A stretch of 64,000 nucleotides of DNA. It comes from Paludibacterium paludis (lineage in GTDB: Bacteria > Pseudomonadota > Gammaproteobacteria > Burkholderiales > Chromobacteriaceae). Positions 1 through 64,000 of the stretch are shown piece by piece. Location: contig NZ_CP069161.1 of the NCBI RefSeq assembly GCF_018802605.1, positions 2,790,001-2,854,000 on the forward strand, given 5' to 3'. How positions within the stretch are numbered: position 1 is the stretch's first letter; every line of letters starts with the position of its first letter. The notes below the pieces were generated by a model. That model ran no database searches, was not told the origin of the DNA, and worked only from the letters and a program-made list of their open reading frames with translations. Made by a program: the position numbers and the translations under genes.

Positions 1-150
1 GTTTTTTTCCTGCCCGCTCCGCTTTTCCGCCGCGGCAACCGCTTCCTCGATCGCCGCCAGCCGCGCCAGCAACTCGATGGACCCCGCCGGATCTCCCGTC
101 TTCCCGTACCTTCCGCGCCGTGCCGCGAGCAATTTTCGCAAAGATCTCAT
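1..150 (-). CDS. hypothetical protein, N-terminal fragment cut by window edge
   Basis: An open minus-strand frame begins with ATG at 150 and runs off the window start (50 codons visible, start MRSLRKLLAARRG). A GGGAGA ribosome-binding site sits about 5 bases upstream of the ATG. The visible part is basic at its N-terminus and then Ala/Glu-rich, probably helical. No family is recognised. It is divergent from psuK. The good Shine-Dalgarno and the absence of stops argue that it is real, but 50 residues is little evidence. Confidence 0.45.
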   Translation of the reverse strand, partial: MRSLRKLLAARRGRYGKTGDPAGSIELLARLAAIEEAVAAAEKRSGQEKN

Positions 151-262
151 AATGTTCTCCCGTTGCCGCCGAATCATTCCGGCCTGTGCTTTCCCACGAT
201 AGCCCCCGCGCCGCCCCGGCACCATTGAATCCTTTTTATCGGCGCGATAGCCGCTCCGGGAT

Positions 263-291
263 TTGCCAATTCACACATGGACGGGTAGAAT
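263..291 (+). promoter_or_regulatory. sigma-70-like promoter for psuKG
   Basis: TTGCCA at 263-268 and TAGAAT at 286-291 are separated by 17 bases, about 29 bases before the psuK start. A short palindrome AACAATTGTT lies at 296-305, around the expected transcription start, and could be an operator. Inferred from sequence only. Confidence 0.55.
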
Positions 292-319
292 ACCGAACAA
301 TTGTTAGCAAACCAAACAA

Positions 320-1422
320 ATGTCCGAAATGACTGCGCGTGAACGAGAAATACTGACACTCCTGCGCCAGGACCCGCTGATCCCCCAACAAGTCCTGGCC
401 GACCGTCTGGGCATCAGCCGATCGGCCGTGGCGGGTCATATCATGAATCTGGTGCAAAAAGGCTTCATCCGCGGCAAGGGATATATCCTCGCCGAGCAAC
501 GCTACGCGGTGGTCGCGGGCGGAGCCAACATGGACATCTGCGGCAATACGGCCGCGGCCCTGCGTTTTGGCGACTCCAATCCCGGCTCGGTGCGCTGTTC
601 GCCAGGCGGCGTCGCGCGCAACATCGCGGAAAACCTCGCGCGCCTCGGCCAGGACTGCCATCTGATCACCGCGCTCGGCGACGACCTCTATGGCCGCTCG
701 CTGATGGAAACCACCCAGCGCGCCGGCGTCGACACCCGCGCCGTGGTCGTCCTGCCCGACGCGGCGACCTCGACCTACCTGTCGCTGCACGGGCCGGACG
801 GCGACATGGCCATCGCCATCAACGACATGGACATCCTGCAGCGTCTGACCGCCGAACGGCTGACGCCCCAGCGCGAGCTCATCCGTCACGCCGGCCTGCT
901 GATCCTCGACACCAACCTCGCCACGGATACCCTGGCGTGGCTTTTCGCGCAAAGCGCCGGTGTGCCCGTCTTCGTCGACACCGTCTCCGCCTTCAAGGCA
1001 GAACGCGTCCGTCCGTGGCTTGGCCGCATTCACACGCTCAAGCCCAACCGGATCGAAGCGGAAACGCTCTCCGGCTTGCCCCTGGCGGGGCCGGAAGACG
1101 CGCCGGCCGTCGCGGCGTGGTTCCATGAGGCGGGTGTCGCCCGCATCGTGCTCAGCCTAGCCGCCGAAGGCATCTACTACAGCGAAGCCGACGGCGCGGC
1201 CGGCTGGATGCTGCCGCCAAAGGTCGCCATCGTCAACGCGACCGGCGCCGGCGACGCGCTGATGGCCGGTCTTGCCGCCGGATGGCTCTCCAACGAATCG
1301 TTCGCCGACAGCCTCGAATTCGCTGTCGGCTGCGCCGCCCTGACACTCGGCTGCGCCTCGACCAACAACCCTTCCCTGTCGGCGGTGGCCGTCAATACCT
1401 ATCTCGAAACAAGGAACCTGGC

Positions 1423-1426
<4 letters not shown>
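320..1426 (+). CDS. psuK: pseudouridine kinase with N-terminal HTH domain
   Basis: 368 residues. Residues about 1-60 form a winged-helix DNA-binding module (MTAREREILTLLRQ..., LGISRSAVAGHI), followed by a PfkB/ribokinase-fold sugar kinase with the GGANMDICG start and the C-terminal NATGAGDALMAG motif that carries the catalytic Asp. Its stop overlaps the start of psuG by 4 bases (ATGA), so the two are translationally coupled. In this pathway PsuK phosphorylates pseudouridine and PsuG splits the product to uracil and ribose 5-phosphate. The fused HTH suggests the kinase may also control its own promoter, which is an inference. The adjacent glycosidase makes the substrate assignment firm. Confidence 0.9.
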
Positions 1427-2343
<917 letters not shown>

Positions 2344-2353
2344 CAAGAGACAC

Positions 2354-2380
2354 GACGCCACCTCGCCAGGTGGCGTCTTT
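2354..2380 (+). terminator. intrinsic terminator after psuG
   Basis: Perfect 10-bp stem GACGCCACCT / AGGTGGCGTC with a 4-base loop, followed by TTT. It begins 10 bases past the psuG stop codon. Confidence 0.75.
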
Positions 2381-2419
2381 CGGCATAGAATCAATGGATC
2401 ACTCTTCGCGATCCGCTCC

Positions 2420-2962
2420 ATGTTCACGCTCTATACCGACAGATTGGCATTAAGGCCGATTTCCCGCCTGGACTGGGAACTTTTTCTGCGGCTGTACCAA
2501 AACCCGCAAGTCATGCGATGGATCGCCGAGCCGTTGCCGGATGAGCTGGTCGAAGCCCTGTTCGAGGAACGGCTCGCCTCCTGGGAGAAGGACAGCATCA
2601 ACTGGCTGACCCTGATTCTGGAAGAGCGCGACAGCGGGCAAACCGTTGGCCTGATCGGCCTGCGCACCGACTCGTCGCGCGATCTGCGCGCCGAGGTCGG
2701 CGTGCTTGTGCTCCCCGAATTCCAGCGGCGCCGCTACGCGGGCGAGGCCTTGCAGGCGCTGATCCATCGGGCGCTCGCGCACGAGAACTATCACAAACTG
2801 GTCGCGGTGATGACCGCCGGCAACGAGGCGGCGCGCCAACTGTTCGAGAGCACGGGCTTCCGGCTTGACGGCATGCTGAGGGAAAACAGCCTGCTTGGCG
2901 GCCAGTGGTGCGACGACTGCTGCTACAGCCTGCTCTCGCGCGACTACCTGACCCTGCACTGA
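2420..2962 (+). CDS. GNAT-family N-acetyltransferase (RimJ/RimL-like)
   Basis: 180 residues. Typical RimJ/RimL-type GNAT layout: N-terminal LYTDRLALRPISRLDW, the acetyl-CoA binding motif LPEFQRRRYAGEAL around residue 98, and the late motif NEAARQLFESTGFRLDG. Such enzymes transfer acetyl from acetyl-CoA to protein N-termini or small amines; the substrate cannot be told here. It lies 10 bases before the HD-domain gene and is probably co-transcribed with it. Confidence 0.8.
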   Translation: MFTLYTDRLALRPISRLDWELFLRLYQNPQVMRWIAEPLPDELVEALFEERLASWEKDSINWLTLILEERDSGQTVGLIGLRTDSSRDLRAEVGVLVLPEFQRRRYAGEALQALIHRALAHENYHKLVAVMTAGNEAARQLFESTGFRLDGMLRENSLLGGQWCDDCCYSLLSRDYLTLH

Positions 2963-2972
2963 AAGACACGCC

Positions 2973-3635
2973 ATGCCGCACACCGCCATCGACTGGCGAC
3001 CCCGCCTGCTCGCCATTCTGGCGGCTCAGCCACAGGACGCCGACGGCTCCCATGACATCAACCACTTCGACCGCGTCTGGAACACGGCGCGCCAGCTGAT
3101 GGCGACGGCCCCCGGCGCGGATACCGAAATCGTCATCGCCGCCTGTTATCTGCACGATCTGGTCAATCTCCCGAAAAACCATCCGGAGCGCCACCTGGCC
3201 TCGCGTCGTTCGGCCAGTCTGGCCCGTGTTCTGCTCGCCGAAGCGGGCTACCCCGCCGCCAAGCTCGACGCGGTGGCGCATGCGATCGAAGCGCACAGTT
3301 TTTCCGCGAATATCGAACCGATCACGCTGGAGGCGCAAATCGTCCAGGACGCCGACCGCCTTGACGCACTGGGCATGATCGGCATCGCGCGGCTATTCTA
3401 CATCGCGGGCCGCCTCGGGCACCGCCTCGCCCACCCCGACGATCCGCTCGCCCTGGCGCGGGAGCTGGACGATACGGCCTATTCGCTGGATCATATCGTC
3501 GTCAAGCTCGCCGGATTGCCGGACAGGATGCGCACCGAAGCGGGCCGGCGGCTGGGATGGGAGCGTCTCGAAACCGTGATGGCGTTCCGCGAAGCCTTCG
3601 CCAAAGAATGGCACCCCGACGGGATCGAACCATAA
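2973..3635 (+). CDS. HD-domain phosphohydrolase
   Basis: 220 residues. Metal-binding HD signature: His in SHDINHFDRVW, the HD pair in ACYLHDLVNLP, a downstream AHSFSANIEP segment and the conserved Asp in VQDADRLDALGMIG. This resembles the YedJ-type predicted HD hydrolases. Reaction and substrate are unknown; the family generally removes phosphates from nucleotides or similar compounds. It ends just before a hairpin that serves the convergent met operon. Confidence 0.8.
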   Translation: MPHTAIDWRPRLLAILAAQPQDADGSHDINHFDRVWNTARQLMATAPGADTEIVIAACYLHDLVNLPKNHPERHLASRRSASLARVLLAEAGYPAAKLDAVAHAIEAHSFSANIEPITLEAQIVQDADRLDALGMIGIARLFYIAGRLGHRLAHPDDPLALARELDDTAYSLDHIVVKLAGLPDRMRTEAGRRLGWERLETVMAFREAFAKEWHPDGIEP

Positions 3636-3658
3636 AAAAAGGAGGACCGAAGTCCTCC
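3634..3658 (-). terminator. terminator of the metNIQ operon
   Basis: Stem GGAGGAC / GTCCTCC with a 4-base loop. An A7 run to the left becomes a T7 tract when transcribed from the minus strand, so it terminates metQ transcription. It also lies just past the HD gene stop, but has no T-run on that side. Confidence 0.75.
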
Positions 3659-3693
3659 GAGAAGCCTTGATACCACGGTTTACTGCAAAACCC

Positions 3694-4503
3694 TCATTTC
3701 CAGGTCGCCGGCAGTTTGTAGCCGGCGAACTTGGCGCTCGCCCACTTGCGGAATTCCGGCGAATTGTAGGCCGCCACCACATCCTTGGCCCACGGTTTGG
3801 CCAGATCCGCGCTGCGAACCACGCCCCAGTTCACGTAGGCATAGCTCTTTTCCTGATAGATCGCTTCGGTCAGCTTGATGCCGGAACTCGTCGCATAGTT
3901 GCCGTTGATCACCGCGAAGTCGGCGTCATTGCGCGCGCGCGGCAGTTGGGCTGCCTCCAGCGGCACGATCTTGATCTTCTTCGCATTGGTGGCGATGTCG
4001 CGCTCCGAGGCGGTCAGCGGATTGATGCCCGGCTTGAGGGTGATCCAGCCAAGGTCGGACAGCATCACCAGCGCGCGGGCGAAGTTGGACGGGTCGTTCG
4101 GCGCGGCGAGCGTGGAGCCCGCCTTCACATCCTTGAGCGCCTTGATCTTGCCCGGATAAATCCCCAGCGGCGCGGTCGGCACCTGGAAGGCCGGCGACAG
4201 GCTCAGTTTGTGTTCCTTCACGAAGGTATCGAGATACGGCTTGTGCTGGAACACGTTCACATCCAGCGAGCCTTCCTGCAGCGCCAGATTGGGGCGCACG
4301 TAATCGGTGAACTCAACCAGCTTCACCTTGTAACCCTGCTTTTCCAGGATGGGTTTGATCGACTGGCGCACCATGTCGCCGAAGTCTCCGACCGTCGTGC
4401 CGATGACGATCTCCTTTTTGGCCGGATCGGCCGCCACGGCGGCGCCGGACAGGAACAGACCCAGGAGGACGGAGATGGCGGTTTTGCTTGCGAAGTGTTT
4501 CAT
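3694..4503 (-). CDS. metQ: methionine ABC transporter substrate-binding protein
   Basis: 269 residues with a cleavable signal peptide (MKHFASKTAISVLLGLFLSG, cleavage near AVA-A) and the NlpA/MetQ fold: EIVIGTTVGDFGDM, EFTDYVRPNLAL, DVNVFQHKPYL and IPNDPSN-like APNDPSN. It binds methionine in the periplasm and passes it to MetI. There is no lipobox Cys, so the protein appears to be a soluble periplasmic form and not the lipoprotein known in E. coli. Last gene of metN-metI-metQ. Confidence 0.92.
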   Translation of the reverse strand: MKHFASKTAISVLLGLFLSGAAVAADPAKKEIVIGTTVGDFGDMVRQSIKPILEKQGYKVKLVEFTDYVRPNLALQEGSLDVNVFQHKPYLDTFVKEHKLSLSPAFQVPTAPLGIYPGKIKALKDVKAGSTLAAPNDPSNFARALVMLSDLGWITLKPGINPLTASERDIATNAKKIKIVPLEAAQLPRARNDADFAVINGNYATSSGIKLTEAIYQEKSYAYVNWGVVRSADLAKPWAKDVVAAYNSPEFRKWASAKFAGYKLPATWK

Positions 4504-4519
4504 GCAGTTTTCCTCTTTC

Positions 4520-5206
4520 TTAACGCTTGTCGAGGCGGGCGGCCAGCCGGTTGCCCGCGAATTGGATCAGTTGCACGATGGCGACGAGCAGCAGCACCAT
4601 CGCCACCATGACCTCGGTCTGGAACCGGTAGTAGCCGTAACGGATCGCCAGGTCGCCGATGCCGCCGCCGCCCACCACGCCGGCCACGGCCGAGTAGGAC
4701 AGAAAGCTGATGGTCAGGATGGTCAGCGCGGAAATCAGTCCCGAGCGCGCCTCGTTGAGCAGCACGGAGACGATGATACGCAACGGGCCGGCGCCCATGG
4801 CTTCGGCCGCCTCCACCACGCCGCGCGGAATCTCGCGCAGCGTCTGTTCCACCAGGCGGGCGAAATACGGTACGGCGGCGAACGAAAGGGGCACCGCGGC
4901 GGCGAACGGCCCGATCGTCGATCCGGCCAGAATGCGGGTCACCGGTCCCAGCGTCACCAGCAGAATGATGAACGGAAAGGAGCGCACCAGGTTCACGAAC
5001 CAGCCGAGCACGGCATTGACAACGCGGTTGGCGAACAATTGTCCGGGCTGGGACAGATAGAGCCAGATGCCCAGCGGACCGCCGAGCAGGATGGCGCTCG
5101 CCAGACCGATGGACAGCATCTGGGCGGTTTCCAGGCAGGCCTGAATGATTTCCGGGCTGAGCGACTGCAGATTGGCGATCGCTTCGCCGAAGGTGATGGC
5201 ATCCAT
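4520..5206 (-). CDS. metI: methionine ABC transporter permease
   Basis: 228 residues, hydrophobic with about five membrane segments and the BPD-transporter EAA-type loop (VEAAEAMGAGPLRII). N-terminal start MDAITFGEAIANLQ. Its ATG overlaps the metN stop codon by one base (TAATG), so the two are coupled. It forms the inner-membrane channel with MetN as the ATPase. Confidence 0.92.
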   Translation of the reverse strand: MDAITFGEAIANLQSLSPEIIQACLETAQMLSIGLASAILLGGPLGIWLYLSQPGQLFANRVVNAVLGWFVNLVRSFPFIILLVTLGPVTRILAGSTIGPFAAAVPLSFAAVPYFARLVEQTLREIPRGVVEAAEAMGAGPLRIIVSVLLNEARSGLISALTILTISFLSYSAVAGVVGGGGIGDLAIRYGYYRFQTEVMVAMVLLLVAIVQLIQFAGNRLAARLDKR

Positions 5207-5943
5207 TACGCGGCCTCCAGAAGCGAAATGGCCAGTTCCGAGCGGGCATCCACTTCGCCACCGGCAATGTCCATGATTTCGACGACCGACCCGCTGTCGA
5301 GCAGGGCGGCGCGGTGGCAGATCGAACGGATCACGCCCATCTCGTGCGTCACGATCACCACCGTCACGCCGAAGCGCTGGTTGATCTCGGACAGGCAGTC
5401 AAGAATGGATTGCGTGGTGCGCGGATCGAGCGCCGAGGTCGGCTCGTCGGCCAGAATCACCTTGGGACGCGAAGCCATGGCGCGGGCGATGCCGACGCGC
5501 TGCTTCTGTCCGCCGGACAGCTGCGCGGGGTAGTGGGCGGCGCGGTCTGACAGATGCACGATGTCGAGGCACTCGGCCACCCGTGACTTGATATCCGCTT
5601 TTGACCAGCCGGCCACTTCCAGCGGGAAAGCGATGTTGTCGGCGACGGTGCGGTTGGCCATCAGATTGAACTGCTGGAAAACCATGCCGATATTCTGACG
5701 CGCCTCGCGCAACGCCCGGCCGGACAGGCCGGTGAGTTCGCGATCGCCGACCAGAACGGAACCGGAATCGGGCCGTTCGAGCAGATTGATCAGGCGCAGC
5801 AGGGTCGATTTGCCCGCCCCGGAAAACCCGATGAGGCCGAAGATTTCCGCTTCGCGAATGGACAGCGTTGTCGGTTTGACGGCGGTGAACCAGCCACCAT
5901 CGGGGCGCTGGAACCGTTTCTCGACCTGGTTAAGATGAATCAT
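5206..5943 (-). CDS. metN: methionine ABC transporter ATP-binding protein
   Basis: 245 residues from ATG 5943 (MIHLNQVEKRFQRPDGG). Walker A GFSGAGKST, signature LSGGQKQR and Walker B/D-loop ADEPTSALD are all present. A longer open frame to 6054 is rejected because it would run through the terminator hairpin and into the riboswitch; ATG 5943 has GGGAG about 7 bases upstream. At 245 residues it is far shorter than E. coli MetN (about 343), so the C-terminal ACT-type regulatory domain that senses methionine appears to be missing or minimal. Control may therefore rest on the leader RNA. Confidence 0.9.
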   Translation of the reverse strand: MIHLNQVEKRFQRPDGGWFTAVKPTTLSIREAEIFGLIGFSGAGKSTLLRLINLLERPDSGSVLVGDRELTGLSGRALREARQNIGMVFQQFNLMANRTVADNIAFPLEVAGWSKADIKSRVAECLDIVHLSDRAAHYPAQLSGGQKQRVGIARAMASRPKVILADEPTSALDPRTTQSILDCLSEINQRFGVTVVIVTHEMGVIRSICHRAALLDSGSVVEIMDIAGGEVDARSELAISLLEAA

Positions 5944-5954
5944 CGAAAACTCCC

Positions 5955-5994
5955 AAAAAGCAGAAAGCCCGCCGGTTTGCGGCGGGCTTTCTGC
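5955..5994 (-). terminator. intrinsic terminator (riboswitch expression platform) upstream of metN
   Basis: A perfect 14-bp stem (arms 5960-5973 and 5981-5994) with a 7-base loop is followed on the minus strand by T5, then the metN Shine-Dalgarno and start. Lying between the SAM-II-like aptamer and metN, it is a transcription attenuator. Its ascending arm contains GCCCGC, complementary to GCGGGC inside the aptamer, so competing pairing is possible. Confidence 0.8.
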
Positions 5995-6049
5995 TGTGGA
6001 AATCTTCAACGACATCGGGAAGACATGCAGCCTGTGATGAAACGGGCTA

Positions 6050-6097
6050 CCCACGCTTTAGCTGTTTAACGCCCGCAAGCTGTGTCAAATCGGCGAT
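6050..6097 (-). promoter_or_regulatory. SAM-II riboswitch aptamer, metNIQ leader
   Basis: Read on the minus strand, the leader contains in order CGCC (P1 left), GATTTG, GCTTGC, GGCG (P1 right) running into GTTAAAC, then GCTAAAG. This order and these strings match the conserved core of SAM-II (metA-type) aptamers as I remember it; GCTT in the loop can pair with AAGC of the 3' segment to make the pseudoknot. It precedes methionine-uptake genes and an intrinsic terminator, which fits SAM-dependent shut-off. Identified by eye, without a covariance-model search. Confidence 0.8.
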
Positions 6098-6112
6098 CAA
6101 TTGTTGAGACAA

Positions 6113-6141
6113 ATTGAACAGGGATTTCCCGTTCAGGTCAA
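6113..6141 (-). promoter_or_regulatory. promoter for metNIQ leader
   Basis: On the minus strand TTGACC and TTCAAT (4 of 6 to consensus) are spaced by 17 bases. The expected start of transcription is about 10 bases before the aptamer. Confidence 0.5.
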
Positions 6142-6198
6142 GCCACCGGCCGCAAATCCCCCAAAAAACGTCTCAAAAATGAAATTATACGTCGTTTT

Positions 6199-6951
6199 TC
6201 ATTCTTTCAACACCAAGGTCGCCTCAATCGGCAAGTGATCGGACAAATGACTCCACGGCGCCCCGCGCAGCACTTTGGCTTCGGTGGCCACCAGGCCGCG
6301 CGCATAGATGCGATCAAGGGCGAGCAGCGGCAGTCGCGCCGGGAAACTCGCCGCATGCCGTCCATGCAGAGTCTGAAACACCTCCTCGAGCCCAGAATCG
6401 CGCAACAGATCGGCGCTGGCCGCCCCGCTCCAGTCATTGAAGTCGCCGGCGAGAATCAACGGCATGTCCTCGGGAATTTCGCCGCGGATATAGCTTCCCA
6501 GTTCCCTGCACTGTTTGCGGCGGTCGTGGCCCAGGAGATTCAGGTGCACGCACAGCGCCGCCACGGAACGGCGCCAGTCGCGCGGCGTGACACGACAGTG
6601 CAGCAGACCGCGCCGCTCGAAGGCATTGACGGAAATATCGCGGTTGCACCAGGTCTCAACGGCATGGCGTGACAGCAGCGCATTGCCATGATGCCCATGA
6701 TCGTAGGCGGCATTGAGCCCGTAGGTGGCCTTGCAGTTCAGGTGACGGGCGAGAAAGTGATGCTGGGGAACGGCGGGCCAGGCGGGGTGACGCAGGGCCC
6801 GCAGCGCATTGCGTCCCTGCACCTCTTGCAGGAACACCAGATCCGGCGCGAGGGAGCCCAGCGCACGGGCGATATCGTCGACGCGCACATGACGGTTCAG
6901 TGGAGACATCCCCTTGTGGATGTTGTAACTGACCACCCTGAGCGGTTTCAT
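6199..6951 (-). CDS. endonuclease/exonuclease/phosphatase (EEP) family protein
   Basis: 250 residues. EEP-fold motifs: RVVSYNIHKGMSP at the N-terminus, DLVFLQEVQG (metal-binding Glu), LAGDFNDWSG (the GDFN motif) and the C-terminal LSDHLPIEATL (catalytic SDHLP). The family hydrolyses phosphodiester or phosphomonoester bonds; the substrate may be DNA, RNA or lipid. Last gene of the small-protein-lolC-lolD-mscS-nudB-EEP run, only 2 bases after nudB. Confidence 0.85.
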   Translation of the reverse strand: MKPLRVVSYNIHKGMSPLNRHVRVDDIARALGSLAPDLVFLQEVQGRNALRALRHPAWPAVPQHHFLARHLNCKATYGLNAAYDHGHHGNALLSRHAVETWCNRDISVNAFERRGLLHCRVTPRDWRRSVAALCVHLNLLGHDRRKQCRELGSYIRGEIPEDMPLILAGDFNDWSGAASADLLRDSGLEEVFQTLHGRHAASFPARLPLLALDRIYARGLVATEAKVLRGAPWSHLSDHLPIEATLVLKE

Positions 6952-6953
6952 CG

Positions 6954-7406
6954 TTATCTTTCGGTCAACCCCAGCTTACCCTGCAGGCGCAGGATCGCCT
7001 CGGCGTTCGACGGGGAAAACACCGCCCTTGCCGCCTGCCGCCAGTCCACCCAGCGCCAGGCGATATGTTCATCCGGCGACAAGACCACGGGAACGGGCGC
7101 GGGCAGGCACAGGCCGAAGGCGTGTTCGACGTTGTGGGTCACGCCCTCCGGATAGCGGTGGCGCCATTGCGGATAGATTTCGTAGCGCGTGGAGTAGCCC
7201 CAATCGGCGAACTTCAGCTCGTCGCCGCAAAGCCCCGTCTCCTCGGCCACTTCGCGGCGCGCGGTCTCGAGCAGCGTTTCCCCGCCTTCGCGACTGCCGG
7301 TCACGGACTGCCACAAACCGGGACGATCCGCGCGTTCGATCAGCAGCACCTCGCCCGCGACGGTATGGATGACGACCAGTACCGACACCGGCTGCTTGAG
7401 CCCCAT
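6954..7406 (-). CDS. nudB: dihydroneopterin triphosphate diphosphatase (Nudix)
   Basis: 150 residues from ATG 7406 (MGLKQPVSVLVVIH). The Nudix box GSREGGETLLETARREVAEETG is intact, and LWQSVTGS plus the late HRYPEGVTHNVEHAF segment match NudB, which removes pyrophosphate from dihydroneopterin triphosphate in folate synthesis. The longer frame to 7451 overlaps the upstream channel gene and is less likely. Translation is probably coupled to the EEP gene. Confidence 0.85.
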   Translation of the reverse strand: MGLKQPVSVLVVIHTVAGEVLLIERADRPGLWQSVTGSREGGETLLETARREVAEETGLCGDELKFADWGYSTRYEIYPQWRHRYPEGVTHNVEHAFGLCLPAPVPVVLSPDEHIAWRWVDWRQAARAVFSPSNAEAILRLQGKLGLTER

Positions 7407-7419
7407 GCCCTTCCCTCCG

Positions 7420-8715
7420 TCAGTCACTGTCAACAACCGGTTCCCTGGCATTGACGATGCGCACCTCGCGCTGAGGATACGGCATGGTGATGCCGTTTTC
7501 CTTGAAGCAGCGCCAGATGGCCAGCAGCAATTCCGATTTCAGCCCCAGAAAACCGTTTTCCGGGTCGAGCACCCAGTAGCCGAGCTCCAGGGTGATGCTG
7601 CTGTCCCCGAAATTGACCAGATAGGCGTTCGGCGCCGGATCCACCGCGATGCGCGGATGCCGCGCGATGCCGCGCAACAGCCCGAGCGCCATGTCCAGAT
7701 CCGTATCATACGCCACCGTGACGCTGATGCTGGTCCAGATTTTCTTGTCGGAGTAGGACTGGTTGATCACGGTATTGGCGATCAGGGTATCGTTCGGCAC
7801 CAGCGCCTCGGAGCCATCCAGCCCCTTGAGCACCACATAGCGCGAGGTGATCTTGCTGACATAGCCGACACGGTTGTCGATCATCAGCCTGTCGCCGATG
7901 CGGATGGAGCGGTCCAGCAGGATGATGAAGCCGGAAATGTAGTTGCTGGCGATCTTCTGCAGACCCAGACCAAGACCGACACCGACCGCGCCGCCGAATA
8001 CCGACAGCACCGTCAGATCGATGCCGAGCACCGGCAGCGCGATCAGCACGGCGGAAACCACGAGCAGGGTGCGGGTCAGCTTGGCGAGGACGAGGCGCAG
8101 GTTCTCATCGAGCTCGCTCAATTGCATCAGGCGCTTTTCGATCGCCCGGCTGAGCGACAGGGCTCCCAGTACGATGACCGAGATCCAAAGCAGCGCGGTC
8201 AGCACCATCAACAGGTCAAGCTGCGTCTTGCCGACCCGGAAGGTGATCGACTGCAAGCCGTCGAGCACGTAATCGTCGAGGTTGCCGGCCCAGGCGACGA
8301 ACGCCATCCAGCACAGCATCGCCACCATCTGCTCGGTGCGCTGTTCGAAACGTCCCCGCGGCAAGGCCTGCCGGAGCAATGCCGCCAGCACGCGGATCAC
8401 CGTCATCCAGAACAGCATGGCGGAAATCACCTGGAGCACGTGGGCGCGATGACCGAGCACCAGCACCCAGATCACCGAGCACAGCACCACCAGCACCTGG
8501 GCGGACAACGGCAGCACCATCCGGTAGCCCACATAAGGCAGAAAATGCTCCAGGCGCTCGGGCTGGCCGGTGAACCAGCGCTGGAACACCTTGCGCGACA
8601 CCCACATGCCGGCCAGCACGCAAAGACCGGCAATGACAAGCTCGATCAGACCGTACGAGGTCGACAGCCAGTCCGCCATCGCCTGCAGGCCCATGTCTTC
8701 CTTGCGGTAGATCAT
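7420..8715 (-). CDS. MscS-family mechanosensitive ion channel
   Basis: 431 residues, larger than E. coli MscS (286). Several N-terminal membrane segments precede the conserved pore helix and beta domain: [34 protein letters not shown] and [15 protein letters not shown]. It releases solutes on hypo-osmotic shock. Its start overlaps the lolD stop by 4 bases. Confidence 0.88.
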
Positions 8716-9422
8716 TCGGCCACTCCTCCGGTTTCGTCGGCACGCAAACCCTGCTCGGAGAGCCGCAGCACGCGCTGGGCGCGGCCGGCCAGTTCGATGT
8801 CGTGCGTGACGATCAGCAGGCTGGTTCCCAGCCCTTCATTGAGTTCCATCAGTAAATCGAACACCTGCGAAGCGGTATGGACATCCAGGTTGCCGGTCGG
8901 CTCGTCGGCCAGCAGGCAGGCCGGACGGGTCACCATCGCCCTGGCGATGGCGGCGCGCTGCCGCTCCCCGCCCGACAACTCGCCAGGCTTGTGTTCCAGG
9001 CGCTTGCCCAGACCCACGCGCGCGAGGATCGCACCGGCTTCCCGCGCCGCGTCCGCGCGCTTTTCGCGGCGGATGAGCAAGGGCATCATGACATTCTCCA
9101 GGGCGGTGAACTCCGGCAGCAAATGGTGGAACTGATAGACGAACCCGAGCTTGCGGTTGCGCCACTGGCCGCGCTCGGCCTCGCTCATCGCGGCCATGTC
9201 CCGCCCGAGTACCGTGACGCTCCCCGATGTCGGGATATCGAGCCCCCCCAGAAGATGCAGGAGGGTACTCTTGCCGGAGCCCGACGCGCCGACGATGGCC
9301 ACCCGCTCCCCGGCTTTCACGTCCAGATCGATGCCGTCGAACACGGTCACGTTCAGGTTGCCTTCGGCATAGGTTTTGGACAAGCCCCGGCAGTTCACCA
9401 CATCAGTCATCACATCACTCAT
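8712..9422 (-). CDS. lolD: lipoprotein-releasing ABC transporter ATPase
   Basis: 236 residues. Walker [13 protein letters not shown]-loop [11 protein letters not shown] (the LolD-type signature around the Q-loop), signature LSGGERQR and Walker [12 protein letters not shown]. It powers the release of mature lipoproteins from the inner membrane to LolA. It overlaps lolC by 8 bases. Confidence 0.93.
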
Positions 9423-10662
9423 AGCGCAACGCCTCGGCAGGCTGGGTACGCGCCGCGCGCCAGCTCGGATACACCGTCGCCAGGAGGGCGAGCAGCAGGG
9501 AAATCACGGTGATCGTCAGCACATCCCCGCTCTGGACATCGGTCGGCAGATAATTGATGCCATAGACATCGGCCGACAGCAAGGGTTCGCCGATCACCCA
9601 CTCGATAACGGCAAAGATCCGGTCCATGTTGGCGCACACCGCAAGCCCGCCCAGCACGCCGGCGATCGTTCCTCCAACGCCCGCCACGCTGCCCTGGATC
9701 ATGAAAATCCGCATCACGCTGCCCGGCGAGGCGCCGAGCGTGCGCAGGATGGCGATGTCGGCCTGCTTGTCGGTGACCACCATCACCAGCGTCGAGACCA
9801 GGTTGAACGCCGCCACGGCGACAATCAGGGTAAGGATGATCGTCATCATGCGTTTTTCGACCTGCACGGCCCGGAAGTATTCGGCGTTCATGTCGGTCCA
9901 GTCCGAGACCGTGTCCTCGGGCGGCAAGGCCGAGGCGAGCGAGCGCTTGACCGCGGGCGCGGCCATCGCGTCGTCAAGCTTCAGGCGCAGGCCCGATACG
10001 CTATCGCCCATGCGGAACAGCACCTGGGCATCGCGCAAATGAATCATCGCCAGCGAGGAGTCCCAGTTGAACGCCGCCGCCCGGAAAATCCCCACCACCG
10101 TGAATTGCTTCAGGCGCGGCACCATGCCGGCCGGTGTCACATTGCCCTGCGGGGTGATCAGCGTCACTTTCTCGCCGATACCGACACCGAGCTGATGCGC
10201 CAGCCCCGCGCCGAGGAGGATGCCGAACTCGCCCGGCTTGAGATTATCCATACGGCCGCGCACCATGTTGCGTCCGATATCGACCACACCATCCTCGCGG
10301 GCAGGATCGATGCCGCGCACCACGGCGCCGCTTTGCTGCCCCGCCGAGGCGAGCAGCGCCTGCGCGTTCACGTAGGGCGCGGTGGCCTTGACGCGGGCGT
10401 CGCGACGCGCGACCGCGTCGACACCTCTCCAGTCGGCCAGTTGCGCCTGGTAATTGCTGACCTCGATGTGGGAGACGATGCCCAGAAAACGCCCGCGCAC
10501 CTCTTTCTGGAATCCGTTCATCACGGACAGCACGATGATCAGCGCCGCGACGCCCAGCGCGATGCCGATCACCGACACCAGGGAAATGAAGGAAATGAAA
10601 CCATTGCGGCGGCGGGCGCGCAGATAGCGCAGGCCGATGAACGCCTCGAAGGTTTGTAGCAT
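9415..10662 (-). CDS. lolC: lipoprotein-releasing ABC transporter permease (LolC/E family)
   Basis: 415 residues. N-terminal [24 protein letters not shown] with a first membrane helix, a large periplasmic domain, then three C-terminal helices ending in [17 protein letters not shown], the FtsX-type end of LolC/LolE proteins. Only one permease gene is present beside lolD, so this may be the single-permease (LolF-like) arrangement unless a second gene lies elsewhere. It starts 10 bases after the small upstream gene. Confidence 0.92.
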
Positions 10663-10672
10663 GGTCCGTCTT

Positions 10673-10885
10673 TCAGGATTGATAGGGGTTGTGCAGCTCG
10701 CGCATCAGCTGGGCGAGAAAATCGCGCACCTGATGTTCGTCGCATCCCATCAGGATCGCGTCCTCGAAGGCGTCCTGCGCCATCTGGGCGAGTTCCTCGA
10801 GGTTTTCCCGCATCACTTTGATTTTCTCGACACAGGCGACCACATTGCCTTCCGGGTCGCGCCACACGGGTAATTCGATAGCCAC
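10673..10885 (-). CDS. conserved small protein at head of the lol operon
   Basis: 70 residues, start MAIELPVWRDPEGNVVACVEK. Predicted soluble and largely helical (EKIKVMRENLEELAQMAQDAFEDAIL), acidic, with two Cys. No function is recognised. It lies 10 bases upstream of lolC in the same direction, which suggests co-transcription. Codon use is like that of its neighbours, supporting a true gene. Confidence 0.65.
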   Translation of the reverse strand: MAIELPVWRDPEGNVVACVEKIKVMRENLEELAQMAQDAFEDAILMGCDEHQVRDFLAQLMRELHNPYQS

Positions 10886-10923
10886 GTTGTTTGTCCCATC
10901 CCGTTTCCGGGCTCGTATGAATG

Positions 10924-10948
10924 AAAAACGGCCGCCTTGGGCGGCCGT
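10924..10948 (-). terminator. intrinsic terminator after the NlpC/P60 gene
   Basis: 9-bp stem ACGGCCGCC / GGCGGCCGT with a 3-base loop, followed on the minus strand by a T5 tract. Confidence 0.75.
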
Positions 10949-10957
10949 GCCAAGAGG

Positions 10958-11782
10958 TCAGCGCTTCTTGGCTTTCTTGCCCTTTTTGCCGGGACTCGCG
11001 GCGCTCTTGCCCGGTTTGGCGGACTTGTCCTTGCCCGGCTTGTCGGTGTTGCCGGCCTTGGCGCTCTTGCCCTTGGCCGGCTTTTCCGCCGCGGCGGCCT
11101 TGGCGGTCCTGGCCGCCTCCTGCCTGCACTTGCGGCCCCGGGCTCCCTTGGCGCACTTGATGACCGGCGCGGCGGCTGCGGTCGCCGGCGCTTTCCCCGC
11201 CGGGGCAGCCTCGGCGTTGCGCACGCGGATCTCCACCGGCTCGGCCTGTCCCACACCCCGCGCCACTCGGCGGGCGCCGTTGTAGCGCCCCACCCAGTAG
11301 GACTGGTTGATGTTGGCCACTTCAATATTCTTCCCGGTGCGGGGCGCATGGATGAACTTGCCGTTCCCCATATAGATTCCCACATGGGAATTGGCAAAAC
11401 CCCGCGTATTGAAAAACACCAAGTCGCCCGGGGCCAGCTCGCCCTTGTCGACAGCCCGGCCGGTTCTGGCCATTTCCGCCGACGTCCGCGGCAGATTGAC
11501 CTTCAGCGACTTCTGGAATACGTATTGGATGAAGCCGCTGCAATCGAGACCCGTGGTCGGAGACGAGCCACCGAACTTGTAGGCGACGCCCAGCAGGCTC
11601 ACCGCCTGCAGCAGCAGGTCGCCGACGGCGTCCTCGCCAGGCGAGGTCAGCTTGGAAATCGGATCATCCTGAGAGGACTCGGCGGCCGGACGGTCTTCCT
11701 TCTGGGACTTGTCGGGCGCGGCATGGCAGAATGTCATGAAACCCGCCAACACCATGGCCATTAGACGAAGTTGCAATTTCAT
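10958..11782 (-). CDS. NlpC/P60 peptidoglycan endopeptidase with Lys/Ala-rich tail
   Basis: 274 residues from ATG 11782 (MKLQLRLMAMVLAGFMTF, signal peptide ending near CHA-A). NlpC/P60 domain: LLGVAYKFGGSS, the catalytic Cys in GLDCSGFIQYVF, and His in SHVGIYMGNGKFIHAP. It should cleave cell-wall stem peptides in the periplasm. About 80 C-terminal residues form a low-complexity Lys/Ala/Gly/Pro tail (KGKSAKAGNTDKPGKDKSAK), strongly basic and perhaps binding anionic cell-wall polymer or DNA. The frame is open upstream to 11890, but that extension lacks a signal peptide. Confidence 0.85.
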   Translation of the reverse strand: MKLQLRLMAMVLAGFMTFCHAAPDKSQKEDRPAAESSQDDPISKLTSPGEDAVGDLLLQAVSLLGVAYKFGGSSPTTGLDCSGFIQYVFQKSLKVNLPRTSAEMARTGRAVDKGELAPGDLVFFNTRGFANSHVGIYMGNGKFIHAPRTGKNIEVANINQSYWVGRYNGARRVARGVGQAEPVEIRVRNAEAAPAGKAPATAAAAPVIKCAKGARGRKCRQEAARTAKAAAAEKPAKGKSAKAGNTDKPGKDKSAKPGKSAASPGKKGKKAKKR

Positions 11783-11843
11783 AGGCCGAACTCTATCGGA
11801 CAGGGCCGGTAGTGTAAAGCCAAGGTGAACAACTGGAACCCTC

Positions 11844-13526
11844 ATGCTCAGAGAAACCTTTGTTGCAATGCGTGATCTGCCGCGTCTCAAAGAGATCAGC
11901 GGAATATTAATTCGTCATGGACTGGGTGAATTCACCCGCCGCCTGCGCCTGCCGCGCGCCATGGAAAAAGCGGGCGAATGGCTCAACCTGAAGCTCAACG
12001 ACGGCAACGAGCACCTGCCACCGCCGGTGCGCGTCAGGCTGGCATTCGAAGAACTCGGTCCCACTTTCATCAAGCTCGGACAGATTCTCTCCACGCGGGT
12101 GGATGTGTTTCCCGCCGAATGGATCACCGAATTCGAAAAGCTGCAGAGCCACGTCCCGCCGATCGCGCCGGAACGCGTGCCCCAACTGATCAATGCCGCC
12201 CTCGGCAGCCCTCCGGAAATACTCTTCAAGAGCTTCGATTTCACGCCGATAGGCTCCGCGTCGATCGCCCAGGTGCACCGCGCCATACTGCACGACGGCA
12301 CCGAGGTCGCCGTGAAAATCCGCCGCCCCGGCATCGTCGACAAGGTGGAAGCGGATCTACGCATCCTCGCCCATCTTGCCGACCTGATCGAGCTGGAGTT
12401 CCCCGACACCCGGCGCTTTCAGCCGCGCGAGATCGTCAGCCAGTTCGCGCGCTCGCTCAAGCGCGAGATGGACCTGGCCGTCGAGGCGCGCAACATGGAG
12501 CGCTTCGCGCGGGATTTCGCCGGCGATCCGTGCGTCATCGTCCCCCATGTGTTCTGGGACTACACCAACCCGGCGATCAATGTGCAAAGCTACATCGACG
12601 GCATTCCGGCGAGCGAACTGGCACACCTCGAGGATCATGGACTCGATCCTGTCGCGCTCGCCCACAAGGGCGCCGACGCCGTCCTGAAAATGATCCTCGT
12701 CAACGGCTTCTTTCACGCCGACCCGCACCCGGGCAATGTGTTCTTCCTCAGAGACGAGCGCATCGCCTTTATCGACTTCGGCATGGTCGGCCGCATCAGC
12801 CACCAGCGCCGCGACGAAATCGTCGACCTGCTCGCCGCGCTGGCCGAGCGCAACGAAGCCTCCATCCTCGATGTACTGGTCGGCTGGACCGGCTCCACAC
12901 CGGTCGATGAACAGAAATTCGCCTATGACATCAGCGACTTTCTGTTCCAGTACGAGCACCTGCCGCTCAAGGATGTCGACATCAGCCGCCTGATCAGCGA
13001 CATCATGGCGCTGATCCGGGACCACTCCATCGTGCTGCCGCCCGATATGGCCATGCTGTTCAAGGCGCTGATCACCCTGGAAGGATTGGGGCGTCAGCTG
13101 GATCCGGGATTCCAGCTCGTCGAGCACCTGAGCCCCTTCGTGCGCCGCCTGATCCTCGACCGCTATCGCCCCGAAACCCTGCTCAAGCGCGGCCGCCAGA
13201 CCATCAGCGACGCGATCGGCATGATTTCCGGCCTGCCCCGCGACCTGATCCGACTGGGCAAGGAAATCCGCCAGGGCAAGTTCCGAATCAATCTGGACCT
13301 CAAACGTCTGGATGCCTTCGGCAAACAGATCGACCGCAGCGTCAATCGGCTGACCATGGGTATAGTGACAGGCGCGCTGATCATCGGTTCCTCGATTGTC
13401 ATGACTGTTAACGCCGGCCCCAAGCTTTTCGGGTTGCCTTTCCTGGGTTTCATCGGCTTTTTGCTGGCCATGATCAACAGCATATGGCTTGTCATGTCGA
13501 TCTGGCGGGCGGGCAAAATGGACTGA
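11844..13526 (+). CDS. ubiB: UbiB/ABC1 family protein of ubiquinone synthesis
   Basis: 560 residues. Atypical-kinase family motifs: FIKLGQILSTR (KxGQ), the Ala-rich loop IGSASIAQVHRA, AVKIRRPG (Lys), HADPHPGNVF and IDFGMVGR. Two hydrophobic helices at the C-terminus anchor it to the membrane. UbiB supports coenzyme Q synthesis, probably by extracting lipid intermediates with its ATPase activity. A second start (MRDLPRL, 8 codons in) is possible. Confidence 0.9.
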   Translation: MLRETFVAMRDLPRLKEISGILIRHGLGEFTRRLRLPRAMEKAGEWLNLKLNDGNEHLPPPVRVRLAFEELGPTFIKLGQILSTRVDVFPAEWITEFEKLQSHVPPIAPERVPQLINAALGSPPEILFKSFDFTPIGSASIAQVHRAILHDGTEVAVKIRRPGIVDKVEADLRILAHLADLIELEFPDTRRFQPREIVSQFARSLKREMDLAVEARNMERFARDFAGDPCVIVPHVFWDYTNPAINVQSYIDGIPASELAHLEDHGLDPVALAHKGADAVLKMILVNGFFHADPHPGNVFFLRDERIAFIDFGMVGRISHQRRDEIVDLLAALAERNEASILDVLVGWTGSTPVDEQKFAYDISDFLFQYEHLPLKDVDISRLISDIMALIRDHSIVLPPDMAMLFKALITLEGLGRQLDPGFQLVEHLSPFVRRLILDRYRPETLLKRGRQTISDAIGMISGLPRDLIRLGKEIRQGKFRINLDLKRLDAFGKQIDRSVNRLTMGIVTGALIIGSSIVMTVNAGPKLFGLPFLGFIGFLLAMINSIWLVMSIWRAGKMD

Positions 13527-13589
13527 ATTTCATACCATGGCCCCTGTTCAAGAGGACAGGCGGCATGACAAAACGGAGCGATTGACATC

Positions 13590-13614
13590 GCAAATGATAA
13601 TGATTAGCATTTGC
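13590..13614 (+). promoter_or_regulatory. Fur-box-like palindrome
   Basis: A 25-base palindromic element with arms GCAAATG and CATTTGC around ATAATGATTAG, close to the GATAATGATAATCATTATC Fur consensus. It lies about 30 bases before the DUF2325 start, where it would cover a promoter. Iron-dependent repression is inferred. Confidence 0.65.
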
Positions 13615-13644
13615 AAACATCAACCGTAACGAGGAGTTCGCATC

Positions 13645-13995
13645 GTGAATGCCATGCTGGTCGGAGCCGACACCCTGGGCAACATCCCTGACGTACTCAG
13701 CGGGTACGGCATTACCATCCAACGCCACCTGAGCGGCCGCAACCGCTCGCACCAACGCAAGCTCGACCGGCTGCCGGCCGGTACCGATCTGTTGATACTG
13801 TTCACGGATTTTCTCGGGCACAACGTGATGCGTCATTTCCGCGAATTGGCGCAGGAGCACAACATCCGCTTCATCGCCTGCCGCCGGTCCGTGTGCTCAC
13901 TCAAAACCTGCCTTGACGGCGCGGGCATCGGTGAAAAAACCTGCGCGGCCTGCCCGAACGACTGTCCCAACGCGTCAAGGCGCAAGGCGCACTGA
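13645..13995 (+). CDS. DUF2325 protein, probably iron-regulated
   Basis: 116 residues, GTG start at 13645 with GAGGAG 8 bases upstream. The fold resembles a Rossmann-like receiver (MLVGADTLGNIPDVLSGYG, DLLILFTDFLGHNVM), as in DUF2325 proteins. The C-terminus carries four Cys (RRSVCSLKTCLDGAG, KTCAACPNDCP gives more), which could hold a metal or Fe-S centre. Function is not known. The Fur-like operator upstream suggests expression under iron limitation. Followed by an intrinsic terminator, so it is monocistronic. Confidence 0.75.
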   Translation: MNAMLVGADTLGNIPDVLSGYGITIQRHLSGRNRSHQRKLDRLPAGTDLLILFTDFLGHNVMRHFRELAQEHNIRFIACRRSVCSLKTCLDGAGIGEKTCAACPNDCPNASRRKAH

Positions 13996-14036
13996 CACGG
14001 GACCTTTCCCCGCGAAGCCATTCTGAAGCTCATGTT

Positions 14037-14062
14037 GCCGGGCCGCGCGCCCGGCTTTTTTT
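14037..14062 (+). terminator. intrinsic terminator after the DUF2325 gene
   Basis: 7-bp stem GCCGGGC / GCCCGGC with a 5-base loop, then T7. Confidence 0.8.
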
Positions 14063-14070
14063 GCCCCCGC

Positions 14071-15429
14071 TCAGCCGCGGCAGAACGCCACGGCCTCTTC
14101 GAGACGCTCCACCGCATGGATTTCCAGGCCCTCCACCGGCTGTCGCGGAGCGTTCGCCCGGGGAACGATGGCGCGGGCAAAACCGAGCTTGGCCGCCTCC
14201 TTGAGACGCTCCTGGCCCCGCGCCACCGGCCGCACCTCGCCGGCGAGTCCCACCTCGCCGAATACGACGAGTTTTTCCGGCAGGGGGCGATTGCGCAACG
14301 ACGACACGATGGAAAGGATGACGGCGAGATCCGCCGCCGGCTCGGCGATCTTCACGCCGCCGACGGCATTGAGAAACACATCCTGATCGAACGCCGCCAC
14401 GCCGGCGTGGCGGTGCAGCACGGCCAGCAGCATCGCCAGGCGGTTCTGCTCGAGCCCGACGGTCAGCCGCTTGGGCTGGAAGCCGTGGCAATCATCGACC
14501 AGCGCCTGCACTTCGACCAGCAGCGGACGCGTGCCCTCCTGGGTGACCAGCACGCAGGAGCCGGCCACGTCGTCGCGGTAGGACGACAGAAAAATCGCCG
14601 AGGGGTTGGAGACGCCGCGCAGTCCGCGTTCGGTCATCGCGAAAATCCCCAGCTCGTTGACCGCGCCGAAACGGTTCTTGATGGCGCGGATCATCCGGTA
14701 ACTCGAATGCGTGTCGCCTTCGAAGTACAGCACCGTGTCGACCATGTGCTCGAGCACGCGCGGACCGGCCAGCGCGCCTTCCTTGGTGACGTGGCCGACG
14801 AGGATGATGGCGGTGCCGGTTTCCTTGGCCATGCGCGTCAGCTGGGCGGCGCATTCGCGCACCTGAGACACCGAGCCCGGCGCCGAGGTCACCTGCTCGG
14901 TGTACAGGGTCTGGATCGAGTCGATCACCACGACTTCCGGCGCCTCCTTGCGGATGGCCGGCAAGATCGCCTCAAGCCGGATCTCCGCCAAAAAACGCAC
15001 CCGCGACGGATCGACGGCGAGGCGCGAGGCGCGCAGGGCGATCTGCTGGGGGGATTCTTCGCCGGACACGTACAGCACCTTGCGGCGCTCGCCGGTGGCC
15101 GACAGCGCCTGCAAGAGCAGCGTGGATTTGCCGATGCCGGGGTCGCCGCCGATGAGGATCACCGCGCCGCGCACGATACCGCCGCCGAGCACGCGATCCA
15201 GTTCGTCGATGCCGCACGGATCGCGCGGCACTTCCTCGGCGGTCACATCAGAGAGCAACTGCACCGAAGAGCCGGTCGACCAGGACTGAAAGCGACCGCC
15301 GCCGGAGGCGGGGGAGGAAACGGTTTCGCTCAGGGTGTTCCAGGCGCCGCAATGCGGGCACTGTCCCTGCCACTTGGGCGTCTGCCCCGCGCATTCGCCG
15401 CAGGTGTATACGGTTTTTATCTTGGCCAT
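14071..15429 (-). CDS. radA: DNA repair protein RadA
   Basis: 452 residues. N-terminal C4 zinc finger (C10, C13, C24, C27), Walker A GGDPGIGKSTLLLQ, the RadA-specific KNRFG motif in AIKNRFGAVNELG, and a C-terminal Lon-protease-like domain (FLNAVGGVKIAEPAADLAV). RadA is a RecA-related helicase that drives branch migration in recombination. Last gene of a minus-strand run beginning with hpnC; an 8-base gap to the lipoprotein gene. Confidence 0.94.
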   Translation of the reverse strand: MAKIKTVYTCGECAGQTPKWQGQCPHCGAWNTLSETVSSPASGGGRFQSWSTGSSVQLLSDVTAEEVPRDPCGIDELDRVLGGGIVRGAVILIGGDPGIGKSTLLLQALSATGERRKVLYVSGEESPQQIALRASRLAVDPSRVRFLAEIRLEAILPAIRKEAPEVVVIDSIQTLYTEQVTSAPGSVSQVRECAAQLTRMAKETGTAIILVGHVTKEGALAGPRVLEHMVDTVLYFEGDTHSSYRMIRAIKNRFGAVNELGIFAMTERGLRGVSNPSAIFLSSYRDDVAGSCVLVTQEGTRPLLVEVQALVDDCHGFQPKRLTVGLEQNRLAMLLAVLHRHAGVAAFDQDVFLNAVGGVKIAEPAADLAVILSIVSSLRNRPLPEKLVVFGEVGLAGEVRPVARGQERLKEAAKLGFARAIVPRANAPRQPVEGLEIHAVERLEEAVAFCRG

Positions 15430-15436
15430 TCGCCGT

Positions 15437-15985
15437 TCATTCGGCCGGCTTGGGCTCGGGCTTGGCCGCGCCCCTGCCGTCCTTCTGGTTCAATTCGTTG
15501 ATCAGGTTGAGGATCTTGCGATTCTCGCCACCATGGCCCGCGCGTTTTTTGCTGTCCGACGCATTCTGCTTCTTGATGGCGGCAAGCACGGCCTCGACCT
15601 GAGGGTCGTTCTTGGCCATGCGATCCGCCTCTTCGCTCGTCAGGTGCTTGCGTTCGGCGCTTTGCGGCGCCGAAGCCGCGGCGGAGCGCGAAGCATCGGC
15701 CCGGGGCGCCTGAGCCGCCGGCGCCGATGCCACGGGCTCGGCGGGCCGCTCCATCTCGCCAAGCTTCTGCTTGACCATGTATTCCTGCATCTCGCGCCAG
15801 CCGGCGTAGATGGCCGCCTTGTCGGCATCGGGGTTGCGCAGGTAACACTCCTCGAGGGAGCGTCCGGTCTGACGGCATGCCGCTCCGATCGCCTTGTTGG
15901 CGTCTTTGGACAGGCCGGTCACATTGGTCAGCCAGTTGCAGGCCGACAGCGACAGGACAATGGGCAACAGCAAGAGCACCCGCAT
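15437..15985 (-). CDS. predicted lipoprotein of unknown function
   Basis: 182 residues. Lipoprotein signal peptide with lipobox LSAC (MRVLLLLPIVLSLSAC-NW). The mature part has a short folded segment (KDANKAIGAACRQTGRSLEECYLRN), an Ala/Pro-rich linker and a charged helical C-terminus. No family is recognised. Its place between the SDR gene and radA suggests it is carried in that transcription unit. Confidence 0.7.
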   Translation of the reverse strand: MRVLLLLPIVLSLSACNWLTNVTGLSKDANKAIGAACRQTGRSLEECYLRNPDADKAAIYAGWREMQEYMVKQKLGEMERPAEPVASAPAAQAPRADASRSAAASAPQSAERKHLTSEEADRMAKNDPQVEAVLAAIKKQNASDSKKRAGHGGENRKILNLINELNQKDGRGAAKPEPKPAE

Positions 15986-15996
15986 GGCGCGTCTCC

Positions 15997-16758
15997 TCAG
16001 GGTCGGACCGTACGCAAGTCAAGCTCGATGATCTCGCCGCTGCGACCACGGCTCTCGCGGCTCATCCAGAACAGAAAATGCGGCATGAGATCGGCAATCT
16101 GGGCGCGCTCGGTCTTGTCTTCTCCGGGATGGGTGCGGGTACGCTGCGGCGAATTGACCGGACCGGGCACCAGGAGGTTGACGCGCAAACCGGGGAACAT
16201 GTCCCACTCGCTGGCCGCCACCTGCGTCAGGTAGCCCAACCCCTGCTTGGAGGCGCCGAACGCCCCCCAGAACGCGCCGGGATGCAGGCCGTGGGTTTCG
16301 CCGACGAACAGCACGGAGGCGTCCTCCGCGTCCTTGAGCAGGGGCAGGCAGGCCCGGGTCAGCGCGAACGGCGCGACGGTGTTGACCCGGTACTGGTTCA
16401 TCCACTCCTCGATGCCCTGGTTGACCAGCGGCGACGAGGCGTAAAAGTGCGAGGCGCAGTGCACGATGCCGTCCAGGCGCCCGAACGTTCCCTTGATCTG
16501 GTAGGCCAGATTATTGAACTCCGTCTCCGTGGCGGTCAGCAGATCGAGGGTGATGGCGGCGGGTTCGGCAAGCCCTTCCCCGACAATGCCGTCGTACACG
16601 GCTTCCAGCCCGCGCACGCTGCGCGCGAGCAGCACCACGGAGGCGCCGTGGCGCGCATAGCATTCGGCCACGGCCCGGCCAATCCCCTGGGAAGCGCCGG
16701 TAACCAGAATCACCCGGCCGGCCAGACAGTCTTTTGCGAATTCGTTGATCATCTTCAC
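15997..16758 (-). CDS. short-chain dehydrogenase/reductase-like protein with altered active site
   Basis: 253 residues. NAD(P)-binding start RVILVTGASQGIGRAVAE (TGxxxGxG), LDGIVHCASH in place of NAG, and the overall layout of YciK-like SDRs. The expected active-site YxxxK reads FGASK (Tyr replaced by Phe), and the catalytic Ser region reads VLFVGETHG, without Ser. The normal SDR proton-relay is therefore missing, so it may act differently or serve a binding role. It overlaps hpnE by 4 bases, inside the squalene operon. Confidence 0.8.
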   Translation of the reverse strand: MKMINEFAKDCLAGRVILVTGASQGIGRAVAECYARHGASVVLLARSVRGLEAVYDGIVGEGLAEPAAITLDLLTATETEFNNLAYQIKGTFGRLDGIVHCASHFYASSPLVNQGIEEWMNQYRVNTVAPFALTRACLPLLKDAEDASVLFVGETHGLHPGAFWGAFGASKQGLGYLTQVAASEWDMFPGLRVNLLVPGPVNSPQRTRTHPGEDKTERAQIADLMPHFLFWMSRESRGRSGEIIELDLRTVRP

Positions 16759-18032
16759 TTTGCGTTCTGAGTAAAATCGTGCAGCAGGGCCCGAGCGGCG
16801 GAGATTCCGCTACGCACGGCCCCTTCCAGCGTGGCCGGATAGTCGGAGGCGACCCAGTCGCCGGCCAGATACATGGAGTGTAGCCCGAAGCGGGTCGCCG
16901 GACGAGCCAGGCCGACGCGCGCGGCGAAGGTGGCCCGCTTCTCGACGATGATCCGGTAGCGCTCCGGCTCGGGCAGCGCGGGGTCGATCTCCCGGACTTC
17001 CTGGACAAGCCGGCGGACCAGCACGTCCCGGTCGGCGACCTCGTCTTCCCGCGGCGCGCTGATCACCGCCGCCACCATGCCGGTCTCGCCGGTCAGCAAA
17101 TCGCGGTCGAACAGCCAGTGGGCGCCATCGCGCACGCCGCACATCGAAACCGGCAGGTTGACCGGCACCGGGAATTGCAAGTACACGGTATATATCGGAC
17201 AGTAATCGAATGCCTTGACGGCCGACAACAGTCCCTCATCGTCGACCAGTCCGTCCAGATGGTAGGGCGCCACGGCCAGCACCACGGCATCGAAGGTCTC
17301 GTCTCCGATTCGCCAGTTTCCGGCGTCGCCGGCAATCCCGGCGACCCGTTCGCCAAAACGCAGCCGCACCCCCTGCCCGCCAAGCCATGCGCAAGCCGGC
17401 AAGGGGAACAGTTCGGACAGATCGCTGCGCGGCAGCAGAAGATCGCTGTCGCCGCGCTCGCCGCCCAGGCTGTCGCGCAGGACATTGGCCAGAATCTGCG
17501 CCGAAGCGATATCGACGGGAGTATTCATCGCCGAGAGCACCAGAGGATGCCAGAACAGCCGGCACAGCGTGTCGCTCTGGCGTTCCCGCGCAAGCCAGCG
17601 CGAGACCGGCATGTCTTCGTCAAGCCGCCATCCGGCGAGCTTCAGGCGCGTCAGCGCGCGGGCCAGAAGGTATTTGTCCTTCCAGCCTATGCCGCGGGCA
17701 AGGACAAGACCCGCCAGAAGATGCAGCGGCGCCGGCAGCGGCGGGCACCACATGCGCAGGCCGCGCGGCCGGTACCAGCGCAATGAGGTGCGCTCGAACA
17801 GCGTTTCCGGATCCGCGCCGACCTTGCGCATCAGGGCCAGCGTGTCGCGATAGGCGCCGATCAGGATATGCTGGCCGTTGTCCAGGAAGCGCGAAGCGGT
17901 TTCGACCCGGCGCGCGCGCCCTCCCGCCTCGCGGCCCGCTTCGAAAAGCGTCACGTCGGCCGACCCCGCGAGTTCCACGGCGCAGGCAAGTCCGGACCAG
18001 CCGGCGCCGACGATGGCGACGCGCGGTGTCAT
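16755..18032 (-). CDS. hpnE: hydroxysqualene dehydroxylase
   Basis: 425 residues from ATG 18032 (MTPRVAIVGAGWSGLACAVELA), an FAD/NAD(P)-binding amine-oxidase-type start with GxGxxG. Further marks are TLFEAGREAGGRARRVE and the C-terminal SMYLAGDWVASDYPATLEGAVRSG. HpnE removes the hydroxyl of hydroxysqualene using FADH2 to give squalene. It overlaps hpnD by 4 bases; the start at 18071 is rejected as it would lie deeper in hpnD. Confidence 0.9.
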   Translation of the reverse strand: MTPRVAIVGAGWSGLACAVELAGSADVTLFEAGREAGGRARRVETASRFLDNGQHILIGAYRDTLALMRKVGADPETLFERTSLRWYRPRGLRMWCPPLPAPLHLLAGLVLARGIGWKDKYLLARALTRLKLAGWRLDEDMPVSRWLARERQSDTLCRLFWHPLVLSAMNTPVDIASAQILANVLRDSLGGERGDSDLLLPRSDLSELFPLPACAWLGGQGVRLRFGERVAGIAGDAGNWRIGDETFDAVVLAVAPYHLDGLVDDEGLLSAVKAFDYCPIYTVYLQFPVPVNLPVSMCGVRDGAHWLFDRDLLTGETGMVAAVISAPREDEVADRDVLVRRLVQEVREIDPALPEPERYRIIVEKRATFAARVGLARPATRFGLHSMYLAGDWVASDYPATLEGAVRSGISAARALLHDFTQNAK

Positions 18033-18874
18033 GGGCGGTATCCGAACGTCCAGGTTTTCCAGGCGAGCCACAGCTTGCGCACCGGGGTCAGCGACAGGCG
18101 CTGATTGAGCACCTTGGCCGGCCCGTCCAGCGCGATCTCGTCGAGCGTGGCGCGGTAGATCGCCGCCATCAACAGACCGGGACGCTGCGCCTTGCGGTCG
18201 GCGGCGGGCAGCTTCGCCCAGGCCGCGGCATAACGCTCCCGGGCGCGCTCGATCTGAAACCGCATCAGCGCCTCGAACTCGGGCGTTTCCTTGCAGGACA
18301 GGATATCGGCGGCCGGAACGTTGAAGCGTTCCATCTCCTTCATCGGCAGATAGATGCGTCCGAGCCGGGCATCCTCGCCGACGTCGCGGGCGATATTGGT
18401 CAGCTGGAAAGCGATGCCGAGCTCGTGAGCGTAATCGAGCGTCGCCGGATCGACGAACCCGAAAATCCGCGCCGCCAGCTGACCGACCACACCGGCCACC
18501 TTGTGGCAGTACACCAGCAAGTCATCGATGCTGTCGTAGCGCGCGTACTTCAGATCCATCTCCATGCCGTCGATGATTTCCGCGAGCAGCGCCTTGTCCA
18601 GCGAGAAGGCTCCGACATGCGGAGCCAGGGCACGCGTCACGGGATGGTCGGGCTTGCCGTCGTACAGGCGGTCCAGTTCGCCGCGCCACCAGCCAAGCTT
18701 GGTACGGGCGACGTTCTCGTCGTGGCACTCGTCGACCACATCGTCGACTTCGCGGCAGAAGGCATACAGCGCGGTGATGGCGCGGCGGCGCGTTTCAGGC
18801 AGAAAGCGGAAGCTGTAATAGAAGCTCGACCCGCTGGACGCCGCCTTCTCTTGGCAATATTGATCGGGAGTCAC
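18029..18874 (-). CDS. hpnD: presqualene diphosphate synthase
   Basis: 281 residues. Trans-isoprenyl synthase fold with both Asp-rich motifs: CREVDDVVDE near residue 45 and NIARDVGEDARLGRIYLP near 165. It couples two farnesyl diphosphates to presqualene diphosphate. With HpnC and HpnE it makes the three-enzyme bacterial squalene route, the entry to hopanoids. No squalene-hopene cyclase lies in the window. Confidence 0.92.
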   Translation of the reverse strand: MTPDQYCQEKAASSGSSFYYSFRFLPETRRRAITALYAFCREVDDVVDECHDENVARTKLGWWRGELDRLYDGKPDHPVTRALAPHVGAFSLDKALLAEIIDGMEMDLKYARYDSIDDLLVYCHKVAGVVGQLAARIFGFVDPATLDYAHELGIAFQLTNIARDVGEDARLGRIYLPMKEMERFNVPAADILSCKETPEFEALMRFQIERARERYAAAWAKLPAADRKAQRPGLLMAAIYRATLDEIALDGPAKVLNQRLSLTPVRKLWLAWKTWTFGYRP

Positions 18875-18913
18875 GCCCCGCTCCTGTTCTGGTTATATCG
18901 TGGTTGTTCGGAC

Positions 18914-19738
18914 TCAGCGCGCCAGCAGGGCGCGGCGAATCATGTAAAGCCAGTCTTTCCAGTTCAACACCGGGCGAGACGCGAACACGTCGCCGCCCGA
19001 TTCGTGCAACCTGGACAAAATCCTGTCCCCCCCGAGGATGATCATGCGCAACTCGAATCCCAGACGCCCGGGCAGTTGGCGTCCGAGCGGCGCGCCGCCT
19101 TGCAGCATGCGGCGGGCGCGATCGATCTGGAACAGCATCATCGGCGTCCACATCGGCGACGGGCGGCCCGACGCGGCACCGGCGCCGATGTCCGCCTCGG
19201 TCAGGCGAAATCGCGCCAGATCCTCGGCGGGCAGGTAGACCCTGCCCTTCTTCCAGTCGACGGCCACATCCTGCAGGAAGTTGATCAACTGCAACGCGGT
19301 GCAGATGCCGTCGGACATCGCGACACGCCGCGAATCGGTCTCTCCGAATATCGCCAGCATCAGGCGTCCGACCGGATTGGCCGAGCGCCGGCAGTAATCG
19401 ACCAGCTCGGCGAAGTTCTGGTAGCGGGTCTTGACCACGTCCTGGGAGAACGCGGACAAAAGGTCGTAAAACGGTTCGAGCGGCAAGTCGTGCGCGGCAA
19501 TCGCCTCGCCCAGGCGCGCCATCATCGGCATGTGCGGCGCGACGCCATCGCGCACCCGGTCAAGCTCCAGCCGCAATTCGTCAAGCATCGCCAACCGCTC
19601 GGCGGCCGCCATCTCCCCCTCGTCGGCCACATCGTCGGCGTACCGTGCGAAATGATACACGGCATGCACGGCCTTGCGCATGCGGCGCGGCAACGCCAGG
19701 GACCCGACCGGAAAGTTTTCGTAGTGACCGACTGACAT
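18914..19738 (-). CDS. hpnC: hydroxysqualene synthase
   Basis: 274 residues from ATG 19738 (MSVGHYENFPVGSLALP), which matches the usual HpnC N-terminus; the longer frame to 19789 adds an unlikely Cys-rich tail. Asp-rich motifs FARYADDVADE and NFLQDVAVDWKKGRVYLP are intact. It converts presqualene diphosphate to hydroxysqualene. First gene of the minus-strand run hpnC-hpnD-hpnE-SDR-lipoprotein-radA. Confidence 0.92.
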   Translation of the reverse strand: MSVGHYENFPVGSLALPRRMRKAVHAVYHFARYADDVADEGEMAAAERLAMLDELRLELDRVRDGVAPHMPMMARLGEAIAAHDLPLEPFYDLLSAFSQDVVKTRYQNFAELVDYCRRSANPVGRLMLAIFGETDSRRVAMSDGICTALQLINFLQDVAVDWKKGRVYLPAEDLARFRLTEADIGAGAASGRPSPMWTPMMLFQIDRARRMLQGGAPLGRQLPGRLGFELRMIILGGDRILSRLHESGGDVFASRPVLNWKDWLYMIRRALLAR

Positions 19739-19827
19739 TCGCGTGCAGCCCGAAGAGTTGTAATGACAAAACGGATTATACCCTGACATTGACTTGAATA
19801 TTTCACCGCCTGTCGCCGCATTTTCCC

Positions 19828-19856
19828 TTTACAAGCACAAATGCCGCACCTATAAT
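19828..19856 (+). promoter_or_regulatory. promoter of tRNA-Ala
   Basis: TTTACA at 19828-19833 and consensus TATAAT at 19851-19856, 17-base spacing, followed by a GC-rich discriminator typical of stable-RNA promoters. Confidence 0.8.
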
Positions 19857-19879
19857 GCGCCCCACTGTGTTTGGAACAC

Positions 19880-19955
<76 letters not shown>

Positions 19956-19992
19956 AAAACACTTCCCGGCAGTACCGACAAGTACCAGACAA

Positions 19993-20023
19993 CCCGCACT
20001 AGCAAAGGCTATGCGGGTTTTTT
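19993..20023 (+). terminator. terminator after tRNA-Ala
   Basis: Stem CCCGCA / TGCGGG extended by TAGC / GCTA with one bulged C and an AAAG loop, followed by T6. Confidence 0.8.
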
Positions 20024-20139
20024 GTTGCCTATCCGTTCCAGAGAATGCCAATTGAATCCGTGGGTATCAGGGGGTATATTTTTGGGTAGAAACCTATGTC
20101 ATCAAGGTCGATACCCCCAACCCAATGAAAGGCTGACAG

Positions 20140-20600
20140 ATGCCGCTCACCGATTCAGCAATCAAAAACGCCAAACCCAAGGCGGATGGCAAGATCGCAA
20201 AGTTCGCAGATGGGCAAGGTCTGAGTCTTCGGGTCATGCCCAATGGGGCAAAAACTGGCGCATGAAGTATCGCTTCGCAGGCAAGGAGAAGTTGCTTGCC
20301 ATTGGCGTCTACCCCGAAGTGCCTTTGAAGGAAGCCAGACAAAAGCGCGAGGATGCCCACCGTCAGCTATCTGAGGACATCGACCCCGGTGTACACCGGA
20401 AAACCCAGAAGACCGCCAAGGCACTTCAAACAGAAAACCGTGTTGAGGCCGTGGCGCGCGAGTGGTTTGCCAAGCAGCAACCAACGTGGGCAGAAGGGCA
20501 TGCCAGTAAAGTCATTCGCCGCTTTGAACTCGATGTCTTCCCATGGCTGGGCAGCCGACCTATTGCGGAAATAGAAGCGCCGGAGCTATTGGCCGCATAA
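20140..20600 (+). pseudogene. P4-type tyrosine integrase, frameshifted and truncated
   Basis: ATG 20140 opens with MPLTDSAIKNAKPKADGKI, the DUF4102 N-terminal arm of tRNA-targeted phage/island integrases. The frame stops at 20265, but homology continues one frame away (WRMKYRFAGKEKLLAIGVYP to the stop at 20600). Loss of one A in the A5 run near 20250 explains the shift. The catalytic C-terminal domain (R-H-R-Y) is absent: the reading ends at IAEIEAPELLAA, about 150 residues into a protein of about 400. It lies immediately past tRNA-Ala, the classical position. An inverted repeat GGGGGTAT / ATACCCCC flanks 20070-20118. Confidence 0.85.
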
Positions 20601-20612
20601 GTGCCCAGCGGG

Positions 20613-21125
20613 TCAAAAGTCCAGCAGATCCGGGGCGATGCCCAGCGCACCTGCGATCATCTCACGATGCTCGGGAGACAGCTCGTCTAGGGCCTCGACC
20701 TTGGCATAGTCCGACACGCTGATGCCTGACAGCGCCGCGACGTCGGCCTGTGCTCGCCCCAGATGCTCGCGCCATGCTCGTGCCGGTGTCGCCCCATCAA
20801 CCAGGCGCCTCACAACGTCGTGCGGAATCGTGCCGCCTCTTTTGTGCGGTTCGATCTTCTGCAGATCGTCGGCAATCTTGTCGCGCATCGTCTCAAGATC
20901 ATAGTGAGCCTGCAAATTCAGCCATGATTGTGCATCAGTGCCGAAAAAAGCGGCAAGGCGCAGCGCAGTGTCTGGCGTGATGGAGCGCTTGCCGTGGACA
21001 ATCTCATTGATGCGGCGCGGCGGCACGCCGATGGCTTTTGCCAACGCGTACTGAGACACGCCAATAGGCTCCAGCCAGTCAAGGGCAAGAATTTCGCCGG
21101 GGTGGGCTAATGGAGCTTCACGCAT
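20613..21125 (-). CDS. higA: HigA-like antitoxin with extra C-terminal domain
   Basis: 170 residues from ATG 21125, with GGGAGG 4 bases upstream. The first 95 residues are a typical HigA/XRE helix-turn-helix (AHPGEILALDWLEPIGVSQ, IGVPPRRINEIVHGKRSITPD, AAFFGTDAQSWLNLQ). HigA proteins are usually about 100 residues; here another 70 follow (AWREHLGRAQADVAALSGIS, ELSPEHREMIAGALGI) that look like a second XRE-type helix-turn-helix. The neighbouring HigB toxin is broken, so this may now be an orphan regulator. Confidence 0.8.
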   Translation of the reverse strand: MREAPLAHPGEILALDWLEPIGVSQYALAKAIGVPPRRINEIVHGKRSITPDTALRLAAFFGTDAQSWLNLQAHYDLETMRDKIADDLQKIEPHKRGGTIPHDVVRRLVDGATPARAWREHLGRAQADVAALSGISVSDYAKVEALDELSPEHREMIAGALGIAPDLLDF

Positions 21126-21171
21126 ACAACCTCCCAAAGAGCCGGGGCTTCCGCCCCGGCCATCACGTCAA

Positions 21172-21357
21172 TCAGTGGTAATCAACAATCTCGACATCGG
21201 AGGCAATCCCGTCCCGGAACCGAAAGCAAACGCGCTACCGCTCATTGATGCGGATGCTGTACTGTCCGATCCGATCCCCCTTGAGTGGTTCCAGCCTGTT
21301 GCCGGAAGGGTTCTCAAGAACTCGGATGTTTTTCGTGGCCCCGCCACGACAAGTCAT
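21172..21357 (-). pseudogene. higB: HigB toxin remnant with in-frame stop
   Basis: Minus-strand reading gives SGNRLEPLKGDRIGQYSIRI-NER, then TAG, then RVCFRFRDGIASDVEIVDYH and a natural stop at 21172. The HigB family has Tyr at the stop position (NERYRVCFR), so TAC to TAG is the likely change. The N-terminal third of the usual 92 residues is also not recognisable. Both defects suggest no active toxin. Confidence 0.75.
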
Positions 21358-21367
21358 GCCAGGGATT

Positions 21368-21790
21368 TCAACGGCTTGCCTGCCGGGCCTGGAAATGCCC
21401 TTGCCCCGCATAGCCAAGCAGGAGCAAATCCTCGGTAACCAGGACAGCCCCCAGGTGCCGAGCCGTGGCGACAATGATGCGATCCGCCGGGTCCGGATGG
21501 CACTCCCAAGGCAAACGCGTGCTAGCCACGGCAACATCCGGCGACAAGGGCGCAATGCGGATACCGGAGATCGACAGCGCCAGCTGCAGCCATTCCCCTA
21601 CATCACGATCCAGCGACAAACGCCCCTTGCTGACCAGCATGGCGATTTCCCAAGGCGTGATAGCAGAAACATACAGGGTATCCTCCTGAGCGGCCTGCTC
21701 GATCAACTCAACGGTTCTGTTGGACAAACGACTGCTGTCACCCTGCATGAGCCATACCAGAACATGCGTATCAATCAAAAGACAAGTCAA
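21368..21790 (-). CDS. vapC: VapC-type PIN-domain toxin
   Basis: 140 residues. PIN-domain acidic residues are visible: Asp in CLLIDTHVLVWLMQGD, Glu in SAITPWEIAML, and Asp in DPADRIIVATARHLG followed by LVTEDLLLL. VapC toxins are magnesium-dependent RNases. The likely start is TTG at 21790, which overlaps the vapB stop codon (TTGA), a coupling usual for such pairs. All key residues are present, so it may be active. Confidence 0.85.
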   Translation of the reverse strand: MTCLLIDTHVLVWLMQGDSSRLSNRTVELIEQAAQEDTLYVSAITPWEIAMLVSKGRLSLDRDVGEWLQLALSISGIRIAPLSPDVAVASTRLPWECHPDPADRIIVATARHLGAVLVTEDLLLLGYAGQGHFQARQASR

Positions 21791-22014
21791 CGGGCGGCCT
21801 CCCAGTCGTTTTCCAAGGGTGCGACAATGTCCGCATCGAGCAGCACACTGCCCTTCAATGCGCCGAATAACTCGGCAGCCGGGGGAATCGGCACAACCTT
21901 GGCCACGGCTTTGCCATGTTTGGTAATCACAATAGGCTCCCTTGTCGCCGCCACATCGTCCAGCAATTGCAGACAGCGTGCCTTGAAGGCTCCAGCGCCA
22001 ATAACGGTTTCCAT
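21787..22014 (-). CDS. vapB: VapB/Phd-family antitoxin
   Basis: 75 residues from ATG 22014 (METVIGAGAFKARCLQLLDDV). Phd/YefM-type N-terminal DNA-binding fold with EPIVITKHGKAVAKVVPI, then an acidic/hydrophobic tail ENDWEAAR that should bind VapC. The pair lies in the decayed tRNA-Ala island. The extra 7 codons to 22035 would cover the operator palindrome. Confidence 0.85.
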   Translation of the reverse strand: METVIGAGAFKARCLQLLDDVAATREPIVITKHGKAVAKVVPIPPAAELFGALKGSVLLDADIVAPLENDWEAAR

Positions 22015-22025
22015 ACACACTCCAA

Positions 22026-22044
22026 CCATGGTCATGAACTATGG
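22026..22044 (-). promoter_or_regulatory. probable VapBC operator palindrome
   Basis: A 19-base imperfect palindrome centred on TCATGA with CCATGG and CTATGG ends, 12 bases upstream of vapB. A TATGAT -10-like box lies just beyond it on the minus strand. Autoregulation by the toxin-antitoxin complex is inferred from the family. Confidence 0.45.
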
Positions 22045-22263
22045 TCTTAATCATAGCGCATTGTCGCGCGGACCGCGAAGTTCCTTTCATCCTCCCTTGA
22101 GGGATAGGCGTGGAGGTTTCTGCTCTTGTTGCACAAATTCGCCTGCGTGGCAGCTGGGTAAGATTGCGGCACACCCTAGCCCACGCGAAGCAGTAATGTT
22201 GTCATCGTTGTTGGCGCAAATCCCGCGCGATGAACCGGTAGCCAGCGTGAGCGACGATGGCGT
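22045..22263. other. non-coding remnant region of the island
   Basis: About 220 bases without an intact gene. It contains TTGTTGCACAAATTC near 22133, which resembles an insertion-sequence end of the IS5/IS903 type, but no transposase remains. Its right part (22202-22285) carries a possible frameshifted tail of the neighbouring secreted protein. Confidence 0.35.
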
Positions 22264-22497
22264 TCAGGTTGGCCTGGCTATCGTATCGACGCGAAAGATC
22301 TTCGCCACCGCATCCGGGTCATCGAAAGACCGGTTGCGAACACTCCGATCGACGCGGCCCAGCTGTTCCAGCGAGAACGCCAGACGATCCGGATCGCACG
22401 CCAAATCCGCGCTCGCCACCCCGCAAACGCCCATCGACATCGCCACGGCAACCCCCGCACCCAAGGCAATGCGATCAATTCGCCCCTTTTGGTTCAT
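22264..22497 (-). CDS. small secreted protein, possibly frameshifted at its C-terminus
   Basis: 77 residues from ATG 22497 (AAGGCGG about 7 bases upstream). Clear signal peptide: MNQKGRIDR, hydrophobic core IALGAGVAVAMSMGVCGV, cleavage ASA-D. The mature part is short (DLACDPDRLAFSLEQLGRVD...). The frame stops at 22264, but the next frame continues with coding-like RYDSQANLNAIVAHAGYRFIA to a stop at 22202, so a small indel near 22285 may have cut it. Upstream in-frame ATGs at 22524 and 22545 are alternatives. No family recognised. Confidence 0.4.
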   Translation of the reverse strand: MNQKGRIDRIALGAGVAVAMSMGVCGVASADLACDPDRLAFSLEQLGRVDRSVRNRSFDDPDAVAKIFRVDTIARPT

Positions 22498-22676
22498 CAA
22501 GACCCGCCTTGCCGTTCTTTTCATCACTGTCGTTGCCCCTTTCATTGGCCACAGGCGTGTCCTGGTCCACCTGCGCCATGCAGTCTATGCAACAAAAATG
22601 ACAAAAACATTCACACGAAACCTCGGCGGAGACGCCATCGGTACCGGCAAAAAACGGGAAAGGAGAAGGAAGTGAA

Positions 22677-22703
22677 GACGCGGTGGCCAGTGACCACCGC
22701 GTC
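22677..22703 (-). terminator. hairpin downstream of the RND pump gene
   Basis: 10-bp stem GACGCGGTGG / CCACCGCGTC with a 7-base loop, 6 bases past the pump stop codon. There is no T-run on the minus strand, so termination is likely but not assured. Confidence 0.5.
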
Positions 22704-22708
22704 CTGTG

Positions 22709-25700
22709 TCACGACGCGGCGTTGCCGGATCGGGAGGATTGGAAAAGACGGCGCACCAGCACGAAGAACAGCGGAACGAGCAGGATGCCGAGCACGGTGG
22801 AGGCCACCATGCCGCCCAGCACGCCGGTGCCGATGGCGTTCTGGCCGCCCGAGCCTGCGCCGTTGGCCAGCGCCAGAGGCAACACGCCCAGGCCGAACGC
22901 CATCGACGTCATCAGGATCGGACGCAGCCGCATGCGCGCCGCCTCGACCGTCGCCTCGATGAGCTCCATGCCCTGCTCCTGAAGCGACTTGGCGAACTCG
23001 ATGATCAGGATCGCGTTCTTGGTCGCCAAACCGATGGTGGTCAGCAAACCGACCTGGAAGTAGACATCGTTCGACAGGCCGCGCAACCAGGTCGCCAGCA
23101 AGGCGCCGGCCACGCCCAACGGCACCGCCAGCATCACCGAGAACGGAATCGACCAGCTCTCATACAGCGCCGCGAGGCAGAGAAACACCACCAGCATCGA
23201 TAGCGCGTACAACAGCGTGGATTGGGAACCGGCGAGCCGCTCCTGGTAGGACTGGCCGGTCCAGGCATAGCCGATGCCGGCCGGCAGTTTCGCCGCGATC
23301 TCTTCCATCGCCTTCATGGCCGTGCCGGTACTGCGGCCCGGGGCCGCCTGCCCCATGATCTGGACGGAAGGCACGCCGTTATAGCGCTCGAGGCGCGGCG
23401 AGGCGTACGTCCACCGGGCCCGGGAGAACACCGAGAACGGCACCATGTCGCCCTTGCTGTTCTTCACGTACCAGCGATCCAGATCCTGTGGCTGCATGCG
23501 GTAGCGAGCCTCGCCCTGCATGTAGACTTTCTTGATCCGGCCACGGTCGAGAAAATCGTTCACATAGCTGCCGCCCCACACCGTCGAGAGCATATCGTTG
23601 ACATCGGCCATATTCAGGCCGAAGGCGCCGGCGCGGGCCGGATCCACCTCCAGCCGGTACTGCGTGGTGTCGTCCATGCCGTTCGGCCGGACACCGACCA
23701 GATCAGGGTGCTTGGCCGCCATGCCAAGCAGCTGGTTGCGCGCCTCGACGAGTTTCGCGTGCCCCAGCCCGCCCCGGTCCTGCAGCTGGAAATCGAAGCC
23801 GGAGGCATTGCCAAGATCCATCACCGCGGGCGGCGCGAACGCGAACACCATCGCCTCGTGAATGCGCGAAAACGCCCCCATGGCCCGCCCGGCGAGCGCA
23901 TGAACCTTCTGTTCGGCCGCCGGGCGCCGGCTCCAGTCCTTGAGCATCACGAACGCCATCCCGGCATTCTGGCCGCTGCCGCCGAAACTGAAGCCCGCCA
24001 CGGAAAACACCGACTCCACATTCGCCTTCTCGCTGACCAGGAAATGGTCCTCGACCTTCTTGAGCACCTTGACGGTATCCTCCTGGGTCGAGTTGGGCGG
24101 CAGCTGCACCTGGGCGAACACGATGCCCTGGTCCTCGTCCGGCAAAAAGGACGTCGGCAGCCGCCAGAACAGCACCCCCATGATCGCCACGATGGCCAGA
24201 TACAGCAGGGCGAAACGGCCGGTTCGGCCAAGAATCCCGCCGACCAGACCCCGATAGCGCTCGGTGCCGCGGTCGAACTGGCGGTTGAACCACCCGAAAA
24301 AGCCCTTGTGATACTTCTCGTGCTCCTTGTCCAGCGGCTTGAGCAAGGTCGCGCACAGCGCCGGCGTCAGCACCAGGGCCACCAGCACCGACAGCACCAT
24401 GGCGGAGACGATGGTGATGGAGAACTGGCGATAGATCACGCCGGTCGATCCCCCGAAAAACGCCATCGGCACGAATACCGCCGACAACACGAGGCCGATG
24501 CCCACCAGCGCGCCGGTGATCTGGTCCATCGATTTGCGTGTCGCCTCCCTGGGCGACAGCCCCTCCTCGCTCATCACCCGCTCGACGTTCTCGACCACCA
24601 CGATGGCGTCGTCCACCAGAAGGCCGATGGCCAGCACCACGGCGAACATGGTCAGCGTGTTGATCGAATAGCCGAAGGCGTACAGCACCCCGAAGGTGCC
24701 GAGCAGCACCACCGGCACGGCGATGGTCGGAATCAGCGTGGCCCGGAAGTTCTGCAAAAAGAGATACATGACCAGGAACACCAGCACGATGGCTTCGGCC
24801 AGCGTCACGATCACCTCGTGGATGGAAATTCTCACCACCGGCGAGGTATCGAACGCGTAGACCGTTTTCATTCCGGCCGGGTACTGTTTTTCCAGATCGG
24901 CGATCGTCTCCCGGACCGCCTGCGCCGTTTTCAGGGCATTGGCGCCCGTGGCCAGGTTGACCGCGATGCCGGTCGCCGGCTTACCGTTGAAGCGGGACAC
25001 GAAATCGTAACTCTCCCGCCCCAGCTCGATGCGCGCCACGTCCTTCAGCCGCACCACGGAACCGTCGTCATTGACGCGCAATACGATCTGGCCGAACTGG
25101 GCCGGCGTGCGCAGCAAGGACTGGGAGGTCACCGTCACGTTGAGTTTCTGCCCCTTGACGGAGGGAGTGCCGCCCAACTGGCCGGCCGACACTTCGGCGT
25201 TCTGCGCGGAAATGGCGGCGCTGACCTCCGCCGGAGTGAACTTGTAACTGAACAGCTTGTTCGGATCGAGCCAGACGCGCATGGCGTAGGGCGCGCCGAA
25301 CAGTTGCACCCCGCCCACACCGTCGACCCGGCTGATCGGATCGAGCAGGTTGGCCGACGCATAGTCGTCCAGATCGGCGCCATTGAAGTTGCCGTTCTCG
25401 GACACGAGGCCGACCACCATCAGGAAATTGGAGACCGATTTGGACACCGAAATGCCCGCCTTCTGCACCACTTGCGGCAGCTTCGGCGTGGCCAGCTGCA
25501 GCTTGTTCTGCACCTGCACCTGAGCCACATCGGGATTGACGTTGGCATTGAAGGTCAGCGAAATGGTGACGCCGCCGGCCGAGTCGCTCGTCGACGACAT
25601 ATAGGTCAGCCCGTCCAGCCCCTTCATGTTCTGCTCGATCACCTGGGTCACGGTGTTTTCGATGGTGGAGGCGGAAGCGCCCGGGTAGCTCGCGTTGATG

Positions 25701-25831
25701 CTGACCTGCGGCGGGGCGATGTTGGGGTACTGGGAAACCGGCAAGCCGGTGATCGCCATCACGCCGGCGAGCATGATGACGATGGCGATGACCCAGGCGA
25801 AAATCGGACGGTCGATGAAAAAGCGCGACAT
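22709..25831 (-). CDS. RND efflux pump inner-membrane subunit (AcrB/MexB-like, HAE1)
   Basis: 1040 residues, the normal size for HAE1 pumps. Start [23 protein letters not shown]; proton-relay Asp pair in [22 protein letters not shown]; 12 predicted helices and two large periplasmic loops; [17 protein letters not shown] and [15 protein letters not shown] are standard family blocks. It is a drug/proton antiporter. Third gene of tetR-adaptor-pump; no outer-membrane factor follows, so it must borrow one, possibly that of the second system at 37-38.5 kb. Confidence 0.92.
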
Positions 25832-25834
25832 GGG

Positions 25835-26956
25835 TCACTCCCCCGCGCCGGCGGCATGGTCCTGCGGAGCCGGCACCGCCTTGACGGGCATCCCGGGCTG
25901 GATATGCTGCAAGCCGCCGACGATCAGCAGATCGCCCGGTTTCAGGCCGGCGCTCACCAGCCATTCGCCATTGACGACGCGCGGTGTCTGCACCACGCGC
26001 TGTTCGGCCTTGCCGTCCTTGCCGACCACCATGGCGACCGCCTGCCCCTTGCTGTCCCGGGCGATGACGTTTTGCGGCACGAGGATCGCCTGTTCGCTCA
26101 CGCCTTCCACAAGACGGGCGCGCACGAACATGCCCGGCAGAAGATCATGCCGCGGATTGGGGAAGACGGCGCGCAGCGTGACCGACCCGGTGCTCGGATT
26201 CACCGTCACATCGGAGAACTCCAGCTTGCCCTCCCGGGAATACGCCGAACCGTCTTCGAACATCAGTTTGACGCGCGCCGCCGTGGCGCCCGCGCTCTTG
26301 ATCGCGCCGCTGGCCAGATCCCGCTTGAGCTGCAGGAGCTCGCCCGTCGAACGGGTCACGTCCACATAGATCGGATCGAGCCGCTGGATCGTCGCCAGCG
26401 GTTCGGCCTGCCCGGTGGTCACCAGCGCGCCGATCGTCACGTTCGACTTGCCGATCCGCCCGGACACCGGGGCGGTGACACGGGCGTAATTCAGGTTGAT
26501 GCGCGCCGTTTCGGCCGTCGCCCGCGCCTGCTTGAGCAGGGACATCGTATCGTCGTAATCCTGGCGACTGACGGCATCGACGGCGGACAGCTGCCGGTAG
26601 CGCTCGGCCTTCTGGTTCAGCGCGGCGAGGTTCGCTTCGGCGCTGTCCAGCGTCGCCCGATACGTGGCCGGGTCGATCTGATACAGAGGCTGGCCGGCCT
26701 TGACATCGCTGCCCTCCTCGAACAGACGCTTGAGCACGATGCCGCCCACCTGCGGCCGCACTTCGGCCAGGGTGAACGCGGCGGTCCGCCCCGGCAGTTC
26801 GGTATCGAGCACGGCGGGGCGCGCTTCGATTTTCCGGACCAGGACTTCGGTCGGGCCGTGCGCAGGTTCTTGCTGCGCCGGGGAGCAACCTGTCACGGCG
26901 ATGCCAAGCAGCGCCAGAATAACCGGGAGTGTCTTAATCGATTGGCTTGTGTGCAT
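25835..26956 (-). CDS. RND efflux periplasmic adaptor (AcrA/MexA-like)
   Basis: 373 residues. Lipoprotein signal with lipobox VTGC-S near residue 24. Adaptor marks: ELPGRTAAFTLAEVRPQVGGIV, LYQIDPATYRATLDSAEANL (lipoyl half), ARVTAPVSGRIGKSNVTIGALV and LPGMFVRARLVEG. It bridges the pump and the outer-membrane channel. Three bases separate it from the pump start. Confidence 0.92.
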   Translation of the reverse strand: MHTSQSIKTLPVILALLGIAVTGCSPAQQEPAHGPTEVLVRKIEARPAVLDTELPGRTAAFTLAEVRPQVGGIVLKRLFEEGSDVKAGQPLYQIDPATYRATLDSAEANLAALNQKAERYRQLSAVDAVSRQDYDDTMSLLKQARATAETARINLNYARVTAPVSGRIGKSNVTIGALVTTGQAEPLATIQRLDPIYVDVTRSTGELLQLKRDLASGAIKSAGATAARVKLMFEDGSAYSREGKLEFSDVTVNPSTGSVTLRAVFPNPRHDLLPGMFVRARLVEGVSEQAILVPQNVIARDSKGQAVAMVVGKDGKAEQRVVQTPRVVNGEWLVSAGLKPGDLLIVGGLQHIQPGMPVKAVPAPQDHAAGAGE

Positions 26957-26983
26957 AAAAAATCCGGATAACGGAAAACGCCT

Positions 26984-27568
26984 CTACTGCCCGTCCGCGC
27001 TCCTCGCGGCCTGCGCGGACAATTCCAGCAAGGCGGAAAGCAGGGCGCCGGTCCTGGACTCGGGCAACGGATAAAGACCGAGCAGCCTCGCGAACCAGAA
27101 CCCCTCGGCGGCCAGCCGGCAGACCAGAAAGGTCAGAGCCCGTTCCGGCGGGCCCTGATCATCCTCATCGAGAAATCCGGCCATCATTGACCGGGCGCGT
27201 TCCCTGCATGGCGGCCAGTTGAACAGCAAAATCGCCAGACCCATCTGGTGCTTGCCGGTACCGGCGTCCAGAAGATTGGCCTTGATATACGCATCGACAC
27301 CGGAGGTGGATCCCTCGCCCTCGCTCTGACGCAACGCCCGGTAGAATCGGAGGAATTCGTCGGCCAACCCGTCGAACAGGGCATCGATCAGCGCCGGCTT
27401 GCTGGGAAAGTGATGCGTCAACCCTCCCTTGCTGACCTCCGCCCGGCGGGCCACGGCATTCAGCGTCACGGCATGAAAGCCTTCCTCGATCATGATGTCG
27501 AGTGCGGCGGACAGCAACGCCGCACGCATTTTGTCGGGCTGCTTAGGCTTCCTGTTCGCTCTTGTCAT
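26984..27568 (-). CDS. TetR-family repressor of the efflux operon
   Basis: 194 residues. N-terminal HTH: KMRAALLSAALDIMIEEGFHA, AVARRAEVSKGGLTHHFPSKPALIDALF. The C-terminal ligand domain is diverse, as usual. It is the first gene of the efflux transcription unit, 27 bases before the adaptor, so it probably represses both itself and the pump until a substrate binds. Confidence 0.87.
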   Translation of the reverse strand: MTRANRKPKQPDKMRAALLSAALDIMIEEGFHAVTLNAVARRAEVSKGGLTHHFPSKPALIDALFDGLADEFLRFYRALRQSEGEGSTSGVDAYIKANLLDAGTGKHQMGLAILLFNWPPCRERARSMMAGFLDEDDQGPPERALTFLVCRLAAEGFWFARLLGLYPLPESRTGALLSALLELSAQAARSADGQ

Positions 27569-27574
27569 AAAAGA

Positions 27575-27590
27575 GACCGCTTAGTCGGTT
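27575..27590 (-). promoter_or_regulatory. candidate TetR operator
   Basis: Imperfect palindrome with ACCG / CGGT arms around CTTAGT, 7 bases upstream of the tetR start. TetR-type efflux repressors often bind such ACCG-N6-CGGT elements at their own promoters. Confidence 0.45.
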
Positions 27591-27734
27591 TGGTATTCTG
27601 GCGTGAAACCCGGCAACGGGCAAGGCCGGCGGCCCGCCACGGGCAAGGATGCAACACCGGGTCAGGCAACGTCATAGGCCATCTGTCATGGTTGCCCCCT
27701 ATAATGGCCGACTCCGATTCCCGACCGTCACGCC

Positions 27735-28247
27735 ATGAACGACTACCGCATCGAACCGGCCACGGCCCGCCATGTGCCGCACCTGCCCGCCATCGAACGG
27801 GCCGCCGCCACCCTCCTCGCCGGCTATGCGCCCGCCGCAGCCCTGGAAAACGGACTGACCGCCGGCGAGTTCGCGCGAGCCCGCGAAGAACAGCGCCTGT
27901 GGATCGCGCTCAACGGCGACACGCCGGTCGGTTTCGCGCTTGTCGAACACTTCGCGCCAAAGCACGTTCATCTGGCGGAAATGGATGTGCACCCCGATCA
28001 CGGCCGCCGCGGCGTGGGCCGGCAATTGCTGACCCATGTGCTCGCCGCGCTTGGCGACAGCGGCGTCATCACCCTGACCACCTTCCGCGACCCGCCCTGG
28101 AACCGTCCGTTCTACGCTTCACTGGGGTTCGAGGAATGGCCCGAGACACGCTGGAACGCGCCGCTGCGCGCATGCGTCGAACGCGAGGAGGCGCACGGTC
28201 TTGCCCGGCGCACCCGGATAATCATGGGACGCGCGCTGCCGTTCTGA
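27735..28247 (+). CDS. GNAT-family N-acetyltransferase
   Basis: 170 residues. Acetyl-CoA binding motif MDVHPDHGRRGVGRQLLTHV about residue 80, followed by LTTFRDPPWNRPFYASLGFEEW, the usual GNAT C-terminal motif. Substrate not predictable. It stands alone before the secreted protein gene. Confidence 0.82.
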   Translation: MNDYRIEPATARHVPHLPAIERAAATLLAGYAPAAALENGLTAGEFARAREEQRLWIALNGDTPVGFALVEHFAPKHVHLAEMDVHPDHGRRGVGRQLLTHVLAALGDSGVITLTTFRDPPWNRPFYASLGFEEWPETRWNAPLRACVEREEAHGLARRTRIIMGRALPF

Positions 28248-28280
28248 TCGAACATTTTCCCATTCGCAAGGAGACGAATC

Positions 28281-28856
28281 ATGCGAAAACTCATGCTCGT
28301 CCTGCTCGGACTGGCCATGCCCTGCGCGCGCGCAGAGGACAGCGATGGACGCGCCCTGCTGCGCCGGTTCAACGAGGCGCTGATGGCGAGCCACAGCGCC
28401 ACGCGCACGCTCGAGGCCTGGTGCCGCGACCGCCATTTGGCGCCGGCGCCGCGCATCGTCGCCGATCGCGATCTTTCCGTGCGGATCGATGCGGACGAGG
28501 CAATCCGCCGGCGGCTCGCGGTCTCCGCGTCGGAGCCGGTGAAATACCGTCGTGTCGCCTTGCGCTGCGGGCAGGCGGTGCTGTCCATCGCCGATAACTG
28601 GTATGTTCCGGCAAGGCTCACCGCCGCGATGAACACGGCGCTCGATACCAGCGACACGCCGTTCGGCGCCGCGATCGCGGCGCTCTCGCCGGTGCGCGTG
28701 CCGCTGTCCGTCGAGGAAGCGTGGCCCGCCACGGAACCGGAGGCGCCCGCCGTCCTGCTGCGGCACCGCACCTTGCTGACGCTGCCCAACGGGCAGCCGA
28801 TCAGTCTTGTCGTCGAAAATTATCAGAAAGCCTTGCTCGGCCCCTCCGCCGAATGA
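28281..28856 (+). CDS. secreted protein with chorismate-lyase-like fold (tentative)
   Basis: 191 residues; signal peptide MRKLMLVLLGLAMPCARA, GGAG upstream of the ATG. The core (VALRCGQAVLSIADNWYVPARL, LDTSDTPFGAAIAAL, PVRVPLSVEE, RHRTLLTLPNGQPI) has the layout of the UbiC/UTRA fold, in which W-x-P and TPFG-like blocks line the ligand pocket. It is exported, unlike UbiC, so ligand binding is more likely than chorismate cleavage. This assignment is by pattern only. Confidence 0.6.
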   Translation: MRKLMLVLLGLAMPCARAEDSDGRALLRRFNEALMASHSATRTLEAWCRDRHLAPAPRIVADRDLSVRIDADEAIRRRLAVSASEPVKYRRVALRCGQAVLSIADNWYVPARLTAAMNTALDTSDTPFGAAIAALSPVRVPLSVEEAWPATEPEAPAVLLRHRTLLTLPNGQPISLVVENYQKALLGPSAE

Positions 28857-28923
28857 CGTCCCCACGTCGGCGCCGGCTTGTGGCAAACTCGGGTTACATA
28901 ATTATTACGTGAACGGAAACCAT

Positions 28924-29436
28924 ATGTATTGCGCGCACTGCGGTCAGGACAACAGCGAAACTCGTTCGGCATGCGCCGCCTGCGGAGCGCCGGCGCACGA
29001 CGCAGGAGCCCCGGGAGGGTTCTGGATACGGACGCTCGCCGCCCTGCTGGATCTGGTGTTCACGCTGATGCTCGGACTCTTGCTGATCGGCCCGTTGAGC
29101 CTGGCCGCCGACGCCCTGCTCGGCGGCGCGGATCCGTCGGAGGCGGAGCGCGCGGGCCAATGGCTCGGCAATGCCTTGCTGCTGACCATCCTGTGGCTGT
29201 GTTCGGCGGCGTTCGAGTCGTCCTCCTGGCAAGCCACTCCCGGCAAGAAAATCCTTGGCCTGCGCGTCGGCGACGGATCGGGTCGGCGGCTCACCCTGTG
29301 GCGCGCCATCGCCCGTCAGGCCGGCAAATGCCTCTCGGCCGCGGTGCTCGGTCTGGGCTTCCTCGCGATCGCGATCGACCGCGACAGGCGCGCTATGCAC
29401 GACAGGCTGGCCGGCACCCGGGTCACCCGGCCCTGA
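28924..29436 (+). CDS. RDD-family membrane protein with zinc-ribbon start
   Basis: 170 residues from ATG 28924. A CxxC-x12-CxxC zinc ribbon (MYCAHCGQDN..., CAACG) precedes an RDD domain: GFWIRTLAALLDLVFTLML, ATPGKKILGLRVGDGSG (family GKxxxGL block) and AMHDRLAGTRVTRP (the end motif HDxxAGTxV). Two to three membrane helices. The function of RDD proteins is mostly unknown; some are ion exchangers. Confidence 0.82.
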   Translation: MYCAHCGQDNSETRSACAACGAPAHDAGAPGGFWIRTLAALLDLVFTLMLGLLLIGPLSLAADALLGGADPSEAERAGQWLGNALLLTILWLCSAAFESSSWQATPGKKILGLRVGDGSGRRLTLWRAIARQAGKCLSAAVLGLGFLAIAIDRDRRAMHDRLAGTRVTRP

Positions 29437-29449
29437 CAGGCTCCCGTCT

Positions 29450-30253
29450 TCACTCGGACAGGCGGAACAGCTCGCGCAAATGGTTGGCAAGACCGTGCGG
29501 ATGATGATGGCCGATTTGCGGCAGGTCCGGCAGCTCCTCCACCAGCCGCCGGTGGGCGTTGCCCATCAGGCGCGGATGGCCGGCCGCGCGCAGCAGCTCG
29601 ATATCGTTCTGCCCGTCGCCGAACGCCAGGCACGCTTTCGCATCGATTCCCAGCCGGTCGAGCACGAGCTGCAGGGCGTGGCCCTTGGAGACGCCCCGGG
29701 CCATGACTTCCAGGCAGTCGTCCGCGGAAAAGGTGATGTAGGCGCCATCGCCCAGCCGTTCATGCAAGCGGCGCTCCACCTCCAGCAGTTCGTCATGCCG
29801 CCCGATGTACAGCACCTTGTAGACGCCAAGGCCGGAATGGGTGGACAGGTCCGCGACGCGGTAGGTCATTCCGGAATCCTTGTGGACATGCAATAACTGG
29901 GGCGCGGGGCGGTCGATCAGCCAGCCTTCGTCCAGATAGAAATTGGTCAGGCAGTCCGGTGTCGCCACGCCGGGCGCGGCGATCGCCCGCACGGCGTCGG
30001 GCGGCAGGTCCGCCTGAAAAATCAGCCGGTCGTCCGGGTCGTGCACGCGCGCGCCGTTGGCGGTGATCAGGTGAGCATCGATGCCGAGGCTCTGGCGGAT
30101 GCCGCGCACGTCAAGGTAGTGCCGCCCGGTCGCCAGGGCGAACCGCACGCCAAGACCCGCGATTTCGCGCAGGGTCCGCGCCGTGTGTTCATGGACGCGA
30201 TGCGCCTTGTCCAGCAAGGTGCCATCCAGATCCGAAGCGATGAAACGGTACAC
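29450..30253 (-). CDS. Cof-type HAD hydrolase
   Basis: 267 residues from GTG 30253, chosen because AGGAG lies 6 bases upstream and the HAD motif follows at once (VYRFIASDLDGTLLDKAH). Motif I DLDGTLL, motif II LATGRH, motif III Lys in SKGHALQLV and motif IV FGDGQNDIELL are all present, with the type-IIB cap domain. Such enzymes dephosphorylate sugar phosphates, FMN or PLP. The frame stays open to 30328 without a better start. Confidence 0.87.
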   Translation of the reverse strand: MYRFIASDLDGTLLDKAHRVHEHTARTLREIAGLGVRFALATGRHYLDVRGIRQSLGIDAHLITANGARVHDPDDRLIFQADLPPDAVRAIAAPGVATPDCLTNFYLDEGWLIDRPAPQLLHVHKDSGMTYRVADLSTHSGLGVYKVLYIGRHDELLEVERRLHERLGDGAYITFSADDCLEVMARGVSKGHALQLVLDRLGIDAKACLAFGDGQNDIELLRAAGHPRLMGNAHRRLVEELPDLPQIGHHHPHGLANHLRELFRLSE

Positions 30254-30378
30254 AACCAGCTCCTTTGAGCCACAAGACATTGCAGTATACGCCGGGGCGG
30301 CGCGGGCGAGGACAGATTGTCGCGGCACCGGCCCTGAGAGTATGCTTGCGGCCAGATCCGCACATTCCGCAAGCGACG

Positions 30379-30828
30379 ATGCAACTGACCCGCTTTACCG
30401 ACCTGGGCCTCAGAGTCCTGATGTATCTGACCCAACGGGACCCCATGGTGCCCGTGACCATCCCCGGGATCGCCGAACGTTTCGGTATCTCGCGCAATCA
30501 TCTTGTCAAGGTGGTGCATGCCATGGGCCAACAGGGCTGGCTGGTGACCACCCGTGGCAAAGGCGGCGGCATCGCGCTCGCCCGCCCCGCGGCCGAGTAC
30601 CGCATCGGCGAGGTGATCCGCTCGCTGGAGGCGACCGGTTCGCTGATCGACTGCGCCACCCCGCCCTGTCTGCTTATGCCCGGCTGCCGGCTGAAGAGCG
30701 CGCTGGACGAGGGGCTCGAGGCATTCTACCGCAGCCTGAACGGCTACACGCTCGCCGATCTCGTCGCGGAGCGCACCGGCGAGGCGATCATCCGTCTGCA
30801 CCGGGGGCGGCCGGCGGATGCGCCCTGA
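30379..30828 (+). CDS. nsrR: Rrf2-family nitric-oxide-sensing repressor
   Basis: 149 residues from ATG 30379 (MQLTRFTDLGLRVLMYL). HTH FGISRNHLVKVVHAMGQQGW; three Cys in DCATPPCLLMPGCRL with C-x4-C-x5-C spacing, as in NsrR of E. coli. It binds a NO-sensitive Fe-S cluster and represses NO-detoxification genes. The end overlaps the convergent sensor-kinase gene by 41 bases. No NO reductase or flavohaemoglobin lies nearby. Confidence 0.88.
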   Translation: MQLTRFTDLGLRVLMYLTQRDPMVPVTIPGIAERFGISRNHLVKVVHAMGQQGWLVTTRGKGGGIALARPAAEYRIGEVIRSLEATGSLIDCATPPCLLMPGCRLKSALDEGLEAFYRSLNGYTLADLVAERTGEAIIRLHRGRPADAP

Positions 30829-31930
30829 TTTCCCGGGGCATGCCCTGATTTTCACCGGCCGCCGGGGGTGGCTCGCCGGGCCAGCTCAATTCGAACCGGG
30901 TTCCGCCGCCGGCCGGACTGCACCGCGCCTGTCCGCCGTGCGCGTGCGCGATGGCCGCCACCACGGCGAGCCCCAGGCCGCTGCCGCCTCCCTGGCGCAC
31001 TCCGCCGGCTCGCCGGAACGCCTCGAAAACGTACGGCGCGAAGTCATCCGGAATGCCCGGCCCATCGTCCTCGACACACAAACGGCACATCCCGTCCTGC
31101 ACGCGCGCCCGGACCCGGACTGAACCGGGCACGGCATGGCGGCGCGCGTTGTCCAGCAAAGCCAGCAGGGCCTGGCGAATGCGCACCGGATCGCAATTCG
31201 CGGACTGTCCGTCCAGATCCAGCTCCGGACGCAGTTCGGCGGCGCCAAGCGCTTCGTCGAACAGTTCGACTACCGACCGCACTTCGGCGGACAGGTCGGC
31301 GTCACGCCGTTGCAGGTCCAGGTGGCCGCTTTCCGCCAGACTCACGACGCGCAGATCCTCGATAAGGCGGGTCAGTCCCTCCACTTGGGCCAGCAGGCTG
31401 CGAAACTGGGCCTCGTCAGGAGGAAACACCCCTTCCGCCAGCCCTTGCAACCGTCCGCGCAGCACGGTGACGGGTGTGCGAAGCTCGTGGGCGATCGCGG
31501 CATTCCAGAACGCCTGTTCGCTGGACATGCGCTGCAACTGCCCGGCCAGGGCATTGAAATCATCGGCCAGCGCGGCGGCCTCGCGCATCGAGCGGTCTCC
31601 CGCCACGGCCCGCGCGGCCAGATCCCCCTTGGCGACCAGACGGATGCCCTCCGCCACGGAGTTGAGCGGCACCAGGATGCGGCGGGCCAGATGGACAGCC
31701 ACACCGACCGACAGCGCCACCCCCGTCGCCGTGATCAGCACGAGCCAGACCCATTCCGGAGCCGTCGGAATCCAGGTCGGAGGGCTGGAGGGAGTGTCCC
31801 AGTACGGGAAGAGCAAATAGTAAAACGCGCTGGCCGTCACCACGATCAATAGCGTTACGACGAATACCATCGCCGCCATGGTCAGCGCGATCTGGCGGCT
31901 GATGCCTTCCAGTCTCACGAGGCGCCCCAC
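30788..31930 (-). CDS. sensor histidine kinase with short periplasmic loop
   Basis: 380 residues. Two N-terminal membrane helices enclose only about 25 periplasmic residues, then a HAMP region, HisKA with phospho-His in AIAHELRTPVTVLRG, and ATPase boxes NARRHAVPGSVRV, DDGPGIPDD and GGSGLGLAVVAAIA. The small loop suggests sensing in or at the membrane. It overlaps its response-regulator gene by 16 bases. The pair is divergent from an RND system, a BaeSR-like arrangement. Confidence 0.88.
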   Translation of the reverse strand: MGRLVRLEGISRQIALTMAAMVFVVTLLIVVTASAFYYLLFPYWDTPSSPPTWIPTAPEWVWLVLITATGVALSVGVAVHLARRILVPLNSVAEGIRLVAKGDLAARAVAGDRSMREAAALADDFNALAGQLQRMSSEQAFWNAAIAHELRTPVTVLRGRLQGLAEGVFPPDEAQFRSLLAQVEGLTRLIEDLRVVSLAESGHLDLQRRDADLSAEVRSVVELFDEALGAAELRPELDLDGQSANCDPVRIRQALLALLDNARRHAVPGSVRVRARVQDGMCRLCVEDDGPGIPDDFAPYVFEAFRRAGGVRQGGGSGLGLAVVAAIAHAHGGQARCSPAGGGTRFELSWPGEPPPAAGENQGMPREIRAHPPAAPGADG

Positions 31931-32652
31931 AGCTTGTAGCCCACGCCGCGCACGCCGACCGGCGTGCCGGTGACGCCGGCCTCCTCGAGTTTCTTGCGCA
32001 GTTTGCTGACATGGCTGTCCACGGTCCGCTCCAGCGTATCGCCCTCGGGAAGGCAGGCGGTCATCAGTTCGGCGCGGCTGAACACGCGCCGCGGGGCGCG
32101 GGCCAGTTGGGCGAGCAGCCTGAACTCGGTCAGCGTCAGGGCCAGCACATGGCGCTGACCGCCGGTTCGCACCGAGGCCTCATGGTTGTCCAGATCGATC
32201 TCGAACGGCGGGGCGCGCAGCACGCGCGGGTCCCTCGGGCCGATCCCGGCCATCGACCTGCGCAGCACGGCCTGTGTCCGCGCCACGACTTCGGCGGGAT
32301 TGAACGGCTTGACCACATAGTCGTCGGCACCCATCCGCAGCCCCATCAGTTTGTCGATGTCCTGATCCAGCGCCGTGAGCATGATGACGGGAGTGTCGCC
32401 CCGGTGCCGGATTTCGGCGAGGGCTTTCCAGCCGTCGACATGCGGCATCTGCACGTCCAGCAGCACAAGGTCGGGCTTGAGCGACAGGTGCAATTCCAGC
32501 GCCTTTTTGCCATCGGAGGCGCGCGCGGTGCGCAGGCCGCCGCGGGCCAGGTAGGCGGCAAGAATGTCGGCGATCTCGGGTTCGTCTTCGGCGATGAGAA
32601 CCAGCGCCTGGTGGCTCTGGGTCGTCTCATCGAGGCGGGATGCATCAGTCAT
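31915..32652 (-). CDS. OmpR-family response regulator
   Basis: 245 residues from ATG 32652 (MTDASRLDETTQSHQ). Receiver domain: acidic pair IAEDEPEIA, phospho-Asp in LVLLDVQMPHVDGW, Thr/Ser in VIMLTALDQD and Lys in YVVKPFNP. The C-terminal winged helix ends VGVRGVGYKLW. It probably controls the divergent RND genes and its own operon from the 134-base intergenic region. Confidence 0.9.
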   Translation of the reverse strand: MTDASRLDETTQSHQALVLIAEDEPEIADILAAYLARGGLRTARASDGKKALELHLSLKPDLVLLDVQMPHVDGWKALAEIRHRGDTPVIMLTALDQDIDKLMGLRMGADDYVVKPFNPAEVVARTQAVLRRSMAGIGPRDPRVLRAPPFEIDLDNHEASVRTGGQRHVLALTLTEFRLLAQLARAPRRVFSRAELMTACLPEGDTLERTVDSHVSKLRKKLEEAGVTGTPVGVRGVGYKLWGAS

Positions 32653-32750
32653 GGCACCTGTCTCACATCCATGCGGAGTCTCCATCAAACCTCCATGCTA
32701 CCACACGAAAAACCCCATCCGGCGCACGCATACTGCCTCGCGTGTGTTGA

Positions 32751-32768
32751 CGGGCAGACGTCTGCCCG
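32751..32768. promoter_or_regulatory. perfect 18-base palindrome between regulator and efflux operon
   Basis: CGGGCAGACGTCTGCCCG, 18 bases upstream of the adaptor start in the region shared with the response regulator. It could be an operator or a leader hairpin near the Shine-Dalgarno. Role inferred only. Confidence 0.45.
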
Positions 32769-32786
32769 CGCCTTATGGAGTCCAGA

Positions 32787-33938
32787 ATGAAGAACGAACG
32801 ACATCGCCGCTATGGCAGTGCGTGCGCCCTGGCGCTAGCGATATTGGCCGGTTGCGGACAACCGCCATCGCCGGGCACCCCGCAGGCGATTCCGGTCGCC
32901 GCCATGACCGTGGCCCCCGCCCCGCTCACATTGACCGAAGACTTGCCCGGCCGGGTGGCCGCGGTGCGCATCGCGGAAATCCGCCCGCAAGTCGCCGGCA
33001 TCGTGATGCGCCGGCTTTTCGAGCAAGGCACCGAAGTGAAAGCCGGCCAGCCGCTGTTCCAGATCAATCCGGCCCCCTTCAGGGCCGAGGTGGACACGGC
33101 CAGCGCCGCCTTGCGGCGGGCCGAGGCCGCGCTCTCCCGCGCCCGCGTGCAGACCGCCCGCCTGCAGTCGCTGGTCGACTCCGATGCGGTCAGCCGCCAG
33201 GTGTTCGATGACGCCGTCTCCTCGCGCGACCAGGCCGCCGCCGATGTGGCGCAGGCGCGCGCCGCGCTCGCGCGGCGCAAGCTGGATCTGAAATTCGCCA
33301 CCGTGGAGGCGCCGATCGCGGGCCGGATCGACCAGGCGCTCGTCACAGAGGGTGCGCTGGTCGGCGGCAACGACGGCAATCCGATGGCGCGCATCCAGCA
33401 GATCGACCAGGTTTATGTCGACGTGCGCCAACCGGCGGCGGCGCTCGACGCCGTGCGCAAGACCCTCGCCGAGCGACCTGAAACCTCCGGCGACGGCTTG
33501 CCGGTGGCGATCCTGCGCGACAGCGACGAACCGTACGACGTGAAAGGCCGCATCCTGTTCTCGGGCGTCAATGTCGACGCCGGCACCGGCGACGTGCTGC
33601 TGCGCGTACTGGTGGACAATCCGCGGCGGCAATTGCTGCCGGGCATGTTCGTGCGCGCCCGTGTTCCGCGCGCCGAATACGCCAGCGCGCTGACGGTGCC
33701 GCAACAGGCGGTCGTGCGCAACGGCGACAAAACGCAGATCTGGACGATCGACGCGGGCAACCGCGCTCACCTGAGCATGGTGGAGCTTGGCGAACTGGCC
33801 AATCGCCGGTACCGCATCCGCGCGGGCCTGAAAGCGGGCCAGAAAATCGTCGTCGAAGGCATGGAACGTCTCGTCGACGGCGCCCTGGTCGCCCCCTCCG
33901 CCACACAGCCATCCGCCCCGGCGGCGTTGGCGCGGTAA
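32787..33938 (+). CDS. RND efflux periplasmic adaptor, second system
   Basis: 383 residues from ATG 32787 (MKNERHRRYG), with GGAG about 8 bases upstream; the in-frame ATG at 32775 is an alternative. Lipobox LAGC-G. Adaptor blocks: EDLPGRVAAVRIAEIRPQ, LFQINPAPFRAEVDTAS, ATVEAPIAGRIDQALVTEG, LLPGMFVRARVPR. Operon adaptor-pump-outer-membrane factor. Confidence 0.92.
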   Translation: MKNERHRRYGSACALALAILAGCGQPPSPGTPQAIPVAAMTVAPAPLTLTEDLPGRVAAVRIAEIRPQVAGIVMRRLFEQGTEVKAGQPLFQINPAPFRAEVDTASAALRRAEAALSRARVQTARLQSLVDSDAVSRQVFDDAVSSRDQAAADVAQARAALARRKLDLKFATVEAPIAGRIDQALVTEGALVGGNDGNPMARIQQIDQVYVDVRQPAAALDAVRKTLAERPETSGDGLPVAILRDSDEPYDVKGRILFSGVNVDAGTGDVLLRVLVDNPRRQLLPGMFVRARVPRAEYASALTVPQQAVVRNGDKTQIWTIDAGNRAHLSMVELGELANRRYRIRAGLKAGQKIVVEGMERLVDGALVAPSATQPSAPAALAR

Positions 33939-33957
33939 CAGCAAGGAGTGTCCAGTC

Positions 33958-36900
33958 ATGGCTCAGTTTTTCATCCGCCGCCCGATTTTTGCATGGGTCA
34001 TCGCGTTATTCATTATTCTGGCGGGCGCCATCGCCATCCCCCAACTGCCGGTGGCGCGCTATCCGCCGGTCGCGCCGCCGAGCGTCACCATCACCGCGAC
34101 CTACCCCGGCGCCACCCCGCGAACCCTGAGCGACGGCGTGCTCAGCCTCATCGAGCGCGAGCTCTCCGGGGTCAGGAACCTGCTCTATTTCGAGTCCTCG
34201 GCCGATACCTCCGGCGTGGCGCAGATCACGGTCACCTTCAAGCCCGGCACCGATCCGGAGATGGCGCAGGTCGATGTACAAAACAAGCTCAAAACGGTCG
34301 AGCCCCGGCTGCCCGCGGTCGTGCGCCAGAACGGCGTGATCGTCGAATCCGCGTCCTCGGGCTTTCTGATGCTCGTCAGCCTCAAATCCGACAACGGCCA
34401 TGTCAGTGAAGGGGCCCTCAGCGACTACATGGCACGCCGTGTCATCGACGAGCTGCGCCGTATCGAAGGGGTGGGCCGCGTGCAGTTGTTCGGCGCGGAA
34501 CAGGCAATGCGCGTCTGGGTCGATCCGGCCAGATTGATCACCTACGGTTTGTCGATGAGCGATCTGACGACCGCCATCGCGCAGCAAAACGTCCAGATCG
34601 CGCCAGGCGGTGTCGGCGCCTCGCCGACCCTGCGGGGGCAGCGCGTCACGGTTCCGCTCACCGTGCAGGGGCAGTTGTCCACGCCGGAGGAATTCGCCGC
34701 CATCGTGCTGCGCGCCAACGCCAATGGCTCCAAGGTGGTGCTGGGGGACGTGGCGCGCGTCGAGCTGGGTTCGCAATACTACAACTTCGCCAACAGGGAA
34801 ACGGGCAAGCCCTCCACCGTGGCCGGCGTGCAGCTCGCACCGGGCGCCAATGCGGTCAAAACGGCCGAAGCCGTTCACGCGCGTCTTGGCGAACTGAAAA
34901 AGGCGATGCCCGCCGGCATAAGCTGCTCGGTGCCGTTCGACACCGCGCCCTTCGTCAAGATCTCGATCGAGAAGGTCGTCCACACGCTGATCGAGGCGAT
35001 GGCGCTGGTATTCCTGGTGATGTACCTGTTCTTGCAGAACGCGCGCTACACCCTGATTCCGGCCATCGTCGCCCCGGTCGCCATGCTCGGCACCTTCGCG
35101 GTGATGCTGGCCACCGGCTTCTCGATCAATTCGCTGACCATGTTCGGCATGGTGCTGGCGATCGGCATCATCGTCGACGATGCGATCGTCGTCGTGGAAA
35201 ACGTCGAGCGCCTGATGACCGAAGAAGGACTGTCGCCGAAGGACGCGACCGCCAGGGCGATGAAGGAAATCACCGGTGCGATCATCGGCATCACGCTGGT
35301 GCTGACCGCCGTGTTCATTCCGATGGCGCTGTCCAGCGGCTCGGTCGGCGTGATCTATCGCCAATTCACCTTGTCGATGGCGGTGTCCATTCTGTTCTCG
35401 GCGCTCTTGGCGCTCACCCTGACCCCCGCGCTGTGCGCGACCCTGCTCAAGCCGGTCGGCCAGGGACATCATGAAAAACGCGGTTTCTTCGGCTGGTTCA
35501 ACCGCCGTTTCGAGCGCCTGACGCAAGGCTATGTGACACGTGTCGGCATGCTGCTTGGCAGAACGGGAAGAACGATGCTGCTGTTCGCCGCCATGTCCGG
35601 CGCACTGGTCATCGGTTTCGCGACCCTGCCCTCGGCTTTTCTGCCCGAAGAGGATCAGGGCTACTTCATGACGGGATTTCTGCTGCCGGCCGACGCCACG
35701 GTCGAACGTACCGGGGATGTGGTGGCGAAGCTCGAACGGCATCTTGCGTCCCGGCCGGGAATCCAGTCCAGCCTTTCCATTATCGGCTACGGTTTTTCCG
35801 GATCGGGCACCAATGCGGCGCTGAATTTCGCGGTGCTCAAGGACTGGAAAGATCGCAAGGGCGCGACCGCCCTGGACGAAGCGCGGCGCTCCCAGGACGC
35901 CATGGCCGGCGTGACCGAAGGCACGGTGATGAGTCTGCTGCCCCCGGCGATCGACGAATTGGGCACCAGCTCGGGTTTCGCCATGCGCCTGCAGGATCGG
36001 GGCAACCGGGGTTACGACGCGCTCAAGGCCGCGGAGACCAAGTTACTGGCCCTCGCGGCGCAAAGCCGGATCGTGTCCGGCGTCTACCCTGACGGCCTGC
36101 CGCCCGGCACCAGCATCCGCCTGGACATCGACCGGCAGAAGGCCGAGGCGCTCGGCGTGCCGTTCACCGCCATCAACGACACCTTGTCCGCGGCAACGGG
36201 CTCGACTTACATCAACGACTTTCCCAGCGCGGGACGGATGCAGCAAGTGATCCTTCAGGCCGACGCCCCGGCGCGAATGCAAATAGACAACGTCCTGAAA
36301 CTTTATGTGCGCAATGTCAACGGCGGCATGGTGCCGCTCTCCGAGGTGGTCAGGCCGGTCTGGACCGATACGCCGCTGCAGTTGATCCGTTATCAGGGTT
36401 ACCCCGCCGCGCGCATTTCGGGCACGGCCGCTCCCGGTTACTCCAGCGGCGCCGCCATGGCCGAGATGGAGCGCCTGGCCAGGCAACTGCCCCCGGGATA
36501 CGCCATCGAGTGGACCGGCCAGTCGCTGCAGGAGCGCCAGTCCGCCGCCCAGGCGCCGATGCTGATGGCGCTGTCGATGATCGTGGTGTTCCTGGTGCTC
36601 GCCGCGCTCTACGAGAGCTGGGCCATCCCGCTGTCGGTGATGCTGGTGGTGCCATTGGGGCTGATCGGCGCGATCGGCGCGGTCATGCTGCGCGGTATGC
36701 CCAACGATGTGTTCTTCAAGGTCGGAATGATCACGGTGATCGGCTTGTCGGCCAAAAACGCGATTCTCATTATCGAATTCGCCAAACAATTGCGCGAAGA
36801 AGGCAAGGGACTCGTGGAAGCGGCCGTGGAGGCGTCCCGGCTGCGTCTGCGGCCGATCCTGATGACCTCGCTGGCCTTCGGCCTGGGCGTGGTGCCGCTG

Positions 36901-37101
36901 ATGATCGCGACGGGCGCCAGCGCCGAGACGCAGAACGCCATCGGCACCGGGGTATTCGGCGGCATGGTGACCGCCACGGTGCTGGCGGTCTTCTTCGTTC
37001 CCGTTTTCTTTGTATTCGTGATGAGCCTGCAAGAGCGCCTCGGACAATGGCCGGGCCTGCGCCGGCGCGATGTTCCGCCAAACCGCGGACAAGAGGGTTG
37101 A
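33958..37101 (+). CDS. RND efflux pump inner-membrane subunit, second system
   Basis: 1047 residues. Start [20 protein letters not shown]; Asp pair in [57 protein letters not shown] near the end. Normal HAE1 length. A complete tripartite set follows with its own outer-membrane factor. Twenty bases after the adaptor. Confidence 0.92.
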   Translation: MAQFFIRRPIFAWVIALFIILAGAIAIPQLPVARYPPVAPPSVTITATYPGATPRTLSDGVLSLIERELSGVRNLLYFESSADTSGVAQITVTFKPGTDPEMAQVDVQNKLKTVEPRLPAVVRQNGVIVESASSGFLMLVSLKSDNGHVSEGALSDYMARRVIDELRRIEGVGRVQLFGAEQAMRVWVDPARLITYGLSMSDLTTAIAQQNVQIAPGGVGASPTLRGQRVTVPLTVQGQLSTPEEFAAIVLRANANGSKVVLGDVARVELGSQYYNFANRETGKPSTVAGVQLAPGANAVKTAEAVHARLGELKKAMPAGISCSVPFDTAPFVKISIEKVVHTLIEAMALVFLVMYLFLQNARYTLIPAIVAPVAMLGTFAVMLATGFSINSLTMFGMVLAIGIIVDDAIVVVENVERLMTEEGLSPKDATARAMKEITGAIIGITLVLTAVFIPMALSSGSVGVIYRQFTLSMAVSILFSALLALTLTPALCATLLKPVGQGHHEKRGFFGWFNRRFERLTQGYVTRVGMLLGRTGRTMLLFAAMSGALVIGFATLPSAFLPEEDQGYFMTGFLLPADATVERTGDVVAKLERHLASRPGIQSSLSIIGYGFSGSGTNAALNFAVLKDWKDRKGATALDEARRSQDAMAGVTEGTVMSLLPPAIDELGTSSGFAMRLQDRGNRGYDALKAAETKLLALAAQSRIVSGVYPDGLPPGTSIRLDIDRQKAEALGVPFTAINDTLSAATGSTYINDFPSAGRMQQVILQADAPARMQIDNVLKLYVRNVNGGMVPLSEVVRPVWTDTPLQLIRYQGYPAARISGTAAPGYSSGAAMAEMERLARQLPPGYAIEWTGQSLQERQSAAQAPMLMALSMIVVFLVLAALYESWAIPLSVMLVVPLGLIGAIGAVMLRGMPNDVFFKVGMITVIGLSAKNAILIIEFAKQLREEGKGLVEAAVEASRLRLRPILMTSLAFGLGVVPLMIATGASAETQNAIGTGVFGGMVTATVLAVFFVPVFFVFVMSLQERLGQWPGLRRRDVPPNRGQEG

Positions 37102-37104
37102 ATC

Positions 37105-38505
37105 ATGCGCGTTATCGTTATCCCCCTGACCCTGGCCTTGACGGCCTGCTCGCTCAATCCGGCGCTGGTCAAGCCCGCGCTGCCCGTGCCGGCGTCCTAC
37201 CCCGCCGGCGAGACGGTCGGCGAGGCGCGCGCGGCCACTCCCGGCTGGCGCGCGATGTTCGGCGACCCGCGCCTGCAGCGCCTGATCGAGCTGGCGCTGG
37301 CCAATAACCGCGATCTGAGGCTCGCCGCGCTCGCCGCGCAGGAAACCCAGGCGCAGTACGGCATCCAGCGCGCCGCGCAACTGCCGGGCATCGACGCCAC
37401 CGCCTCCGCCACGCGCCAGCGCTCGCCCGCCGGCGAGGCGACCCCTCCGTCGACGCAAAAACAGTACGGCGTCAACGTCGGATTGAGCGCCTTCGAGATC
37501 GATTTGTTCGGCCGCATGCGCTCACTGTCCGAGAGCGCCTTCGCCCGCTACCTGGCCAGCGAACAGGGCCGCCGCTCCGTGCGGATCGCGCTGGTCGGCG
37601 CCGTGGCGGATGCCTATTTCGCCGAGCGCCTGGCCGAAGAGCAGCGGCAGTTGGCGGAACACACGCTGGCCGACTGGCGGCAATCGCTCGGATTGGCGCT
37701 GCGCCTCAAAGAAGGCCATCAGAACAGCGGCCTGGATGTGGCCCAGGCCGAAGGCCAGGTCGCCAGCGCCGAAGCGGATCTGGAAGCGCGCACCCGGGCC
37801 GTGGCGCAAGCCCGCAATGCGCTGCGGTTTCTGGTGGGGACGGAACTGCCCGCGAACCTGCCCGCCCCGCTGCCGCTGGAGCGGCAGCCGGTGGCGACGC
37901 ATCTGCCCGCGGGCCTGCCTTCCGATCTGCTGCTGCGCCGGCCGGACATTCTGCAGGCCGAGCAGCAGCTGGTGGCGGCCAACGCCGATATCGGCGCGGC
38001 GCGCGCGGCGTTCTTCCCCCAACTGTCGCTCACCGCCTCGCTGGGCACCCTCAGCCCGGTGATGCGCGGATTGTTCGACAGCGACCACCGAGCCTGGAGC
38101 TTCTCACCGCAGATCACCCTGCCGCTGTTCCACGGGGGCCGCCTGCGGGCCGAATTGCGCCTCGCGGAATTGCGCAAGTCGACCGCCGTCGCCGGATACG
38201 AACGCGCGATCCAGACGGCGTTCCGGGAGGTGGCGGACGGACTGGCCGGCCGCGAAACGTTCGGCCGGCAGATCGCCGCGCAAATCCGGGTGGTCGTCAA
38301 CGCCGAGCGCCGCACCCGCCTGTCCGGTCTGCGCTACCACGCCGGCCTCGACGGAAGGCTGGAGCTGCTGGATTCCCAGCGCCAGTTGTACGCCGCCCGG
38401 CAAACGCTGCTCGACCTGCGGCGCGGCGAGTTCGGCAATGCGGTGGCGCTTTACAAGGCGCTGGGAGGCGGACTGGACGACAACACCGCTGTCGGGGAGG
38501 GATAA
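37105..38505 (+). CDS. RND outer-membrane factor lipoprotein (OprM/NodT family)
   Basis: 466 residues. Lipobox LTAC-S at residue 17. Two repeated halves of the TolC-like barrel: WRAMFGDPRLQRLIELALANNRDLRLA and the second-half start LLLRRPDILQAEQQLVAANADIGAARAAFFP, split here by the GLPSD loop. It forms the outer-membrane exit duct, and could also serve the first pump. Confidence 0.92.
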   Translation: MRVIVIPLTLALTACSLNPALVKPALPVPASYPAGETVGEARAATPGWRAMFGDPRLQRLIELALANNRDLRLAALAAQETQAQYGIQRAAQLPGIDATASATRQRSPAGEATPPSTQKQYGVNVGLSAFEIDLFGRMRSLSESAFARYLASEQGRRSVRIALVGAVADAYFAERLAEEQRQLAEHTLADWRQSLGLALRLKEGHQNSGLDVAQAEGQVASAEADLEARTRAVAQARNALRFLVGTELPANLPAPLPLERQPVATHLPAGLPSDLLLRRPDILQAEQQLVAANADIGAARAAFFPQLSLTASLGTLSPVMRGLFDSDHRAWSFSPQITLPLFHGGRLRAELRLAELRKSTAVAGYERAIQTAFREVADGLAGRETFGRQIAAQIRVVVNAERRTRLSGLRYHAGLDGRLELLDSQRQLYAARQTLLDLRRGEFGNAVALYKALGGGLDDNTAVGEG

Positions 38506-38523
38506 GCGACAACGACGAAAAGG

Positions 38524-38551
38524 GGCGGGAACCGCCGGTCCTTCTCTTTGG
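38524..38551 (+). terminator. weak hairpin after the efflux operon
   Basis: GGCGG / CCGCC stem with GAA loop then a pyrimidine-rich stretch (CCTTCTCTTT). Short and without a clean T-run. Confidence 0.3.
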
Positions 38552-38553
38552 CG

Positions 38554-39492
38554 TTAGAACCCCTCCGGGCCGCTCCGGCGGGGTTCGGCCATTTCCATCC
38601 AGGCGTCCCAGGGCGGAGGATCGCCGATCCGTCCGATCAGAAAATCCACGAAGGTCCGCACTTTCGCCGACAGGTGGCGGCGCGAGGGATAGACCGCGTA
38701 CAGCGCCAGCGGCGGCGTCGGCTCGCCGCGCAACAGCGGCATGAGCCGACCCGCCGCCAGGTCGTCCCCCAACAGAAAACTCGGCTCGCAGATAATGCCT
38801 TCCCCCGCCAGCGCCGCGGCCCGCAACAGGTCGCCGTTGTTGCTTTTGAGCGGACCGTCCACGCTCACCCGCGCCTCGTCGCCGAATGTCCAGATGCCGG
38901 GTTCGGCGGCATGGGTGTAGACAAGACAGCGGTGACGGGCCAGATCCTCGGGGCGGGCCGGCTCGCCCTCGCGGGCAAGGTAGGCGGGCGAGGCGCAGGG
39001 CACCACATGAATCGCGGCGATGCGCCGGGCAACAAGCGTCGGCGGCAGGCGCATCGCGATGCGCAGGGCCACGTCGAAGCCTTCTTCCACGAGATCCACC
39101 TGCCGGTCCGACATGTCGACGTCAAGCGTCACCTCCGGGTAGGCGGCGAGATACGCCGGCAACAGGGCGGTCAGGTGCTTGAGGCCGAACGACACCGGCG
39201 CGCTCAGGCGCAGCACCCCGCGCGGCCGCAGCGTATCGGTCCGGACCGAGGCATCCGCCTCTTCGACATCCGCGAGAATTTGCGCGCAACGGGCATGGTA
39301 GCCGCGCCCCGCGTCGGTCAGATGCAACCGGCGCGTGGTCCGCTGCAACAGACGCGCGCCAAGCTGGGCCTCCAGATCGGCAAGCTGCCGGGATACCGCG
39401 GTGGTCGACATGCCGAGCCGTTCGGCGGCCCGCACGAAACTGCCCGACTCCACCACCCGGACAAACACTTCCATCGCCGATAACTTGTCCAT
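38554..39492 (-). CDS. LysR-family transcriptional regulator
   Basis: 312 residues from ATG 39492 (MDKLSAMEVFVRVVESGSF). HTH FVRAAERLGMSTTAVSRQLADLEAQLG, then a periplasmic-binding-type effector domain (LRLSAPVSFGLKHL, VDMSDRQVDLVEEGFDVALR). Divergent from doxX and the dioxygenase, which it probably regulates. Confidence 0.9.
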   Translation of the reverse strand: MDKLSAMEVFVRVVESGSFVRAAERLGMSTTAVSRQLADLEAQLGARLLQRTTRRLHLTDAGRGYHARCAQILADVEEADASVRTDTLRPRGVLRLSAPVSFGLKHLTALLPAYLAAYPEVTLDVDMSDRQVDLVEEGFDVALRIAMRLPPTLVARRIAAIHVVPCASPAYLAREGEPARPEDLARHRCLVYTHAAEPGIWTFGDEARVSVDGPLKSNNGDLLRAAALAGEGIICEPSFLLGDDLAAGRLMPLLRGEPTPPLALYAVYPSRRHLSAKVRTFVDFLIGRIGDPPPWDAWMEMAEPRRSGPEGF

Positions 39493-39507
39493 TCCCGCCT
39501 CAATTAA

Positions 39508-39520
39508 CCCGAAAATCGGG
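39508..39520. promoter_or_regulatory. candidate LysR-type operator
   Basis: Inverted repeat CCCGA-AAA-TCGGG, 16 bases upstream of the LysR start in the 136-base divergent region. AT-rich sequence around it fits promoter placement. Confidence 0.4.
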
Positions 39521-39628
39521 ACAAATAATTTCAATTACGCCAATTTATCCCAAAACCGGACAACAGCATACTGTTTCCAACACGACGCACCGCGTCACGT
39601 TCAGAACACAACGCAAAGGACAACCATC

Positions 39629-40045
39629 ATGATCGACACTCGCACTGCACCGTACGCCGCTTTCGTTCTCCGTCTCGCCCTGGGGACGATGTTCCTCGCT
39701 CACGGGTTGACCAAGGTACTGGTCTTCACCCTGCCCGGCACCGCGCAGTTCTTCGAATCGGTCGGCTTCCCGGGTTTTCTGGCCTACCCGGTGGCCTTCG
39801 CCGAAGTCGGCGGCGGCGCCCTGCTGCTTCTGGGCATCGCGCCGCGCCTCGTGGCCGCTTTGCTGCTGCCGGTGCTGATCGGCGCGAGCACGGTCCACTT
39901 CGCCAACGGCTGGTCGTTCGCCAACCCGAACGGCGGCTGGGAATACCCGGTATTCCTGGTGATCGCCGCCCTGGTTCAGGCTCTCGTCGGCGACGGCGCG
40001 CTGACGCTCAAGTCCACGGCCTCGCTGTTCGGTAACCGCCGCTGA
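39629..40045 (+). CDS. DoxX-family membrane protein
   Basis: 138 residues with four membrane helices: LRLALGTMFLAHGLTKVLVF, GFLAYPVAFAEVGGGALLLLG, LVAALLLPVLIGASTVHF, YPVFLVIAALVQALVGDGA. DoxX/DUF417-type proteins are linked to redox or thiol stress; the role is not settled. It precedes the dioxygenase gene by 33 bases, likely an operon under the LysR regulator. Confidence 0.85.
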   Translation: MIDTRTAPYAAFVLRLALGTMFLAHGLTKVLVFTLPGTAQFFESVGFPGFLAYPVAFAEVGGGALLLLGIAPRLVAALLLPVLIGASTVHFANGWSFANPNGGWEYPVFLVIAALVQALVGDGALTLKSTASLFGNRR

Positions 40046-40078
40046 TCATTCATCGCCCCTGACCTCGAGGAGACTGCC

Positions 40079-40861
40079 ATGACATCCCGTCTGCCCACCC
40101 TGTTCCTTTCCCACGGATCGCCGATGCTCGCCATCGAAGCGGGGCCGGCAGTCGGGGCCTGGCGCGAGCTGGCGCGCGACATGCCAAGGCCGCGCGCAAT
40201 CCTTGCCGTGTCGGCCCACTGGGGAACCCTCAAACCGGCCCTCACCGGCAGCGATGCTCCGGCCACGATCCACGACTTCGGCGGGTTTCCCGAGCCGCTT
40301 TACCAGATCGATTACCCGGCGCCCGGCGATGCTGCGCTGGCGGGGCGGGCGGCGGCGATGCTCGGCGACGCCGGTTTCGACACGGCGGTCAACCCGACGC
40401 GGGGACTCGATCACGGCGCCTGGGTGCCGCTGCGCGCGATGTACCCGGACGCCGATATCCCGGTGGTGCAGTTGGCCCTGCAGCCCCGGGAGGACGCGCG
40501 GCACCACTTCCGGCTCGGGGAAACGCTCGCGGCGCTGCGCGATGAGGGTGTGCTGATTCTGGCGTCCGGCAGCCTGACTCACAATTTGTGGGATCTGGTC
40601 TGGGGCGCCGACGAAAACGACCCGCGCGTCCCCGACTACGTCCGCGCGTTCCAGGACTGGATGGGCGGCGCCGTGCTGGCCGGCGACGCCGAAACGGCGT
40701 TCGGCTGGGAGGCCGCGCCGGGAGGACGGCGCGCCCACCCGACCAGCGAACACCTGTTGCCGCTGTTTGTCGCCTGGGGCGCGGCCGGCGGTGGCGCCAG
40801 CCGGGTGCATGCGGGCATCTCGGAAGGCGCGCTGGCGATGGACGTGTACCGTTTCGACTAA
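40079..40861 (+). CDS. ygiD: extradiol dioxygenase of the DODA/LigB class
   Basis: 260 residues. Metal-binding His in LFLSHGSPM, ILAVSAHWG and RGLDHGAWVPLRAMYPD, the family marks of 4,5-DOPA dioxygenase extradiol (YgiD). It opens catechol rings using a divalent metal. The natural substrate is uncertain. It converges on the DsrE-like gene with a 4-base overlap. Confidence 0.87.
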   Translation: MTSRLPTLFLSHGSPMLAIEAGPAVGAWRELARDMPRPRAILAVSAHWGTLKPALTGSDAPATIHDFGGFPEPLYQIDYPAPGDAALAGRAAAMLGDAGFDTAVNPTRGLDHGAWVPLRAMYPDADIPVVQLALQPREDARHHFRLGETLAALRDEGVLILASGSLTHNLWDLVWGADENDPRVPDYVRAFQDWMGGAVLAGDAETAFGWEAAPGGRRAHPTSEHLLPLFVAWGAAGGGASRVHAGISEGALAMDVYRFD

Positions 40862-41208
40862 AGCGTGATCACCTTGGCGGCGGCGGTCTGGGCTTCGACG
40901 ATCTGCATCATGTTGCCGATCCGGCCCACCGCCACCCGCTCCATCAGTCCGTAATGCTCAAGGCAGGTGCGGCAGGCGATCAGCGCCACGCCTTCGGCCG
41001 CGATGGACGACAGCACGCGCAGAACCGGCGAATCGTCCGCCACCATTTTCACGCCGGCGGTGTAGAACACCACGGCGGTCGGCAGTTCACCCAGCTCCAG
41101 CAGCGTCTGAAAATAGCTGCCCAGCACTTTATGGCGCAAGGCCTCGTCGCCCTGCCCCAGCCCGTCGTTCCCCACCACGATCACGCAATCGTTCAGTGTC
41201 TTGCTCAT
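40858..41208 (-). CDS. DsrE-like sulfurtransferase family protein (selenium-linked, YedF-type)
   Basis: 116 residues, start MSKTLNDCVIVVGNDGLGQG. DsrE fold with a CxxC pair in LIACRTCLEHYGL at the position where the DsrE/YedF family carries its reactive Cys. It lies 22 bases downstream of selD on the same strand; proteins of this type are annotated as selenium-metabolism partners because of that neighbourhood. It could deliver or hold reduced selenium or sulfur. Confidence 0.8.
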   Translation of the reverse strand: MSKTLNDCVIVVGNDGLGQGDEALRHKVLGSYFQTLLELGELPTAVVFYTAGVKMVADDSPVLRVLSSIAAEGVALIACRTCLEHYGLMERVAVGRIGNMMQIVEAQTAAAKVITL

Positions 41209-41230
41209 TGTTCATTCTCCGTCGCTTCGT

Positions 41231-42271
41231 TCATTCGACAACGATCTTCGCCGCGCCATCCTCAAGCCGTCCGATCACGCAGGCGTCGGCGAAGCCGTTC
41301 TGCCGGAACAGGGCCAGCACGGCGTCGGCTCCGTCCGGCGCCACGGCGGCCAGAAGCCCGCCGCTGGTCTGCGCGTCGGCCATCAGGCGCCGCTGCCAGT
41401 CCGCGACGCCTTCACCGAACTCCACATCGGCGCCGAAGCTCGCCAGATTGCGCTCGATGGCCCCCGGTCCGATGCCCTGTTCGGCGAACGGCCGCGCAGC
41501 CGGCAGCACCGGCAGACGCGCGGCGCCGACGCGGGCCGTCAGGCCCGATCCGCGGCACATTTCCATCAGGTGGCCGAGCAGACCGAAGCCGGTCACATCG
41601 GTCAGCGCATGCACCCCATCGAGCAAGCCCAGCTCCGCGCCGACCCGGTTCAGCCGCGTGGTGGCGCCGATCATCTGGCGATAGCCCTCGCCGTCCAGCA
41701 AGCCCTTTTTGAGCGCCGTGCCGAGAATGCCCACGCCGAGCCCCTTGCCCAGCACCAGGACATCGCCGGCGCGCGCCGTGCTGTTGCGCAGGATACGGTC
41801 AGGATGGGCGAGTCCCAGCGCCACCAGTCCGTAGATGGGTTCCGGCGAATCGATCGAATGGCCGCCGGCCACCGGGATGCCGGCATCGCGGCAAACGCTC
41901 GCCCCGCCTTCCAGAATCCGGCGGATGGTCCCGACGGGCAGCGCATTGACCGGCATGCCGACGATCGCCAGCGCGAGAATCGGGGTGCCGCCCATGGCAT
42001 AAATGTCCGACAGGGCGTTGGTCGCGGCGATGCGGCCGAAATCGAAAGGATCGTCGACGATCGGCATGAAGAAATCCGTTGTCGCGATCAGCGCCTGCTG
42101 ATCATTGAGCCGGTAGACCGCGGCATCGTCGGAGGTTTCCGCGCCCACGAGCAGCGGGGCGAAACCGCTGGCGGCGGGCAGGTCCCGGAGCATGTCGGCA
42201 AGCAGCGACGGCGCGATTTTGCACCCGCAGCCGCCGCCGTGCGACAATTGGGTCAACCTGATGTTTTCCAT
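41231..42271 (-). CDS. selD: selenide, water dikinase
   Basis: 346 residues from ATG 42271 (MENIRLTQLSHGGGCGCK). Catalytic Cys15 and Lys18 align with E. coli C17/K20; the codon is TGC, so this is the Cys, not the selenocysteine, form. ATP-binding blocks TSDDAAVYRL, TDFFMPIVDDPFDFG, GGHSIDSPEP. It makes selenophosphate from selenide and ATP. Divergent from mnmH by only 57 bases. Confidence 0.95.
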   Translation of the reverse strand: MENIRLTQLSHGGGCGCKIAPSLLADMLRDLPAASGFAPLLVGAETSDDAAVYRLNDQQALIATTDFFMPIVDDPFDFGRIAATNALSDIYAMGGTPILALAIVGMPVNALPVGTIRRILEGGASVCRDAGIPVAGGHSIDSPEPIYGLVALGLAHPDRILRNSTARAGDVLVLGKGLGVGILGTALKKGLLDGEGYRQMIGATTRLNRVGAELGLLDGVHALTDVTGFGLLGHLMEMCRGSGLTARVGAARLPVLPAARPFAEQGIGPGAIERNLASFGADVEFGEGVADWQRRLMADAQTSGGLLAAVAPDGADAVLALFRQNGFADACVIGRLEDGAAKIVVE

Positions 42272-42328
42272 GGTGAGCTTCCGCGTCCAGTTGAAGTGTC
42301 GCCTGCCATTATCCCCCAGCGAGGCCTT

Positions 42329-43375
42329 GTGAAACACCCTCTTGTCCGTCTGGATGAACGGCATCGTTTCGACGAGATCATCGATGTCCGTACCCCGCTC
42401 GAGTTCGAACACGACCACATTCCGGGCGCGATCAACGCCCCGGTCCTGAGCAATGAAGAGCGCGTCGTCATCGGCACCCTGTACAAACAGGTCTCGGCCT
42501 TCGAGGCGACGCGGCTGGGCGCGGCCATGGTGGCGCGCAACATCGCCGCCCACCTGGACACCCTGTTCGCCGACCGTCCTCGCGCCTGGCGTCCGCTGAT
42601 CTACTGCTGGCGCGGCGGCAAGCGCTCCGGCTCGATGACCGCCTGGTTCAACCTGATCGGATGGAAGGCGGGCCAGCTCGAGGGCGGGTACAAGGCCTAC
42701 CGCCACTGGGTATTGGAACAGCTCGAAACCGGCCCGGCCAGGGTGCGCTATATCGTGATCGGAGGCGCGACGGGAAGCGGCAAGACCCGGCTGCTCAACG
42801 CCATGGCGCGGGCCGGCGCCCAGGTGCTGGATCTGGAAGGACTCGCCCGGCACCGCGGCTCATTGCTCGGCGCCCTGCCGGGCGAGCGCCAGCCGTCGCA
42901 AAAAGCGTTCGAGACCGGTCTGGTCGGGGAACTGGCGCGCTTCGATCCCGACCGGCCGGTGTTCGTCGAGGCGGAAAGCCGCATGATCGGCAACCTGCGC
43001 CTGCCCGAAACGCTGCTCGCGCGCCTGCACGAATCCCCTTGCCTGCAGCTGCGCGCCGACACCGGCAAGCGGATCGACTTCCTGTGCCGGGACTACGCCC
43101 ACCTGTTCGACACGCCGGAGGCCTTCAAGGAAAAGCTCGGCTACCTTGCGCCGCTGCACGGCCGCAAGACCATCGAAACCTGGCAGGCGATGGTCGACGC
43201 CCGCAGCATGCCGGAACTGTTCCGCGAGTTGGTCGAGCGGCACTACGACCCGGCCTACCGCAAAAGCGGCAACCAGCATTTTTGCCGCATGGGCGACGCG
43301 CCCGAGGTCGGATTCGATCCGACCGACGCCGATCCTGACGCCGCGGCGCGAGCCATTCTTGCCCGATTCGCCTGA
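42329..43375 (+). CDS. mnmH: tRNA 2-selenouridine synthase
   Basis: 348 residues, GTG start at 42329. Rhodanese domain (residues 1-130) with active Cys93 in IYCWRGGKRSGSM, then a P-loop domain GGATGSGKTRLL (about 145-156). It replaces sulfur of 2-thiouridine by selenium at the wobble base, via a geranylated intermediate, using selenophosphate from SelD. No selA, selB or selC is seen in this window, so tRNA modification may be the main use of selenium. Confidence 0.93.
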   Translation: MKHPLVRLDERHRFDEIIDVRTPLEFEHDHIPGAINAPVLSNEERVVIGTLYKQVSAFEATRLGAAMVARNIAAHLDTLFADRPRAWRPLIYCWRGGKRSGSMTAWFNLIGWKAGQLEGGYKAYRHWVLEQLETGPARVRYIVIGGATGSGKTRLLNAMARAGAQVLDLEGLARHRGSLLGALPGERQPSQKAFETGLVGELARFDPDRPVFVEAESRMIGNLRLPETLLARLHESPCLQLRADTGKRIDFLCRDYAHLFDTPEAFKEKLGYLAPLHGRKTIETWQAMVDARSMPELFRELVERHYDPAYRKSGNQHFCRMGDAPEVGFDPTDADPDAAARAILARFA

Positions 43376-43700
43376 TCAGCGCCAAAAAGGCAGACCGGCC
43401 GCCGAATACAGCAGACAAACGCCCATGACCGAGAGCAGCACGGCGCACAGCCTGGCGATCGCCTGCCGGAACCGTTCGCCGCCCCGGGCGACGATGCCGG
43501 CCACGCCAAGTGACAGAACGGCCCACCAGGCCAGCGAACCGGCCACAATGCCCGACACCATGGCGGCAATGCCGGCGGGCTCGACCGGAGCCTGCCCGGC
43601 AAAGGCGGCGAACACCGCCAGAAACGACAGAATGGTCATCGGGTTGGCCAGGGTCAGCAGCACGGCCGATCCCCAACCCGCCCAGAGGGGGCGGCCGGGG
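43376..43700 (-). pseudogene. LysE-family exporter, 5' half deleted
   Basis: The C-terminal half of a LysE/RhtB amino-acid exporter is intact (LLTLANPMTILSFLAVFAAF, then two helices to LPFWR), but only about 105 of the usual 200 residues remain and the N-terminal half is lost. In-frame homology reaches about 43700 (LWAGWGSAV) and then meets the divergent Lrp fragment. No convincing start exists. Confidence 0.75.
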
Positions 43701-44076
43701 CCGTCGCACGGACGGGCTGTCGACGCCGGTGATCGCCGAGCGCCTGCGCCGTCCGGAAGATGCCGGCGTGATCGAGGGCTACCATGCGCGGGTGGCGGCG
43801 CGGCGCCTCGGATACCCGCTGATGGCGAGGATCGGCATCACGGTTCCCCAACCGAAAAAGAACGCATTCATCGCCTTTCTCGAAGGACTGCCCGAAGTGC
43901 TCGAATGCCACCATGTCACCGGCGGCGACTCCTACTCCTATCTGTTCCGTGTCGCGGCCCGGGATACCGAGCACCTGGAAACGCTGGTCGGCACACTCAG
44001 CCACCCGGGCGAAACCCGCACCTCGCTGATCCTGTCCACACCCATACCTCCACGCGCCCTCCACCCGGTACGCTGA
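43700..44076 (+). pseudogene. Lrp/AsnC-family regulator, 5' end deleted
   Basis: The C-terminal RAM/ligand domain is complete (GVIEGYHARVAARRLGYPLMA to ILSTPIPPRALHPVR), but the first helices of the HTH are gone; the reading begins at DGLSTPVIAERLRR, where intact proteins have DGRLS followed by about 20 more residues. Lrp regulators commonly lie divergent to the LysE exporter they control. The missing ends face each other, so one deletion could have removed both 5' ends and the promoters. Confidence 0.75.
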
Positions 44077-44129
44077 GAACCCCAGCCCTTTGGCAGACCG
44101 GAAAAATCGTCTATATCGACTTTATGCAG

Positions 44130-44174
44130 TTACAACCCATCGCTTGAATGACACATCAGCGGATGAGGTTGTAA
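44130..44174. repeat. imperfect inverted repeat upstream of the glycosyltransferase gene
   Basis: TTACAACC (44130-44137) and GGTTGTAA (44167-44174), extended by CATC / GATG with a one-base offset, 115 bases before the glycosyltransferase start. It might be an operator or a leader hairpin. The rest of the 212-base gap (44077-44288) shows no gene. Confidence 0.4.
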
Positions 44175-44288
44175 TTGCCACCTTCCGGAACGGCGGCCTG
44201 GCACGGCCATGCCGTCCCGCCCCGAAAACGCGAACGGGAAAGCGGGATACGCAACCCGGGTTTTCTTTCGATTCGGAGTGATCCCGAC

Positions 44289-45551
44289 ATGAGCCAGCCC
44301 CTCCCGGCCGACGACCTCCCGGCAGTCCGCCCCTACCGCGCGGTCCCTCCCGGCCTGCCCACCCAGACCGGACCTGCCGGCATCCGCTACGACTTCAACG
44401 ACGGCGCGCGTATTTTGCTGCCCCCCGGAGACTGGCATGTCGAACTGTCCGATGCCGACACGGGCAATCTGCTGTTCACCACCGACACCCGCGAAGGCTG
44501 GGTGCTCAGCGGCAAAAAATTCCTGGTCCGTTTCGTCTTGAGAGTCTGGGTGAAAGGCGAACCGTCGCCCTGCCTGGAACACGAGATGTCCCTGGAAAAC
44601 CGCCCGGTCAGGGTGCATTTTCCGGTGGGAACGCTGGGCGACATCCTGGCCTGGTTTCCCTACCTCGAACGCTTCCGCCAGCGCTACCGCGGCTCTGTCA
44701 CCTACACCATGGCCGAGGAAATCGCCACCTTGTTCAGCGACACCTACCCCGCTCTTGTCCATGTCCAGCCAGACGCTCCGGACGACACGCTGTACGCCAG
44801 CTACTGGCTGGGCCTGTTCTTCGATGATGAGGGGCATAGCCGCCAGCCCGTCGATTTCCGCATGGCGGGGCTTAACCGCACGGCGGGAAATATTCTCGGT
44901 GTCGACAACAGCGAAGCGAGGCCGAACCTGAAACTCGATGCGCCGCGCACCATCGCCGAACCGTATGTCTGCATCGCCGTGCAAGCTTCGACCCAATGCA
45001 AGAAGTGGAACAATCCGGCAGGATGGAACGATGTGGTCCGCCATCTCAAGGAAAAAGGCTACCGTGTGCTGTGCATCGACAAGGATGCCGTGCACGGACA
45101 GACACCGGCCTGGACGCATCTTCCGCGCGAGGCAGAGGATTTCACCGGCGAGCGTCCGCTCGCCGAAAGGGCCGCGCTGTTGCAACACGCCTCGGCGTTC
45201 GTCGGTGTCTCGAGCGGCCTGGCCTGGCTGGCCTGGGCATGCCGGATCCCGACCGTGCTGATCAGCGGCTTCACCTTGCCGCAGAACGAATTTCATACCC
45301 CGTACAGGGTATTCAATGTCCACACCTGCAACGGCTGCTGGAACGATGTTCGGGTGCGCTTTGACCATCACGACTTTTTCTGGTGTCCGCATCACAAAGG
45401 CACTCCGCGCCAGTACGAATGCTCGGCGCTGATCACGTCGCTTCAGGTCATCAAACAGCTCGACCTGGCCCTGGAAGAGTCGCGCTGGAGGCAGGATGCC
45501 GCGCATGCCCTGCCGGCGTCGCTCCGCCTTGCCTGCGAGACGCAACCATGA
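44289..45551 (+). CDS. autotransporter O-heptosyltransferase (TibC/AAH-like)
   Basis: 420 residues from ATG 44289 (MSQPLPADDLPAV). N-terminal beta domain (YDFNDGARILLPPGDWHVEL), then a GT-B fold related to heptosyltransferases (VHFPVGTLGDILAWFPYLERFR, IAVQASTQCKKWNNPAGWNDVV, SSGLAWLAWACRIPTVLISGF). The C-terminal Cys set CNGCW, FFWCPHH and QYECS matches the iron-binding motif of TibC-type enzymes. It adds heptose from ADP-heptose to Ser residues of the autotransporter repeats in the cytoplasm. Its stop overlaps the autotransporter start by 4 bases (ATGA). Confidence 0.92.
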   Translation: MSQPLPADDLPAVRPYRAVPPGLPTQTGPAGIRYDFNDGARILLPPGDWHVELSDADTGNLLFTTDTREGWVLSGKKFLVRFVLRVWVKGEPSPCLEHEMSLENRPVRVHFPVGTLGDILAWFPYLERFRQRYRGSVTYTMAEEIATLFSDTYPALVHVQPDAPDDTLYASYWLGLFFDDEGHSRQPVDFRMAGLNRTAGNILGVDNSEARPNLKLDAPRTIAEPYVCIAVQASTQCKKWNNPAGWNDVVRHLKEKGYRVLCIDKDAVHGQTPAWTHLPREAEDFTGERPLAERAALLQHASAFVGVSSGLAWLAWACRIPTVLISGFTLPQNEFHTPYRVFNVHTCNGCWNDVRVRFDHHDFFWCPHHKGTPRQYECSALITSLQVIKQLDLALEESRWRQDAAHALPASLRLACETQP

Positions 45552-48500
45552 AAACATCCTCGCCCAACCGGATTTATCGCCTGATCTGGAGCGCCAGCCG
45601 CCGGATGTGGATCGCCGTATCCGAACTGGCGCCAGGAAGGAGCAAGACGGGGCGCGCCCCAGGCGCGTGGACAATCGCGGCGCTGGCGGCGGCGACGCTC
45701 GGTTCTCCCGCGCACGCCTTCACCGATCCGGTCGGCAGCGGCATGGTCACCCAAGGGGAGACCGTTACGTCGGGCACCCAGAATGTGACGTCGGGCGGCG
45801 TGACATCCACTACGACGGTGGGCTCCGCCGGCTCGCAGATCGTATCGTCCGGCGGGCTGGCGCTCAGCACCACGGTCAACAACGGCGGTCAATCGACCGT
45901 CTCCGGCGGTGGCGTCGCTTCCGCCACGACCCTCAACGGCAACGGCACGCAAACCGTGTCGTCCGGCGGTCTGGCGGTCAGCACCACGGTCAACAATACC
46001 GGCCAGTCGATCGTCTCCGGCGGTGGCGTCGCTTCCGCCACGACCCTCAACGGCAACGGCACGCAAACCGTGTCGTCCGGCGGTCTGGTTGTCAGTACCA
46101 CAGTCAATAACAGTGGCAGCCTGAACATTTCCAGCGGCGGCCTGGCGAGCAATGCGACCATCAACAACCACGGCACGCTGACCGTCTTGTCGGGCGGCAG
46201 CGCGGCCAGCGCCACCCTCAACGCCGGCGGTGCAATGAAAATCTCCGCTGGCGGCGCAAGCAGCGACACCACCATACAGAGCGGCGGGGCACTGACCGTA
46301 TCGTCCGGAGGACAGGCGGCGGGGGTCGTCCAGTCGGCCGGCGGCGCGCTGATCGCCGACACGGGCGCGACCGTGTCCGGCACCAACGCGTCCGGCAGTT
46401 TCTCGATCGCCGGCAATGTCGCCTCCAACGTCCTTCTGGAAAACAGCGGCGCTCTCACGGTGTCCTCCGGCGGCACGGCGACCTCCACCACCATCACCAG
46501 CGGCGGACAGTTGATCGTCTCCTCCGGCGGCACCGCCACCAGCGTCAACCAGAGCAGCGGCGGCGCGCTGATCACCAACACGAGCGCGACCGTGTCCGGC
46601 ACCAACGCGTCCGGCAGTTTCTCGATCGCCGGTAATGTCGCCTCCAACGTCCTCCTGGAAAACAACGGCGCCCTCACCGTGTCCTCCGGTGGCACAGCGA
46701 CCTCCACGACGGTCGCCATCAGCGGACAACTGCTCGTCTCGTCGGGCGGCGTCACGACATCCACGACCCTTTCCAGCGGCGGGCGATTGATCGTGTCTTC
46801 GGGCGGCACCGCCACCGACGTCAACCAGATCAGTGGCGGCGCGCTGATCGCCAACACGAGCGCGACCGTGTCCGGCACCAACGCGTCCGGCAGCTTCTCG
46901 ATCGCCGGCAATGTCGCCTCCAACGTCCTCCTGGAAAACAGCGGCGCCCTCACCGTGTCCTCCGGTGGCACAGCGACCTCCACCACCATCGCCAACGGCG
47001 GACGGTTGATCGTGTCTTCGGGCGGCACCGCCACCAGCGTCAACCAGACCAGCGGCGGCGCGCTGGTCACCGACACCGGAGCGGTCGTCTCGGGTACCAA
47101 CGCGCGCGGAGGTTTTTCGATAAGCGGTGGATCCACGACCAACATTCTTCTCGAAGGCGGCGGCACGCTCTCGGTGAAAACCGGCGGCGTGGCATCCGCT
47201 ACCCTCGTCTCCGCGAACGGTACCCAGAACATCGACGGGGGGATCGCGTCCGGTACGGTTGTCAGCGGGAACTCCAGCTCCGAAGTGGTGAACAATGGCA
47301 CGACCTACCAGACGTCGGTCCTGCAAGGCGCGCGGCAACACGTTTACGGCGGGACCACCATCAGCACCCTCGTGCAGGGCAGCGGTGTCCAGTACGTCTA
47401 TGGCGGAGGAGTGACAAGCGGCTCCCTCCTGATCAGCGGCGGGTACCAGTCACTGCATGGCGGTACCTCCTACGATGCCGTGGCGGCCAGCGGAGGCAAT
47501 CTGTTTACTCAGACTGGCACGTCGTTCAACGCGGTGGTCAGCAGCGGCGGCACACAATACCTTCAAGCGGGAACGGCCAACAACACGACGGTGCACAGCG
47601 GCGGTCTCATCACTATCGAGGGCCGCAGCATCGCCAACTCGCTCGTCATGTCGAGCGGTGGAGGACTGGTCACCTACACGATTGCGACGGTTTCCGGCAC
47701 CAACGCGTTGGGCAATTTTGTCATCAGCAACAATGTGGCCAGCAACGTCCTTCTGGAGAACCGCGGGCAATTGGGGGTGCTGTCGGGCGGGCTGGCCCTC
47801 TCCACCACGGTGGGCAGCGGCGGCACATTGTCCGTGCTGGCCGACGGCGAGGACAGGTACGCCAGTGTCTTTTCCGGAGGGGTGCAGGTCGTTGCTGGGC
47901 AAAGCCTCAGCGCCAATATCGGTAGCGGCGGCACGCAAAACGTGCATGCAGGAGGAACAACCACATCAGCGACCATCGCGGCAGGCGGTGCGCAGAATAT
48001 CTCCTCCGGCGGAGTGGCTCGCGCCGCGCAGGTCAGCGGCGGCACCCAGACCGTCCTCGCCGGCGGTCTTGACAGCGGAGGCACCATCCTCGCCGGCGGC
48101 GTCCAGACCGTCAGTTCCGGCGGCGTCGCCAGCGCCACCACGATGGCCGCGGGCGGCAGCCAGATCCTCTCGTCCGGCGGGGTGGCCAGCGCCGCGCAGG
48201 TCAGCGGCGGCACCCAGACCGTCCTCGCCGGCGGTCTTGACAGCGGAGGCACCATCCTCGCCGGCGGCGTCCAGACCGTCAGTTCCGGCGGCGTCGCCAG
48301 CGCCACCACGATGGCCGCGGGCGGCAGCCAGATCCTCTCGTCCGGCGGGGTGGCCAGCGCCGCGATCATCAGCGGCGGCGGCCAGACCGTCCTCGCCGGC
48401 GGTCTTGACAGCGGAGGTACCATCCTCGCCGGCGGCACCCAGACCGTCAGTTCCGGCGGCGTCGCCAGCGCCACCACGATGGCCGCGGGCGGCAGCCAGA

Positions 48501-51500
48501 TCCTCTCGTCCGGCGGGGTGGCCAGCGCCGCGATCATCAGCGGCGGCGGCCAGACCGTCCTCGCCGGCGGTCTTGACAGCGGAGGCACCATCCTCGCCGG
48601 CGGCACCCAGACCGTCAGTTCCGGCGGCGTCGCCAGCGCCACCACGATGGCCGCGGGCGGCAGCCAGATCCTCTCGTCCGGCGGAGTGGCCAGCGCCGCG
48701 ATCATCAGCGGCGGCGGCCAGACCGTCCTCGCCGGCGGTCTTGACAGCGGAGGTACCATCCTCGCCGGCGGCACCCAGACCGTCAGTTCCGGCGGCGTCG
48801 CCAGCGCCACCACGATGGCCGCGGGCGGCAGCCAGATCCTCTCGTCCGGCGGGGTGGCCAGCGCCGCGATCATCAGCGGCGGCGGCCAGACCGTCCTCGC
48901 CGGCGGTCTTGACAGCGGAGGCACCATCCTCGCCGGCGGCACCCAGACCGTCAGTTCCGGCGGCGTCGCCAGCGCCACCACGATGGCCGCGGGCGGCAGC
49001 CAGATCCTCTCGTCCGGCGGAGTGGCCAGCGCCGCGATCATCAGCGGCGGCGGCCAGACCGTCCTCGCCGGCGGTCTTGACAGCGGAGGCACCATCCTCG
49101 CCGGCGGCACCCAGACCGTCAGCTCCGGCGGGGTGGCTTCCGCTTCGGTGATCTCCTCCGGCGGGAGGCAAACCGTTCTCGCCGGGGGCATCGACCAGTC
49201 CGCATCCATCCTGTCGGGTGCGGCCCAATATGTATCGGGAGGCCAGAGCTTCAGCGCCACCATCGGCAATGGCGCGACCCAGACGGTGCTGGCAGGAGGA
49301 TCGGCCACGTCGGCCGCCCTGGCCGCGGGCGGCAGCCAAGTCCTCTCTTCCGGCGGGGTGGCTTCCGCCTCGGTGATTTCCTCCGGCGGAATGCAAGCCG
49401 TTCTCGCCGGAGGCGTGGATAGCGGCACCAGCATCCTGTCCGGAGGGATGCAAACCGTCGCGGGGGGATCCACGATCGCGGCGGAGATTTTCAGCGGAGG
49501 GAATCAGCAGATTCAGGATGGAGGTGTCGCCACCTCGGCCCGGATACACGCGAGCGGCACACAGTCGATCCTGGCCGGCGGCCACGCCATGTCGTCATTG
49601 ATCGACAGCGGCGGCGGGCAAATCGTTTCGTCCGGCGGCGCGGCGCGCGCGACCCACATTCTGTCGGGCGGTGAACAAACCGTGCTGGCAGGAGCGACCG
49701 TGCAAGCTTCGCTGGTCGATAGCGGTGGGCGGCAAAACCTTCAGGGAGGCCGGGTGAGCGGTGCCACCATCGATTCGGGCGGCCTGCAGGTGCTGTCGTC
49801 GGGCAGCATCGCCAGCGCCACATCCGTCAGCGGCGGCGGGCAGGTCATTCTGTCCGGCGCGCAGGCGCTGGCCAGCGTGATCGCGGCCGGCGGCATCCAG
49901 ACCGTATCGTCGGGCGCGCTCGCCAGCGCGTCGCTCCTGAGCGCCGGCGGGGTGACCTCCGTGCTGGCCGGTGGCGTCGCGCGCGACACGGAAGTCAACG
50001 ACGGCGCTCGGCTGACCGTCGATCAGGACGGGCTGCTGCAAGGCGTCACCCGCATCAACGGCACAGCGACCCTCGACGGCACGATGCCGATCCGCAATCA
50101 GGGCGAGGTGCGCGTCACCCCTGACGCCGACCGCGTCTGGGGCACCGTGCTCGGAGACAGTGGCGGATTGACCTTGCAGGGCAGCCATACCCTGACGCTC
50201 GCCGCCGCGCAGACCTACAGTGGAATTACCTCGGTCGAAGGCGGCACGCTCAAGGCCGGCGTGGCCGACGCCATCGCCGCCAGTCAGCTGCTGCGCATCG
50301 GCGACGGGGCGCGCTTCGAGCTGGGCGGTTTCGACCAGCATGTGGCGCGGCTGCAGGGCGGCGGCACGCTGGCGCTGGGCGCCAATACCCTGACCCTGAA
50401 CGGTGCCGGCGGCTCGGCCGTGTTCACCGGCACCGTGGAGGGCTCGGGCGAGTTGGTCAAGGACGGCGCCTATACCCAGGTGCTGGGCGGCGCGCTGACC
50501 TATACGGGTATCACGCGCATCAATGCCGGCACGCTGACCCTGGACGGCGGCGCGGGAGGCGGCCGTCTCAACGGCGATGTGATCGGCCGGCCGGGCAGCC
50601 GGCTGGTCCTGCAGAACGGCGCGACGCTGACCGGCGCCATCGATCCGCTGGATGTCAGCGTGCTGGCCGGCTCGACCTGGACGGTGACCGGCGACTCGAC
50701 GATCGACACCCTGGAGTTGGCCGGCAACGTGACCTACCAAGTGCCCCGGACGGTGTCGATCAAGACCCTGCGCGTCACGAACCTGGTCGGCGAAAATGGC
50801 GTGTTGACGGTCAACGCCCAGTTGGGCGGCAGCAGCTCCAGCATCGGTCACCTCATCATCGACGGCGGACGGGCGACGGGGAGCACGCGGCTGGCGGTGC
50901 GCAATCTCGGCGGCCTGGGCGGCTTGACGCAGGGCGACGGCATCCGGGTCATTCAGTCCGTCAACGGCGCCAGCACCGCCCAGTGGCAACTCTCCCTGCT
51001 CCAGCCGGTGCTGGCCGGCGCCTACGACTACCGGCTAAAGCGCGGTGCCGCGCAGCCGGACGACTGGTATCTGTCGTCCGATAGCGGGGGCAAACCGAGC
51101 TACCGCTCCGAGGTTTCGCTGGACATGACGGTGCCGGCGGTGGCGCTCAGGTACGGCGCGATGGTGGCCGGTTCCTGGCGGGAACGGCGCGGTGACGCGG
51201 ACGAACCGTACTGGGGCCGGGCGATGGCCCAGACGGTGCGTCACGACGGCGCGCGGGACGGTATCGCCGGCGGCGCGGCGAAGTTCCGCGCCGATCTGTA
51301 CGGAGCCCAGGCCGGCGCCGATCTGTACCGGCGCAGCGGGGCGGGCGACGCCGGCGACCGGGCCGGCGTCTACGCCGCCATCGGCCGGAGCACCGCCCAT
51401 GTCACCCACTCCGATGGCGGGCCGGCCGGCAAGGCGACACTGGATGGCTATGCGCTGGGCGGCTACTGGACCCGGCGCGGTGCGGCGGGCTGGTATCTGG

Positions 51501-52039
51501 ACGGAGTGCTGCAGGCGAACTGGTCGGAGGTGACCACCCGTTCGTCCAACAACCTGACCCTGCGTACCCACGGGCTGAGCTGGCTCGGCTCGCTGGAGGC
51601 CGGGTACGGGTTCCGTACCGGCGCGGTGACGATCGAACCGCAGGTGCAGTTGGCCTACCAGCGGCTCAGGCTCGCGGATGCCGGCGACGAGGCGGCGGCC
51701 ATTCAGTTCGGCCGCATCGAAAGCATCCCTCTGCGCGTCGGCGTGCGGATCGCCCGGCCACTGCAGCGCTCCTCGGCGGGCCCCTTGACCGTCTGGTTCC
51801 AACCAAGCGTGATGCACGAGTTCAAGGCGACGCAGCAAACCGGCTTTGTCGCGCAAAACGGCTCGCGCACGGCCCTTGGCTCCGACCTGGCGGGCTCGAG
51901 CCTGATCATGGCGGCGGGGGTGGGGGGGTGGGCGAGCAAAACGCTCAGGCTCGATGTGAAGGCCGACTACAAGACCTCGCTGTCGGGCAAGGCGTTCCAC
52001 GGCTTTGGGTTGACGTTCGCCGTCAATGCCCGGTTCTGA
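45548..52039 (+). CDS. AIDA-type self-associating autotransporter adhesin with strand-loop-strand repeats
   Basis: 2163 residues from ATG 45548. Residues 1-57 are an extended signal peptide (ESPR start NRIYRLIWSASRRMWIAVSE, cleavage AHA-F). Residues about 58-1500 are a beta-helix of SGG-x-A-x-x-T-x-V-x-x-GG-x-Q strand-loop-strand repeats, the known acceptors for O-heptose. Next comes a pertactin-like stretch (GGTLALGANTLTLNGAGGS, SGITSVEGGTLKAG). The last 265 or so residues are the outer-membrane beta-barrel (YWGRAMAQTVRHDG to VNARF, C-terminal Phe). No Cys is seen in the passenger. The upstream heptosyltransferase is translationally coupled, so the pair forms a glycosylated adhesin unit. Confidence 0.93.
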   Translation: MKTSSPNRIYRLIWSASRRMWIAVSELAPGRSKTGRAPGAWTIAALAAATLGSPAHAFTDPVGSGMVTQGETVTSGTQNVTSGGVTSTTTVGSAGSQIVSSGGLALSTTVNNGGQSTVSGGGVASATTLNGNGTQTVSSGGLAVSTTVNNTGQSIVSGGGVASATTLNGNGTQTVSSGGLVVSTTVNNSGSLNISSGGLASNATINNHGTLTVLSGGSAASATLNAGGAMKISAGGASSDTTIQSGGALTVSSGGQAAGVVQSAGGALIADTGATVSGTNASGSFSIAGNVASNVLLENSGALTVSSGGTATSTTITSGGQLIVSSGGTATSVNQSSGGALITNTSATVSGTNASGSFSIAGNVASNVLLENNGALTVSSGGTATSTTVAISGQLLVSSGGVTTSTTLSSGGRLIVSSGGTATDVNQISGGALIANTSATVSGTNASGSFSIAGNVASNVLLENSGALTVSSGGTATSTTIANGGRLIVSSGGTATSVNQTSGGALVTDTGAVVSGTNARGGFSISGGSTTNILLEGGGTLSVKTGGVASATLVSANGTQNIDGGIASGTVVSGNSSSEVVNNGTTYQTSVLQGARQHVYGGTTISTLVQGSGVQYVYGGGVTSGSLLISGGYQSLHGGTSYDAVAASGGNLFTQTGTSFNAVVSSGGTQYLQAGTANNTTVHSGGLITIEGRSIANSLVMSSGGGLVTYTIATVSGTNALGNFVISNNVASNVLLENRGQLGVLSGGLALSTTVGSGGTLSVLADGEDRYASVFSGGVQVVAGQSLSANIGSGGTQNVHAGGTTTSATIAAGGAQNISSGGVARAAQVSGGTQTVLAGGLDSGGTILAGGVQTVSSGGVASATTMAAGGSQILSSGGVASAAQVSGGTQTVLAGGLDSGGTILAGGVQTVSSGGVASATTMAAGGSQILSSGGVASAAIISGGGQTVLAGGLDSGGTILAGGTQTVSSGGVASATTMAAGGSQILSSGGVASAAIISGGGQTVLAGGLDSGGTILAGGTQTVSSGGVASATTMAAGGSQILSSGGVASAAIISGGGQTVLAGGLDSGGTILAGGTQTVSSGGVASATTMAAGGSQILSSGGVASAAIISGGGQTVLAGGLDSGGTILAGGTQTVSSGGVASATTMAAGGSQILSSGGVASAAIISGGGQTVLAGGLDSGGTILAGGTQTVSSGGVASASVISSGGRQTVLAGGIDQSASILSGAAQYVSGGQSFSATIGNGATQTVLAGGSATSAALAAGGSQVLSSGGVASASVISSGGMQAVLAGGVDSGTSILSGGMQTVAGGSTIAAEIFSGGNQQIQDGGVATSARIHASGTQSILAGGHAMSSLIDSGGGQIVSSGGAARATHILSGGEQTVLAGATVQASLVDSGGRQNLQGGRVSGATIDSGGLQVLSSGSIASATSVSGGGQVILSGAQALASVIAAGGIQTVSSGALASASLLSAGGVTSVLAGGVARDTEVNDGARLTVDQDGLLQGVTRINGTATLDGTMPIRNQGEVRVTPDADRVWGTVLGDSGGLTLQGSHTLTLAAAQTYSGITSVEGGTLKAGVADAIAASQLLRIGDGARFELGGFDQHVARLQGGGTLALGANTLTLNGAGGSAVFTGTVEGSGELVKDGAYTQVLGGALTYTGITRINAGTLTLDGGAGGGRLNGDVIGRPGSRLVLQNGATLTGAIDPLDVSVLAGSTWTVTGDSTIDTLELAGNVTYQVPRTVSIKTLRVTNLVGENGVLTVNAQLGGSSSSIGHLIIDGGRATGSTRLAVRNLGGLGGLTQGDGIRVIQSVNGASTAQWQLSLLQPVLAGAYDYRLKRGAAQPDDWYLSSDSGGKPSYRSEVSLDMTVPAVALRYGAMVAGSWRERRGDADEPYWGRAMAQTVRHDGARDGIAGGAAKFRADLYGAQAGADLYRRSGAGDAGDRAGVYAAIGRSTAHVTHSDGGPAGKATLDGYALGGYWTRRGAAGWYLDGVLQANWSEVTTRSSNNLTLRTHGLSWLGSLEAGYGFRTGAVTIEPQVQLAYQRLRLADAGDEAAAIQFGRIESIPLRVGVRIARPLQRSSAGPLTVWFQPSVMHEFKATQQTGFVAQNGSRTALGSDLAGSSLIMAAGVGGWASKTLRLDVKADYKTSLSGKAFHGFGLTFAVNARF
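46330..47120 (+). repeat. 219-bp imperfect repeats in the autotransporter
   Basis: The block GGALI..T.ATVSGTNASGS followed by FSIAGNVASNVLLEN and LTVSSGGTATSTT recurs at about 46339, 46558, 46834 and 47053: 73-residue (219-bp) steps, the middle one lengthened by one 19-residue (57-bp) unit. The fourth copy is more diverged. Coordinates are approximate. Confidence 0.8.
48023..49138 (+). repeat. seven tandem 168-bp repeats in the autotransporter
   Basis: A 56-residue unit (containing VLAGGLDSGGTILAGG, VSSGGVASATTMAAGG and SQILSSGGVAS) occurs seven times at an exact 168-bp spacing; the LDSGG marker falls at about 48071 and every 168 bases to 49079. The last copy diverges after 36 residues. Copies 1-2 carry AAQVSGGT, copies 3-7 AAIISGGG. 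Copies 3 and 5 share GGAGGTACC, copies 4 and 6 share GGAGGCACC plus GGCGGAGTGG, so a 336-bp pair seems to have been duplicated. Confidence 0.9.
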
Positions 52040-52052
52040 ACCGGGTCCACCG

Positions 52053-52088
52053 GGAAGGTGCCGCCTCCGCCGGAGACCGGCACCTTCC
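52053..52088 (+). terminator. strong hairpin after the autotransporter
   Basis: 11-bp perfect stem GGAAGGTGCCG / CGGCACCTTCC with a 14-base loop, starting 14 bases after the stop codon. There is no T-run, so it may act as a terminator or 3'-protecting hairpin. Confidence 0.55.
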
Positions 52089-52132
52089 TGTACAATGAGC
52101 CGACTATCCGTTTTGACCGTCTGCCCAGCGTC

Positions 52133-52639
52133 ATGACCGCCGACCTGAAATACCTGCTGCATTATCCCCCCGCCGTGCTCGACAAGGTTCGCGCGCTGAT
52201 CGACGAGGACCGGCTCGAGGCATGGCTCGCCGCCCGTTATGCCGACCGGCATGCGATCCAGACCGATGCCGCCTTGTACGATTATGTCAACCAGATCAGG
52301 CAGCGCCATCTGAAAAACGCGCCGCCCCTGTCCAGAGTGGCCTACGACAGCCGGCAGCACCCGGTTCACGGCACACTGGGAACCAACACCCGGGTCGCCA
52401 GAGTTCAGGGCAGCCGACTCAAGACCAAACACGAGATCCGCGTGGCCACCCTCTTTCGCGACACCGCGCCGGCCTTCTTGCGGATGATCGCCGTGCATGA
52501 GCTTGCCCACCTCAAGGAACGCGAACACACCAAGGCGTTCTACCAGCTTTGCCAATACATGGAGCCGGACTATCACCAGTTGGAGTTCGACTTGCGCCTT
52601 TACCTGACCTGGCAGGATATCCGCTCGTCGCCGGATTGA
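52133..52639 (+). CDS. YgjP-like predicted metallopeptidase (DUF45)
   Basis: 168 residues from ATG 52133 (MTADLKYLLHYPP). The zinc motif HELAHLKEREHTKAFY (HExxH plus a later His) is that of the YgjP/M48-like family. The actual activity is not established; some members have been assigned as UTP pyrophosphatase. An open frame to 52058 starts inside the hairpin and is rejected. Confidence 0.8.
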   Translation: MTADLKYLLHYPPAVLDKVRALIDEDRLEAWLAARYADRHAIQTDAALYDYVNQIRQRHLKNAPPLSRVAYDSRQHPVHGTLGTNTRVARVQGSRLKTKHEIRVATLFRDTAPAFLRMIAVHELAHLKEREHTKAFYQLCQYMEPDYHQLEFDLRLYLTWQDIRSSPD

Positions 52640-52744
52640 CCGCCGTTCGGCTTTCGCCAGGCCGCACAATGACATAAAAATAAACAGGCACGCCGTCATC
52701 AATCACCCGGGAAGCCCGCGCTTCCTTGAGACAAGGAACGGACC

Positions 52745-53110
52745 ATGACTGTTTTCAAAGGGATCTACACGGTAATTTACCAGGCGGATGACCTCGCCCT
52801 GGCTCGCAACTGGTTCTGCCGCGCCTTTTCCATGACGCCATACTTCGATGAACCGTTCTATGTCGGATTCAACGTGGGTGGATTCGAACTGGGACTGCAG
52901 CCCGATGCGGCCAAACCCGGCGCGGGGAGCAATCAGGTCGCCTACTGGGGTGTCGACGATATCGAAGCGGCGATTATTCACCTGACGGAGCTGGGCGCCG
53001 AACTGATGTCTCCCGTCACGGATGTCGGGGAAGGCATTCTCGTCGCCACGGTGCGCAACCCCTTCGGTCACGTCATCGGAGTCATCCGCAATCCGAATTT
53101 CACGCGTTAA
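52745..53110 (+). CDS. VOC-family (glyoxalase/bleomycin-resistance fold) protein
   Basis: 121 residues. Two beta-alpha-beta-beta-beta halves: IYTVIYQADDLALARNWFCRAF and VAYWGVDDIEAAIIHLTELGAEL, ending VRNPFGHVIGVIRNP. Substrate unknown. AAGGAACGG lies before the ATG, and TTCCTT / AAGGAA forms a small hairpin over that site. Confidence 0.8.
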   Translation: MTVFKGIYTVIYQADDLALARNWFCRAFSMTPYFDEPFYVGFNVGGFELGLQPDAAKPGAGSNQVAYWGVDDIEAAIIHLTELGAELMSPVTDVGEGILVATVRNPFGHVIGVIRNPNFTR

Positions 53111-53265
53111 CCCGGCGCCGATACACACCGTTACTCCGCCGTACATGGCGCGAACACGCCCTTACACGCGGCTCACAGACGGCGGCATCCGGTCGGCCTA
53201 GGATGGCATCAAGGACACACCGAAAGGCGGTCCCGCCCTCCACCCCACCGACCGGGAGAAACACC

Positions 53266-53538
53266 ATGAAAACTGTCGCCGCACTGATTGTCGCCGCCGC
53301 GCTGGGCCTTGCTTCCACAGCGGGCTTCGCCGCCACCGCCACCGCTTCCGCCCCCGTGGCCAAAGCCGTTGCGGCATCCGCGCCTCACGCGCGGCACGGC
53401 AAAGCGCTCCACCGTACCCGCGCGCACAAGGCCGCTTCCACCGCCGTTGTGCAAAAGGCCCAGGCAAAACGCCACCATCATCACCGCCATCACGGACAGC
53501 GCCACCACGCGGCGCCGGCCGTCAAGACGGCCGGATAA
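53266..53538 (+). CDS. small exported His/Ala/Lys-rich protein
   Basis: 90 residues from ATG 53266 with GGGAGAA 7 bases upstream. Signal peptide MKTVAALIVAAALGLASTAG, cleavage near GFA-A. The mature part is Ala/Lys/His-rich with RHHHHRHHGQRHH near the C-terminus and no Cys. It resembles acid-shock or metal-buffering periplasmic proteins in composition only. Followed by a good terminator, so expressed alone. The 155-base gap upstream has no gene. Confidence 0.65.
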   Translation: MKTVAALIVAAALGLASTAGFAATATASAPVAKAVAASAPHARHGKALHRTRAHKAASTAVVQKAQAKRHHHHRHHGQRHHAAPAVKTAG

Positions 53539-53551
53539 TCAACCGGAACCA

Positions 53552-53584
53552 CCCCGGCGCCGCCCCTTGGCGGACCGGGGTTTT
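53552..53584 (+). terminator. terminator after the His-rich protein gene
   Basis: CCCCGG...CCGCC / GGCGG.CCGGGG stem with CCTT loop followed by T4. Confidence 0.75.
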
Positions 53585-53772
53585 CTACCGCTCTCCCCCT
53601 GTCAAAAAGACCAGCTCCCCGGCAAATCGCCTTGCAAAATCCCGCGCGTCATCAATCCTGATACCAATGCAATACCACTTGCAGACCACCCGATGACCAC
53701 TGAGCACGGATCGCCCGGCGCCCGACGCCGGTTCGCCATCCGCATCGAACAAAGAGAGCGAGGAAAAACGAC

Positions 53773-55332
53773 ATGTCCCGATTCTTTCTTCTCCCGGCGC
53801 TGGGTGCCGCCGCCCTGGTCCTGGCAAGCCCGGACGCCTGGTCCGCCGCCTCATGCACCGACTGGACCGCGGGTCAGATCTACAACTCCGGCGATTACGC
53901 CCGTTACAACGGCAAGACCTGGCGCTCGCGCTGGTGGAACCAGAACGCGCAACCCGGTTCGGACGCCTGGGGTCCCTGGGAGGAGCGTCCGGCCAGCGAA
54001 TGCACGGGCGGTGGCGATCCTGGCGGCGGCAAAGTACCGCCGGAGCCCAAACCGACTGTCGGACGACACGTTGGATCCTATTTCACCCAATGGGGCATTT
54101 ATGATCGCAAATACACCCTGAGAAAACTCGTCGACGCGGGCAGCGACGCCAAGCTGACTTTCCTGAATTACGCTTTCGGAAATGTATACGCCGATGGAAA
54201 ATGTGGGATGGTCACCCGCGCCGAAAACGGCAACGGCGATGGCGGCGATGCCTGGGCCGATTACCAGCGCAGCTTCCCTGCCGCAGAATCCGTCGACGGC
54301 GCCGCCGATCAATGGAGCGATACGCTGCGCGGCAATTTCGGCCAGTTGCGCAAACTCAAATTCAAGAATCCGCAGTTGAAAGTCCTGATCTCGCTGGGTG
54401 GCTGGACCTGGTCGAAAAATTTCGGCAAATTCGCCGCCAGCGAGGCGTCGCGCCAGACACTGGTAGCGTCCTGCATCGACCTCTATATCAAGGGCAACCT
54501 GCCCAAAGGCGAGGATGCCGGCGGGCCGGGAGCCGCGCTTGGCGTATTCGACGGCTTTGACATCGACTGGGAATACCCGGGTGGCGGCGGACTGCCGACC
54601 AACACGGTGGACCCCAACGACCGCCAGAACTTCACGCTCCTGCTCGCCGAGTTCCGTCGCCAGCTTGACGCGCTCTCCGCGCAGAACAAGCGGCGCTACT
54701 ACCTGACGGTCGCCATCGGCTCCGGGGTCGACAAGATCCGCAATACGGAACCCGCCAAGTATTCGTCCTACCTTGACTGGGTCAACGTGATGACCTACGA
54801 CTTTCACGGTGGCTGGGACGCGCAGGGCCCGACCAATTTCCATGCCAACCTCTACCGCGACCCGGCCGCGCCCGTCACGGGCGACCAGGTGTACTACAAC
54901 GTCGATGACTCCGTGAAAACCCTGCTGGCCGGCGGCATTCCCGCCGCCAAGATCAACATCGGAATCCCCTTCTACGGACGCGGCTGGACCGGCGTCGCCC
55001 CGGGCAAGGACGGCAACGGACTCTACCAGCGCGCCACCGGCGCGGCGCCCGGCACCTACGAGGCCGGATACAACGACTACAAGGTTCTGGTCACCCGCAA
55101 CGCGACCCGTTACGTCCATCCGGTCACGCGGCAATTGTGGACCTACGACGGCAAGGAGTTCTGGAGCTATGACGATCCGGCCACGATACGCGTGAAACTC
55201 GATTACGTGCGCAGCAAACAGCTGGGCGGCGTATTCAGTTGGTCGCTCGACGGTGACGATGCGCGGGGCACGCTGCTGTCCGTCACCAGCGAAGTAAGAA
55301 ACGACGCGGCGGCGAAACAGCGCAAACGCTAA
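53773..55332 (+). CDS. secreted GH18 chitinase with chitin-binding module
   Basis: 519 residues; signal peptide MSRFFLLPALGAAALVLAS, cleavage near WSA-A. Residues about 26-72 are a CBM5/12 module (CTDWTAGQIYNSGDYARYNGKTW, WWNQNAQPGSDAWGPW). After a Gly/Pro linker comes the GH18 barrel with YFTQWGIYDRKY, LISLGGWTWSKNF and the catalytic DGFDIDWE, where D260, D263, D265 and E267 are all present. It cuts chitin by substrate-assisted catalysis. Its own terminator follows. Confidence 0.93.
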   Translation: MSRFFLLPALGAAALVLASPDAWSAASCTDWTAGQIYNSGDYARYNGKTWRSRWWNQNAQPGSDAWGPWEERPASECTGGGDPGGGKVPPEPKPTVGRHVGSYFTQWGIYDRKYTLRKLVDAGSDAKLTFLNYAFGNVYADGKCGMVTRAENGNGDGGDAWADYQRSFPAAESVDGAADQWSDTLRGNFGQLRKLKFKNPQLKVLISLGGWTWSKNFGKFAASEASRQTLVASCIDLYIKGNLPKGEDAGGPGAALGVFDGFDIDWEYPGGGGLPTNTVDPNDRQNFTLLLAEFRRQLDALSAQNKRRYYLTVAIGSGVDKIRNTEPAKYSSYLDWVNVMTYDFHGGWDAQGPTNFHANLYRDPAAPVTGDQVYYNVDDSVKTLLAGGIPAAKINIGIPFYGRGWTGVAPGKDGNGLYQRATGAAPGTYEAGYNDYKVLVTRNATRYVHPVTRQLWTYDGKEFWSYDDPATIRVKLDYVRSKQLGGVFSWSLDGDDARGTLLSVTSEVRNDAAAKQRKR

Positions 55333-55348
55333 GAAACGCCAAGACGCC

Positions 55349-55385
55349 AACCGGGCCGGGGTACCTTCCCCCGCCCGGTTTTTTT
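55349..55385 (+). terminator. terminator after the chitinase gene
   Basis: Stem AACCGGGC / GCCCGGTT, with inner CGGGG / CCCC pairing, followed by T7. Confidence 0.85.
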
Positions 55386-55437
55386 GCGACACGGCCCGCG
55401 CCCCCGGAAAAAAATCACCGGCGGCCGGCAACGGCTG

Positions 55438-55466
55438 TTGACAGGAAAATTCTCCATCGGTATAGT
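55438..55466 (+). promoter_or_regulatory. promoter of the tRNA-Ala/tRNA-Glu pair
   Basis: Consensus TTGACA at 55438-55443 and TATAGT at 55461-55466 with 17-base spacing, 37 bases before the first tRNA. Confidence 0.8.
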
Positions 55467-55503
55467 TCGCATCTCTGTCGGGCAACAGCCCTTCGGAACC
55501 AGT

Positions 55504-55579
<76 letters not shown>

Positions 55580-55582
55580 CAG

Positions 55583-55658
55583 GTCCCCATCGTCTAGAGG
55601 CCTAGGACGTCGCCCTTTCACGGCGATAACCGGGGTTCGAATCCCCGTGGGGACGCCA
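55583..55658 (+). tRNA. tRNA-Glu (anticodon TTC)
   Basis: 76 bases with CCA. Acceptor GTCCCCA pairs TGGGGAC, the anticodon stem TCGCC/GGCGA frames CTTTCAC giving TTC, T-loop TTCGAAT. Only 3 bases after tRNA-Ala, so they share a transcript. Confidence 0.97.
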
Positions 55659-55667
55659 GGATTCGAT

Positions 55668-55704
55668 AAAAAACGCCGCATGCCTTCGCATCGCGGCGTT
55701 TTTT
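55668..55704 (+). terminator. bidirectional terminator after tRNA-Glu
   Basis: 12-bp stem AAAAAACGCCGC / GCGGCGTTTTTT with A- and T-runs on both sides, serving the tRNA unit and the convergent AlkD-like gene. Confidence 0.88.
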
Positions 55705-55717
55705 GCTTCACGGCGCC

Positions 55718-56428
55718 TTAATCAAGGTTTTTCAGGGCCTCGCGAACCGACAGGGGCGACAACCGCCCCACATTGCGGCCGACGAACTCGCGCACCGCCG
55801 CGGGGTCGTGCCAAGCATAATCGCGCAACGACCAGCCCACCGCCTTGCCGATGAACACATCGGTCTCCGTCCCGAGCCGCAGCGCTCCGCGAAACAGCCG
55901 CTCGACGCTGGTCGCCTCGTTCCAGCCCAATTGATGCAGCAGCGCCACGCGCCTCACCCATTTGTCAGGGTGCGCGAGGCACACGTCGAACACCCGATCC
56001 ACCAGTTCCGGATCGCTGCCGCGCAGTATATCGCCGACCACGCCCGCCAGACCGTCCACCGAGTCCCACCAGGCATTGCGCTGTACCAGATCGAGGATGT
56101 CGGCCAAGTGGCCGGCATGCAGTTGCCTGGTGTGTTTCGCCAGCAGATCCACCGCCACATAGCAGCATTCGCGCTCGGGCTCTTCCCAAAGCCGCGCGGC
56201 GCAGGCAAGAAGCGCGGCCCCGTTCTGACCGGCAAGGCGCTTGAGCAACGGGGCCACGGCCTTGCGCCGCCGCGGCGTCGGAATACCGAAAAAGGGATAG
56301 CGGTTTTTCATGTAGGCGCGCATCGGCGCCGCGCGCGCATCGTCGGCCAGAGCCGACAGCTCGGCACGCACCGCCTCGCAGAACACCCGTGGATCGACAG
56401 TTTGCGCTTTCCCCATTTTCTTCGCCAT
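55718..56428 (-). CDS. AlkD-like DNA alkylation repair protein
   Basis: 236 residues from ATG 56428 (MAKKMGKAQTVDPRVF). HEAT-like helical repeats: MRAYMKNRYPFFGIPTPRRRK (family start), ECCYVAVDLLAKH, WWDSVDGLAGVVGDIL, KWVRRVALLHQLGW, FIGKAVGWSLRDYAWHDP. AlkD excises N3/N7-alkylated bases without base flipping. Trp and Asp of the WDxVD region, needed for activity, are present. The open frame up to 56479 lacks a better start. Confidence 0.87.
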   Translation of the reverse strand: MAKKMGKAQTVDPRVFCEAVRAELSALADDARAAPMRAYMKNRYPFFGIPTPRRRKAVAPLLKRLAGQNGAALLACAARLWEEPERECCYVAVDLLAKHTRQLHAGHLADILDLVQRNAWWDSVDGLAGVVGDILRGSDPELVDRVFDVCLAHPDKWVRRVALLHQLGWNEATSVERLFRGALRLGTETDVFIGKAVGWSLRDYAWHDPAAVREFVGRNVGRLSPLSVREALKNLD

Positions 56429-56528
56429 ACACCCTCCCGGCCCGGGCGACAAGGAAAACCGATACGGCTCCCTCTTCACGAGCCGAAGTGTCGGATGACA
56501 AGCGTATACCTGTCAAATCCGCGAGAAC

Positions 56529-58469
56529 TCAACGTGGTGCGCGGCGACATTTTTGGGACAATGATTCCAATCGCCATCCGGTCAGCGCCACGCCAAGCAG
56601 ACGTCCACGGCCAAGATACGCGACAAGCCTGTCGAACAGAGCATACTTGTCCGGGGAATAGGGGTACCAGTTGACCTCGATCTTGCGGCTCTGGCGATCG
56701 ATCAGCAACGCCTTGCTGCGGGTATAGGCCAGCAACCCTTCGGCACCCCGCACCCGGCCTGTGCCGCTTTGCTTGACTCCACCGAACGGCAATGCCGGAT
56801 TTCCTTCGGTGAGCATCACATTGTTGATGCTCACCGCGCCGCACACGAGTTTCTCGGCGACGCGTCGGGCCCGGAGCGGGTCTTTCGACCAGACGCTCGC
56901 CGACAACCCGAACGGCGAACGGTTGCAGCGCATCACAATCTCGTCCTCGCTCGCGAACGCCAGCACAGGCAACACCGGCCCGAAAGTTTCCTCTTGCATC
57001 ACCAGCATGGAATCATCCACGCCGGCCAGTACCGTCGGCGCGTAAAGCCGCCGCGCGCGGTCGATCACAGCGCCTCCGGCAAGCACCGTCGCCCCCCGCG
57101 CCACCGCGTCGGCCACGTGCCGCTCGACAGTCGCCAGCTGCGCGTCGGTGGTCAGGGCGCCCACATCGGCGAATTCGCCGCACGCCACCGTCAGCGCCCT
57201 GACGGACGCCACCAGCCGCTCGACAAACCGCTCATGAAGCGACTGATGCACGTACAGGCATTCCACCGAACTGCACGACTGGCCGGTATTGGTCATGCTT
57301 CCCCATACCGCGCCGGCGACGGTGCGCTCCAGATCCACATCGTCGAACACGATCATCGGATCCTTGCCGCCAAGCTCGACACTGGCGGGGATCAGCAGCG
57401 ACGCGGCCTGCTCCAGCACCTTCCTGCCTGTGGCGACGCTGCCGGTGAAAGCGATCTTGTCGGGCCGCGCATCGATCAACTGCCGGGCGGTTTCACCGGA
57501 GCCCTCGATGATCACCACGGACCGCTCAAGAAGCGGATGCGCGCGCAACATGGCCGTGAGCACCGCGGACATCGGCGTGAATTCGGACGGCTTGTAAATC
57601 ACCGCGTTGCCCGCGGCGAACGCGAACAGGATCTGGGTCAACGCGGTATGCACGGGATAATTCCAGGGCGCGATCACCAGCACCACGCCCAGGGGCTCGT
57701 GGCGCAGGCGCGAAGCCTTGCCAAGCAGCATCAGCGGCGTCGGCACCTTGCTTTCGGCGAGGATGGCGGGCGCCCGCTTCTCCAGAAAAAACAGGCAATC
57801 GATGACGCCCAGCACCTCCGACACCAGGGCATCGGTCGGCGCCTTGCCGTTTTCCCGGACGATCTCGTCGACAATCCACTGGCGGCGATCGACCAGCCAG
57901 CGGCGCACCGCCGCGACGGCGGCAAGCCTCGCCTTCACCGGCGTGCCCGCCAGCCAAGGCGCCGCGGCGCGCGCGCGGTCCATGGCCATTTGACACACCT
58001 CCTCGGTCGTACCGGTCAGCCGGCATTCGGCGACATGTTCCATCATCCATTCCTCCCGAAGGCCCGCCGCGGGTTCGACGCGCGCGTCATAGCCGATGGC
58101 GGACCAGACACCGGCGGCGCCGCGGGCCGGCTGAGCGGGCCCCGAGTAATACAGGCTGTACACCAGCCCGCGCAGTCCGGTATCGAGGCGGCGCAGGGGT
58201 GTTCCCAGCACATCCGGGAACGCCTCCGCCCGTCCGGCAAGCCCAAAGAGCGCGCGGATCAGCCACGCCGGCGCGAAACGCAGAATGCGCAGCAAGCCAC
58301 GCAGGCTCGCGACATCCTCGGCGCTCGCCACGGCCAGCGCCTCGTCGACCAGCACCGCGCAGCCGGTGTCGGCGAACGCCGGCAATCCCTCCTCCCCCGG
58401 CAGCAGGGCGCCGCCGACCCGGATCAACCCGTTCATCTCGGTTCTGCTCAGAAATCGCGAATCGTTCAT
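56529..58469 (-). CDS. aldehyde dehydrogenase fused to an N-terminal GMC-helper-like module
   Basis: 646 residues from ATG 58469, overlapping the GMC stop by 4 bases. Residues about 155-600 form a standard ALDH: VIAPWNYPVHTAL, FTGSVATGRKVLEQA, catalytic Glu in VELGGKDPMIVFDD and Cys in NTGQSCSSVECLYVH. The first 150 residues are extra: MNDSRFLSRTEMNGLIR, FPDVLGTPLRRLDTGLRG, LVYSLYYSGP, VWSAIGYDAR. This pattern, ending in a Trp-x-x-Ile-Gly-Tyr block, resembles the helper region of GMC partners and the N-terminus of long-chain alcohol oxidases. Normal ALDHs are about 480 residues. The fusion may hold the alcohol- and aldehyde-oxidising enzymes together. Confidence 0.85.
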   Translation of the reverse strand: MNDSRFLSRTEMNGLIRVGGALLPGEEGLPAFADTGCAVLVDEALAVASAEDVASLRGLLRILRFAPAWLIRALFGLAGRAEAFPDVLGTPLRRLDTGLRGLVYSLYYSGPAQPARGAAGVWSAIGYDARVEPAAGLREEWMMEHVAECRLTGTTEEVCQMAMDRARAAAPWLAGTPVKARLAAVAAVRRWLVDRRQWIVDEIVRENGKAPTDALVSEVLGVIDCLFFLEKRAPAILAESKVPTPLMLLGKASRLRHEPLGVVLVIAPWNYPVHTALTQILFAFAAGNAVIYKPSEFTPMSAVLTAMLRAHPLLERSVVIIEGSGETARQLIDARPDKIAFTGSVATGRKVLEQAASLLIPASVELGGKDPMIVFDDVDLERTVAGAVWGSMTNTGQSCSSVECLYVHQSLHERFVERLVASVRALTVACGEFADVGALTTDAQLATVERHVADAVARGATVLAGGAVIDRARRLYAPTVLAGVDDSMLVMQEETFGPVLPVLAFASEDEIVMRCNRSPFGLSASVWSKDPLRARRVAEKLVCGAVSINNVMLTEGNPALPFGGVKQSGTGRVRGAEGLLAYTRSKALLIDRQSRKIEVNWYPYSPDKYALFDRLVAYLGRGRLLGVALTGWRLESLSQKCRRAPR

Positions 58470-59869
58470 GCCGCCGCCTCCCGGACCGGTTCGAGGGCCG
58501 CCTGTCCCAGCTCCATGGCGGCGGCCCGCCCGGACAATGCCATGATGGACAGCGACGGGTTGATGCCCGGCGCCGCCGGAAAACACGCCGAATCCGCGAT
58601 CAGCAGATTGGGGTGGTCGTGCACCCGGTGATCCGGCGCCGTCACCGAACGGGCGCCGTCGACGCCCAGCGCGCAACCGCCCATCAGGTGCAGGCCGATC
58701 CGCAGCGGCGCCTGGTGCAGCTTTTTCGCGCCCACCGCGCCGAACAGTTCCCGCACCACGGCGAGCCCCGCATCGCGCCGCGCGCGGTCGGTGTCGCCAA
58801 GGGTTTTCTCCACCTCAAGCCGGCCGCCGGCAAGCCGCACACGGCCCGGCGTTTCGTCGCGGATCGCCACCTCGATGCTCGCCATGCGGCGGTAGTCGCG
58901 CATCCAGCGCGCCGCCTCCTTGCCGATGCCCGGCGCCAGCAGACTGATCGCGACCGGACCGGCGAAAATGTTCTCCAGTTTGAACCCCGCCTGACGAAAA
59001 CGCGGCTCGTCCGACTTGAGCGACTGCAAAGCGCCTTTGTGGGCATCCACGATTTCATCGAACAGGGCCAGCGTCATCCATTGCGGGTGACAGAAAAACC
59101 CCTCCCCCAGCGCCGGCAGGCGGGATTTCAGCCCGGAACGCAACAAAATGCCGGTCGTGCCGAGCGCTCCCGCGGCAAGCACGACTTTTCTGGCTCGCCA
59201 GACTTCCGGCCGTCCGGCCAGGTAGCCGGTCACCGTCACGCCATGGCGGTCGTGCGACAGCGCCTCGACCTGACATCCGCAACGGATCGTCAGCCCTTGG
59301 CGGCAAGCCTGCGGCAAAAACGTCATCAGCGTGCTTTGCTTCGATCCGCGCCGGCACCCGCCAAGGCACACCACGCAGTCGTTCCCGCCGCAATCGCTCT
59401 GCCCCCGCCGCAGCGGCGCGCAGCCATAACCGCACCGCTCGAAGGCTTCCGCATACAGCGCGGCATTGCGGTTCCAGCCTTCGCGGCCCAGCGTTTCCAG
59501 CGCGAGACGGTTTTCCGTGCGCCGATACCAGGGCTCGAACGCCTCGAGGCTCAAACCGGCGATGCCGCTGGCCTGACGCCACAGGGAAAACGCCAATTCG
59601 TCAAACCGGTCGAGCAGGCATTGATTGACGATGCTGCCGCCCCCCAGCGCCTTGCCGCGCAGCAACACCGTGCGGGCATCGCGGCTCAGCTCCATGCCGC
59701 CCCCCCAGAACAGCCGACTGTTGGCCGCCAGTTCGTTATCGGGAAACGCCGGCGACGGCCGCGCCTCGCCCGCCTCCAGCATCAGGCAATCCGCGCCGGC
59801 CCGTGTCAGGGCGTCGGCCATCACCGCGCCGGACGGCCCGGAGCCGACAATGATGTAATCGTGAACCAT
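58466..59869 (-). CDS. GMC-family flavin-dependent oxidoreductase
   Basis: 467 residues. FAD-binding start DYIIVGSGPSGAVMADAL (GxGxxG), second FAD block LLRGKALGGGSIVNQCL, and active-site His in GLHLMGGCALGVD with Asn in APGINPSLSIMALSG. It contains CNGCR-like GGNDCVVCLGGCRRGSKQS, the Cys-rich loop typical of the long-chain-alcohol and cholesterol oxidase branch. It oxidises an alcohol to an aldehyde or ketone. It lies between the PLP enzyme and the ALDH on one transcript. Confidence 0.88.
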   Translation of the reverse strand: MVHDYIIVGSGPSGAVMADALTRAGADCLMLEAGEARPSPAFPDNELAANSRLFWGGGMELSRDARTVLLRGKALGGGSIVNQCLLDRFDELAFSLWRQASGIAGLSLEAFEPWYRRTENRLALETLGREGWNRNAALYAEAFERCGYGCAPLRRGQSDCGGNDCVVCLGGCRRGSKQSTLMTFLPQACRQGLTIRCGCQVEALSHDRHGVTVTGYLAGRPEVWRARKVVLAAGALGTTGILLRSGLKSRLPALGEGFFCHPQWMTLALFDEIVDAHKGALQSLKSDEPRFRQAGFKLENIFAGPVAISLLAPGIGKEAARWMRDYRRMASIEVAIRDETPGRVRLAGGRLEVEKTLGDTDRARRDAGLAVVRELFGAVGAKKLHQAPLRIGLHLMGGCALGVDGARSVTAPDHRVHDHPNLLIADSACFPAAPGINPSLSIMALSGRAAAMELGQAALEPVREAAA

Positions 59870-59907
59870 TCCGCGACTCCTTTCGCCGGATCCGCCCGGC
59901 GCCGTTA

Positions 59908-61122
59908 TTACATGAACTGCATCCCCTCTCCACGATAGGTCGGCACGCGGCCGACCACCTTGCCGGCCTGAATCAGCACCAGCTCATTGAACCGCTCGCA
60001 CAACTCGCCCGCCTTGGCGTGCCGGAAAAACACCTTGTCACCCGGCTCCAGCCCCCCGACATCGCCGCTCAACGGCGTCTGCACCTCGCCCGCGCCCTCC
60101 AGCGGCAACAGCGCCAGCCCTTCCGGCAGCCAGGGTCGCGGCAACCGATCGGGGGCGGACGGCCCGGAGGCCACATACCCGCCCCCGCCGCAGGTGACAA
60201 AACCCGGCCCCGGAATGCGCGCCACCTCCAGCACGAAACCGGCGGCCGGCCGCCAGACCGCCTCCCGGTACGCATCGAAAAGATGCGGTGCGAACAGTCC
60301 CGAGCCCGCTCCGATTTCGGTCACGCACGGGTCGGCCGCCGTCGAAGCGAGACTGCCCGAACCGCCGCCGTTGACCAGCGTGACCGGCGCGCCGGCCTCC
60401 CGCAGCGCGGCCACCACCCGCGCGCGCCGCTCCCGCGCCAGGCTTCGCGACAGACGTTTGCAAAATCTCACCAGGGCATTGCGCGCGGGACGGCCCGGCT
60501 GCGCATCGCCGACACCGGCCACCTGCGCCTCGTACCCCATGACCCCTTCCAGGCGCACATGCCGCAAACGGGCGATCTCCCGGTACAGGGCCAGCGCCCG
60601 CGTTTCGTCCGACAGCGGCGAGCGGCGCACGCCGGCATGCAGTCCCGGCAACGATAAAGACATATCGATGTCCATGCACAACGGCAAAATCACGCCGGCG
60701 TCGCGGGCGATCCGGTCGGCGAGCTTCGCCTGAGCAAGATGGTCGACCATCAGCCGGATCGTCGCCCCCCGCGCCACCGCCTCGGCCACCCGCCGCAGGC
60801 TGTCCTGCCGCAGACTCGGATAGGCCACCAGAAAATCGTCAAGCCCCTTTCCGAACAGGAACACCGCCTCATCCGGATGAAAACACAGCACACCCTTCAT
60901 GCCGTGTTGCGCGCAAAGCACACGCTCCAGCAATGCCCGGCAGCGCACCGACTTGCCGGCCACCCGGATCGGTTTGCCCGACGTCCGCTCGGCCATGGCG
61001 CGGGCATTGGCGTCGAAGACATCCAGATCGACGAATGCCAGAGGCAACGGACTCGCACCCAATGCTTCCGCATATGTTTCGTACAATGACCTGCTTGTCA
61101 TATCAGCGGCGATTCCGGCCAT
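59908..61122 (-). CDS. fold-III PLP enzyme (D-threonine aldolase/DSD1 family)
   Basis: 404 residues from ATG 61122; starts at 61152 (GTG), 61134 and 61101 are also possible. N-terminal alanine-racemase-like barrel: LAFVDLDVFDANARAM, PLP Lys in IRVAGKSVRC, TLVNGGGSGSL, then the C-terminal beta domain with FFRHAKAGELCERFNEL, the likely metal-binding segment of DSD1/D-threonine aldolases. Such enzymes split beta-hydroxy amino acids to glycine and an aldehyde or deaminate D-Ser. It heads the minus-strand unit PLP enzyme-GMC-ALDH, so an aldehyde product could pass to the ALDH; the substrate is unknown. Confidence 0.82.
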   Translation of the reverse strand: MAGIAADMTSRSLYETYAEALGASPLPLAFVDLDVFDANARAMAERTSGKPIRVAGKSVRCRALLERVLCAQHGMKGVLCFHPDEAVFLFGKGLDDFLVAYPSLRQDSLRRVAEAVARGATIRLMVDHLAQAKLADRIARDAGVILPLCMDIDMSLSLPGLHAGVRRSPLSDETRALALYREIARLRHVRLEGVMGYEAQVAGVGDAQPGRPARNALVRFCKRLSRSLARERRARVVAALREAGAPVTLVNGGGSGSLASTAADPCVTEIGAGSGLFAPHLFDAYREAVWRPAAGFVLEVARIPGPGFVTCGGGGYVASGPSAPDRLPRPWLPEGLALLPLEGAGEVQTPLSGDVGGLEPGDKVFFRHAKAGELCERFNELVLIQAGKVVGRVPTYRGEGMQFM

Positions 61123-61155
61123 CCCCTCCCCCATTGTCTTCCGACGCGCCACAAA

Positions 61156-61172
61156 AACGTGACAACATGTTG
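61156..61172. promoter_or_regulatory. palindromic half-related operator site 1
   Basis: AACGTGACAACA followed by TGTTG; the inner CAACATGTTG (61163-61172) is a perfect 10-base palindrome. The first 12 bases are repeated exactly at site 2. Confidence 0.5.
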
Positions 61173-61201
61173 CATTTCATTCAGCATAGTCCCATATTTA
61201 A

Positions 61202-61222
61202 AACGTGACAACAAGTCACGTT
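61202..61222. promoter_or_regulatory. palindromic operator site 2
   Basis: AACGTGAC-N5-GTCACGTT, an 8-bp-arm palindrome 30 bases past site 1 and about 75 bases before the DUF1329 gene. Together the sites suggest one dimeric regulator for both divergent units. Confidence 0.6.
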
Positions 61223-61297
61223 AATAAACAGACCGCGCCTCGCCAAGGGGAAGCGGCCAGGGACACCCGAACGAGACGCCAAGAGGAGAACGAAACC

Positions 61298-62638
61298 ATG
61301 AAAAAGTTGGGCTGCATCGCACTGGCCGGACTGATCGCCACCGCGGCCGGCGCCGCGGACAGCGAGCGAACGGGCAAGGACCTGACACCGGTCGGCGCGC
61401 AAAAAGCCGGCAACCGGGACGGCAGCATTCCGGCCTGGACAGGCGGCGACATCCGCGCGCCGGCCAACTGGAAACCGGGCATGAAACGCTCCGATCCGTA
61501 TGCCGGCGAACGGCCGCTTTACCGCGTCGACGCCACGAATGTCGACACGCACCGCGCGCGCCTGTCCGCCGGCCAGATCGCGCTGATCACCGGCAAACCG
61601 GGCTACCGGATGGATGTCTACCCGACTCACCGCAGCTGCGGCTACGCCGAGTCGGTCTACGAGGCCACCCGGAAAAACGCGCGCGGCGCGGCGCTCAACG
61701 ACGCGGGCGATCTGGCCGAAGGCAGTGGCGCCGGCGTGCTCTTCCCCTCTCCGAAAAACGGCCTGGAAGCCATCTGGAATCACAAGTTGCGCTATCGCGG
61801 GGAAGGCTGGATCAGCGGCCTTGTCACCGGGGTCGTGGAAAAGGACGGCAATTTCGATGCCAACCGGCAGATCAACCGTGTTCTGGCGCCCGCCGCCTCG
61901 TCGCGCAACGGCAAACTGGCCGACACCCGCGGCCAGCTTTTCCTGTTTCTCAATGAAGTCACCGCGCCGGCCTCCCACGCCGGGGAGCTGACCCTGATTT
62001 CCGACACGGTCGGCAAACCGCGCGATACCTGGCTGTACTTCCCCGGTCAGCGCCGCGTGCGCAAGGCGCCGGTGTTCAGCTACGACGCGCCGATGCCGTT
62101 GACCCAGGCGCTGAACACCGTCGATTCGACCGAGCTCTTCAACGGTTCGACCGACCGCTACACCTGGCGGCTGGTCGGTAAACAGGAAATGCTGGTGCCG
62201 TACAACAGTTACCGGCTCATCGACAAGACGCGCAAATACAAAGAAGTGTTCAAGGGCGCCTACGTCAACCGCGATCTGCCGCGCTACGAATTGCACCGGG
62301 TCTGGAAGGTCGAGGCCGTGCTCAAACCGGGTATGCGCCATCTGTATGCGCGGCGCGATTTCTATATCGACGAAGACAGCTGGACCGTGCTGCACGAGGA
62401 CACCTACGACCAGAACGGCAAGTTGTGGCGCGTACTGGAAAACACGCTCTACATGGCCCCGGAACTGCCGGCCTGCGTCAGCGAGGGCAATGTGGTGTAC
62501 GACCTCGTGGACGGCCGCTACAGCGTCGATCTGTGGGGCAACGAAGAACGGGAGACCGACTGGCTGGCCGCACGCGAGGGCCGGCTCTCTCCGGCCATGT
62601 TCACGCCCGAAGAATTGCGCCGCCTGGGCACGCGCTGA
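61298..62638 (+). CDS. DUF1329 (LolA-like) exported protein
   Basis: 446 residues from ATG 61298 (MKKLGCIALAGLIATAAGAA-D signal peptide), with GAGGAG upstream. Family marks: DLTPVGAQKAGNRDGSIPAWTGG, MDVYPTHRSCGYAESVY, PGQRRVRKAPVFSYDAP, YTWRLVGKQEMLVPYNSYRL, MRHLYARRDFYIDEDSW. DUF1329 proteins are thought to be lipid-handling periplasmic or outer-membrane-associated proteins and are nearly always paired with DUF1302, as here (18 bases apart). Confidence 0.88.
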   Translation: MKKLGCIALAGLIATAAGAADSERTGKDLTPVGAQKAGNRDGSIPAWTGGDIRAPANWKPGMKRSDPYAGERPLYRVDATNVDTHRARLSAGQIALITGKPGYRMDVYPTHRSCGYAESVYEATRKNARGAALNDAGDLAEGSGAGVLFPSPKNGLEAIWNHKLRYRGEGWISGLVTGVVEKDGNFDANRQINRVLAPAASSRNGKLADTRGQLFLFLNEVTAPASHAGELTLISDTVGKPRDTWLYFPGQRRVRKAPVFSYDAPMPLTQALNTVDSTELFNGSTDRYTWRLVGKQEMLVPYNSYRLIDKTRKYKEVFKGAYVNRDLPRYELHRVWKVEAVLKPGMRHLYARRDFYIDEDSWTVLHEDTYDQNGKLWRVLENTLYMAPELPACVSEGNVVYDLVDGRYSVDLWGNEERETDWLAAREGRLSPAMFTPEELRRLGTR

Positions 62639-62656
62639 CCCGTGAAAGGATTCCCC

Positions 62657-64000
62657 ATGACAACCCGATTCGCTGCGGGCGCCGCCATGGCGCTCGTCTG
62701 GCCCGCCCTGTCCTGCGCCGTGACCTTCGAGACGGATGCGCTGCGCGGCAGCGTGGACTCCACGATCACGCTGGGATTCGCCGCGCGCACCGACGCGCGC
62801 GATTGCCGTTTCATCGGTCAGGACAATGGCGGCTGCGGCCCCGATCCCGAACTGAATTTCCTGAACGGCGACGACGGCGACCGCAACTACAACAGGGGAG
62901 ACCTGTTTTCCCTGTACCTCAAGGGGCTGCACGAACTGTCCGTCAAAACCCTGGACGGCGCGAGCGGCGCGCTGGTGCGGGCAAGCTGGCTGCACGACTG
63001 GCGCGCGGGCAAGACCCGGGCGATTCCCCTGGCCTCCGATGCGCGGCGGCAGATCGTGACCCGCACCGAACTGCTCGATGCCTTCGTGTTCCACCAGACC
63101 GAGCTTGCCGGTCATCGCGTCCAGTGGCGCCTGGGCAACCAGGTCGTCAGCTGGGGCGAGGATCTGTTCATTCTGGGCGGAGTGAACACCATCAACGCCA
63201 TCGACTCCCAGCGCGCGCACCTGCCCGGCACCCCGGTCAAGGAAATCCTGCGGCCGGCGCCGATGCTGGCGCTCAACGGAGACCTGGGCGCCGGCTGGTC
63301 CGCCGAAGCCTACTGGCAATTCAAATGGAACAGCTGGCGCATGGATCCGGCCGGCAGCTACTTTTCCACGATGGACACCGTGGGCAAGGGCGCCCGGGGG
63401 ATCTATTTCGGCAACAGTCTGAGCGCCCAGCTGGGTCCCGATATCGGCGCGGGACTCGCCACGCCCGACATTCCGGGCGGCAAGCCATTCTTTCCCTATG
63501 CCGGGGAAAACCGTCCCGGCGCGCGCGACCGGCAATACGGCATGGCGTTGCGTTACAAGCCCGATGACGCGGGCAGCGAACTGGCCTTCTACTACCTGCG
63601 CTACAACGACAAGATGCCGCAGGTCGGTTTCCGGCAATTCGGCAAGGACCCGGTGTTCGGCCTGCCGCAAGGCGAGATTTTCATGAACTGGGGCACCCGG
63701 CGCGAACTGTTCGGCCTGAGCGGTCACACCTCGCTCGGCGACCTGGCCCTCGGCAGCGAGCTGTCGTACCGGCCGCGCGACTCGGTGGGCATCGTGGCGC
63801 CCGTCGATCCGCTGGGGCGTGCCAGTTTCACGAGCCCGGGCTACGCGACCGAGCGCAAATGGCAGTGGAACGTGAGCGCGGTCTATTCGGCGACACCGTC
63901 CAACAGTCTGTCGGGACTCGTGTCCTTGCTGGGAGCCTCGCAGGTCGATCTGTCGGCCGAGGCGGCCGTGGTCCACTACCCCGGCCTCAATCCGGCGCCT
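62657..64000 (+). CDS. DUF1302 outer-membrane protein, C-terminus outside the window
   Basis: 448 codons visible from ATG 62657 (AAAGGA 6 bases upstream) to the window end, still open. Signal peptide MTTRFAAGAAMALVWPALSC; then VTFETDALRGSVDSTITLGFAART and repeated amphipathic strands (YGMALRYKPDDAGSELAFYY, LGDLALGSELSYRPRD) that fit a beta-barrel. Complete family members are about 550-650 residues. It probably passes hydrophobic substrates with the DUF1329 protein. Confidence 0.88.
   Translation, partial: MTTRFAAGAAMALVWPALSCAVTFETDALRGSVDSTITLGFAARTDARDCRFIGQDNGGCGPDPELNFLNGDDGDRNYNRGDLFSLYLKGLHELSVKTLDGASGALVRASWLHDWRAGKTRAIPLASDARRQIVTRTELLDAFVFHQTELAGHRVQWRLGNQVVSWGEDLFILGGVNTINAIDSQRAHLPGTPVKEILRPAPMLALNGDLGAGWSAEAYWQFKWNSWRMDPAGSYFSTMDTVGKGARGIYFGNSLSAQLGPDIGAGLATPDIPGGKPFFPYAGENRPGARDRQYGMALRYKPDDAGSELAFYYLRYNDKMPQVGFRQFGKDPVFGLPQGEIFMNWGTRRELFGLSGHTSLGDLALGSELSYRPRDSVGIVAPVDPLGRASFTSPGYATERKWQWNVSAVYSATPSNSLSGLVSLLGASQVDLSAEAAVVHYPGLNPAP

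Follow-up and report, generated by a model that had tools for sequence, protein, structure and literature searches.

A recurrent fusion of a GMC small-subunit-like module to an aldehyde dehydrogenase suggests a tethered oxidation route for sphingosine-like lipids in some bacteria

A stretch of 64,000 nucleotides from Paludibacterium paludis (contig NZ_CP069161.1, positions 2,790,001 to 2,854,000; in the following called the window) contains a three-gene operon on the minus strand, which encodes a D-threonine-aldolase-like protein, a GMC oxidoreductase and an aldehyde dehydrogenase (ALDH) carrying an additional N-terminal module. The following features were assigned.

56529..58469, minus strand: whole module-ALDH fusion gene, 646 aa (ORF call and start choice)
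56709..58019, minus strand: ALDH catalytic domain, residues 151-587, with Cys399, Glu365 and Asn270 (PF00171, E 3.7e-117)
58065..58469, minus strand: N-terminal module of the ALDH, residues 1-135, GMC small-subunit-like
58466..58469, minus strand: ATGA shared by the stop of the GMC gene and the start of the ALDH gene
58466..59869, minus strand: GMC oxidoreductase, 467 aa, without N-terminal extension (PF00732, E 4.5e-33; PF05199, E 2.5e-14)
59354..59392, minus strand: GMC Cys160/165/168/172 motif
59908..61152, minus strand: D-threonine-aldolase-like PLP enzyme (SphD type), 414 aa (PF01168, E 6.3e-11)
61205..62638, plus strand: DUF1329 gene, divergent (PF07044, E 1.3e-122)
62642..64000, plus strand: DUF1302 gene, continuing beyond the window end (PF06980, E 2.3e-99)

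The open reading frame of the fusion (56529..58676, minus strand) exceeds the gene, which likely starts with the ATG at 58469. By the ATGA overlap, translation of the GMC and ALDH genes is likely to be coupled. The Pfam Aldedh match begins at residue 151 of the fusion protein, at profile position 23. Thus, the surplus seen in the initial annotation is present, and its size of about 115-135 residues is slightly less than the 150 given there. The motif LYY...VWSAIGYD described for this part was found in the translation, with LYY at residues 106-108 and VWSAIGYD at 121-128. The full catalytic domain and its Cys, Glu and Asn residues assign the protein to the aldehyde dehydrogenase superfamily (PF00171); Cys399, Glu365 and Asn270 are invariant in an alignment of 11 fused rows, and we take their catalytic role from knowledge of the family. 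Residues 1-135 of the window protein are without Pfam match, and the N-terminal 130 residues or so lie outside the ALDH fold. A protein search with the 11 fused rows returned 342 proteins at E ≤ 1e-150, the window protein included; among the best 120 listed of these 342, 54 carry the module, again including the window (P0041 and P0052 are incomplete). Due to this recurrence and to six invariant columns across 22 aligned module rows, the module is not a chance feature.

As had been stated before, the neighbouring GMC protein lacks the extra part: its FAD-binding fold begins at residue 3-4 of 467. GMC_N and GMC_C both score above cut-off, and the active-site His and His/Asn positions are present, which identifies a GMC oxidoreductase. 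His394 and Asn437 are invariant in 16 aligned rows; L141, outside that alignment, deviates at both. Among solved structures the GMC profile is closest to FAD-glucose dehydrogenase (E 2e-24) and to the large subunit of fructose dehydrogenase (1.1e-22), and the C-x3-C end of the Cys motif aligns with a Cys stretch of the latter.

The aldolase-like gene is the first gene of the operon, located on the same strand and separated from the GMC gene by 38 nt. The best PDB relatives of its product, which has an alanine-racemase fold, are D-threonine aldolases (E 2.2e-10), and Lys67, the PLP position, is conserved in 13 aligned rows. In Burkholderia arboris an aldolase relative with 53.9% identity adjoins an ALO-type gene; according to this, GMC plus ALDH seems to take the place of the ALO-type protein as oxidizing unit for an aldolase of this kind. 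Divergent from the operon, the DUF1329 and DUF1302 genes are followed outside the window by an MMPL/RND gene (genome stretch L195). The DUF1329/DUF1302/MMPL set is similar to systems that transport apolar substrates (PMC6394551, PMC10866462).

The distribution of the module was followed in genome and protein searches. Residues 1-150 of the window protein alone retrieved the window protein itself and nothing else; five aligned modules retrieved four stand-alone proteins. The fused architecture was also found in L009/L148 and L028, and a stand-alone module gene lies between the GMC and ALDH genes of Enemella (L029) and Nocardioides (L030), in both cases running into the start of the ALDH gene. 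The Enemella GMC gene (L029 4573-5978) lies in two overlapping frames, indicating a frameshift or sequencing error; the module and ALDH frames are open. With a profile of the five modules (A1), for which genome matches were counted at E ≤ 0.01, 10 of 399 genomes from the order of the window gave a match. Seven of these were below 1e-27, all of them module-ALDH fusions beside a GMC gene, and the three weak ones (E 0.0013-0.0076), whose fetched stretches gave neither a GMC nor an ALDH match, were not counted further. In the order to which the Nocardioides genome belongs, A1 matched 2 of 293 genomes, and both had supplied modules for the profile; in the phylum of a Bacteriovoracaceae genome it matched 11 of 144, with 5 fusions and 6 modules encoded by a shorter frame. 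The single match among 349 genomes of a phylum-wide sample was the genome of the window. ALDH relatives from Solimonas (L033, L065) lie in stretches that match neither module nor GMC, and a search of their genomes for the module gave nothing at E ≤ 0.01. A protein search of five genomes from the same genus (G001-G005) gave no match at E ≤ 1e-60 that covered the module, and the operon may have been acquired or lost within the genus. The GC content over 57-61 kb of the window is 0.66-0.70.

For a comparison of gene order, 20 module loci were used, including the window; L142 and L143 are near copies, and L147 was left out for its other gene order and weak score. A GMC gene adjoins the module in all 20. 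The module is fused to ALDH in 12 loci and is a separate gene in 8, of which 3 have an adjacent ALDH gene (L029, L030, L137) and 5 have none in the stretch. The claim that the extra part belongs with GMC enzymes is borne out by these separate genes, since they adjoin a GMC gene in 8/8 loci examined. An aldolase-like gene is present in 13 of the 20 loci and missing from 7, some stretches ending at contig ends. As judged from these sequences, the module-ALDH fusion beside a GMC gene is real and recurrent.

A quick ALDH tree with 76 rows (37 fused, 36 alone, 3 outgroup) was calculated; among its rows were 26 listed fused proteins (from 53 besides the window), 28 listed proteins lacking the module (from 66), 10 fused loci (from 11 besides the window) and 8 unfused loci. 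It contains at least 8 changes between the fused and the unfused state, 5 of them forced by starred branches (24.8 in shuffles), with the reservations that three rows counted as alone are known to have a nearby module gene and others possibly do, that some rows are maybe mis-started and that the outgroup branches are long. The window fusion lies outside the large fused group, in a starred set of 10 rows with 8 unfused members; its nearest rows are P0096 and P0085, then the fused P0072, and the highest identity is 57% to P0112. The small-subunit gene and the ALDH gene thus appear to have undergone repeated fusion or fission.

A comparison with subunit 3 of gluconate 2-dehydrogenase (PF13618), which the initial annotation had proposed, revealed remote homology at the profile level and no match at the curated Pfam cut-off (14.9 bits vs 23.4). 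With hhalign (probability 82%), two PF13618 member sets scored 38.7 and 40.7 against shuffle maxima of 19.4 and 19.1; 0 of 100 shuffles in each of the two sets reached the score of the module, and reversed controls were low. A third member set scored 36.8, the shuffle controls covering the other two. PF13618 itself matched 3 of the 22 module rows with a best E of 0.0058, and the window row gave no hit. An NCBIfam search of the module rows gave zero matches, a PDB sequence search with the module profile a single chance-level match (E 1.6), and a PDB sequence search with the PF13618 protein L164 no credible relative. A structure search with an AF2 model of the module from 7 rows (pLDDT 76.6) yielded nothing useful; the model from 56 rows (pLDDT 88.2) gave a modest match to 9jqa_B as top VIA row. 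The best solved-structure match of the module is hence chain B of fructose dehydrogenase (9jqa), called small subunit by its length (137) and the entry, not by sequence match. FAD-dependent glucose dehydrogenase and fructose dehydrogenase complexes consist of a GMC catalytic subunit, a small subunit and a cytochrome c. The locus described here resembles them in its GMC catalytic subunit, in the small, helical partner of PF13618 kind and in the partly aligned Cys stretch; a cytochrome c motif (CxxCH) occurs in none of the seven window genes checked. Many fetched PF13618 members have visible twin-arginine starts, whereas the small subunit at the locus has no Tat-like start and is fused to ALDH. 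A Tat-like pattern was seen in 1 of 22 module rows (L029), inside the domain and therefore no signal, and the window protein has none.

N-termini of long-chain alcohol oxidases were covered by searching GMC_N loci of six genomes, which revealed no module match below E 0.4 beyond the known ones and L147. In this Hydrogenedentota pair (L147 4786-7081) a 282-aa protein whose N-terminus is membrane-like and whose C-terminus weakly resembles the module (E about 4e-5) is located upstream of a distant GMC; the pair may link the module to proteins of the long-chain alcohol oxidase type.

With stand-alone modules adjoining GMC genes, the relation to PF13618 and the match to chain B of fructose dehydrogenase, an ALDH tethered to the GMC protein is the natural reading. 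Indeed, the sequence comparisons make a strong case for the small-subunit nature of the module, and very probably it acts as GMC subunit and as tether of the ALDH. The previously suggested domain swap is better described as fusion of a small-subunit gene to ALDH than as transfer of a domain from the neighbouring GMC gene.

A clue to the substrate came from a further gene. Clustering revealed a conserved neighbour in the stretches of L133, L137, L142, L143, L144 and L148; Pfam identified it as neutral ceramidase for three of the six (L142, L133, L137), and genome searches gave PF04734 matches at all six loci. Thus, 6 of the 20 module loci have a ceramidase gene within the stretch. FadL-type and TetR genes are common to several loci of the L142 group. 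In the order sample, ceramidase was found in 6 of 7 module-positive vs 1 of 392 module-negative genomes, the latter a partial match (one-sided Fisher test, 9e-12; by genus 3 of 4 vs 1 of 155, 2e-5), and in a second sample in 7 of 11 vs 13 of 133 (8e-5); the P values are inflated by relatedness of the genomes, and the counts take repeated samples of equal size, with the same labels where listed, as the same genomes. The genome search of the window's own genome (G000) gave no ceramidase match. Since the third gene is aldolase-like and ceramidase is associated with the module, we propose sphingoid bases as substrate, which the initial annotation had not suggested; the assignment is just on the probable side.

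A related system is known from Pseudomonas aeruginosa. There, sphBCD encodes an oxidase and the alanine-racemase/threonine-aldolase-like SphD, with a proposed oxidation at C1 and subsequent cleavage to glycine and an aldehyde (PMC3900636, PMC5150637, PMC11893366). According to two of these, the neutral ceramidase CerN belongs to the regulon, and the periplasmic oxidase SphC, which a cytochrome c is thought to serve, is similar to D-arabinono-1,4-lactone oxidase (PMC3900636, PMC5150637). Both systems combine a flavin oxidase with an SphD-type PLP enzyme (assigned here by PF01168 and PDB match), and the proposed chemistry is the same. In contrast to the ALO-type SphC, the oxidase of the window operon belongs to the GMC family and has an ALDH linked to it; an export signal was not seen.

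Starting from what is read in the sequences themselves, i.e. architecture, gene order, recurrence, active-site residues of ALDH and GMC, aldolase family and ceramidase co-occurrence, we infer a scheme for docking of the module to the GMC protein, channelling, location, substrate and reaction order. The SphD-type aldolase, the GMC protein and the module-ALDH would form one oxidation unit, placed in the cytosol because neither GMC nor module has a Tat-like start. The GMC flavoenzyme would pair with a small subunit such as gluconate/fructose dehydrogenases have, built covalently into the ALDH; the flavoenzyme would oxidize a primary alcohol to the aldehyde, and the docked ALDH would convert the aldehyde to the acid before this reactive compound escapes. 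The likeliest substrate being a sphingoid base, oxidation of the C1 hydroxyl group would lead via a 2-amino-3-hydroxy aldehyde to a 2-amino-3-hydroxy acid, which the aldolase-like enzyme would split into glycine and a long-chain (en)al, the latter maybe also oxidized by the ALDH. When C1 of (2S,3R)-sphingosine becomes a carboxyl group, C1 and C3 should swap priority at C2, giving 2R, a D amino acid; by this stereochemical reasoning the acid would fit a D-threonine aldolase. An ALDH would be needed since the acid level must be reached before cleavage of the D-threonine-aldolase type, and tethering would make sense with an alpha-amino aldehyde as intermediate. We regard a tethered unit of GMC, module-ALDH and aldolase, with a sphingoid base as likeliest substrate, as the best explanation and as moderately probable. 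The fuller reading, in which a reactive alpha-amino aldehyde is kept from escaping by the recurrently fused GMC small subunit and ALDH, is tentative, with the balance leaning slightly against it.

Three other explanations have to be weighed. The GMC-ALDH pair could be tethered as proposed and serve other long-chain or bulky alcohols, with aldolase and ceramidase belonging to a wider lipid-scavenging set and not to one pathway. This would agree with the lack of a ceramidase in G000, with the stretches devoid of an aldolase-like gene, some of them cut by contig ends, and with papers in which DUF1302/DUF1329 genes serve other apolar substrates, namely monoterpenes (PMC6394551) and Tween 20 (PMC10866462). 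The position of the aldolase-like gene within the same operon, its presence at most module loci and the ceramidase association in two separate samples argue against it, and we consider it rather unlikely.

A more modest role for the module, that of a folding or maturation factor for GMC, the fusion merely fixing the stoichiometry without channelling, is improbable: it is consistent with the stand-alone modules of L136 and L138-L141, where the stretch has a GMC gene and lacks ALDH, and stands against the recurrence of fusion or fission and the fact that fusions found by the module profile alone all bear one and the same ALDH subfamily. An ordinary ALDH extension unrelated to GMC, as third explanation of the N-terminal part, is hardly credible. 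Pfam has no name for this part, as such an extension would allow; its homologues are separate genes beside GMC genes, five of them in stretches without ALDH, which contradicts this candidate.

Literature searches, mostly in open-access papers, found none describing this architecture or pathway. That an alcohol-oxidizing GMC system is covalently linked to the enzyme of the next step, the junction having been repeatedly made or unmade in evolution, predicts a real complex, and the genes described here suggest a tethered route for the breakdown of sphingosine-like lipids in some bacteria. If the assignment to sphingoid bases is true, the operon adds an aldehyde-oxidizing step that is missing from the SphC/SphD proposal; cleavage at the aldehyde level would yield aminoacetaldehyde, not glycine.

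Some further genes of the region were recorded. Directly downstream of the ALDH gene and on the same strand lies a gene of the DNA alkylation repair family (PF08713; 55718-56479, minus strand). A GH18 chitinase with a CBM5/12 module (53773-55332, plus strand) adjoins the operon, and an ORF of 2218 aa (45383-52039, plus strand) contains many 'SSGG' repeats and is autotransporter-like by eye. Outside the window in the same genome, at about window coordinate 72130, a Cas1 family match was found (PF01867, E 5.9e-13; L195 11631-12608).
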